25,201 nucleotides of DNA from a virus, in the IMG/VR virus record IMGVR_UViG_3300036715_002351, positions 1 to 25,201 of that record; one strand, given 5' to 3'. This document shows positions 1 to 25,201 of the stretch, one piece after another (positions within the stretch are counted from its first letter, which is position 1; every line of letters begins with the position of its first letter). The translations under genes were made by a program, and so were the position numbers. Below the pieces are notes generated by a model. The model saw nothing but the letters and a program-made list of their open reading frames with translations. It was not told where the DNA came from and made no database searches.

Positions 1-102
1 GTCGTTGAGTCGTGGGAAGGCGGCGTCATCCTTGAGCTGGTCGGTTACAAGACGCTCATGCCTTTCAAGAAGGCTCCCGTTCAGCAGCTGCTGGCGATCT
101 GA
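1..102 (+). CDS. 3' end of an unknown protein (partial)
   Basis: Frame 1 is open from the first base to a TGA at 100-102, giving the last 33 residues of a protein whose start lies outside the window (ends PVQQLLAI). The piece is too short to assign a function. Its stop overlaps the ATG of the next small gene (TGATG), the same translational coupling seen throughout the window, which supports it as a real gene end rather than chance. Confidence 0.6.
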   Translation, partial: VVESWEGGVILELVGYKTLMPFKKAPVQQLLAI

Positions 103-215
103 TGCTCGACAACTTCACCTGGGTGCTCGCCATGTCCTTCGCCGCAGGGCTTGGATGGCACTTCTCGGCTGTGCTGGTCGACTTCGCATTGGGAATCTTA
201 GGCGATGATGACTGA
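102..215 (+). CDS. small hydrophobic protein, 37 aa
   Basis: A 37-residue frame starts at the ATG that overlaps the stop of the preceding partial gene and ends in GDDD. Residues about 5-33 are mostly hydrophobic (Trp, Val, Leu, Ala, Phe), so one membrane segment with an acidic C-terminus is plausible. No family is recognised. The tight overlap on both sides (the next gene starts inside its last codons) argues that it is translated, but its short length keeps confidence moderate. Confidence 0.45.
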   Translation: MLDNFTWVLAMSFAAGLGWHFSAVLVDFALGILGDDD

Positions 216-429
216 ACAGGAAGCGCTCGTTCCGACCATGATGGCCGAGATCCGCCACTCACTCAGAGCCCGACTCGGGTCATGCGATATCCGCGCGGAG
301 GGCGGCGAGTTCGTCGTCACGCATGGGTCGAAGACGGCCCGGGCAGACATCCCGCATATCCAGAACGTCTTCGTAGACGCGTTCGAGGTTGCGGGTGAGC
401 TTGAAGCACTGTTGACAGGTCAGGCATAA
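205..429 (+). CDS. hypothetical protein, 74 aa
   Basis: A small soluble protein starting ATGATG; 208 is an equally possible start. It overlaps the end of the preceding small gene by about 10 bases. No motif is recognised. The sequence alternates charged and hydrophobic residues without a membrane segment or Cys cluster. Its last codons overlap the -35 box and operator-like palindrome that precede the helicase gene, so it is the last gene of the upstream transcription unit. Confidence 0.65.
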   Translation: MMTEQEALVPTMMAEIRHSLRARLGSCDIRAEGGEFVVTHGSKTARADIPHIQNVFVDAFEVAGELEALLTGQA

Positions 430-441
430 CTGGCTTATGCG
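412..441 (+). promoter_or_regulatory. promoter with operator-like palindrome ahead of the helicase gene
   Basis: TTGACA at 412-417 is a perfect -35 box, followed after 18 bases by TATGCG at 436-441 (or TTATGC after 17). Inside this lies the 13-bp element ATAACTGGCTTAT (426-438), a member of the palindrome family repeated across the window. The element occupies the 3' part of the spacer and the -10 box, where a repressor would block RNA polymerase. Seen: the boxes and the repeat. Inferred: promoter and operator function. Confidence 0.65.
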
Positions 442-444
442 TTC

Positions 445-473
445 GGTGCGGGCGTCACGTCGTCGCCCGCATC
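445..473 (+). other. strong hairpin in the helicase mRNA leader
   Basis: GGTGCGGGCG (445-454) pairs with CGCCCGCATC (464-473) to give a ten-pair stem (one G-U) closing a nine-base loop. It lies between the promoter/operator and the helicase start at 492. No U-tract follows, so it is not a classic intrinsic terminator. A leader structure affecting translation or mRNA stability, or a protein-binding site, is more likely. Confidence 0.5.
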
Positions 474-491
474 ATCAACGGGAACACTGAC

Positions 492-2138
492 ATGGCCGCC
501 TTCAAACCTTCGCTCGCTCAGCAGCGCTTCTACGACTGGGTCTCCAAAGAGACCGGGAACTGCATCCTGAACGCCGTCGCCGGCGCGGGCAAGACGACCA
601 CTCTCCTCAACGGCATCGCCATGATGCGCGGCAAGGTCTGGTTCGGCGTCTACAACAAGAAGATGGCCGACGAGATCAAAGAGAAACTGTCCGCCCGCAA
701 GGACCTGGCTGCCCGCACCCAATTTTCCGAGAAGCTGGAGCGCGTCGAGTCCTCGACGTTCCACTCGCTCGGCTTCAGCATCGTCCGCTCGCACGCCGGA
801 AAAGGCGTCAATGTCACAATCAACGACCGCAAAGTGAAGCGCATCGTCGAAGCCATGATCCTGGAAAAGGAAGCCGAGGGCCAGTGCGAACGCGAAGACC
901 TGCGACAGATCGCAGGTGCGGTCGAGTCGCTCGTGTCAATGGCGAAGAATCGCGGTTTCGTCCCATCGTCGCAGGTTCGCGAGGGCTTGTCTGACATGCG
1001 CGACTTCGCGGCTTGGGAGCATATGGTCGCGCACTTCGACTTGGCGGATTCGATCCCGGAGGGCATGGAAGGCGTCGCCATGAAGTTCGCCCTCTCGGTC
1101 CTGACGCGTTCGAACCGCGACTTGGCGACTATCGACATGGACGACATGGTTTACTTGCCGCTCGCGCTGCCCGTGCGCCTCGCACCGTGGCACAAGTTCG
1201 ACTGGGTGCTCGTTGACGAGGCCCAGGACACCAACCCGACGCGCCGCGCGCTGGCTCGTCTCGTGATGGGCCCGCGGGCACGCTTGGTTGCCGTCGGCGA
1301 CCCCCACCAGGCGATCTTTGGCTTCACCGGCGCGGACAACGACGCTCTCGAGCAGATCGCTGCTGCGTTCGACGCGGTGCAGCTGCCGCTGACCGTGTCC
1401 TATCGCTGCCCGCAAGCTGTCGTCGCTCACGCCCGCAAGTGGGTGGATCACATCCAGGCGCACGAGAACGCGCCGATTGGTTCGGTGACGGAGCTGGCCT
1501 ATCAGGACCTGCTCGACATGCTGCCGACCATCGAACGCGCCGACTACTCCGAGATGGCGATCCTGTGCCGGTACAACAAGTACCTGGTAAGTCTGTGCTT
1601 CAAGATGATCCGCATGGGCCTGCCCGCGAAGATCGAAGGTCGTTCCATCGGGGAAAACCTGATCAAGATGGCGACCCGCTGGTCCTCGATCAAAACGGTG
1701 AATGCGCTCGAGACGAAGGTCCGCGAGTACGAAGAGCGCGAAGTCGCCAAGGCGATCAAAGCCGAGAAGGAAAACAAAGCCGACCGCATCGCCGACGAGT
1801 GCCAGACCCTGCTGACCCTGATCGAGCGCAGCCGCGCCGAAGGCAAGTCGCAGATCTCCGAGATGGTCGAGATGATCCAGGAGATGTTCGCGGACAACGT
1901 GTCAGGCAAAGGCTTGATTACGCTTTGCTCGGCGCACAAGTCGAAAGGCCTCGAGTGGAACACGGTCTACCTTCTCGACCGTCAAGCCTTCATGCCGTCG
2001 AAGTTCGCGAAGCAGGACTGGCAGGTCGCGCAGGAGATGAACTTGATCTACGTCGCCGTGACCCGCGCGAAGCAGGCCCTGGTCGAAGTGACCGGCGTCC
2101 GCGAAGAAAAAGACCCGACCAAGAAGGAGGGGCAGTGA
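492..2138 (+). CDS. UvrD/Rep-like superfamily 1 DNA helicase
   Basis: A 548-residue SF1 helicase, expected to unwind DNA 3' to 5' using ATP during phage replication, recombination or repair. All core motifs are visible: Q-motif region with AQQRFYDWV (9-17), Walker A AGAGKTTTL (30-38), motif II VLVDEAQDTN (239-248), motif III VAVGDPHQAIFGF (266-278), motif IV-like SYRCP (303-307), motif V AHKSKGLEW (481-489) and motif VI NLIYVAVTRAKQAL (517-530). It is shorter than cellular UvrD (about 720 aa); a charged coiled-coil-like stretch (about 405-455) replaces part of the 2B region. ATG 492 follows the leader CAACGGGAACACTGAC. It heads an operon with an exonuclease and a PD-(D/E)xK nuclease, suggesting a replication/recombination module. 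Confidence 0.93.
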   Translation: MAAFKPSLAQQRFYDWVSKETGNCILNAVAGAGKTTTLLNGIAMMRGKVWFGVYNKKMADEIKEKLSARKDLAARTQFSEKLERVESSTFHSLGFSIVRSHAGKGVNVTINDRKVKRIVEAMILEKEAEGQCEREDLRQIAGAVESLVSMAKNRGFVPSSQVREGLSDMRDFAAWEHMVAHFDLADSIPEGMEGVAMKFALSVLTRSNRDLATIDMDDMVYLPLALPVRLAPWHKFDWVLVDEAQDTNPTRRALARLVMGPRARLVAVGDPHQAIFGFTGADNDALEQIAAAFDAVQLPLTVSYRCPQAVVAHARKWVDHIQAHENAPIGSVTELAYQDLLDMLPTIERADYSEMAILCRYNKYLVSLCFKMIRMGLPAKIEGRSIGENLIKMATRWSSIKTVNALETKVREYEEREVAKAIKAEKENKADRIADECQTLLTLIERSRAEGKSQISEMVEMIQEMFADNVSGKGLITLCSAHKSKGLEWNTVYLLDRQAFMPSKFAKQDWQVAQEMNLIYVAVTRAKQALVEVTGVREEKDPTKKEGQ

Positions 2139-2383
2139 TGCCGGGGGACGTCATAAACCTTCAGCAGCACGCGTCTAAGGCGGGACGCGCGTTTCCCCGC
2201 CTCGTTGCACAGGAAGACATCGACCGCGCAAGCGCTGACGAAAAGCGCCGGGCGGATCTGCGGGCTCTTGGTGTGCTCCTGTGCATCGGTGCGCTTGCGT
2301 GCTTCTACTTCGGCCATCTCGTGGTGGGATGGCTGTTTCTCGGCGGCTACGCTGCCACAACCCTGAAAAGGACTACCGCATGA
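2138..2383 (+). CDS. small membrane protein, 81 aa
   Basis: An 81-residue protein starting at the ATG that overlaps the helicase stop (TGATG), with a strong Shine-Dalgarno AAGGAGG 5' of it. The N-terminal half is charged and soluble. Residues about 45-75 form one or two hydrophobic segments (LGVLLCIGALACFYFGHLV, then WLFLGGYAA), so the protein probably sits in the inner membrane with its N-terminus in the cytoplasm. No family is recognised. A membrane anchor inside a replication operon is unusual; holin, superinfection exclusion or replisome-tethering roles are all possible but unsupported. Confidence 0.75.
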   Translation: MPGDVINLQQHASKAGRAFPRLVAQEDIDRASADEKRRADLRALGVLLCIGALACFYFGHLVVGWLFLGGYAATTLKRTTA

Positions 2384-2958
2384 AAGCCATCTCGCTCGAC
2401 ATTGAGACGCTGGGCACGAACTCGGACGCTGTCGTCCTGAGCATCGGCGCCTGCGTCGTCACGCCCGACGGGGTTCAGAAGGAGGGCACGTTCTACTCCT
2501 GCGTTAACATCCAGCAGCAGATCGACCTGGGTCGCTCGATCACGGAGGGCACGCTGCGCTTCTGGTTCGAGCAGGAGCAGGGCGTGATCCAGAACTCATT
2601 CGGCGTCGCGAACGGCCCGTCCATTCGCGAAGTCATGTCCAACCTGCTCACTTGGATCAAGTCGAACGGCAGCCCCTCGGTCTACTGCAAGGGTCCTCAG
2701 TTCGACGCGGCGATCCTGGACAGCATGGCGGATTCCGCGAAGGTCGAGCGGCCTATCGGCTACCGCAAGTGGCGTGATATCCGCACGCTCGAGGAGACCA
2801 TCACCTGGGCGGGTCACGAGGACATGCTCAACGCGCAGCAGGAAAACGCGTCGCTGCTGCACGCTCACGACGCCCTGGACGACGCATTCGCACAAGGCGA
2901 GACCATCCACCTCGCCATGTTGCTCTGTGTAATGGAGAACCCTGATGCAACAAGGTGA
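2380..2958 (+). CDS. DEDDh-type 3'-5' exonuclease (Rv2179c/RNase T-like, DUF5051)
   Basis: A 192-residue nuclease. ExoI is SLDIETLGT (5-13; Asp7 and Glu9 would bind metal), ExoII lies around QFDAAILDS (about 108-116) and ExoIII is HAHDALDDA (about 165-173), giving the DEDDh set. The family (RNase H-like fold, Rv2179c-like, often called exoribonuclease or exonuclease in phages) removes nucleotides from the 3' end of RNA or DNA with two metal ions. ATG 2380 overlaps the previous stop (ATGA) and is preceded by AAAAGGA. It sits between helicase and nuclease genes, so processing of replication intermediates is the likely role. Whether the substrate is DNA or RNA cannot be decided here. Confidence 0.85.
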   Translation: MKAISLDIETLGTNSDAVVLSIGACVVTPDGVQKEGTFYSCVNIQQQIDLGRSITEGTLRFWFEQEQGVIQNSFGVANGPSIREVMSNLLTWIKSNGSPSVYCKGPQFDAAILDSMADSAKVERPIGYRKWRDIRTLEETITWAGHEDMLNAQQENASLLHAHDALDDAFAQGETIHLAMLLCVMENPDATR

Positions 2959-3319
2959 CAACCACGGCGAACTGGCCGAGTCTATTGCGGAACGTGACGC
3001 GCGGTTGGTCGCTCCCACGACTGACTACATGGATCAAGGCGCCGACCCCAAGCCCGATCACGCGGGCCTGTCTACGGGGATGCTCGTGGGCATGTCGCCC
3101 GGCTGGGAGCCTGTGGTCACGCTCGGCGGGCAGGCGCAGATCGTGCACCCCGGCTGGTCAATCACTCGGATGTGGGCGACGATGTACCAGGCGATTGCCG
3201 AGTCGTCGAAGTACCGCTTCTGCGGTCAGGGGACGACTCCCGGAGAGGCGCTTGAAGACGCCCGGAAGCAGATGATAACCTTCCGGGATGAACTCGACAA
3301 GCACCTGGAAACCTACTGA
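2945..3319 (+). CDS. hypothetical protein, 124 aa
   Basis: A 124-residue soluble protein of unknown function. Its start overlaps the end of the exonuclease gene by 14 bases and is preceded by GGAGA at a suitable distance. The C-terminal half (WSITRMWATMYQAIAESSKY, then TTPGEALEDARKQMITFRDE) looks mainly helical and resembles the small 'periodic increment' proteins common in phages. No catalytic motif is seen. Its stop overlaps the start of the nuclease gene (TGATG), so the three genes are almost certainly translated as one unit. Confidence 0.75.
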   Translation: MQQGDNHGELAESIAERDARLVAPTTDYMDQGADPKPDHAGLSTGMLVGMSPGWEPVVTLGGQAQIVHPGWSITRMWATMYQAIAESSKYRFCGQGTTPGEALEDARKQMITFRDELDKHLETY

Positions 3320-3765
3320 TGTCTGAAACCAGCGCGACACGCACCCTCCGCACCCACCTGCAGGCCGATGGAGCCCACTGTCAGCGGTTCGAGGACAAGC
3401 TGTCCTCCGGCATCCCTGACACCATGGCCTGCATCAACGGCCTGACCATCTTCCTCGAAGGGAAGTTCCTCAAGGACCTGCCAATCAAGGACACGACCTT
3501 GATCCGCTTCGGTTCAACCGGTGAGCCTCGACTCGCGCACCAGCGCAACTGGCTGGTCGCGCATCGCAAGGCGGGTGGGTTGGCATTCTGGTGGGTGCGC
3601 GTTCGCGATGCTGGATGGTACCTGTTCGAGGACAAGTTCAACTGGCTCGTTGACGGCGTGCCGAAGAAGATCTTCCTCGAGCAGGAAAACCTGGGCTCCG
3701 CGAAGGCAATGGCGGCACGTTTAAACGCGCTGGTGGACAAGCAGATCAAGGAGGGTTGGCTTTGA
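3319..3765 (+). CDS. VRR-NUC-like PD-(D/E)xK nuclease
   Basis: A 148-residue protein with the core of the PD-(D/E)xK fold in VRR-NUC arrangement: an N-terminal Glu (QRFEDK, about 22-27), GIPD (about 31-34), then FLEGKFL with the ExK pair (about 45-51), and later QRNWLVAHRKAGG (about 75-87), the usual Gln after the catalytic Lys. VRR-NUC proteins in phages are stand-alone structure-specific nucleases, related to Holliday-junction or FAN1-type enzymes, and often lie near helicases as here. ATG overlaps the preceding stop. One copy of the palindrome CGTTTAAACG lies in its coding sequence (3718-3727). Function is inferred from motifs and context. Confidence 0.78.
   Translation: MSETSATRTLRTHLQADGAHCQRFEDKLSSGIPDTMACINGLTIFLEGKFLKDLPIKDTTLIRFGSTGEPRLAHQRNWLVAHRKAGGLAFWWVRVRDAGWYLFEDKFNWLVDGVPKKIFLEQENLGSAKAMAARLNALVDKQIKEGWL
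3718..3727. repeat. CGTTTAAACG palindrome, copy 1 (intragenic)
   Basis: A perfect 10-bp palindrome inside the nuclease gene, encoding Arg-Leu-Asn. The TTA leucine codon it requires is rare in this GC-rich sequence. It is one of five identical copies in the window. Confidence 0.6.
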
Positions 3766-3962
3766 ACGTCACACAACTGCACCCGGCGAAACCCATCACC
3801 CGCGGCCTGATGGTCGTCTACGGGAACACCGCGGTCGTGATCGGTGAACCTGGTCAGCTGCACCGCGACTTCTTCGCCCAGGTCAAGTACTGGTCTCTGC
3901 AGCACGTCCAGTCAGGTTCTCCTCGTTCTGGTGGTATGCGAGGCGAGCAGTATGATCTATAA
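3762..3962 (+). CDS. hypothetical protein, 66 aa (TTG start)
   Basis: The start is most likely the TTG at 3762, which overlaps the nuclease stop (TTGA) and has AAGGAGG seven bases upstream; an in-frame TTG at 3756 lies too close to that Shine-Dalgarno. The 66-residue product has a short beta-like stretch (GLMVVYGNTAVVIGEPG) and a flexible Gly/Ser-rich end. No family is recognised. It closes the helicase operon, because the next palindrome site overlaps its stop codon. Confidence 0.6.
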   Translation: MNVTQLHPAKPITRGLMVVYGNTAVVIGEPGQLHRDFFAQVKYWSLQHVQSGSPRSGGMRGEQYDL

Positions 3963-3971
3963 CTGAGTTAT
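3959..3971 (+). promoter_or_regulatory. operator-like palindrome ahead of gene 3990
   Basis: ATAACTGAGTTAT overlaps the stop codon of the upstream gene. TATAAC (3958-3963) and TATGAT (3951-3956) are possible -10 boxes, but no good -35 box lies 16-18 bases upstream, so promoter activity is less certain than at the other sites. The leader AGCAACGGAGGACCGAC leads straight into the ATG at 3990. Confidence 0.5.
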
Positions 3972-3989
3972 TAGCAACGGAGGACCGAC

Positions 3990-4406
3990 ATGATCAGAAT
4001 GAGCAACGCAGACGGGTTCTGGTGGACCCGAGACACGGAAACCTACCACGGTGGGCCTTGCGCGACGCGCGAGGAGGCCATCCGTGACGCCATCAACGAC
4101 GGCGACCTTGACGTTGGCGACGTCGTGACCACCGAGTGGTGCACGATCCGGCACATTGCCCTCTCCCAGTCGTTCGACGCGGACAGCTTCCTCGAAGGTG
4201 CGGAAGATGGCGCTGAGGACTTCTCGAACGAGGACGGCGAGCCGGTCTTTGACGTGTCAGGCGAGCAGAAGGCCGACCTGCAAGTCATGGTTCGCGCAGC
4301 CATCGACGAGTGGCAGAAGAAGCACAACCTGGGCTTCTCGTCCTGGTATTTCCACTCCTGCACTCAGGAGGAGCAGCATACCATCACCGAGGAGGACTTG
4401 AAGTGA
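3990..4406 (+). CDS. acidic hypothetical protein, 138 aa
   Basis: A 138-residue, strongly acidic protein (Asp/Glu-rich, for example EGAEDGAEDFSNEDGE at about 69-84) with several Trp and Cys residues. The charge could point to a DNA mimic or simply a small cytosolic phage protein; no family is recognised. The start is well supported by CAACGGAGGACCGAC before the ATG. It is the first gene after an operator-like site and begins a run of four overlapping genes (3990-5231). Confidence 0.75.
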   Translation: MIRMSNADGFWWTRDTETYHGGPCATREEAIRDAINDGDLDVGDVVTTEWCTIRHIALSQSFDADSFLEGAEDGAEDFSNEDGEPVFDVSGEQKADLQVMVRAAIDEWQKKHNLGFSSWYFHSCTQEEQHTITEEDLK

Positions 4407-4753
4407 AGAAGTGGATCTATATTCCTGGGGCGGGCGAGTTCCTAGGCGAAGGCACCTGGCACGAAGTGCGCGGCGACCTGATGGAACAGGACTTCGCCGC
4501 GTGCAAAGCGGCGAACTCCCTACCCGCGGTCTGGGAGGTTTCGGAAGCCGAGATTATTGCTGATCCGCGTGGCAAGGAACCGAACTTCATCATGCGCGCG
4601 GGCATGCTCGTGCACCAGTTCCACCGCGTCGCAATCGCTATCCCGGCCGTCGCTGATCAGCGCGCGATCCAGTTCGCGCGCCTCCAGCTGAAGGACTTCC
4701 TTGAGAAGGTCTTGGCGGTAGATGGCACGGTGAACAAGGAGTGCTCGTCGTGA
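4403..4753 (+). CDS. hypothetical protein, 116 aa (GTG start)
   Basis: Starts at the GTG at 4403, which overlaps the previous stop (GTGA) and has GGAGG eight bases upstream; the same frame is open further upstream but only inside the preceding gene. The product has no recognised motif and reads as a small soluble alpha/beta protein (KKWIYIPGAGEFLG at the N-terminus, a long helix near the C-terminus). The arrangement in the 3990-5231 unit is its only functional clue. Confidence 0.7.
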   Translation: MKKWIYIPGAGEFLGEGTWHEVRGDLMEQDFAACKAANSLPAVWEVSEAEIIADPRGKEPNFIMRAGMLVHQFHRVAIAIPAVADQRAIQFARLQLKDFLEKVLAVDGTVNKECSS

Positions 4754-4911
4754 AGTTCTGGTACTTCAATGCAGGCATGGTAACCGCCGTCGTCGTGCTA
4801 CTGGCTGGCTACGGACTTCACTCGTTGCAGGACGACATTGCCCGCGCGCGGCAAGGGCTCATTGTCACTTCGATCATCCAGGACATCCTCAACACTGGTA
4901 CCAAGAAATGA
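4750..4911 (+). CDS. small single-span membrane protein, 53 aa (GTG start)
   Basis: A 53-residue frame starting at the GTG that overlaps the preceding stop (GTGA), with AAGGAG eight bases upstream, and ending in an ATGA overlap with the next gene. Residues about 9-23 (GMVTAVVVLLAGYGL) form one short membrane segment; the rest is a polar helix. The length and the charged tail would fit a small inner-membrane modulator, but no family is recognised. It is easily missed because of its size and GTG start. Confidence 0.6.
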   Translation: MKFWYFNAGMVTAVVVLLAGYGLHSLQDDIARARQGLIVTSIIQDILNTGTKK

Positions 4912-5231
4912 TCATCTTCCGCAACGACGGAGTAGTGCCTATCGCGGCTTTCACCACCTTTGGCATGTCAGCCAAGCCTGGGTCGACCAACCCCAATGGC
5001 TTGTCCGCGACCGAGGAAGTGAAGATCGAGATGGAAGTGCACGCCTGGGCGCGCATCCTGAAACTGCTCGAGGACAACGAGGACGCGGCAGCCCCCGGTC
5101 TCCGTGAGCAGCTCGAGGAGGCGGGCTGGAAGGACGTCGAAAAGCAGTCCGAGGACGTCGAAGACGAGGACGAAGAGCCGCTCGTCGTCGCGCCCGTCGA
5201 GCTGGAGGCTATCGAGGATATGCCGTTCTAA
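4908..5231 (+). CDS. acidic protein ending in an SSB-like C-terminal tip, 107 aa
   Basis: A 107-residue protein. Residues 1-75 contain no recognisable OB fold. Residues 80-91 are almost all Asp/Glu, and the C-terminus is IEDMPF, very close to the conserved amphipathic tip of bacterial single-stranded DNA-binding protein (consensus DDDIPF), which docks on SSB partners such as helicases, exonucleases and primase. Seen: acidic linker and tip. Inferred: it may recruit or compete for SSB-binding host proteins, or be a diverged phage SSB. Start ATG 4908 overlaps the previous stop. It closes the replication/recombination block, which fits either role. Confidence 0.75.
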   Translation: MIIFRNDGVVPIAAFTTFGMSAKPGSTNPNGLSATEEVKIEMEVHAWARILKLLEDNEDAAAPGLREQLEEAGWKDVEKQSEDVEDEDEEPLVVAPVELEAIEDMPF

Positions 5232-5240
5232 GATCTGAAA

Positions 5241-5268
5241 CTGACATTGCGTATAACTCGCTTATGCC
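5241..5268 (+). promoter_or_regulatory. promoter with operator-like palindrome ahead of the 660-aa protein
   Basis: CTGACA (5241-5246), a 16-base spacer and TATGCC (5263-5268) form a promoter in the same arrangement as at 412 and on the minus strand at 20969. The palindrome ATAACTCGCTTAT (5253-5265), which equals the commonest form of the family, overlaps spacer and -10. The leader ends with ATCAACGGAG before the ATG at 5323. Confidence 0.6.
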
Positions 5269-5322
5269 CGAACGTGATTCCACTAGATCAACCGTGCTAA
5301 AACCGCATCAACGGAGCCCCCG

Positions 5323-7305
5323 ATGAACGACTTCCAAGCCTTCTCGAAAGCAGTCGAAGCGAAGTTCGCCGCCATGTCACAGGGTGAGCTCTTCGTCGTC
5401 GAGGTCGAAGACATCTTCGACTCCTACCTCGCGGCATTCCCTGCGGGATCGAACCCGATCTACCGCGAACGCACCGAGCACGACTGCTCCTGCTGCAAGC
5501 ACTTTGTGCGGCACCTGGGTCACGTCGTCGCGTTCGGCGCGGGTGACCAGCGCACGTCGATCTGGGACATTGACGGCCTACCCGAGCCCTACGCGACGGT
5601 CGCCGCGCGCATGTCGGCCCTGGTTGATCAAATGCCGATCAAGACGGTCTACCGCACGAAGGAGCACCGGTTCGGCATTGAATCGAACCTGGGACTGGTC
5701 GACGGTGAGACCCGCAAGTTTAACCACTTTGTCGGTCAGATCGCGTCGCGGCACTACGCAGCGGAACCCGACACCGCGCGGTCGAACCTTGAAGCCGTCG
5801 CGCAGGTCCTGCGCCGTGGCCTTGAGGAGCTCAAGATCGAGGCCTTCGATGCGGTACTCGACCTGATCGACTCGAAAGCAATCTACCGCGGTGCTGAGTT
5901 CCGTGAGCAGGTCACCTCGTTTAAACGGCTCGTCCAGGCGTTCGCGGTGAAGTCGCCGTCCGACCGCGAGGCCTTCGTCTGGGATCACCTGGACGAACCG
6001 GCTGCGCGCTTCCGGAACACTGCAATCGGAACACTGCTCGTGGACCTGTCCGAAGGTGTCGAGATCGAACACGCGGTGAAGTCCTTCGAGGCGAAGGTGG
6101 CGCCGACGAACTACAAGCGCCCGACCGCGCTGATCACGGCGAAGATGGTGGACCTTGCGGTAGCCAAACTGAGCGAGCTCGGATTGACGACTGCAGTTGA
6201 GCGTCGGTTCGCTCGCCTGTCTGACGTGACGGTGAACAACGTGCTCTGGGTGGACAACTCGGTCAAGGGCTCGATGAAGGGTGGAATTTCTGGTCTCTTG
6301 TCCGGCGACGTTAAGGTGCCGTCGGTCGACCTGCGGACGGCTTCGCTGATCATGATGGATGACTTCCTGACCGACGTGATCCCGACGGCGACCAGCATCA
6401 AGCTGGCCCTCGAGAACAAGCACCTGAGCAACTTCATGTCGCTCACCGCGCCTGTTCACCCGGACGCGGGGAACCTGTTCAAGTGGGATAACAACTTCGC
6501 TTGGTCTTACGACGGCGAGGTGACCGACTCGATCAAGGAACGCGTCAAGGCCGCGGGCGGTAACGTCACTGGCACGATGCGCGTCTCGCTCGGGTGGCAC
6601 AATTTCGACGACCTCGACCTCCATGTGATCGAACCCAACGGGAACCGAATCTCCTTCTACAACAAGTGCAACAAGCTGGACGTGGACATGAACGCGGGCG
6701 GCCATCATTCGCGTGATCCCGTCGAGAACGTGACGTGGCAAGGCAAGCTGGCCGATGGTGAGTACCAGGTCATCGTCAACCAGTACATGAAGCGGGAATC
6801 CGTTGACGTCGGGTTCACGCTCGAGGTTGAGTATGCCGGATACATCAAGCAGTACTCGATGCCGACGTCCCCGACTGGTGAACTGTACTGCCTCAAGCTG
6901 AAGGTCCAGTCGGGCAAGCTGGCTGAGGTCACCATGCTGAAGAAGATGACCGTCGGGTCGTCGTCGCAAGAGAAGTGGGGCGTATCGTCGCAGAGGCTCA
7001 TCCCGGTCGACACGCTGATGCTGTCCCCGAACTTCTGGGATGGGCAGACCATCGGCAACAAGCACTGGTTCTTCATGCTTCACGGCCTGAAGAACCCCAA
7101 CGCCACCCGCGGGATCTACAACGAGTTCCTGCGTTCGACCCTCGACCCGCACCGGAAGGTCTTCGAGGTGCTGGGCGCGCGGACCAAGTGCCTGCCTGCC
7201 GATGACCAGCTGTCTGGTGTCGGCTTCTCGTCAACCCGTGGCGACCGGGCTACCGTCGTCGTCAATGAGTCGGGCAAGTCCCACGCATTCAACGTCCAAT
7301 TCTGA
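5323..7305 (+). CDS. large phage protein with Cys cluster and DUF2135/YfaP-like domain, 660 aa
   Basis: The longest gene of the window. The N-terminus holds HDCSCCKHFVR (53-63), a compact Cys/His cluster that could bind zinc or iron. The middle (about 150-400) is mainly helical. Residues about 413-510 resemble the DUF2135/YfaP beta-domain: LGWHNFDDLDLHVIEPNG, then LDVDMNAGGHH, then GEYQVIVNQY. In cellular proteins that domain often accompanies von Willebrand A domains, but no MIDAS motif (DxSxS) is seen here. A GGAG Shine-Dalgarno supports the start. It is followed 11 bases later by a 138-residue partner, and the pair has its own promoter/operator. Similar long hypothetical proteins occur in many tailed phages; the function is unknown to me. 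Confidence 0.85.
   Translation: MNDFQAFSKAVEAKFAAMSQGELFVVEVEDIFDSYLAAFPAGSNPIYRERTEHDCSCCKHFVRHLGHVVAFGAGDQRTSIWDIDGLPEPYATVAARMSALVDQMPIKTVYRTKEHRFGIESNLGLVDGETRKFNHFVGQIASRHYAAEPDTARSNLEAVAQVLRRGLEELKIEAFDAVLDLIDSKAIYRGAEFREQVTSFKRLVQAFAVKSPSDREAFVWDHLDEPAARFRNTAIGTLLVDLSEGVEIEHAVKSFEAKVAPTNYKRPTALITAKMVDLAVAKLSELGLTTAVERRFARLSDVTVNNVLWVDNSVKGSMKGGISGLLSGDVKVPSVDLRTASLIMMDDFLTDVIPTATSIKLALENKHLSNFMSLTAPVHPDAGNLFKWDNNFAWSYDGEVTDSIKERVKAAGGNVTGTMRVSLGWHNFDDLDLHVIEPNGNRISFYNKCNKLDVDMNAGGHHSRDPVENVTWQGKLADGEYQVIVNQYMKRESVDVGFTLEVEYAGYIKQYSMPTSPTGELYCLKLKVQSGKLAEVTMLKKMTVGSSSQEKWGVSSQRLIPVDTLMLSPNFWDGQTIGNKHWFFMLHGLKNPNATRGIYNEFLRSTLDPHRKVFEVLGARTKCLPADDQLSGVGFSSTRGDRATVVVNESGKSHAFNVQF
5918..5927. 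repeat. CGTTTAAACG palindrome, copy 2 (intragenic)
   Basis: Identical 10-bp palindrome inside the 660-residue gene, contributing part of Ser-Phe-Lys-Arg codons. Unlike copy 1 it needs no rare codon. Confidence 0.55.
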
Positions 7306-7316
7306 GGAGAACAGCC

Positions 7317-7733
7317 ATGGACATCTTCGAAACTGCTTCCCGCAAGAAGCTCCGCTTCGCCTCCGTCAAGGGAGAGCTGACCACCGAGCAGCTGTGGGAT
7401 CTGCCGTTGCTCATGGGCGGCGTCACTCGTGATGTCAAGGCCGACCTGGACACCATCGCGCGCGACGTGAACTCGGCGCTGAAGGTGGTCACGGAAGAAT
7501 CCTTCGTCGCCATTCAGGTCAACCCGCGCAAGGCGGAGCTGACGCTCAAACTGGATATCCTGAAGCATATCATCTCGGTGAAGCTCGAGGAGCAGGAAAC
7601 CCGCAAGGCCGCGGCGGCGAAAGCCGAGAAGCGCCAGAAGCTGCTCGAGGCGCTGGCCGCAAAGGAGGATGCTGAACTCGGCGCCAAGTCGAAGGAAGAC
7701 ATCCTGAAGGAGCTGGCCGCGCTCGACGCATAG
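7317..7733 (+). CDS. hypothetical partner of the 660-aa protein, 138 aa, coiled-coil C-terminus
   Basis: A 138-residue protein directly downstream of the 660-residue gene with an AGGAGA Shine-Dalgarno. Residues 1-85 look like a small folded domain (FASVKGELTTEQLWDLPLLM, then IQVNPRKAELTLKLDILKHI). Residues about 88-138 are a long Ala/Lys/Glu-rich helix, very likely a coiled coil. The tight pairing suggests that the two proteins act together, for example in one complex. No catalytic motif is visible and no function is assigned. Confidence 0.8.
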   Translation: MDIFETASRKKLRFASVKGELTTEQLWDLPLLMGGVTRDVKADLDTIARDVNSALKVVTEESFVAIQVNPRKAELTLKLDILKHIISVKLEEQETRKAAAAKAEKRQKLLEALAAKEDAELGAKSKEDILKELAALDA

Positions 7734-7758
7734 GCCCGCCCTGAGTGCATAGCACCGA

Positions 7759-7783
7759 GCAGGTGAAAGGCCTGCATCTTATT
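7759..7783 (+). terminator. weak terminator-like hairpin
   Basis: GCAGG (7759-7763) and CCTGC (7771-7775) pair over a seven-base loop and are followed by ATCTTATT. The stem is short and the T-run imperfect, but it stands right after the 660/138-residue gene pair and before a new promoter, where a transcription stop is expected. Confidence 0.3.
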
Positions 7784-7789
7784 CCGTGG

Positions 7790-7827
7790 TTGCCTAACGT
7801 GCGGTAGCAACCGTATAACTTACTTAT
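7790..7827 (+). promoter_or_regulatory. promoter with operator-like palindrome ahead of the 7846-11087 unit
   Basis: TTGCCT (7790-7795), 18 bases, TATAAC (7814-7819). The -10 box forms the left part of ATAACTTACTTAT (7815-7827), a member of the palindrome family. The surrounding GGTTGC (7788-7793) and GCAACC (7807-7812) form an additional inverted repeat between -35 and -10. The leader CAGCAACAGAGATGAACC follows directly. Confidence 0.6.
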
Positions 7828-7845
7828 CAGCAACAGAGATGAACC

Positions 7846-7899
7846 ATGAAAGCAAGTGAACTCGCTACCATCGAGCATGTGGAGTCGCTAGTCCAATGA
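7846..7899 (+). CDS. 17-residue leader peptide
   Basis: The ATG at 7846 is the first start codon after the promoter and has the same leader (CAACAGAGATGAACC) used by full-size genes in this window. It encodes MKASELATIEHVESLVQ and stops in an ATGA overlap with the next gene at 7896. It may be a real micro-protein or a leader whose translation couples ribosomes into the next gene. No attenuator-type codon run (repeated Trp, His, Leu) is present. Confidence 0.45.
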   Translation: MKASELATIEHVESLVQ

Positions 7900-8276
7900 A
7901 CCGCAGATCACTCCTCGCGCTGATGGGCGGCGCTGTGACAGTTCCATCCATCGGTGTGAAGGCCGCGGCGTCCGCCTTAGGCGTCGAGACGGCCTTGCTC
8001 TCGGGCGCTCTCGACGGTCCTGAGCCAGGAGCTTACGCGACGGGCCTCAACAGCAATGGCTGGTGGGGCTCGCCCCTACAGATGGCCCTCGACGCGAGAG
8101 AGAGCACGAACCACGACATGGCCAACGGGAACGCTTATCCCCATATGAAGTCCTGGGGCCGCGGCTTCCGCACGTCGGTGGTCGAACTGGACAATCTCAT
8201 CCTGATGATGTATCGCCAGAAGATGCGGGAGGATGCCGACTTCCGAGAGCGCGTCCTCGCTGCCTTTGGAGTGTGA
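7896..8276 (+). CDS. hypothetical protein with Tat-like N-terminus, 126 aa
   Basis: A 126-residue protein whose start (MNRRSLLALMGGAV) looks like a twin-arginine signal: RR followed by SLLALMGG and a moderately hydrophobic stretch to about residue 28, with KAAASA as a possible signal-peptidase region. The rest (Trp/Gly-rich, then a helix ending LAAFGV) is not recognised. If exported, it would act in the periplasm; alternatively the N-terminus is an ordinary helix. The consensus Phe/Leu after RRx matches the Tat motif reasonably, but the polar residue before RR is only Asn. No separate Shine-Dalgarno stands out, which fits translational coupling to the 17-codon leader. Confidence 0.7.
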   Translation: MNRRSLLALMGGAVTVPSIGVKAAASALGVETALLSGALDGPEPGAYATGLNSNGWWGSPLQMALDARESTNHDMANGNAYPHMKSWGRGFRTSVVELDNLILMMYRQKMREDADFRERVLAAFGV

Positions 8277-8280
8277 ACCC

Positions 8281-8703
8281 ATGACCCTTTCCAATCGCGC
8301 GCAGAAGCTGCTCGAACGCGTCAAGGTCGGCGAGTGGTACCGCGCCTATGAACCCAACCTGCCAAAGTCCATGCAGGAGCTGGTCGAGGCGGGCCTCGTC
8401 ACAATCGGCTGCCGCCATCCTGTCCTCGTTTCGGCCTACATCCCGACCAGCGACTATACGCCGGGGATCGAAGAGAAGTTTGGTACGTCGGCGGGATCAG
8501 TCGACCTGACCTTGCCCGCGGGCTGGTGGTTGTACCGGCTCGATCACGAGCACACCCGAATCATCTACGCGGTCGACATCCACAAACCGATGGGATGGTA
8601 CTGCGCGATCCAGCACACCAGCGGCGGTCGCCTGTCTGAAGGTCACGGCGAGACGCCACAGGCTGCTGTCCAAGCAGCCATCAACGGGAGGCAAGAGCCG
8701 TGA
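8281..8703 (+). CDS. hypothetical protein, 140 aa
   Basis: Start ATG 8281 has GGAG upstream; earlier in-frame starts would lie inside the previous gene. The 140-residue product begins with a helical part (NRAQKLLERVKVGEWYRAYE) reminiscent of a small winged-helix unit (MQELVEAGLVTIG). The C-terminal half (about 80-140, GWYCAIQHTSGGRLSEGHGE then TPQAAVQAAINGR) has the look of small phage 'TPEEAIAAAI' domains that occur alone in many phages. Function unknown. Confidence 0.72.
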   Translation: MTLSNRAQKLLERVKVGEWYRAYEPNLPKSMQELVEAGLVTIGCRHPVLVSAYIPTSDYTPGIEEKFGTSAGSVDLTLPAGWWLYRLDHEHTRIIYAVDIHKPMGWYCAIQHTSGGRLSEGHGETPQAAVQAAINGRQEP

Positions 8704-8756
8704 TCCGAGACGACAAGCGCTTCCGCGTCTGCCAGGTCGTCTACCGACCAATCTAG
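8700..8756 (+). CDS. possible 18-residue peptide (GTG start)
   Basis: GTG at 8700 overlaps the previous stop (GTGA) with GGGAGG nine bases upstream and encodes an 18-residue basic peptide (MIRDDKRFRVCQVVYRPI). Arrangement and Shine-Dalgarno match the coupled genes around it, but the length leaves it uncertain; it could also be a truncated remnant of a longer gene. Confidence 0.3.
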   Translation: MIRDDKRFRVCQVVYRPI

Positions 8757-8797
8757 GGCACCTACTGGCCCTTCATCATACTACAGGAGGAAATCCG

Positions 8798-9022
8798 ATG
8801 AAGTGCATAGTTCGACACTGGGGTGGGGCTGGCTGGTGCTACCTAACCCCACGTCGCAACACTGGTCGGATGTATGAGGACCGCTCGACCTGGGCAGACA
8901 GCGTCGAGGAGGCGAAGGTCTTCCAATCGAAAGGCGCCGCGTCGAATTCCGCGCGTCAGAACTTGGGGCATGACAACTTCGAGGTCTGCCCTATCACCTT
9001 TACAGTAGGAGAACCGATATGA
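8798..9022 (+). CDS. hypothetical protein, 74 aa
   Basis: A 74-residue protein with a perfect AGGAGG Shine-Dalgarno seven bases before ATG 8798. It contains Trp/Gly/Cys-rich beta-like segments at the N-terminus and a helix around 35-55. The end overlaps the MazG-like gene (ATGA), suggesting joint expression. No motif is recognised. Confidence 0.7.
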   Translation: MKCIVRHWGGAGWCYLTPRRNTGRMYEDRSTWADSVEEAKVFQSKGAASNSARQNLGHDNFEVCPITFTVGEPI

Positions 9023-9342
9023 TCAAGATCTCTGAGGACCCACTGACTCTTGCCGATACAGAGCTCCTCGTGATGCTCATGGAAGAAGCTGCCGAGGTGC
9101 AGCAGGCCATTGCGAAAGTTCTCCGGCATGGCTTCTACAGCTACCACCCGGACGACCTCGAGCAGAAGACAAACCGAGAGCTCCTTGAAAAAGAGCTGGC
9201 CGATGTCTTCACCGTTCACCGCATGCTGACAGACGCCAACGTGCTCCGTGAGGTCACCGAGAAAGACATCCATGACACTTGCCTCCGCAAGATCGTCTGG
9301 ACACACTACCAAGAACCTGAAGGGGTTGAGGATGACGACTGA
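9019..9342 (+). CDS. MazG-like nucleotide pyrophosphohydrolase
   Basis: A 107-residue all-alpha NTP pyrophosphohydrolase-like protein. LLVMLMEEAAEVQQAIAKVL (about 17-36) carries the metal-binding ExxE pair on the first helix, and LLEKELADVFTVHRML (about 54-69) supplies the second acidic set (ExxxD), the typical MazG/dUTPase-type arrangement. Such enzymes cleave (d)NTPs to (d)NMP and pyrophosphate; phage versions clean the nucleotide pool or lower ppGpp. ATG 9019 overlaps the preceding stop and has AGGAG. It lies close to a second nucleotide-pyrophosphohydrolase-like gene (9664), suggesting a nucleotide-metabolism cluster. Confidence 0.8.
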   Translation: MIKISEDPLTLADTELLVMLMEEAAEVQQAIAKVLRHGFYSYHPDDLEQKTNRELLEKELADVFTVHRMLTDANVLREVTEKDIHDTCLRKIVWTHYQEPEGVEDDD

Positions 9343-9634
9343 GAAACCAGAGCTGACCTACGAGACTCTCGACGTCGACCGCTGGAAGCCGGACGACGAT
9401 CTCCTGGGCATCAAACTGCTGCACCTAGGCAACCGGAAGACCTATATCGTGGTCGGGTTCGCCTGGATGGGTGCGACGGATCACTGGGGCTTCCTTCACC
9501 AGGAGGTGCGGCCTGACGGTCAACGCGGCGTGATGCTGTGCCGACCCATGTCCCACATTGAGGGCGAACGCTCGAACGGCGAAAGGCGCTACCATGTCCT
9601 CAACCACCGCCGCGGGCAGGAGCAGATCCTGTAA
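9332..9634 (+). CDS. hypothetical protein, 100 aa
   Basis: The 100-residue frame starts at ATG 9332 inside the end of the MazG-like gene (11-base overlap). The product is beta-rich (IKLLHLGNRKTYIVVGFAWM) and ends with a basic tail (HRRGQEQIL). It resembles the small 'DUF1653-like' phage proteins in size and in its KTYIVVGF core, but this is not firm. The Shine-Dalgarno is weak (GGGGTTGAGG), consistent with coupling. Confidence 0.65.
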   Translation: MTTEKPELTYETLDVDRWKPDDDLLGIKLLHLGNRKTYIVVGFAWMGATDHWGFLHQEVRPDGQRGVMLCRPMSHIEGERSNGERRYHVLNHRRGQEQIL

Positions 9635-9663
9635 TCCCGTCTACTCAACGTCAAGGAGTTGAC

Positions 9664-10635
9664 ATGCTGAAAGATACCAACCCGAAGGACGCCGTGGGCG
9701 TTCGCAAGTGGCGGCAATACTGCACGGTGCCCACGACCATCATCTGGGAACTTGGCGTCGCCATGCTCGAAGGCGCGCGCAAGTACGGACGCCATAACTA
9801 CCGGGTGGCTGGGGTTCGCGCGTCGGTTTACGTTGATGCGGCAAAGGGCCATATTGACTCCTGGTGGGAAGGTGAAGATATCGACGCGGACAGCGGCCTG
9901 TCTCACGTCACGAAGGCCATGGCGTCGCTCGCGGTCCTTCGGGATGCCATGATCAATGACATGCTGACCGACGACCGCCCGCCGAAGGTCAAAGGGTTCG
10001 AGTCGTTCAAGGCCAACATGCAGAAGGCCGTTGAGTCGATCATGGAGCGCCATCCGGATGCCTGCGAGCCCTTCACAGAGCTGGGTCAGCAGGCGGTTCG
10101 CGCGGTCGTCCCTACCATCACGCGTGAAGAGGTCGAATCCCGGTTGCTCGAGGAGCGCTCGAGGGCTACTCTGGTTGCAAAGGCCGGAGGCGAGGTTCAG
10201 GGGACGATCTACGAGTCAGAGCCCGACGGCCGTTGCGCCTACGTCGTCGCGCACCGCTTCGTGGGCATCGAGTTCGTGGATCCCGACCATCTCGAGTTCG
10301 ACCGGATGCACATCTGGGCAGGCCTTACGACCAAGCAGCTGTGCCAGCTCGTCCGCGCGGAGGCGAAGGACGGTGGAGGGTGCGGGATGAACCACGAGAG
10401 CAAGACGGGCAACCTGAGGATCTACCGGCCTGATCAGTTCGACGGGCTGCTTATCCGTGTCGTGGATCGCATCTCGCAGCAGCCATCGCGCGAGGCTGAA
10501 CTGCACTGGGACTTCGGCACGGCAACGTGCAAGTCACGCTTGACGGAGGAGCAGTGGAAGCTGGCCATCCCGGAGCTCAAATCTGTTCACGTCAAACCGT
10601 ACCACGGCGCGATTGGTCGCGCCATCAACAAGTAG
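9664..10635 (+). CDS. protein with N-terminal dATP/dGTP diphosphohydrolase domain (DUF5664), 323 aa
   Basis: Residues 1-105 match the DUF5664 family (dATP/dGTP diphosphohydrolase, N-terminal): NPKDAVGVRKW (6-16), a helix LGVAMLEGARKYGRHNYR (30-47), YVDAAKGHIDSWWEGEDID (56-74) and GLSHVTKAMASLAVLRDA (78-95), with the acidic and His residues used for metal binding. A relative, MazZ, serves Z-genome (2-aminoadenine) phages, but the domain also occurs in ordinary phages. Residues about 150-323 form a second domain of unknown function, with Cys (Cys194, Cys220) and Trp residues. AAGGAG precedes ATG. The fusion and the nearby MazG gene indicate dNTP pool control; no purZ or datZ is visible here. 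Confidence 0.78.
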   Translation: MLKDTNPKDAVGVRKWRQYCTVPTTIIWELGVAMLEGARKYGRHNYRVAGVRASVYVDAAKGHIDSWWEGEDIDADSGLSHVTKAMASLAVLRDAMINDMLTDDRPPKVKGFESFKANMQKAVESIMERHPDACEPFTELGQQAVRAVVPTITREEVESRLLEERSRATLVAKAGGEVQGTIYESEPDGRCAYVVAHRFVGIEFVDPDHLEFDRMHIWAGLTTKQLCQLVRAEAKDGGGCGMNHESKTGNLRIYRPDQFDGLLIRVVDRISQQPSREAELHWDFGTATCKSRLTEEQWKLAIPELKSVHVKPYHGAIGRAINK

Positions 10636-10644
10636 GAGGGTCCA

Positions 10645-10854
10645 ATGAAGGTCCACGAACTAGCCTCGGCCATGGCGAAGATGGTCGAGCAGGGCCACGA
10701 TGAAGCCGAGGTCTGTCACGTCAACGACACGGGCAAAGCCACGGTCATCTGCGGTTGGCAGCTGGTCACGGATGCCGGCTGGGACAGCCAGAAAGGCATC
10801 CACGAGCCGCATGAGGGGTCCCAGCTGAGGCTCTTCACCACGAGTCCTTTCTGA
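10645..10854 (+). CDS. hypothetical protein, 69 aa
   Basis: A 69-residue protein with AGGAGGG before ATG. It is soluble, with a helix (VHELASAMAKMVEQGHDEAE) followed by beta-like segments (KATVICGWQLVTDA). This fold pattern recalls small phage proteins that begin with a 'LxxxLxxxxxxDxxV' helix and then a strand; no firm family. It overlaps the next gene (TGATG). Confidence 0.68.
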   Translation: MKVHELASAMAKMVEQGHDEAEVCHVNDTGKATVICGWQLVTDAGWDSQKGIHEPHEGSQLRLFTTSPF

Positions 10855-11087
10855 TGCTGCCCCTTCGCATCTCGAACGCAACGCGCATCCTGGCGGAAAC
10901 CCAGGATGAGTACTACGCCCTCGCTATCCTCGACGAAGTAGTCGAGGGTCAGGCGCAAATGACGTCTGTCTGGGAACCCACGCTGAAGGAGCTGGCCGAT
11001 CTGAACGCGGGCGGCGCCGTTCGGTTGACCATCCTCGGCAAGCATCATCCACCCGTGATGCTGACAACGCAAGGGCCGCCGGGGTGA
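10854..11087 (+). CDS. hypothetical protein, 77 aa
   Basis: A 77-residue protein without its own Shine-Dalgarno, coupled to the preceding gene by TGATG. Residues about 10-35 are helical (ATRILAETQDEYYALAILDE) and the C-terminal part looks like two strands. It is the last gene of the long 7846-11087 unit: a CGTTTAAACG palindrome and new promoters follow immediately. Confidence 0.62.
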   Translation: MLPLRISNATRILAETQDEYYALAILDEVVEGQAQMTSVWEPTLKELADLNAGGAVRLTILGKHHPPVMLTTQGPPG

Positions 11088-11088
11088 G

Positions 11089-11098
11089 CGTTTAAACG
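11089..11098. repeat. CGTTTAAACG palindrome, copy 3 (intergenic)
   Basis: Perfect 10-bp palindrome three bases after the stop of the preceding gene and 22 bases before the operator-like site at 11120. Its place at a gene-cluster border fits a regulatory or terminator-associated role. Confidence 0.6.
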
Positions 11099-11114
11099 CG
11101 TCAACCGGGGAATG

Positions 11115-11137
11115 AGGATATAAGCGAGTAGTATCCT
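11115..11137 (+). promoter_or_regulatory. operator-like site within an AGGATA/TATCCT inverted repeat
   Basis: TATAAGCGAGTAGT (11119-11132) matches the 13-bp palindrome family in its left half and diverges at the right end. It is enclosed by AGGATA (11115-11120) and TATCCT (11132-11137), the same frame as at 12394-12414. No good -35 box precedes it, so this may be a pure binding site upstream of the strong promoter at 11164. Confidence 0.5.
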
Positions 11138-11147
11138 TGTTTCGCGG

Positions 11148-11200
11148 TTGACATCAATTTCTGTTGACAGGTTCGCGAGGTAGATGTATAAGTCGGTTAT
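11148..11200 (+). promoter_or_regulatory. strong sigma-70-type promoter with operator-like palindrome
   Basis: The second of two TTGACA boxes (11164-11169) stands exactly 17 bases before TATAAG (11187-11192), the best promoter in the window. The first TTGACA (11148-11153) has no matching -10 and may be an additional site. The palindrome ATAAGTCGGTTAT (11188-11200) contains the -10 box. The leader holds a GTGG/CCAC hairpin and CAGCAACGGTGATGACC just before ATG 11239. Together with 11120 this is the most elaborate control region in the window. Confidence 0.78.
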
Positions 11201-11238
11201 AGGGTGGCACGTCGCGACCCACAGCAACGGTGATGACC

Positions 11239-11508
11239 ATGAGCACTCGACGCGTATCTTTTGAACAACTTGCCTTCGACCGCCGCCTTATGACGCAGGC
11301 CCAACACGACAAGATTGCCGCGCTCGCTCCGCGCGGCTGGTCGATGCTCGAAAACCGGGTGATCCTGTCGGGTGATCGTGACCGCGTCGCTGTGCCGCTG
11401 ACCGACGGTACCAAAACTGGCTTCGTTCTGCCGTGCGGCCGTCTCGCGCTGCCCCCGAAAGGGAAGTCGGGCGTTCGCTTGAATGACAACCTGGAGCTGG
11501 TGTACTGA
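11239..11508 (+). CDS. hypothetical protein, 89 aa, behind the strongest promoter
   Basis: Three start codons lie in a row (GTG 11230, ATG 11233, ATG 11239). ATG 11239 is chosen because its upstream sequence copies the leader of the gene at 7846 base for base in most positions. The 89-residue basic protein has a helical N-terminal part (SFEQLAFDRRLMTQAQHDK) and a beta-rich C-terminal half. No helix-turn-helix is evident, but being first behind a strong, operator-flanked promoter makes it a candidate early regulator. No family is recognised. Confidence 0.65.
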   Translation: MSTRRVSFEQLAFDRRLMTQAQHDKIAALAPRGWSMLENRVILSGDRDRVAVPLTDGTKTGFVLPCGRLALPPKGKSGVRLNDNLELVY

Positions 11509-11509
11509 G

Positions 11510-11641
11510 ATGAAGTTCATCCATGCGCCATCAACTGCCTTTGACGCGTTCGACGCGTTGCAGTCATCACCTGTGCTTGCTTACGCGTTGGGCATCCTCG
11601 TCCTCGCGTTCGCCGCGCATAAACTGGGGGAGCTGTTCTGA
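11510..11641 (+). CDS. small membrane protein, 43 aa
   Basis: ATG 11510 follows the previous stop by one base. The 43-residue product has one hydrophobic segment at about 21-36 (PVLAYALGILVLAFAA) with a short basic/acidic tail (HKLGELF). It overlaps the next small membrane protein gene by one base (TGATG). Two adjacent small membrane proteins suggest a pair acting in the host envelope; function unknown. Confidence 0.5.
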   Translation: MKFIHAPSTAFDAFDALQSSPVLAYALGILVLAFAAHKLGELF

Positions 11642-11772
11642 TGGGCTACCTGCAGCAATATGGCATCCTGTGCCTCTTCGTCGTCGCGTTCGAACTGATG
11701 GGCCTTCCGCTGATCATGGGCATGGTCACGACGGCGGTGGGTTCGCTTGCTGAGTCGATTGCTGCTCACTGA
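11641..11772 (+). CDS. small membrane protein, 43 aa
   Basis: The second small membrane protein, starting at the ATG overlapping the previous stop, with GGGGGAG eight bases upstream. Residues about 8-32 are hydrophobic (GILCLFVVAFELMGLPLIMG), possibly one long or two short spans. No family is recognised. It ends the short unit driven by the 11164 promoter; a long non-coding region follows. Confidence 0.5.
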   Translation: MGYLQQYGILCLFVVAFELMGLPLIMGMVTTAVGSLAESIAAH

Positions 11773-11798
11773 TCGAGACACGCCTCCTGTGCCGTTCT

Positions 11799-11820
11799 GC
11801 GGTTGTTGCCTAGCAACCGT
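11799..11820 (+). terminator. hairpin after the 11239-11772 unit
   Basis: CGGTTG (11800-11805) pairs with CAACCG (11814-11819) over the loop TTGCCTAG. It stands 28 bases after the last stop codon of the unit, where a terminator is expected, but no T-run follows. The same TTGCCTA and GCAACC words occur in the promoter region at 7788-7812. Confidence 0.35.
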
Positions 11821-11901
11821 CATAGGCCTTGGTTCGCTTGCGCGGAGGCGTCTGGAGTATGTGGCGAACCAGGGATGGGCGTCCACCGTGCGAGAACGGT
11901 A

Positions 11902-11960
11902 GGGCTGGAAACTTCGTCTACAGTGGGGAATGAGCCCCGTCTGGGCGTGGTTTCCAGCCC
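11902..11960 (+). other. long structured stem-loop in the non-coding region
   Basis: GGGCTGGAAAC (11902-11912) is perfectly complementary to GTTTCCAGCCC (11950-11960). The 37-base interior contains a second hairpin, GGGG (11925-11928) with CCCC (11935-11938). An 11-pair perfect outer stem is unlikely by chance. It could be a small structured RNA, a strong transcription stop, or a DNA element of the adjoining repeat region. No coding frame is supported across it. Confidence 0.5.
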
Positions 11961-11974
11961 GCTTTCATTGGTGC

Positions 11975-12220
11975 GGTGATGCGGGCTGGCGATGCGTGCT
12001 TACGCGCGCGCGTGAGACGCAATTTGGAAAAAGGATTCTCGTGGAATCCGCTTGCATCGTCTGCATCATTTCTTAGTTGTCAATGGGTTAGCTGATGCGT
12101 GATGCAAGCGATGCGAGCGCATCACCAGAGATTGTGCTTTAGTTTCAATGGGTTTGGCGATGCAGACTTGCGGTATTAGGGTGCATCACCGTGGTGGTTT
12201 GACAGGGAATCCGGGGATTC
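11975..12220. repeat. GATGC/GCATC repeat cluster, candidate replication origin
   Basis: Ten copies of GATGC or its complement lie in 210 bases: GATGC at 11978, 11991, 12094, 12101, 12110, 12159 and GCATC at 12054, 12063, 12119, 12183. The longer word GGTGATGC/GCATCACC occurs three times. CAATGGGTT is repeated at 12081 and 12146. Two GGATTC/GAATCC inverted repeats (12033-12049 and 12207-12220) sit among or beside them, and the stretch is more AT-rich than its neighbours. No gene is supported. Iteron-like clusters of this kind are typical of phage and plasmid origins; that role is inferred. Confidence 0.5.
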
Positions 12221-12374
12221 TGTGCCAGGACTGAGTGATCAGGGGGATTTGTTGTTTTGAACGTCGCGCGAGTGCGTGCGTAAGGGCGGTTGAGATTCTA
12301 CCATTAGTAGGCGTCCGCACGCTGTTTCCATTCGCTGGCTGCCAGGTCGATCACGCTGAGACCTGCCTTCCTGG
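12221..12374. other. remainder of the non-coding region
   Basis: No convincing gene is seen. An open frame at 12235-12420 encodes a Cys/Arg-rich 61-residue product without Shine-Dalgarno and runs into the next promoter, so it is not annotated. Nothing else stands out. Confidence 0.4.
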
Positions 12375-12414
12375 TCGACGTTTCCAGAAAAGCAGGATAC
12401 AAGCGAGTTATCCT
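12375..12414 (+). promoter_or_regulatory. promoter/operator ahead of the packaging and modification genes
   Basis: TCGACG (12375-12380), 17 bases, TACAAG (12398-12403) form a moderate promoter. ACAAGCGAGTTAT (12399-12411) is a member of the palindrome family with one change, and AGGATA (12394-12399) with TATCCT (12409-12414) adds a second inverted repeat, as at 11115. The next gene starts at 12457. Confidence 0.5.
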
Positions 12415-12456
12415 ACTTGAGAAAGAGGATTAGAACACCTGCTTATGAGGTAGAAC

Positions 12457-12927
12457 TTGTCTGAAGAATTCAACGATGAACTGCCCATGGTGTTCTCCCA
12501 CAAGACGGTCGCGTCTGACGGATCCCAGCGCGGACTGCAACGTCGCGGAGTCAAGAACAAGCGTACTAAACTCATTGAAGAGTGCCGCGCGGCCGTCGAA
12601 CGAGACACCGGCATGAAGAACTGGGATCCCGTGGTCATGCTCGCCGTGATCTCGGCCCGGGCCTTCAGCGGTTATCCCGCGACCGACGAGAACGGCACGC
12701 CAATCCTGGACGCCGAGACGGGCAATCCCATCATGGTTCCACCCAATCCGGAGCTTGCCGCTGCCGTCGCGGCCAAAGCAGCCCCATATCTGCACTCTCA
12801 CCTGCGTCCCAAGGAGGTCGATCTCGACAAGGACGAAGACAAAGATCCAGGCGAGGTCAAGGAGCGAGTCCTGCAAGCGCTCGAGAACATGGGCGTCAAG
12901 GTTGTCCGCGATGAGGAGCGAACCTGA
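12457..12927 (+). CDS. possible terminase small subunit, 156 aa (TTG start)
   Basis: TTG 12457 is the best start (GAGGT five bases upstream); a later ATG would lose a conserved-looking segment and lacks a Shine-Dalgarno. The 156-residue product has a basic region (GLQRRGVKNKRTKLIEECRA, about 26-45), a helical core (WDPVVMLAVISARAF, about 56-70) and AAVAAKAAPYLHSHLRPKEV (about 100-119), a pattern seen in phage proteins annotated as small terminase subunits or DNA-binding proteins. The TerS call is inference from this pattern and from the terminase large subunit 3.2 kb downstream. The separation is larger than usual. Confidence 0.6.
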   Translation: MSEEFNDELPMVFSHKTVASDGSQRGLQRRGVKNKRTKLIEECRAAVERDTGMKNWDPVVMLAVISARAFSGYPATDENGTPILDAETGNPIMVPPNPELAAAVAAKAAPYLHSHLRPKEVDLDKDEDKDPGEVKERVLQALENMGVKVVRDEERT

Positions 12928-13020
12928 TTCCGTGCTCGACGATGCAGAGCCTAGGCCTGTATCGTGGAGTCTCGAGTACCATCGGGCCTCGGCAGGAGTG
13001 CAATCCTCCTAGGACCGCCC

Positions 13021-13030
13021 TGTTTAAACA
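13021..13030. repeat. TGTTTAAACA palindrome (variant copy, intergenic)
   Basis: A palindrome sharing the GTTTAAAC core but with T/A outer bases. It lies between a 7-base-loop hairpin (12994-13010, AGGAG/CTCCT) and the start of the small membrane-protein genes. Confidence 0.45.
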
Positions 13031-13042
13031 TGGAGTAGATCA

Positions 13043-13177
13043 ATGCGCCCGCAACGTCGGTTCACCTCGCCCCCGAAGAGTATCCCCCACGCCTTCGTCA
13101 TGGCGCTGGTCCTCATCCTGACCGGCTGGACAGCCTACCGGCAGGAGCACCAACTCATCCTCACGAAAAGGACCTGA
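13043..13177 (+). CDS. small membrane protein, 44 aa
   Basis: ATG 13043 has GGAG eight bases upstream. The 44-residue protein has a basic N-terminus (MRPQRRFTSPPK), one membrane span (about 16-31, HAFVMALVLILTGWTA) and a polar end, so N-in/C-out topology is expected. It is the first of three consecutive membrane-protein genes (13043-13648). Short N-in proteins with this layout include spanin-like and holin-like proteins; no decisive feature is present. Confidence 0.55.
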   Translation: MRPQRRFTSPPKSIPHAFVMALVLILTGWTAYRQEHQLILTKRT

Positions 13178-13182
13178 TCCGC

Positions 13183-13431
13183 ATGGACAAGCTTGCAACT
13201 GCACTCCTGACCGCCCTCGCAGGCGTCGCACTCGTCTTCTTCGCGATCATCCTGGGCACCTTGATGGGCACTCTGGGTGGTTTGGTCGTCGGCCTATTCT
13301 TCTCGGACACGATCCTGAGCACCTTGCAGCGTTTCGGCGTCAACACCGCGGGACTCGCAATGTGGCAGCTGGGCGCCACGCTCGCCTTCAGCGGTGGGTT
13401 CTTCCGCGCCGTCGTGTCGAAGGCTTCCTGA
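13183..13431 (+). CDS. membrane protein, 82 aa (holin-like)
   Basis: An 82-residue protein with AAAGGA before ATG. Residues 5-40 are almost entirely hydrophobic and Gly-rich (ALAGVALVFFAIILGTLMGT, then LGGLVVGLFF) and a third segment follows at about 58-75, so two or three membrane spans are likely. Size and topology suit a holin, but no lysin gene is visible in the window. It could equally be an envelope protein of unknown role. Confidence 0.68.
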   Translation: MDKLATALLTALAGVALVFFAIILGTLMGTLGGLVVGLFFSDTILSTLQRFGVNTAGLAMWQLGATLAFSGGFFRAVVSKAS

Positions 13432-13432
13432 C

Positions 13433-13648
13433 ATGGACGCCGCCTTCTACCTTAGCTGGTTGAAGGCTGAGATCGAGGCGGCGTGGGTCGTCGCCTCGAC
13501 CTTCGAGCGCTTCATCGTGATCATCTCCGCCTTTACTGTGCCTTACGACGTCTGGCTTGGTAACTGGTTCGACCTGATCGTGGCAGCAGCTGCTATCACC
13601 TGGGTCTGGTATTCCATCAGGAGCAACATAGGCCCTGGCGACCTATGA
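13433..13648 (+). CDS. membrane protein, 71 aa
   Basis: ATG 13433 lies one base after the preceding stop. The 71-residue product starts with an amphipathic acidic helix and carries two hydrophobic segments (FIVIISAFTVPYDVWLG at about 27-43 and LIVAAAAITWVWYSI at about 48-62). It is probably co-expressed with the 82-residue membrane protein; the pair may form a holin/antiholin-like or envelope complex. The function is not shown by sequence. Confidence 0.65.
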   Translation: MDAAFYLSWLKAEIEAAWVVASTFERFIVIISAFTVPYDVWLGNWFDLIVAAAAITWVWYSIRSNIGPGDL

Positions 13649-13664
13649 TCACGGCGGGGCTTCG

Positions 13665-13681
13665 CTTGCGGCCTTCGCAAG
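13665..13681 (+). terminator. hairpin after the membrane-protein genes
   Basis: CTTGCG (13665-13670) pairs with CGCAAG (13676-13681) over GCCTT, 17 bases after a stop codon. There is no T-run, so it may only protect the mRNA end or pause transcription. Confidence 0.3.
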
Positions 13682-13719
13682 ACCTGCGACTTCTAACCTA
13701 GACACCGAAGGAACCGAAG

Positions 13720-14052
13720 ATGTCTGAACTGCACCTCGAGTTGAACTTGGGCGAGATCGTCCACCGAGCCGTGATCCAGGGTCTCGTCGATCTCGTCAAC
13801 GAGTTCCCGCGCTACCGGATGGCCGTGATCCTTGGCCTCCTGCGAGATGATCCAATCACGCGGTGCATGATCGCCGAGGAGCTGGGCGAGCAGGCTTACA
13901 AGGAACGCGACGTGGACAAAGCCGCCCAGGTGGATCTCGACCGCACCGACTTCCAGTCGAGGTCCCTGGACGAGAAGTCGTGGGACGAGATCATGCTCGA
14001 GGTCCTCGACCGTCTGCAGCACACCCCCGGTGGCAAAGGCATGGTCGCCTGA
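13720..14052 (+). CDS. hypothetical protein, 110 aa
   Basis: A 110-residue, mostly helical acidic protein with AAGGAA before ATG. Residues about 10-65 form several amphipathic helices (IVHRAVIQGLVDLVNEF, then MIAEELGEQAYKE). It has no recognised motif. It overlaps the SLOG-protein gene by one base (TGATG) and starts a five-gene coupled series (13720-16075) that includes DNA-modification enzymes, so a role beside them is possible. Confidence 0.7.
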   Translation: MSELHLELNLGEIVHRAVIQGLVDLVNEFPRYRMAVILGLLRDDPITRCMIAEELGEQAYKERDVDKAAQVDLDRTDFQSRSLDEKSWDEIMLEVLDRLQHTPGGKGMVA

Positions 14053-14396
14053 TGCGCGTCCTGGTCACAGGTGGCCGGGACTACATGGACAAGTCCCGGA
14101 TCTTCTCGGTGCTGGCTACGGTGCACGCGAAGCACGGTGTGACTGCGGTGATCCATGGCGGAGCCCGCGGCGCTGATCGGCTCTCCGGGGAATGGGCCCG
14201 CCTTCGTCGTATCCCGGAGGTCATCTACGAGGCCGATTGGGACAAGCACAAGAAGGGTGCAGGCTTCATCCGCAATGCTGAGATGCTGAGTGACGGACAA
14301 CCTGACTGCTGCGTCGCGTTCCCAGGTGGCAAAGGCACGGCCCACATGCTGGGCCTGATGCGCAAGAGCGGGTTGCCGCTGTGGGTGATCGAATGA
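14052..14396 (+). CDS. SLOG-fold protein of the YspA/DUF2493 family
   Basis: A 114-residue Rossmann-like protein. MRVLVTGGRDYMD (1-13) and VIHGGARGADRLSGEWAR (about 34-51) form the nucleotide-binding glycine motifs; FPGGKGTAHMLGLM (about 89-102) is the second glycine signature typical of DUF2493/YpsA-related SLOG proteins. SLOG members bind or process nucleotide derivatives, including cytokinin-activating LOG enzymes and sensors in anti-phage systems. ATG 14052 shares a base with the previous stop. Adjacent to a methyltransferase and a DpdA-like protein, it may bind or prepare a nucleotide for DNA modification; this is inference. Confidence 0.82.
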   Translation: MRVLVTGGRDYMDKSRIFSVLATVHAKHGVTAVIHGGARGADRLSGEWARLRRIPEVIYEADWDKHKKGAGFIRNAEMLSDGQPDCCVAFPGGKGTAHMLGLMRKSGLPLWVIE

Positions 14397-15139
14397 ACCT
14401 TCTCGAGCAGTACGATCACGAGCAGCTGCCTGCTCGACGTCGTGATGGGATCAAACGAACTGAGGTCGTCCTCTTGTTCAACGTCACACCTTATGCTCCC
14501 GAACCATGGGCCCGTCGAGGGTTCACCGTCCATTGCTACGACTTCCTGATCAAGGAGGAGCGCCGTGAGGTCGTCGGTAACGGGGTCGTCGTCTACCACC
14601 CGTGGGACAGTGACAAACCAGGCGCCCTAGACGCGCTGATCGAGGCGCACCCGCATCCTTGGTTCGTCGGCGGGTTCCCGCCGTGCACTGACCTGTCATC
14701 TGCGGGCAACGCATGGAGAGCCCGCAAGCTCGAGGCGAACCCGAACTATCTTGACGACGCGATGGCACGCCTCTACTTCGTGCAGCGCTATGCAGACGCC
14801 GTGGGCGCACCTTACTTCATCGAGAACCCAATCGGGAAGGCCTCAACGCTGTGGAGGAAGCGAGACTATCAGTTCATCCCGGCAGACTACGGTGGCTATC
14901 TACCCGAGGACGACGCCCATCCTGTCTGGCCTGACAAGATCCCACCCCGCGATGCCTACTCGAAGAAGACGCTCTTGTGGACGGGCAATGGCTTCGTGAT
15001 GCCGAAGAAGAAACCCGTGCCCATCATCACGTCACAGATAACCTGCTCCTTCTGGTTCAAGGACGTTGATGAGGAGAAGATCTACCGAAGCTCGAGCCCT
15101 CGTGGGTTCTGTGAAGCAATAGCAGAGGCAAACTCATGA
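14393..15139 (+). CDS. C5-cytosine DNA methyltransferase-like protein, 248 aa
   Basis: Residues 93-98 (GGFPPC) form motif IV with the catalytic Pro-Pro-Cys (Cys98), and FIENP (142-146) is motif VI with the base-binding Glu. KKTLLWTGNGF (191-201) resembles motif VIII, and SPRGFCEAIAEAN (235-247) resembles the C-terminal motif X. This supports an m5C methyltransferase-type fold. Motif I (usually DLFxGxGG) is replaced by LLFNVTPYAPEPW (27-39), so SAM binding is unusual or altered. The start overlaps the preceding stop (ATGA). At 248 residues it is shorter than typical m5C enzymes, with a small target-recognition region. It may protect phage DNA or modify cytosine in another way. Confidence 0.78.
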   Translation: MNLLEQYDHEQLPARRRDGIKRTEVVLLFNVTPYAPEPWARRGFTVHCYDFLIKEERREVVGNGVVVYHPWDSDKPGALDALIEAHPHPWFVGGFPPCTDLSSAGNAWRARKLEANPNYLDDAMARLYFVQRYADAVGAPYFIENPIGKASTLWRKRDYQFIPADYGGYLPEDDAHPVWPDKIPPRDAYSKKTLLWTGNGFVMPKKKPVPIITSQITCSFWFKDVDEEKIYRSSSPRGFCEAIAEANS

Positions 15140-15363
15140 GCAAGCATTCCTCCTTGATGCCCGACGACCGCGAGCGTCCCATGCCTTCGACGACCCGACT
15201 ACCCAAGAAGGTGGTGGTTGAGCAGAGGGCCCGACCTGGACGGGCTACCTTGTTCTTCCGTGACTGGACGAAGTTCGGTGCCTATGCGAACCTCAAGCGC
15301 GCCAACCAGGTGCTGAAAGCAAAAGATGCCGATCCCCACTTCGAGTACCGACTGCGCCCCTGA
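15136..15363 (+). CDS. basic hypothetical protein, 75 aa
   Basis: A 75-residue basic protein coupled to the methyltransferase by ATGA overlap, with AGAGG upstream. The C-terminal half (FGAYANLKRANQVLKAKDA) is helical and Lys/Arg-rich, compatible with nucleic-acid binding. It is placed exactly between the methyltransferase and the DpdA-like gene, so it may assist one of them. No family is recognised. Confidence 0.65.
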   Translation: MSKHSSLMPDDRERPMPSTTRLPKKVVVEQRARPGRATLFFRDWTKFGAYANLKRANQVLKAKDADPHFEYRLRP

Positions 15364-15367
15364 GCCC

Positions 15368-16075
15368 GTGCACTACTACGGGATGCCCCTATCGCCTGAC
15401 CGCTATTACCAGCACCTGCCGGATAGGGCCTTCTGCGCGTCGTTCTTCCACTGCAAGTACGACGTCAAGCACCTACCCAAGTCAGCTACGGCCCTGATGC
15501 TGGACAACGGGGCCTTTTCCGCTCACACCAAGGGCATCACCGTCGATTGGAAGGCCTACTACGCCTGGTGTGAGAAGCACCTCCGCGATGCGCGGGACTG
15601 GTGCGTCGTGCCAGACGTCATAGCAGGCACCGAAGAAGAACAGGACCTCCTTATAAAGGAGTGGCCATCCCACCTCCCAGGCGCGCCAGTCTGGCACCTG
15701 CATGAGACCCTTGACCGATTGAGGCACCTCGCACAGGAGCACCCACGGGTCTGCCTGGGATCTAGCAAGGCCTACTGGCATATCAGGTCGTCTATCTGGT
15801 TCGAACGCATGGATGCTGCGTTCGAGACCTTGGAGAGCCTCACAGAGAAGCCCAAGATCCACATGCTGCGGGGCTTGGGCGTGGTCGATCAATACCCCTT
15901 CACGTCCGCGGACTCTACCAACCTCGCGCGGTCGTTCAAGCATGTAGGCGACGACGAGGCTCACAATGTCGCGCGGTTGTTGATCATCCGGTCGAGAACC
16001 GAGTCTCTTATCCCACCCAAAACCTTCAGGAGGCGGAGCTCTTCGCTCCTTTTGCACGGTGGATGCTACTTCTAA
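15368..16075 (+). CDS. dpdA: DpdA-like 7-deazaguanine DNA transglycosylase
   Basis: A 235-residue protein resembling the phage DpdA family (TGT-like TIM barrels that swap guanine in DNA for preQ0-type 7-deazaguanines). Matching blocks are LMLDNGAFSAHTKG (43-56), WCVVPDVIAGTEEEQDLL (78-95, with the likely catalytic Asp), PVWHLHETLDRL (107-118), HMLRGLG (165-171) and SADSTN (180-185). Start choice: GTG 15368 just after the previous stop gives the family-like N-terminus MHYYGMPLSPDR; ATG 15326 would overlap the previous gene and add 14 unlikely residues. The C-terminus is Arg/Ser-rich. No preQ0 synthesis genes are in the window, so the base would come from the host or from elsewhere in the genome. 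Confidence 0.72.
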   Translation: MHYYGMPLSPDRYYQHLPDRAFCASFFHCKYDVKHLPKSATALMLDNGAFSAHTKGITVDWKAYYAWCEKHLRDARDWCVVPDVIAGTEEEQDLLIKEWPSHLPGAPVWHLHETLDRLRHLAQEHPRVCLGSSKAYWHIRSSIWFERMDAAFETLESLTEKPKIHMLRGLGVVDQYPFTSADSTNLARSFKHVGDDEAHNVARLLIIRSRTESLIPPKTFRRRSSSLLLHGGCYF

Positions 16076-16091
16076 CCCCGAGGATGAGGTA

Positions 16092-16110
16092 GAGGGCTGC
16101 TACTGCCCTC
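16092..16110 (+). terminator. hairpin after the modification genes
   Basis: GAGGGC (16092-16097) and GCCCTC (16105-16110) form a perfect six-pair stem with a seven-base loop, 17 bases after the DpdA-like stop and ten bases before the terminase promoter. The T-run is missing, so termination may be weak. Confidence 0.45.
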
Positions 16111-16119
16111 CCGGCATCC

Positions 16120-16159
16120 TTGACGAGGATGACCACCACCGCTATCATAAGCCGGTGAT
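16120..16159 (+). promoter_or_regulatory. terminase promoter with operator-like site
   Basis: TTGACG (16120-16125), exactly 17 bases, TATCAT (16143-16148) make a strong sigma-70-type promoter for the terminase gene. ATAAGCCGGTGAT (16147-16159) follows at the expected transcription start; it differs from the element at 11188 in 2 of 13 bases, so it is a diverged member of the palindrome family. This would bring the packaging gene under the same regulator. Confidence 0.65.
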
Positions 16160-16179
16160 ACCCACGCGAAGGATCCGTC

Positions 16180-17652
16180 GTGCCATTAGACCTTTCCACC
16201 GTTCACTCCTCGGTCATTGACGAGGAGAACCTAGGCGCGTCTATGCGTCGCCTTGGGATCACGATGGACTACTTCCGGCAGCACCCGGATCAGGTGCCGA
16301 TCTGGATCGAAGAGCTCGGCGACGAGCTCATGTTCAAGCTGGTCACCGATTGGAAGTTCCTCGCCCGGGACGAGCAGCTGCCCCCGACCGACGTCTACAA
16401 ATTCTGGCTCTACATGGCAGGACGCGGTTCGGGTAAGACCCGCACGGGCGCCGAGTGGACGAAAGACCTCATTCGCCTCGGATACAACCGTGGGGGCCTG
16501 ATTGCGCCTACCGCTGCCGACGTGCGGGACGTCATGGTGGAAGGAGAGTCGGGTCTCATTGCCGTCTGCAACGCCTGGGACCGCGACATCAACGGGAACC
16601 TGATGGGGCGACCCCTCTACGAGCCGTCCAAGCGTCGCGTGACGTGGGAGAACGGCGCGATGGTCACCCTCTACTCGGCGGATGAACCCGAGCGTCTGCG
16701 CGGACCCCAGCACTCCTTCCTATGGATGGACGAGCTTGCGGCATGGCGCCGCATGGAGACCTTCGACCAAGCCATGTTCGGCCTTCGCCTTGGTAAGAAG
16801 CCAAAGGTCTTCATCTCGACGACGCCCAAGCCCAAGCCCCTGGTGAAGCGCCTGTGGGCTCGCGCGATGAACCCGGCAGACCTGGAAGTGGTCGTCACCA
16901 CCGGCTCGTCCGAACGCAACGCGGTCAACCTCGCCCCGGGAGTGATCGAAGAACTCCGGGAGATGTACTCGGGTAGCCAGCTTGGGCGGCAGGAACTCGA
17001 TGGTGTCCTCCTTGAGGAACTCGAAGGTGCCCTGTGGGCCCGGACGACTATCGACGGTAACCGGTATGACGTCATGCCGACCCTGCTCGACCCGCAGTTC
17101 TACTTCCTGCGTATCGTGGTGGGGGTCGATCCCGCGACGACGGACAAGGATGGCTCAGACGAGACGGGCATCATCGTTGCGGCCCTTGGGTCAGACAACC
17201 ACGCTTATGTGCTAGCCGACTACTCAGGCAAGTACTCGCCCGCGGCCTGGGGAAAGCGCGTGGCGGAAGCTTTCGCGACGTGGCAGGCGGACGTTGTGGT
17301 GGCCGAGGTCAACCAAGGCGGTGACATGGTGAAGCACGTCCTGGAAGGGGCGGATGCCATGATGCCGGTGAAGATGGTGCACGCATCGCGCGGCAAGATC
17401 GCACGAGCAGAGCCCATTGCCCAGAAATACGAGCAAGGCAAGGTGCACCACGTCGGGCGTGCCGTGATGAAGGTGGACGGATCGAAGAACGACGGGCACC
17501 TGGACAACCTTGAGGACCAGATGTGCACTTGGGAGCGCCTGTCGGCCTCCTATTCTCCCGACCGCATTGACGCCCTGGTGTGGGCGATCCACGAACTTAT
17601 GATCGCCGGCGAGAAGGAGATCGTTACGTCGCGCCTGCGTGGTACTCACTAG
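16180..17652 (+). CDS. terL: terminase large subunit
   Basis: A 490-residue DNA-packaging motor. The ATPase half has Walker A GRGSGKTRTG (81-90), Walker B FLWMDELA (180-187) and the coupling motif STTPKP (213-218). The RNase H-like nuclease half has VGVDPAT (314-320), AEVNQGGDM (375-383) and DRIDALVWAI (461-470), which hold the catalytic acids. It cuts concatemers and pumps DNA into the prohead through the portal. GTG 16180 is chosen: AAGGA lies upstream, while ATG at residue 22 has no Shine-Dalgarno. The gene has its own promoter and ends facing the minus-strand island. The portal gene is 3.4 kb away rather than adjacent, because of that insertion. Confidence 0.95.
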   Translation: MPLDLSTVHSSVIDEENLGASMRRLGITMDYFRQHPDQVPIWIEELGDELMFKLVTDWKFLARDEQLPPTDVYKFWLYMAGRGSGKTRTGAEWTKDLIRLGYNRGGLIAPTAADVRDVMVEGESGLIAVCNAWDRDINGNLMGRPLYEPSKRRVTWENGAMVTLYSADEPERLRGPQHSFLWMDELAAWRRMETFDQAMFGLRLGKKPKVFISTTPKPKPLVKRLWARAMNPADLEVVVTTGSSERNAVNLAPGVIEELREMYSGSQLGRQELDGVLLEELEGALWARTTIDGNRYDVMPTLLDPQFYFLRIVVGVDPATTDKDGSDETGIIVAALGSDNHAYVLADYSGKYSPAAWGKRVAEAFATWQADVVVAEVNQGGDMVKHVLEGADAMMPVKMVHASRGKIARAEPIAQKYEQGKVHHVGRAVMKVDGSKNDGHLDNLEDQMCTWERLSASYSPDRIDALVWAIHELMIAGEKEIVTSRLRGTH

Positions 17653-17653
17653 G

Positions 17654-17663
17654 CGTTTAAACG
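17654..17663. repeat. CGTTTAAACG palindrome, copy 4 (intergenic)
   Basis: Perfect copy two bases after the terminase stop, at the point where + strand and minus-strand transcription converge. It could mark a transcription boundary. The minus strand of the core also supplies the stop codon (TAA) of a possible micro-ORF. Confidence 0.6.
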
Positions 17664-17725
17664 ATCTCGTCCGCAATGAAGACGGCCAAGGTCACGACCA
17701 TCCCGACGAATACCGAGAAGATCAT
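17657..17725 (-). CDS. possible 22-residue membrane peptide
   Basis: A minus-strand frame from ATG at 17725 encodes 22 residues that are nearly all hydrophobic (MIFSVFVGMVVTLAVFIADE, then IV), a perfect single membrane span with an acidic end. It begins 17 bases after the stop of the small membrane protein upstream, but has no Shine-Dalgarno of its own. Coupled translation is possible; confidence is low because of length. Confidence 0.25.
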   Translation of the reverse strand: MIFSVFVGMVVTLAVFIADEIV

Positions 17726-17742
17726 CGAAGTGACCGAGCCAC

Positions 17743-17841
17743 TCAGGGCATCTTGCCTTTGATTGTGAAGATCAGGGCCAAGATCAGCGTCGACCAGAAC
17801 GACGAGAAGTAGACAGCGGCATACAATTCCAACTCACGCAT
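17743..17841 (-). CDS. small membrane protein, 32 aa
   Basis: The start at 17841 is supported by a strong GGAGGA seven bases upstream. It encodes a 32-residue single-span protein (AVYFSSFWSTLILALIF near residues 9-25, basic end). The same frame is open upstream: a start at 17970 (ATG, GGTGG upstream) would give a 75-residue protein with an extra hydrophobic segment, so the shorter version is a choice, not a certainty. It lies at the 3' end of the minus-strand island. Confidence 0.45.
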   Translation of the reverse strand: MRELELYAAVYFSSFWSTLILALIFTIKGKMP

Positions 17842-18120
17842 GGTTCTTCCTCCAGAAAATGAGACCCCAAGGGCCAATAGAAGCAGTAGTCCCACGTTCG
17901 GCACGGGTATGGCCGCGGGCGGTGGAACGACGTCATAGCACGGGTATAGCCACCTCTGCCCCACGGTCATAGGCCCATCCACCAAGAACCCCGAGAGTCC
18001 CTCAAGCGGCTGAGGCTGGCTCGGCAGATACTCGGTGGGCGCGGGCGGTATCGCCCACGCGTCGCGTATCCGAACCCGACCAGGTATCGACCGAGGCGGC
18101 GACGAGCAGCAGGCGTGCCG
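17842..18120 (-). other. 279 bases without a clear start codon, open in the frame of gene 17743
   Basis: Read on the minus strand, this stretch is open from the stop of the 18121 gene to the small membrane protein in one frame. It would encode a Pro-rich sequence (IPPAPTEYLPSQPQPLEGL) followed by PAAIPVPNVGLLLLLALG. Codon use is GC3-rich like real genes, but only late start codons (TTG 17985, ATG 17970) exist. It may be the remains of a longer gene that lost its 5' end, or an untranslated spacer. Confidence 0.3.
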
Positions 18121-18411
18121 TCAGGAATCTTTCTTCTCCTTCTTGATCCAGGTATCCCCAAAGGCACCGTCGCCCGCGGGTTCATATCCTGTGGCCTTCA
18201 GCTCCTCGACCATGTCCGCGTGCCAAGCTGCTACCCGCTCCTCGAGTTTCGAGAAGTCAGCCTTGATCAAATCGTCGGTCACGCGATGCGACGAGCGCAC
18301 CTCGGATAGCTTTACCGGGTCCGACATATAAGCCCAGGGCCACATGGGGCGCTCGATGCGATGCTCAGCACGGATGCGGTCGGCAGCGGCAAGGATCTCG
18401 TCGTCGGTCAT
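18121..18411 (-). CDS. hypothetical protein, 96 aa
   Basis: A 96-residue helical protein starting at 18411 with the leader AGCAACAGAGAAACCA. TDDEILAAADRIRAEHRIE (2-20) and a long amphipathic helix (KADFSKLEERVAAWHADMVE) suggest a helical bundle. The C-terminus is basic (IKKEKKDS). The longer frame upstream is rejected because it runs through a hairpin (18439-18463). No family is recognised. Confidence 0.7.
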   Translation of the reverse strand: MTDDEILAAADRIRAEHRIERPMWPWAYMSDPVKLSEVRSSHRVTDDLIKADFSKLEERVAAWHADMVEELKATGYEPAGDGAFGDTWIKKEKKDS

Positions 18412-18438
18412 TGGTTTCTCTGTTGCTTTGTAGGGATA

Positions 18439-18463
18439 TGACGCGCCCGAGTTGGGCACGTCA
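18439..18463 (-). terminator. intergenic hairpin in the minus-strand island
   Basis: TGACG (18439-18443) and CGTCA (18459-18463) enclose GCCC/GGGC (18445-18448, 18454-18457) with one mismatch and a five-base loop. It separates the 90-residue gene from the 96-residue gene. It may stop or attenuate transcription; there is no clear T-run. Confidence 0.35.
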
Positions 18464-18479
18464 ACAGTTCAGGCGGGTG

Positions 18480-18752
18480 TTACTCGACCGCTTCCTCGAG
18501 CGAGGACACGACTTCGGCCAGCGAGTCGATGATCTCGCCTAGCGTGCCGTGCGCGGTGTCCATCGCATAGACGGCCGCAGTCGCCCGCTCGCCCTTGTCG
18601 CTGTTCTGGAAGCCCTCGGGCATGTTGTCGTAGTACTCCTGCTCGTCATCCTTCGGCGTCTCGAGGTCCGACTGGATCGACTCGATCTCGGCGGACAGGG
18701 CTTGGACGCGGGAGATCAGATCGTTCAGTTCCTTGCGGCGTGCAGCGTTCAT
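18480..18752 (-). CDS. coiled-coil hypothetical protein, 90 aa
   Basis: The start at 18752 has GAAGGAGA upstream. The 90-residue acidic protein begins with a heptad-like helix (RRKELNDLISRVQALSAEIE) and ends with another (LGEIIDSLAEVVSSLEEAVE); both are likely coiled coils, separated by an acidic loop (about 33-60). It is probably an oligomer or a partner-binding protein. No enzyme motif is present. Confidence 0.75.
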   Translation of the reverse strand: MNAARRKELNDLISRVQALSAEIESIQSDLETPKDDEQEYYDNMPEGFQNSDKGERATAAVYAMDTAHGTLGEIIDSLAEVVSSLEEAVE

Positions 18753-18805
18753 GGTGGTTCTCCTTCGGGGGTAGTGAGACCACACCATTGTGGTCCCTGG
18801 TTAAG

Positions 18806-18946
18806 TCACAGGCTGGCTGGTTGGCCGTTTTGGGTCAGGCGTTCCCAATCGTAGAACGAGATGCCTTCCGGCGCGACGACGGCAGGACCGCGAGCGGGAC
18901 CGGCGGCGAGGATGATGGCGATGAGGTTGGTCAAGGTTTCGGTCAT
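18806..18946 (-). CDS. small protein, 46 aa, first behind a duplicated promoter
   Basis: A 46-residue frame starting at 18946 with the leader CAACAGAGACTGAC, nearly identical to those of genes 20619 and 20930. The N-terminus (TLTNLIAIILAAGPARG) could be a short hydrophobic anchor; the rest is polar. An open frame upstream adds residues, but only by reading through the promoter, so this start is preferred. Function unknown. Confidence 0.55.
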   Translation of the reverse strand: MTETLTNLIAIILAAGPARGPAVVAPEGISFYDWERLTQNGQPASL

Positions 18947-18984
18947 GTCAGTCTCTGTTGATAGCGGGCGGTATGCCCTCACGA

Positions 18985-19013
18985 CGTATAAGCGAGTTAT
19001 ACCATGCGGTGAA
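18985..19013 (-). promoter_or_regulatory. minus-strand promoter with operator-like palindrome (copy A)
   Basis: On the minus strand TTCACC (19008-19013), 17 bases, TATACG (18985-18990). The perfect family member ATAACTCGCTTAT occupies 18988-19000, across spacer and -10. From the palindrome to the start codon the sequence copies the region at 20931-20984 (first 23 bases identical), including a GGGC/GCCC hairpin. Confidence 0.62.
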
Positions 19014-19023
19014 AGCGGTATCT

Positions 19024-19839
19024 TCACTCCCTTTTAGGTAGCGCTAGACTCATCCAGCGACTCAGTTCAGCATCCGCAGGATCGAAGATGCAGCACTTCC
19101 TCCGGTCGCGTTCGATGCGTTCGCGCGCGACGTCGAAGCACCTTTGTGGGCCTGCCGACTCGACGAAGACGAACTCGGTGAAGCCACGGCCACATGCCAC
19201 CTCAACGTAGGACTTCATCTGCTCCGCGTCGAGGCCCGTCGTGTAAACAAACAAGGTGCAGATCTTGCCCTGCGGGATCTGCCTGCAGAAAGCAGCCATC
19301 GCGTCAGTCAGCTGGGTCTCTGAGAACTTGCGCAGCTCAGTGATGTAGGAGTAGCCCTTCGGCACGTTCGCGAGTGTCCACTGGTCGAGCTCTGGGTCAT
19401 TCTCGAGAATCAGGACGTTGCTACCCTCGACGATGTGGAGGCGCTGAGGCGCAGTGAGATCATACTCAACCCTCGCACTGAGGCGCTGCTCGCTCACGTC
19501 CTGGTGCCCGCCGTTCTTGTTCACGACGAGGATGGTGCCCCGTTCGAGAGTACCGCCCCAGGCCGCGAACAGGGCCTCCGCGTACTCGGTCAGGGCGAGG
19601 TTGTGAGCGAACAGAGGTGCCGCCTTACCGAACCGAATCTTGATCAGGGCGAGACTGTGGATCGTCCTCATGCAGGTCCCGTAGTAGTGGTCCCACCGAT
19701 CATAGGGCACAACACTTCGGATCAAGCTGCCGAGGTCGTAGGTGACGCACTCCTTCTGCCATTCAAGGAAGTCGATCAGGTCCGCATGGTCCTCGAAGAC
19801 GAAGACCTCCTCCTTGTCGTCGAGCGTTGCTACTTGCAT
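19024..19839 (-). CDS. unknown 271-aa protein coupled to the DUF262 gene
   Basis: The start at 19839 has GGGGAGG at good distance and lies one base after the DUF262 stop; an upstream in-frame start would overlap that gene. The 271-residue protein has a mixed alpha/beta look, with Trp/Tyr/His-rich PYDRWDHYYGTCMRTIHSLA (45-64), a long helix (LFAHNLALTEYAEALFAAW), strands (GTILVVNKNGG) and, near the C-terminus, CTLFVYTTGLDAEQ and FVFVESAG. I do not recognise a family. Coupling makes it the likely partner or effector of the DUF262 protein. Confidence 0.8.
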   Translation of the reverse strand: MQVATLDDKEEVFVFEDHADLIDFLEWQKECVTYDLGSLIRSVVPYDRWDHYYGTCMRTIHSLALIKIRFGKAAPLFAHNLALTEYAEALFAAWGGTLERGTILVVNKNGGHQDVSEQRLSARVEYDLTAPQRLHIVEGSNVLILENDPELDQWTLANVPKGYSYITELRKFSETQLTDAMAAFCRQIPQGKICTLFVYTTGLDAEQMKSYVEVACGRGFTEFVFVESAGPQRCFDVARERIERDRRKCCIFDPADAELSRWMSLALPKRE

Positions 19840-19840
19840 G

Positions 19841-20395
19841 TCACACCTCCCCGCGACGATGCGCGGCGCGCACGGCCTCGGCCAGCATGTCCGCGTCGTC
19901 CTGAGTGTGATCGGTGCCACCGAAGTTCATCACCTCATAGTAGCGCATCACCTCGCCTAGGTCCTTCGAGTCGGTGCGCATCTGCGGGAAGGAACCACGC
20001 AGGAAGTACCGATGGTCGAGCTCTGAGAGCTGGGACCACAGGTAGCCCTGGTAGGCAATCTCGTCATCCCAGTAGGCGCGCAGGGCGTTGATCCGCTGCT
20101 GACCGTCAATCAGGATATTGGTCAGGCGAGGTGGCAGCGGGTCAGTCGAGAAGTTCACCGAGTAGGTGCCAATCGGGATCCCCATCCACACCGAGTGGAT
20201 CAGCTTGACCTGCTGAGCTTCCGACCAGACGAGACCCCGCTGGAAGTCGGGGATCACCATCCCACAGAGCAAGGGGAGACCAAGGGGGTTATAGAACTCA
20301 GCCCGCTTTTCCTTCTCCTTGTTGAAGAGCAAGGAGTCGAGGCTGAAAGCCATCGAACGGGCGAACATGAGGGGCTTGGGGCGGACGAAGGTCAT
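19841..20395 (-). CDS. DUF262 (ParB-like/GmrSD N-terminal) protein, 184 aa
   Basis: IPDFQRGLVWSEAQQ (48-62) and ILIDGQQRINAL (94-105) are the two DUF262 signatures; DGQQR is the conserved nucleotide-binding/hydrolysis motif of the ParB/Srx-like fold. NFGGTDHT (157-164) matches the third conserved block. DUF262 forms the N-terminal (GmrS-like, NTP-using) part of type IV restriction enzymes such as GmrSD; the DUF1524 HNH nuclease part is absent here, so this is a stand-alone unit of normal length for phage versions. The start at 20395 is preceded by AAAGGAAC. With the 271-residue gene it may form an anti-phage exclusion or counter-defence module. Confidence 0.82.
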   Translation of the reverse strand: MTFVRPKPLMFARSMAFSLDSLLFNKEKEKRAEFYNPLGLPLLCGMVIPDFQRGLVWSEAQQVKLIHSVWMGIPIGTYSVNFSTDPLPPRLTNILIDGQQRINALRAYWDDEIAYQGYLWSQLSELDHRYFLRGSFPQMRTDSKDLGEVMRYYEVMNFGGTDHTQDDADMLAEAVRAAHRRGEV

Positions 20396-20409
20396 GTTAC
20401 TGGTTCCTT

Positions 20410-20619
20410 TCAGACGTTCTCGACGTGGACGGACAGCCCGTTCGCGTCGACGGCATAGATCATGGTGTGCTTGTCGTGGATCGCCTTCTGCAGGCACTCC
20501 GCGTGCGATGCGTGACGGGTCACGGTGCGCTTGGAACCCAGACCGCGGACGCAGGTCCATTCGACGGCGTTCGCCATCACGTTCAGTTCATGCTCGGTAC
20601 GTTCGGTGGGTTTCGGCAT
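20410..20619 (-). CDS. hypothetical protein, 69 aa
   Basis: The start at 20619 has the leader ATCAACGGAGACTGAC. The 69-residue basic protein has TEHELNVMANAVEWTCV at the N-terminus and a beta-like C-terminus (HTMIYAVDANGLSVHVENV). His/Lys/Cys residues are frequent, but no zinc-finger spacing is clear. It is 15 bases upstream of the DUF262 gene on the same strand, and likely in one transcript. Confidence 0.68.
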   Translation of the reverse strand: MPKPTERTEHELNVMANAVEWTCVRGLGSKRTVTRHASHAECLQKAIHDKHTMIYAVDANGLSVHVENV

Positions 20620-20645
20620 GTCAGTCTCCGTTGATTGAGGCGCGC

Positions 20646-20655
20646 CGTTTAAACG
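20646..20655. repeat. CGTTTAAACG palindrome, copy 5 (intergenic)
   Basis: Perfect copy between the 87-residue-size gene at 20670 and the 69-residue gene at 20410, in a 50-base gap on the minus strand. Confidence 0.6.
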
Positions 20656-20669
20656 ACCCACCCGAGGTT

Positions 20670-20930
20670 TCAGTTCAGTTCGACGTACCAGTCGAAAAGG
20701 TGCGCTTCAGCCACTTCGAGCGTGTCGTATCCCAAAGGCGAGTACCACCACGCGTGAACCATGAACTTCCCGCCTTCGACGTGTATCAGGTAGGCGTTGT
20801 CCTTGTTGCCGTAGAAGAAGCAATCGTCGCGCGACACGTTAGGCAGAACGCCTTCGTTGTCGAGCATTGCCCAAAGCTCGTCGTCAGCGCTGCGCTTCGT
20901 TGCGCGAAAGCCGTCGAGGGTCAAGGTCAT
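20670..20930 (-). CDS. hypothetical protein, 86 aa, first gene of the minus-strand island
   Basis: The start at 20930 has the leader GCAACGGAGACACGAC. The 86-residue product is acidic, with KRSADDELWAMLDNEGVLPN in the middle and aromatic-rich FMVHAWWYSPLGYD near the C-terminus. As the first gene behind the island promoter it might be a regulator or inhibitor; no family is recognised. Confidence 0.7.
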   Translation of the reverse strand: MTLTLDGFRATKRSADDELWAMLDNEGVLPNVSRDDCFFYGNKDNAYLIHVEGGKFMVHAWWYSPLGYDTLEVAEAHLFDWYVELN

Positions 20931-20968
20931 GTCGTGTCTCCGTTGCTGTGAGCGGTATTCTCTCACGA

Positions 20969-20997
20969 CGTATAAGCGAGTTATTAGACCCCGTCAA
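20969..20997 (-). promoter_or_regulatory. minus-strand island promoter with operator-like palindrome (copy B)
   Basis: On the minus strand TTGACG (20992-20997), exactly 17 bases, TATACG (20969-20974). The perfect palindrome ATAACTCGCTTAT (20972-20984) covers the 3' spacer and -10. Downstream sequence includes a GTGAG/CTCAC hairpin before the start codon. It controls the DUF262 island and lies back to back with the portal promoter. Confidence 0.72.
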
Positions 20998-21012
20998 TAC
21001 CTTCTTCCAGCA

Positions 21013-21042
21013 TTGCGTAGCAGGTTCCCTCGCGCGTATGAT
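21013..21042 (+). promoter_or_regulatory. candidate portal promoter
   Basis: TTGCGT (21013-21018), 18 bases, TATGAT (21037-21042), 45 bases before the portal start. It has no palindrome of its own, but the island operator at 20972 is 41 bases upstream, so one bound regulator could influence both directions. Confidence 0.45.
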
Positions 21043-21086
21043 GCACCCGACGGGCGGAGCCCTCGCATCTCAGCACGAGGAACTCT

Positions 21087-22622
21087 ATGGCTCGCAATAT
21101 CAGCTCCGTCCATGCCGACTACGCTACCCGCAAGATTCAGTGGATCCGCGTTCGCGACGCGCTGGAGGGTCAGGATCAGATCAAGTCGAAGGGCGAGAAC
21201 TACCTGAAGAAGCCCGACGGCATGACGCAGACGGCCTATGACGCCTACAAGGAGCGCTCTCAGTACTATCCCGTCGTCGAGCGCACGCTCCGCGGGATGT
21301 CTGGTATGGTGTTTCGCCACCCGGTCAAAGTCGAGCTGCCCAAGCGTCTCGAGCCGCTGCTCGACTCCGCGACGACGGACGGTCACTCAATCGAAGTGAT
21401 GGCCGAGAACGTGGTAAACGAAGTGATGGCGCTCGGGCGCTACGGGATCCTGGTCGACTACCCGACGGGCAACACGACCGCTGCTTCGATACCCTACCTC
21501 GCGACGTATACCGCTGAGAACATAATGGACTGGCGCGTCCAGTTTATCGACGGCAAGCGTATGCTGACCCGGGTCGTACTCAAGGACGACTTCGACGGTG
21601 ACGACCTGGAAGACGACGGTGGCGAGATGCGCCTAGAGCTGTGCCTGAACGTGGATGGCAACTACGAGGTGCGCCGGTGGTACGCTGCCAGCGTGCTGCA
21701 CGCGGGCGACGTTGCTGCCGCGTTCTCGATGCGGGAAGATCCCGTCGTGCCGCTAGTTGGGGGCAAGCCCCTCAAGTCGATCCCCTTCGTCTTCATCAAC
21801 GCCTATGACTTGCGGCCTGAGGTTGAGAAGCCTCCGATGCTCGACCTGGTCGACGTCAACCTGGGCCACTACCGCAACTCGGCTGACTACGAGCACGCAC
21901 TCTTCCTGACGTCCCAGCCCACTCCTTGGGCCGCGGGTGCGATCAACGAGAAGAACAAGCCCACTGCCATTGGCTCGGGCGCCTTCTGGATCCTGCCCGA
22001 GAATTCAACTTGTGGCTACCTTGAATTTGGTGGTGCGGGTATTGAGGCCATGCGCCAGGCGATGCTCGACAAGGAGGACCGGATGGCGGCCCTCGGTGCG
22101 CGCATGATCAACGAAGGCAAGAGCCGCAACGAGGCAGCAGACACCGCACGGATGCGCGGTCGCTCCGAGATGTCGCTTATGGCGAACGTGGTCAATATGG
22201 CGGAGGCAGGCATCGAGAAAGCCCTTCAGATCGCGGCCGAGTGGGTCACGGGCAGCGCGGATGCCGTCGAAGTCAAGCTGAACCGCGACTGGGTCGAGAC
22301 GAAGATGGATTCCAACACGCTCACCGCGCTGGTCAAGACCTGGCAGTCGGGCGCGATCTCGCACCTGACACTCTACGAAAACCTGCAGTCGGGCGAAGTC
22401 GCGCCCGTGGATCGCACGTTCGAGGAGGAGCAACAGCTGATCGAGGACGAAGGCGGCGGGATCGGCATAGGCGTCAACGCGGCCCTTGCCGCCGCTGCCT
22501 TGCAGCCCCCGGGCGCTCCAGGTATCCCGGGTCAGCCCCCGCAGCCACCCGTGCCAGGCCAGCCCCCGAAAGCGCCGCCCGCAGTGCCGAAGCCTCCGGC
22601 TGGCAAGACGGGAGGCGCATGA
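21087..22622 (+). CDS. portal protein (DUF4055 family)
   Basis: A 511-residue portal-like protein of the DUF4055 family: the N-terminal part includes YKERSQYYPVVERTLRGMSG (about 53-72) and FRHPVKVELP, a core with EVMALGRYGILVDYPTG (about 111-127), and LVDVNLGHYRNSADYEHALF (about 252-271), all typical of these dodecameric portals. The portal sits at one capsid vertex and passes DNA driven by the terminase. The C-terminus (about 468-511) is Pro/Gly-rich (GIPGQPPQPPVPGQ), probably disordered. GAGGA precedes ATG. It opens the structural operon. Confidence 0.88.
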   Translation: MARNISSVHADYATRKIQWIRVRDALEGQDQIKSKGENYLKKPDGMTQTAYDAYKERSQYYPVVERTLRGMSGMVFRHPVKVELPKRLEPLLDSATTDGHSIEVMAENVVNEVMALGRYGILVDYPTGNTTAASIPYLATYTAENIMDWRVQFIDGKRMLTRVVLKDDFDGDDLEDDGGEMRLELCLNVDGNYEVRRWYAASVLHAGDVAAAFSMREDPVVPLVGGKPLKSIPFVFINAYDLRPEVEKPPMLDLVDVNLGHYRNSADYEHALFLTSQPTPWAAGAINEKNKPTAIGSGAFWILPENSTCGYLEFGGAGIEAMRQAMLDKEDRMAALGARMINEGKSRNEAADTARMRGRSEMSLMANVVNMAEAGIEKALQIAAEWVTGSADAVEVKLNRDWVETKMDSNTLTALVKTWQSGAISHLTLYENLQSGEVAPVDRTFEEEQQLIEDEGGGIGIGVNAALAAAALQPPGAPGIPGQPPQPPVPGQPPKAPPAVPKPPAGKTGGA

Positions 22623-22927
22623 TGAAGGTTCTCGGCACGCTCAAGCAAGGCGACACGTTCAAGGTGGATATTGTCCTGAAGGTGGACGGATTGCCTTACG
22701 ACCTGACAGGTGCGACCATCGTCTCATCCGTCGAGACGGAAGACGCATCCTTCACGATGGCGATCCCCGTGACGGTCACGGACGCTGCCGGTGGGGCGTT
22801 CACCGTCGAAGAACAGACGACGACATGGCCCCTTGGGAACGTCCTTTGGGACGTGCGACTGACCAATGGCACCTTCTCCTGGTCACTGCCGTCCGCGGCC
22901 GTGGGCATTGAGGAGCGCATCTCGTGA
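22622..22927 (+). CDS. small structural protein with BppU-like N-terminal domain pattern, 101 aa
   Basis: ATG 22622 is preferred over 22619 because GGGAGG is then seven bases away. KVLGTLKQGDTFKVDIVLKV (2-21), then DGLPYDLTGATIVSSVET, follows the common phage pattern 'GDT..v.l..dG.p.dLTGa.i' known from baseplate-upper/fiber-attachment and decoration domains. The protein is a compact beta-sandwich candidate. It is coupled to the portal stop and to the next gene (GTGA), placing it in the virion-assembly unit. Confidence 0.72.
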   Translation: MKVLGTLKQGDTFKVDIVLKVDGLPYDLTGATIVSSVETEDASFTMAIPVTVTDAAGGAFTVEEQTTTWPLGNVLWDVRLTNGTFSWSLPSAAVGIEERIS

Positions 22928-23421
22928 CCATAACCGCTGACCTCCACCTTTATCGGTCGAGAATCGCGTCGGTTGACGCTACGAAGATCACGGCGGAGCT
23001 GTACTTCTACAAGTCGGAGGTCCGCGGGAACGCGTTGACCATCGAACTCGCGACGGGCTTCCGCGGCGCTATCGGCCCGCAGGGGCCCTCGGGCACGACC
23101 ACGACGGTGATTGCTGCCGAGGCCCTGGGCGGGCATCGTGCGGTGACGGTGCAAGGACTGCACTGCAGTCCATCAACGGCCGACGAACTCGCAGGGGTCA
23201 CCACAGGGGCCACCGCACTGGGTGACGTTGCCACCTATATCTCGGCAGGACTTATGGAAGAATCGTCGTGGAACTGGACTCCAGGACAACCTGTTTTCTT
23301 GGGTGCAGCAGGAGTCCTTACCCAGACTCCGTTGACATCCGGACCCGTGCGACGTATTGCTTGGGCTGTCGCCCCGACCAAGATCAATGTCGATTTCTTA
23401 CCACCCATCACGCAGGCCTAA
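22924..23421 (+). CDS. fiber- or decoration-like structural protein, 165 aa (GTG start)
   Basis: Starts at GTG 22924 in a GTGA overlap. Residues 1-45 are beta-rich (LHLYRSRIASVDATK), followed by a short collagen-like stretch (GFRGAIGPQGPSG, about 45-57), then a domain ending NVDFLPPITQA. Collagen-like linkers followed by such beta domains are typical of phage head-fiber and tail-fiber proteins. The C-terminal domain pattern (GQPVFLGAAGVLTQTPL) recurs in the next gene, suggesting related folds. Exact virion location is unknown. Confidence 0.68.
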   Translation: MTITADLHLYRSRIASVDATKITAELYFYKSEVRGNALTIELATGFRGAIGPQGPSGTTTTVIAAEALGGHRAVTVQGLHCSPSTADELAGVTTGATALGDVATYISAGLMEESSWNWTPGQPVFLGAAGVLTQTPLTSGPVRRIAWAVAPTKINVDFLPPITQA

Positions 23422-23433
23422 GGAGGACTAAAC

Positions 23434-23940
23434 TTGGCAGGTGAAAAGTTCCTGAAACATAGCTCCGGCGGCTTCGTCGAAGCAATCGCCACGCAAGTCG
23501 GCGGCGGCGGTGCCGAAGACAAGATTCCCGCGCTCGATGCGTCCGGCCGTCTCGACGTCTCCATGATGCCCACGGGCATCGGCGCAGACACGGCGTCCAT
23601 TCAGGCGTCCGAGAACCTCGCCGCGGGCGACCTCGTCAACATCCACAACGTCACGGGCTCCGCGCGTGTTCGCAAGGCCGACGCTACCACAGTGGGCAAG
23701 GAGGCCAATGGCTTCGTCCTGGCAGGCGTGACGTCGGGCGCCAACGCCATCGTCTACTTCGAAGGGAACAACGCGCAGGTCACCGGGTTGACGCCAGGGG
23801 CGCTCTACCTGTCGACCACGGCAGGCCTTGCCACTTCGACGCCGCCGTCCGCCTCGGGCAACGTCGTCCAGAAGGTTGGCTTCGCAACGGCAGCCACCAG
23901 CTTGAACTTCGACTCGGGCACCGCGGTGGTGCTGGCCTGA
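23434..23940 (+). CDS. fiber- or decoration-like structural protein, 168 aa (TTG start)
   Basis: TTG 23434 has AAGGAGG at good distance. Residues about 60-168 (NLAAGDLVNIHN, then KADATTVGKEANGFVLAG, then PGALYLSTTAGLAT) follow a widespread phage fiber/head-decoration pattern of repeated beta strands with Gly/Thr/Ser-rich turns. It shares layout with the C-terminal part of the preceding protein. Likely on the capsid surface or tail tip; not decidable from sequence. Confidence 0.7.
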   Translation: MAGEKFLKHSSGGFVEAIATQVGGGGAEDKIPALDASGRLDVSMMPTGIGADTASIQASENLAAGDLVNIHNVTGSARVRKADATTVGKEANGFVLAGVTSGANAIVYFEGNNAQVTGLTPGALYLSTTAGLATSTPPSASGNVVQKVGFATAATSLNFDSGTAVVLA

Positions 23941-23941
23941 C

Positions 23942-24262
23942 ATGGCAACGCGTCGCCCACTTGTTCTGATCGGCGGGCAGGTTCAAGAACTGCCCGCAAC
24001 AGACACCCTACCCGGGGTGGGCGCAGGCGCGGACAGCTTCGAGACGATCTCGAAGAACTTGTCCGCAACGGACGCGACTTTCAACTACACTGGCGACCAG
24101 TTGACCTCCATCAACTACGCCAGCGGGATCACGAAGACGCTTGCCTATGGGGTCGATGGGCTTTCCAGCGTGACGCTTTCCGGCTCGACACCTGGCGGCA
24201 TCGCCCTAGTCAAGACCTTCGTTTACACCGCTGGCAAAGTGACCGGCTTCAACTACTCCTGA
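23942..24262 (+). CDS. small structural protein, 106 aa
   Basis: ATG lies one base after the previous stop. The N-terminus MATRRPLVLIGGQVQELPAT is characteristic of short phage proteins linked to fiber or capsid genes; the rest (Thr/Ser/Gly-rich with regular Tyr, FNYTGDQLTSINYASG) suggests beta-repeats. Probably a virion component or adaptor; this is inferred from pattern and position. Confidence 0.65.
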   Translation: MATRRPLVLIGGQVQELPATDTLPGVGAGADSFETISKNLSATDATFNYTGDQLTSINYASGITKTLAYGVDGLSSVTLSGSTPGGIALVKTFVYTAGKVTGFNYS

Positions 24263-24272
24263 AAGGAAGAAA

Positions 24273-24698
24273 ATGGCAGCCCTTACGACTCAATCCGCCA
24301 ATGACATCCTCAACTATCTGTTGCGGAACGTGTCGCCGTCTTGGGATGGGGTAGGAACACTCTACCTTGCACTGCACACTGGCACCATCGGTGCAGGTGG
24401 CGACCAGACAACCAACGAAGTCGCCTACACCGGCTACTCCCGAGTCGCTGTGGTACGCACGAGCTCAGGCGACTTCACCGCCGCGTCGGGTGGCGCGTCG
24501 GATAACAATGCTCTGATCCAGTTCGGCAATCCGACCGCTGGGTCGTTCCCCATCACCGTGACGCATGTCTCGCTCGGTGCCGCCGCGTCGGGCGTTGGGA
24601 CGGTGATCGAGTACACCGCCCTGAACTCGTCGCTCGTCGTAAACCTGAACGTCCAGCCGCAGTTCGCGGCAGGCACGCTCGACTTCAACTTGGTGTGA
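24273..24698 (+). CDS. phage structural protein, 141 aa
   Basis: A 141-residue protein with AAAGGAAG before ATG. LYLALHTGTIGAGGDQTTNE (about 31-50), then VAYTGYSRVAVVRT, is a recurring signature of small virion-associated proteins in many tailed phages. The remainder is beta-rich. Its precise role (capsid decoration or fiber tip) is not known to me. Confidence 0.7.
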   Translation: MAALTTQSANDILNYLLRNVSPSWDGVGTLYLALHTGTIGAGGDQTTNEVAYTGYSRVAVVRTSSGDFTAASGGASDNNALIQFGNPTAGSFPITVTHVSLGAAASGVGTVIEYTALNSSLVVNLNVQPQFAAGTLDFNLV

Positions 24699-24702
24699 TC
24701 CT

Positions 24703-25201
24703 ATGGCATTCAGTGGTTTTGACGATCTGATCTCGGAGATGTCTCTCGGCAAGAAGCAGCGACTCACCGCCAACCGCATCATCAACACAGGCGCCACCTC
24801 GGCCGCGGGCCGCTGGCACGAGGCCTTCGCGATCTCGAACGGCACGGGCGGCATTGGTTTGCTGACAGGCACCGCGGGCGCTGGCATCGCGCGCGATGCG
24901 TCGTCCCCTGGCGCCTTGCCAATCTCGCCTGTCAACGTGACGACGGATACGCGTCACCTGCTCGCCATGATGGCGATCACTCCCGCGGCGACTGTCGTCC
25001 CGGGGATCGCCAAGCTTATTGACCTCCTCTATATCTACCCCTCCTGCGTCGTCACCACCGGCTCGGGTACCACGCTGTCGAACGCGGCGGCGAAGCCGAC
25101 CCGGTTCAACAATGGAAAGGACGTCAAGCTCGGTTGCGTCGTCGCAGGCACGGCCATTGGTGCCACTACGCCGGTCATCACCACGTCCTACACCGACCAG
25201 G
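24703..25201 (+). CDS. virion structural protein (partial, runs off the end)
   Basis: Frame from ATG 24703 is open to the end of the window (166 residues). MAFSGFDDLISEMSLGKKQR (1-20) followed by a Gly/Ala/Thr-rich beta domain and LLYIYPSCVVTTGSGTTL (about 108-125) matches a family of virion proteins found with DUF4055-portal phages. It may be a capsid-associated or fiber protein; the major capsid protein itself has not been seen and probably lies beyond the window. Confidence 0.7.
   Translation, partial: MAFSGFDDLISEMSLGKKQRLTANRIINTGATSAAGRWHEAFAISNGTGGIGLLTGTAGAGIARDASSPGALPISPVNVTTDTRHLLAMMAITPAATVVPGIAKLIDLLYIYPSCVVTTGSGTTLSNAAAKPTRFNNGKDVKLGCVVAGTAIGATTPVITTSYTDQ

Follow-up and report, generated by a model that had tools for sequence, protein, structure and literature searches.

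A paired repeat element, most likely a replication origin, in phages related to Nanhaivirus

Introduction

The replication origin of phage lambda consists of clustered O-protein iterons beside an AT-richer stretch. Iteron-like short words are also present at the packaging sites P1 pac and lambda cosB, where they extend over 100-200 bp close to the small-terminase gene. The Bacillus phage SPP1 has two origins, oriL and oriR, which are described as similarly organised, with direct repeats and an AT-rich unwinding element, and as bound by gp38 (PMC6316719). One origin lies in a late-gene intergenic region (PMC6316719) and one has been proposed to stall forks late (PMC6316719; PMC3485210).

Here we describe a repeat element in a 25,201-nt stretch of viral DNA (IMG/VR record IMGVR_UViG_3300036715_002351; hereafter the window), which, judging from its sequence, is a fragment of a siphophage, a virus of bacteria, related to Nanhaivirus (Pan1, R26L and R5C). 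The element resembles SPP1 oriL/oriR in having two sites per genome, and may also share the combination of repeats with an AT-rich part. However, the SPP1 origins are ~12-13 kb apart on the circular map, one of them within the initiator gene, whereas both copies of the element described here are non-coding, lie half a genome apart and are flanked by alternating CG tracts without a recognised initiator. As at lambda ori, clustered repeats that presumably bind an initiator are found near an AT-richer stretch, but the single lambda origin is within gene O and its iterons are evenly spaced, whereas the element here occurs in two copies with words in both orientations and at irregular spacing, a layout that differs from textbook iterons. 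As at P1 pac and lambda cosB, short words cluster near a small-terminase-like gene, but those sites are single per genome and the element here has a second copy beside thyX. On balance, we lean towards the view that a phage protein binds positions 11964-12282 of the window, that each genome has two such sites, and that they are most likely replication origins, forming a pair like SPP1 oriL/oriR.

Results and discussion

A repeat element in the gap before the packaging genes

The large terminase encoded in the window shares 80-82% identity with those of R26L and Pan1 and 60% with that of R5C. Reading rightward, helicase, exonuclease and nucleotide-metabolism genes are followed by a 684-nt gap (11773-12456) and then by genes for a 156-aa terminase-like protein, a methyltransferase, the large terminase (~4 kb beyond the element) and the portal. 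The gap is non-coding and has a GC content of 55% compared with ~60% for the window, in line with the AT-richer, non-coding setting originally described. Relatives encode the 156-aa protein with 48-64% identity and, in each, its gene lies directly downstream of the corresponding gap, which we call locus B. Profile searches of this protein against Pfam, PHROG and PDB gave no match, and its identity as a small terminase is putative, coming from position and sequence motifs only. The features of the locus are as follows.

11795 to 11965, plus strand: conserved structured RNA, immediately upstream of the element and not part of it (covariation and folding)
11964 to 12282, plus strand, the orientation common to the downstream genes: repeat element, copy B of a two-copy element (alignment to the A-locus element of contig L024/L115)
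11978 to 12187, both strands: cluster of ten GATGC/GCATC words, six on the plus and four on the minus strand, presumed protein-binding sites (word positions; conservation in the L024 copy)
11991 to 12020, plus strand: CG tract 1 and the GATGC word at its head, GATGCGTGCTTACGCGCGCGCGTGAGACGC, in which TACGCGCGCGCGTG is an alternating purine-pyrimidine run (identical over 30 nt in the L024 A copy)
12033 to 12221, no strand assigned: two GGATTC/GAATCC inverted pairs with two GANTC sites apiece, four in total (seen in the sequence)
12081 to 12154, plus strand: two CAATGGGTT repeats, at 12081-12089 and 12146-12154, each followed by a GATGC word (unique to these two places in the window)
12232 to 12284, plus strand: GAGTGATCA, a T-rich stretch (TTTGTTGTTTTG) and CG tract 2 (CGCGCGAGTGCGTGCGTA) (order shared by most A and B copies)
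12457 to 12927, plus strand: 156-aa small-terminase-like protein (position and sequence motifs only)

The original prediction placed an iteron-like, initiator-bound origin in this gap, and its description of the repeats was accurate. The ten GATGC/GCATC words start at 11978, 11991, 12054, 12063, 12094, 12101, 12110, 12119, 12159 and 12183, and the three extended words, at 11975, 12119 and 12183, read GGTGATGC or its complement. Both CAATGGGTT repeats are where they were said to be, as are the inverted pairs (~12033-12050 and ~12205-12221), but alignment to the homologous copy carries the element beyond the limits first drawn, to 11964-12282. GATGC occurred on average 2.1 times in local dinucleotide shuffles of the gap and none of 2000 shuffles reached ten; likewise, none of 1000 local dinucleotide shuffles contained any 5-mer ten times within 210 nt. 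However, when any word was allowed across all 25 kb, the observed cluster (log10 p of -6.4) fell within the range of the best per shuffle (-5.2 to -7.8), so that word count cannot carry the claim by itself. Counting words alone makes a weak case, and it is the position of the cluster and the comparison with relatives that make it convincing.

Most copies of the element, at both loci, share a common layout in which a CG-rich alternating tract is followed by the word cluster, TGATCW, a T-rich stretch, a second CG tract and then a gene. The run TACGCGCGCGCGTG in the first CG tract is the only alternating purine-pyrimidine run of at least 13 nt in the window. The AT-rich part of the window copy is modest, at 58% AT over 50 nt (99.4th percentile), whereas the two elements of R5C hold the two most AT-rich 50-nt stretches of its genome; elsewhere the peaks are at the ~98th percentile or above. 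The second CAATGGGTT repeat is kept in the L024 copy as TCAATGGGTT..GCGATGC. The GGATTC/GAATCC pairs are absent from that copy and are therefore probably inessential.

A second copy half a genome away

Direct DNA searches or searches with single proteins retrieved few relatives, and profile searches were needed. The gap before the terminase-like gene was also found in Pan1, R26L and R5C and in four IMG/VR contigs (L004, L005, L006 and L015), and a search of genome contigs for prophage relatives returned none. These gaps contain local word clusters, usually with differing words: TGCAGGG in R26L, Pan1 and L004, TATAGATCATAGACAAAAT plus GTGTGTC words in R5C, GAGACGGTGATCAGTTGA in L006 and a GTGTGGTTTTTGTGGTTT block in L015. 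The original prediction was to be taken as refuted if relatives sharing the flanking genes lacked the repeats, and the outcome is mixed. The exact words are indeed missing from the nearest named relatives, but there the gap holds a cluster of other words, which is found again elsewhere in that genome, at a second locus. Locus B of L015, a distant relative, has in addition an array (L015:7286-7739) of about ten TGATAATGATTCGC repeats, many at 28-29 bp spacing, and none of these was seen at its second locus; from its sequence, this may be a separate candidate binding array confined to B.

The second locus, A, is the gap that separates thyX from a divergent gene for an XRE-type repressor. CCCTGCA words of R26L and Pan1 cluster here too, about half a genome from B. 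In all five relatives with both loci readable, the longest exact match of A falls in B on the same strand (R26L, 17 nt; Pan1, 23 nt; R5C, 19 nt; L006, 24 nt; L015, 38 nt). For R26L, Pan1 and R5C, all exact matches of A were ranked against the whole genome, and for L006 and L015, A and B were compared directly. When every A was compared with every B, the pair from the same genome scored best in 5/5 cases. Low-gap-cost local alignment of A and B did not rise clearly above background in R26L and R5C, whereas exact-match ranking did separate them. In the three complete genomes the arc from A to B is 0.493, 0.491 and 0.486 of the genome, and the copies share one orientation, along the transcription of the downstream genes. 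In R26L, as oriented here, A is at ~36 kb and B at ~75 kb. Copy A precedes thyX and the replication genes, copy B precedes the packaging and head genes, and together they flank the block of phage replication genes.

The window covers only part of its genome and has no A locus. However, a profile of the XRE protein retrieved 15 A loci, one of which, on contig L024/L115 (IMGVR_UViG_3300036715_000237), carries a GATGC-type element. Positions 11964-12282 of the window align to it with 220 identities, 46 mismatches and 67 gap positions (score 640), compared with scores of at most 282 for any other B locus, and the longest exact word, 30 nt, covers the first CG tract. Seven of the ten GATGC words are fully conserved in this copy against 3.3 expected for random 5-mers, a count equalled in ~2% of draws. 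The contig also encodes thyX, SF2 helicase, GrpE-like, Pam3-gp34-like and primase proteins, and it may come from the same phage as the window or from a near relative. Two similarly organised sites that share words, as in SPP1, are found in 5/5 relatives, with the window copy paired through L024. The two loci of any one genome have matching words, which usually differ from those of other genomes. Together with the conserved layout, this would be expected of a phage DNA-binding protein coevolving with its two sites, or of recombination that keeps the copies alike.

Adjacent RNA and operator-like palindromes

A 170-nt structured RNA lies between the upstream small gene and the repeat element (folding z-score, -4.5). 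Its fold has four hairpins. P1, which is conserved, has the loop TTGCCTAG, P2 is a long helix, P3 is small with a loop of the GCGAGA type, and P4 is a long stem with AAUGAG at its apex; in several relatives this last hairpin is followed by U-rich sequence. Across five sequences, 10 of the 21 pairs of P1 and P2 showed two-sided changes, a number reached in 0/500 shuffles and by no slid control. A covariance model run against 47 sources matched only the B loci of the window, R26L, R5C, L004 and L005, which are the sequences from which it was built. A search of this area against Rfam returned a single hit, isrB, which fell below threshold, and no family above it. The stretch may represent a new non-coding RNA of phages, or else a terminator complex.

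We also observed an operator-like palindrome (TATAAGCGAGTTATA / TATAACTCGCTTATA) in the window at 426, 3959, 5253, 11188, 18988 and 20972, with a variant near 12398. It has 8-15 copies per complete relative genome and is also found before the XRE-type HTH gene at locus A. From this distribution, the sites are probably the regulon of the XRE-type HTH regulator.

Function of the paired element

If the element is an origin, an initiator would bind the GATGC words, the T-rich or AT-rich part would open, and the phage helicases and primase would load. Copies A and B would then be a pair of origins; alternatively, one would be an origin and the other a late origin and fork barrier, as has been suggested for SPP1 oriL/oriR. 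That a protein binds, that the DNA unwinds and that replication initiates is what we infer from the arrangement. Initiation fits it best, because the replication genes are flanked by the two copies, which contain AT-rich parts, modest in the window, and agree with the description of two origins in SPP1. The element has the clustered, repeated words at a defined site that are typical of a repeat-type origin, ten of them and conserved in the homologue of the second copy, with binding predicted. No initiator family was recognised among ~30 proteins scanned, and the genes flanking the element encode an XRE-type regulator, ThyX and the terminase-like protein rather than an initiator. An initiator from a family not yet described may be encoded elsewhere in the genome. 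We therefore propose that the element works like a repeat-type origin and do not assign it to that class. Of the original prediction, the element with its repeated, presumed binding words is well supported, and its role as an origin is the likeliest function. A change in GC skew at the site had been suggested as a check, and here the prediction fared badly: in all three complete relatives the extrema of cumulative GC skew lie elsewhere, with none at A or B. Such a switch in strand composition supports an origin but does not strictly define one.

Transcription control is the main rival to this reading. Here the words would bind a phage regulator that switches on two large gene blocks, each copy lying upstream of one in the same orientation. 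Both copies are co-oriented with their downstream genes, and each stands at the start of one half of a genome whose genes run mostly in one direction. However, the palindrome TATAAGCGAGTTATA already looks like the general operator, and the clustered words occur largely at A and B, not before many operons. Moreover, the TATAAGCGAGTTA site is downstream of the element at B but upstream at A, which leaves no common promoter layout; because the operator-like palindrome changes sides in this way, the argument for transcription control is weakened, and we rate it as rather unlikely, although a real rival. The element could also be a duplicated site of segregation, recombination or nucleoid type, or purely a barrier to replication forks, and initiate neither replication nor transcription. 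Two co-oriented copies near half-genome spacing, homogenised in sequence within each genome, would suit such a site, but we noticed no partition gene pair in the annotations, and direct repeats half a genome apart would allow the genome to be split by recombination, so this appears improbable.

Less probable still is a site at which packaging starts (pac or cosB), to which the small terminase encoded beside it would bind. Copy B does lie directly upstream of the small-terminase-like gene, ~4 kb before the large terminase, and R5C is reported to be circular, without cohesive ends (PMC5454422). Instead of one site per genome, though, there is a second copy half a genome off, beside thyX, that would give half-genome starts, the terminase identity of the 156-aa protein is putative, and the separate B-only array of L015 would be a better pac candidate. 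Finally, the whole-window shuffles would allow a chance cluster in ordinary non-coding DNA, but seven of the ten words survive in a homologous copy at another locus and a paired element is present in every relative with both loci read, which makes chance very hard to credit.

Taking the origin reading further, we tentatively suggest, as a scheme that may well prove wrong, that initiator sites stand at the two opposite poles of a circular genome and point the same way. Each would drive a fork that copies one half along the direction of transcription, or one would start replication and the other stop it, triggering the switch to concatemers. The binding word would change from lineage to lineage yet stay matched at both poles. 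If the pair are origins, replication start sites would be located for Nanhaivirus and its relatives; in the genome papers of R5C (PMC5454422), R26L (PMC11806900) and the Pseudanabaena phages including Pan1 (PMC9837993), we found no passage on a replication origin or on these repeats. The group would also offer a natural series of matched site pairs with differing words, from which the initiator and its specificity could be found by covariation, and a Gram-negative parallel to the two-origin scheme of SPP1 with strict half-genome geometry.

Other observations

Clustering of CcrM GANTC sites was considered as a signal and dropped: it is raised in the window and in R26L, but L005 and L006 do not show it and the L024 copy has not retained it. 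The AEP-type primase beside locus A (L115:11153-12922) diverges faster across the group (49-63%) than its neighbours (60-78%); on these sequences it could be a possible lead to the reader of the repeat words, and we do not count it as evidence. Within the window, positions 9664-10635 encode a dATP/dGTP pyrophosphohydrolase domain fused to an unrelated C-terminal part, and the PHROGs family name for this product, 'endolysin; inhibits RNA polymerase', looks misleading. Positions 5323-7305 encode a 660-aa protein without a Pfam domain (PHROG 1735) that is conserved across hundreds of unrelated phages.

Follow-up and report, generated by a model that had tools for sequence, protein, structure and literature searches.

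The question raised by this locus is whether five closely spaced genes next to a terminase form one DNA-modification cassette, as an earlier note had proposed, and what the transglycosylase-like enzyme encoded by the last of them does. The DNA analysed (hereafter the window) is a viral record of 25,201 bases, a fragment of a marine-type phage related to Nanhaivirus. Its large terminase subunit (TerL) is 82% identical to that of Dinoroseobacter phage R26L, 80.5% to that of Pseudanabaena phage Pan1 and 59.5% to that of phage R5C, all three of which are placed in Nanhaivirus. Protein comparison showed that the window is collinear with the genomes of R26L and Pan1. The shared order runs from the helicase through the exonuclease, VRR-type nuclease, dNTP diphosphohydrolase, small-terminase (TerS) position, small hydrophobic ORFs and ORF1 to TerL and the portal. 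The gene at the TerS position has homologues at the equivalent place in R26L (E 3e-57) and Pan1 (2e-56), and also in R5C.

All five ORFs reported for 13720-16075 proved genuine: their coordinates and plus-strand orientation were confirmed, the family matches of three of them lie far above chance, and the site adjoins the terminase, as had been stated. The features of the region are presented in Table 1. The SLOG gene starts with an ATG that overlaps the end of ORF1 as TGATG. For the methyltransferase-like gene, a GTG at 14381 is a possible start, but the ATG at 14393, which overlaps the SLOG stop codon as ATGA, fits better; the basic ORF begins with an ATG in the same ATGA arrangement with the methyltransferase-like gene. 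The DpdA-like gene starts with a GTG 4 nt past the preceding stop codon, and its homologues start at a matching V/M-IHYHG. Of the five, the SLOG protein alone matched a family above its cut-off in searches of Pfam, NCBIfam and PADLOC, and scanning the window for Rfam families and tRNAs gave no match.

Table 1. Genes of the TerS-TerL block in the window, with the basis of each assignment.
Feature	Coordinates	Strand	Basis
TerS-like gene (small-terminase position), left border of the block	12457..12927	+	name inferred from position
Small ORF with hydrophobic stretches, kept in Pan1	13183..13431	+	hydrophobicity read from sequence
Second small ORF with hydrophobic stretches, kept in R26L, Pan1 and R5C	13394..13648	+	
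ORF1 (pI 4.7), core gene of the block	13720..14052	+	homologues in relatives
YAcAr/YspA-type SLOG protein, accessory gene 1	14052..14396	+	PF10686, phrog_289
Divergent phrog_757 C5-methyltransferase-like protein, accessory gene 2	14393..15139	+	profile and fold
Basic 75-aa protein (pI 10.7), core gene of the block	15136..15363	+	homologues in Pan1 and R5C
235-aa short-form DpdA-like transglycosylase, phrog_887, accessory gene 3	15368..16075	+	profile, fold, motifs
Terminase large subunit (TerL), right border of the block	16180..17652	+	identity to Nanhaivirus TerL

Three further observations concern the rest of the window. Directly upstream of the TerS-position gene, about 0.8 kb (11642-12456) holds no convincing gene; in R26L, R5C and Pan1 the corresponding gap measures about 0.4-0.6 kb. 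This stretch is possibly a packaging or control site. A 660-aa protein (5323-7305) belongs to phrog_1735 (E 1e-229), a profile that assigns no function; it lacked a Pfam match, and the comparison with R26L and Pan1 yielded no homologue. On the minus strand, the protein encoded by 19841-20560 includes the beginning of a GmrSD/DUF262 N-terminal domain (PF03235, 54 bits); it has a homologue in R26L and weak matches to defence-family models.

The last protein of the run had been described as DpdA-like with a barrel resembling that of tRNA-guanine transglycosylases (TGTs), and the description held. It matched phrog_887 (E 9e-45) over residues 3-191 and keeps the motifs LDNGAF, PDVI, VWH and SADST intact. 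The putative active-site residues D46 (in LDNGAF), D83 (in PDVI), H110 (in VWH) and D182 (in ADS), whose roles are assigned by analogy with TGT, are invariant in 59 family members and present in the window protein. Structure prediction was needed because a sequence search of solved structures, made with the short-DpdA profile, the methyltransferase-like protein and canonical DpdA, gave no true match. The AlphaFold2 model, obtained with the 59 members aligned, reached a pLDDT of 88.6 and a pTM of 0.86. A Foldseek search without realignment placed TIM barrels such as tryptophan synthase alpha above TGT (best TGT E 0.05). After VIA realignment of the top 1000 chains, the best 50 were all of the TGT fold (Z 14.5-15.5, 206-224 residues aligned), with archaeosine TGT at Z 15.5, Cap10 of CBASS at 15.3 and bacterial TGTs at 14.5-14.7. 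Structure prediction, which had been named beforehand as the test of the description, thus gave the TGT fold, an assignment made from the VIA realignment and the sequence profiles, the Foldseek matches to TGT being weak.

When the DpdA-like protein was compared by profile with the canonical Nanhaivirus DpdA, a probability of 94.7 (E 6e-8) was obtained over 139 aligned columns, and the motifs correspond in pairs (short/canonical: LDNGAF/LDSGAF, PDVI/LDVI, VWH/VYH and ADS/GDS). A profile of eight short members likewise finds the canonical DpdA of R26L, of Pan1 and of viral record G003, whose enzyme is 70% identical to that of R26L (E 4e-7 to 1e-4). Judged by these profile comparisons, the window protein is homologous to canonical DpdA and, with its 235 aa, is not a member of the canonical class, whose enzymes (of the 9g, CAjan, Dp-1 and R26L type) have ~430 aa. 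Pseudanabaena phage Pam5 (44% identity) and Rhizobium phage RHph_N3_2 (40.6%) provide proteins of similar length that are among its best matches. The enzymes of Pantoea phage MED16 (36.5%) and Salmonella phage 7-11 (36%), which belong to the DpdA/TGT_1 cluster of the MED16 paper and are of the PHROG 887 type, are related to it over nearly the full length; they share LDNGAF...PDVI/PDII...ADS and a C-terminal segment, R..I.R...E...PP, that is also found in HK106. Codon use is coding-like over most of the gene and ambiguous after 15953. A frameshift near the 3' end was considered, as the last ~37 residues depart from a Pam5-like profile and an alternative frame ends in ...LQEAELF, which by eye looks family-like. 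The profile favoured neither frame, and the suspicion was dropped; the frame-0 tail aligns with MED16, HK106 and 7-11.

The genomic surroundings of the family point to 7-deazaguanine metabolism. Of 82 viral loci with a short dpdA, 54 have a gene for preQ0 synthesis or transport (VUT/YhhQ, QueD or QueE) within 1 kb of it, as against 0 of 80 control loci of phrog_757, the family of the methyltransferase-like protein; the contrast gives a Fisher p of 2e-22, which serves as a guide only, since the loci are partly close relatives. VUT/YhhQ-type genes account for 42 of the loci, QueD for 11 and QueE for 2. A preQ0-type gene was also present within the fetched flanks at 16 of 43 loci from bacterial genomes, and Vut_1 was found in 15 of 33 larger records. 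None of these 33 records has QueC, and the only match to canonical DpdA among them is a weak one that falls on the short-form gene of HK106; no examined record contains both forms. Because the family usually stands beside a transporter or a partial pathway, short DpdA probably uses a salvaged or host-made base. In Pam5 and RHph_N3_2 a VUT/YhhQ-type transporter gene comes immediately after the short dpdA or one gene further on, whereas the window, which covers part of a genome, has no preQ0 gene or transporter. Such a neighbour is common in the family but does not define it, as the MED16 paper reports dpdA alone for that phage. A different viral contig carries two short-DpdA genes on one strand, about 0.7 kb apart (L074:3544-4233 and L074:4893-5672).

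The DNA of two phages with family members has been analysed by LC-MS: dADG amounts to ~0.13% of G in MED16 (PMC8306585) and ~0.02% of G in 7-11 (PMC6884629), trace levels that were measured without deletion of the short dpdA. As most of the enzymes tried still digested the dADG-containing DNA of MED16, strong protection from restriction is not established for the short-DpdA family. Taken together, the predicted TGT barrel, the preQ0-gene neighbourhood and the dADG in these two phages make it well supported that the window carries a short-form DpdA.

The relatives of the window phage add a second transglycosylase to this picture. R26L and Pan1 encode QueD, QueC, FolE, QueF, QueE and a canonical DpdA of 433 aa; R5C also has a canonical DpdA, and five queuosine genes have been described in it (PMC5454422). 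By collinearity, the corresponding segment would lie outside the contig, ~7-17 kb left of the first gene in the window. The canonical Nanhaivirus enzyme, which is related to the DpdA of Dp-1, is encoded amid FolE, QueC, QueD and QueF, whereas the 235-aa window protein, a distant homologue with motifs in common that aligns with it over the central 139 columns, is encoded at the TerS-TerL site. Since in the close relatives both the preQ0 pathway and a canonical DpdA are encoded beyond the span of the contig, the short DpdA is probably a second transglycosylase, and, to judge from gene order in the relatives, the complete genome of the window phage is likely to have both forms. This would set it apart from MED16 and 7-11, in which dpdA stands alone and is thought to depend on host preQ0.

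A first alternative is that the short protein acts on tRNA, putting preQ0 or preQ1 into host or phage tRNA. Its fold is that of the tRNA-guanine transglycosylases, and in the publications on R5C and Pan1 the queuosine genes of these relatives are taken to serve tRNA modification. Bacterial TGT is defined by a CxCxxC..H zinc site near the C-terminus. The 235-aa window protein, when its sequence was read directly, was found to have no CxCxxC zinc-binding segment; moreover, its profile relationship is with DpdA, and dADG occurs in the DNA of phages that have family members. We therefore consider a tRNA target unlikely.

The position of the gene was then compared with the TerS-TerL block of the relatives. 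ORF1, described in the earlier note as an unknown helical protein, has homologues in R26L (7e-29), Pan1 (2e-24) and R5C (2e-11), as well as in two other viral loci (L098 and L099) and, weakly, in a third (L100); the basic ORF has homologues directly before TerL in Pan1 (6e-15) and directly after TerS in R5C (1e-19). Neither matched a known family. R26L, Pan1 and R5C keep ORF1 in the block, and Pan1 and R5C the basic ORF, without the three enzyme genes, so both ORFs belong to the TerS-TerL block and not to a modification cassette. No homologue of the SLOG, methyltransferase-like or DpdA-like protein was found between TerS and TerL in R26L or Pan1, and these three genes are therefore accessory. 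In L100, a SLOG gene stands alone between the ORF1 homologue and TerL, which, together with the absence of the cargo from R26L and Pan1, identifies the TerS-TerL interval as a variable cargo site. The five ORFs are thus not one unit; cargo genes are interleaved with core genes, and a core gene, the basic ORF, stands between the methyltransferase-like and DpdA-like genes.

Our preferred reading is that the short DpdA is a TGT-fold phrog_887 enzyme that would exchange guanine in DNA for a 7-deazaguanine base. The base would be preQ0 or a derivative, as suggested by the dADG of phages with family members, and would replace a small share of the guanines. It would be supplied by the phage's own FolE, QueD, QueE and QueC, encoded beyond the contig as in the complete relatives, and the short enzyme would act beside the 433-aa canonical DpdA as a second transglycosylase. 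Its gene is accessory cargo, lodged with the SLOG and divergent methyltransferase-like genes among the conserved small genes between TerS and TerL. We give this reading as a whole a probability of about 0.6. A bolder version, in which two DNA transglycosylases on one phage use the phage-made base to place two marks or to serve two site specificities while the SLOG protein senses the nucleotide pool or the base, is a speculative possibility that we would put forward with little confidence.

The SLOG assignment was borne out by a match to YAcAr PF10686 of 78 bits (E 5e-22; gathering score 28.2) and by a match to phrog_289, and the GGARGAD and RN motifs are intact by eye. The protein is an ordinary member of the YAcAr family, and about 1000 phage records were matched. 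A YAcAr/SLOG gene annotated as GTP-binding is also present ~1.1 kb upstream of the short dpdA in Salmonella phage 7-11 (L208:1479-1829), the only other SLOG/short-DpdA pairing seen. As SLOG was found at none of the 82 short-DpdA viral loci, we claim no general link between SLOG and DpdA despite the case of 7-11.

The methyltransferase-like protein, too, belongs where the earlier note had put it: it matched phrog_757 (E 3e-48), and when its AlphaFold2 model (pLDDT 88.3) was realigned with VIA, the best 50 chains were all C5-cytosine methyltransferases (top Z 12.8). It keeps GFPPCTD, with the PPC of motif IV and the catalytic Cys, and the ENP of motif VI. Motif I of the SAM-binding loop has been lost through D30N and G33P, both at positions at least 90% conserved in the family. 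A single-sequence scan of viral records gave no close relative. The PHROG 757 proteins of Shfl1 and other Drexlerviridae, an orphan 'DNA methyltransferase', are 37-44% identical to it and share the C5-methyltransferase fold, PPC and ENP; in place of the conserved D..G of motif I the window protein has N..P, and it lacks the LGGKS element. Demonstrated activity of the family was not found in a literature search. Only one other locus examined (L088) has a phrog_757 methyltransferase near a short DpdA; there the two genes, at 4316-4996 on the plus strand and 6329-7033 on the minus strand, are separated by 1.3 kb that includes a VUT-type transporter gene.

These losses bring up a second alternative, namely that the DpdA-like and methyltransferase-like genes are fast-evolving or inactive remnants of enzyme cargo decaying in a variable site. 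Both proteins are outliers in their families. Of 84 conserved columns, 29 are altered in the methyltransferase-like protein, those of motif I and LGGKS among them, against 15 in the sampled member that comes next; the comparison set consists of the best matches of one search and may understate the spread of the family. The DpdA-like protein departs at 18 of 67 family-conserved positions, the most among the sampled relatives, of which the next two depart at 17 and 10; in the tree it is a long-branch singleton with 4.0 changes per column. Decay is nevertheless quite unlikely in our view, given that the frames are open and closely spaced, that codon use is coding-like over most of the DpdA-like gene, that the putative catalytic residues of the DpdA-like protein are intact, and that both models fold with a pLDDT above 88.

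The proposal that the SLOG protein, the C5-methyltransferase and DpdA form one modification system, giving a doubly modified genome, fares worse. Three genes in a single stretch, joined by start/stop overlaps and adjoining TerL, do suggest a system, and PPC and ENP are retained in the methyltransferase-like protein. No second instance of the trio was found, however: neither SLOG nor DpdA occurs near 80 phrog_757 methyltransferases, one methyltransferase and no SLOG gene occur near 82 short DpdAs, and in the window itself a core gene parts the two enzyme genes. Because the methyltransferase-like protein has lost the motif I residues, even with its catalytic Cys kept, the doubly modified genome is not supported; LGGKS is missing as well, and the phages of the short-DpdA family show dADG only in traces (0.02-0.13% of G; PMC6884629, PMC8306585). 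We judge a single system to be very improbable. The earlier reading was accordingly right about the enzyme families, and its grouping of the genes into a system fails on comparative grounds.

A counter-defence role, in which the short protein would act on a 7-deazaguanine-modified protein in the manner of Cap10, a TGT-like protein of type IV CBASS, is hardly credible: the complex of Cap10 and modified CdnD ranks third among the structural matches (9ntn, Z 15.3, rmsd 3.5, 222 residues), but TGT structures lie within 1 Z of it, which amounts to a tie, nothing in the sequence links the protein to Cap10, and the neighbourhood of the family and dADG indicate base metabolism and DNA.

Each of the enzyme types found here is already known, and the trio of SLOG protein, methyltransferase and DpdA was seen in no other locus examined. 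The short DpdA family is widespread and little characterised, and the frequency of preQ0 genes beside it is a concrete ground for regarding it as a genuine family of 7-deazaguanine enzymes, often working on a salvaged or host-made base. A phage with both a canonical and a short DpdA, if this proves true, would make it possible to compare their specificities on a single genome. The case also shows that an overlapping gene run may look like one system and yet mix core genes with unrelated cargo.
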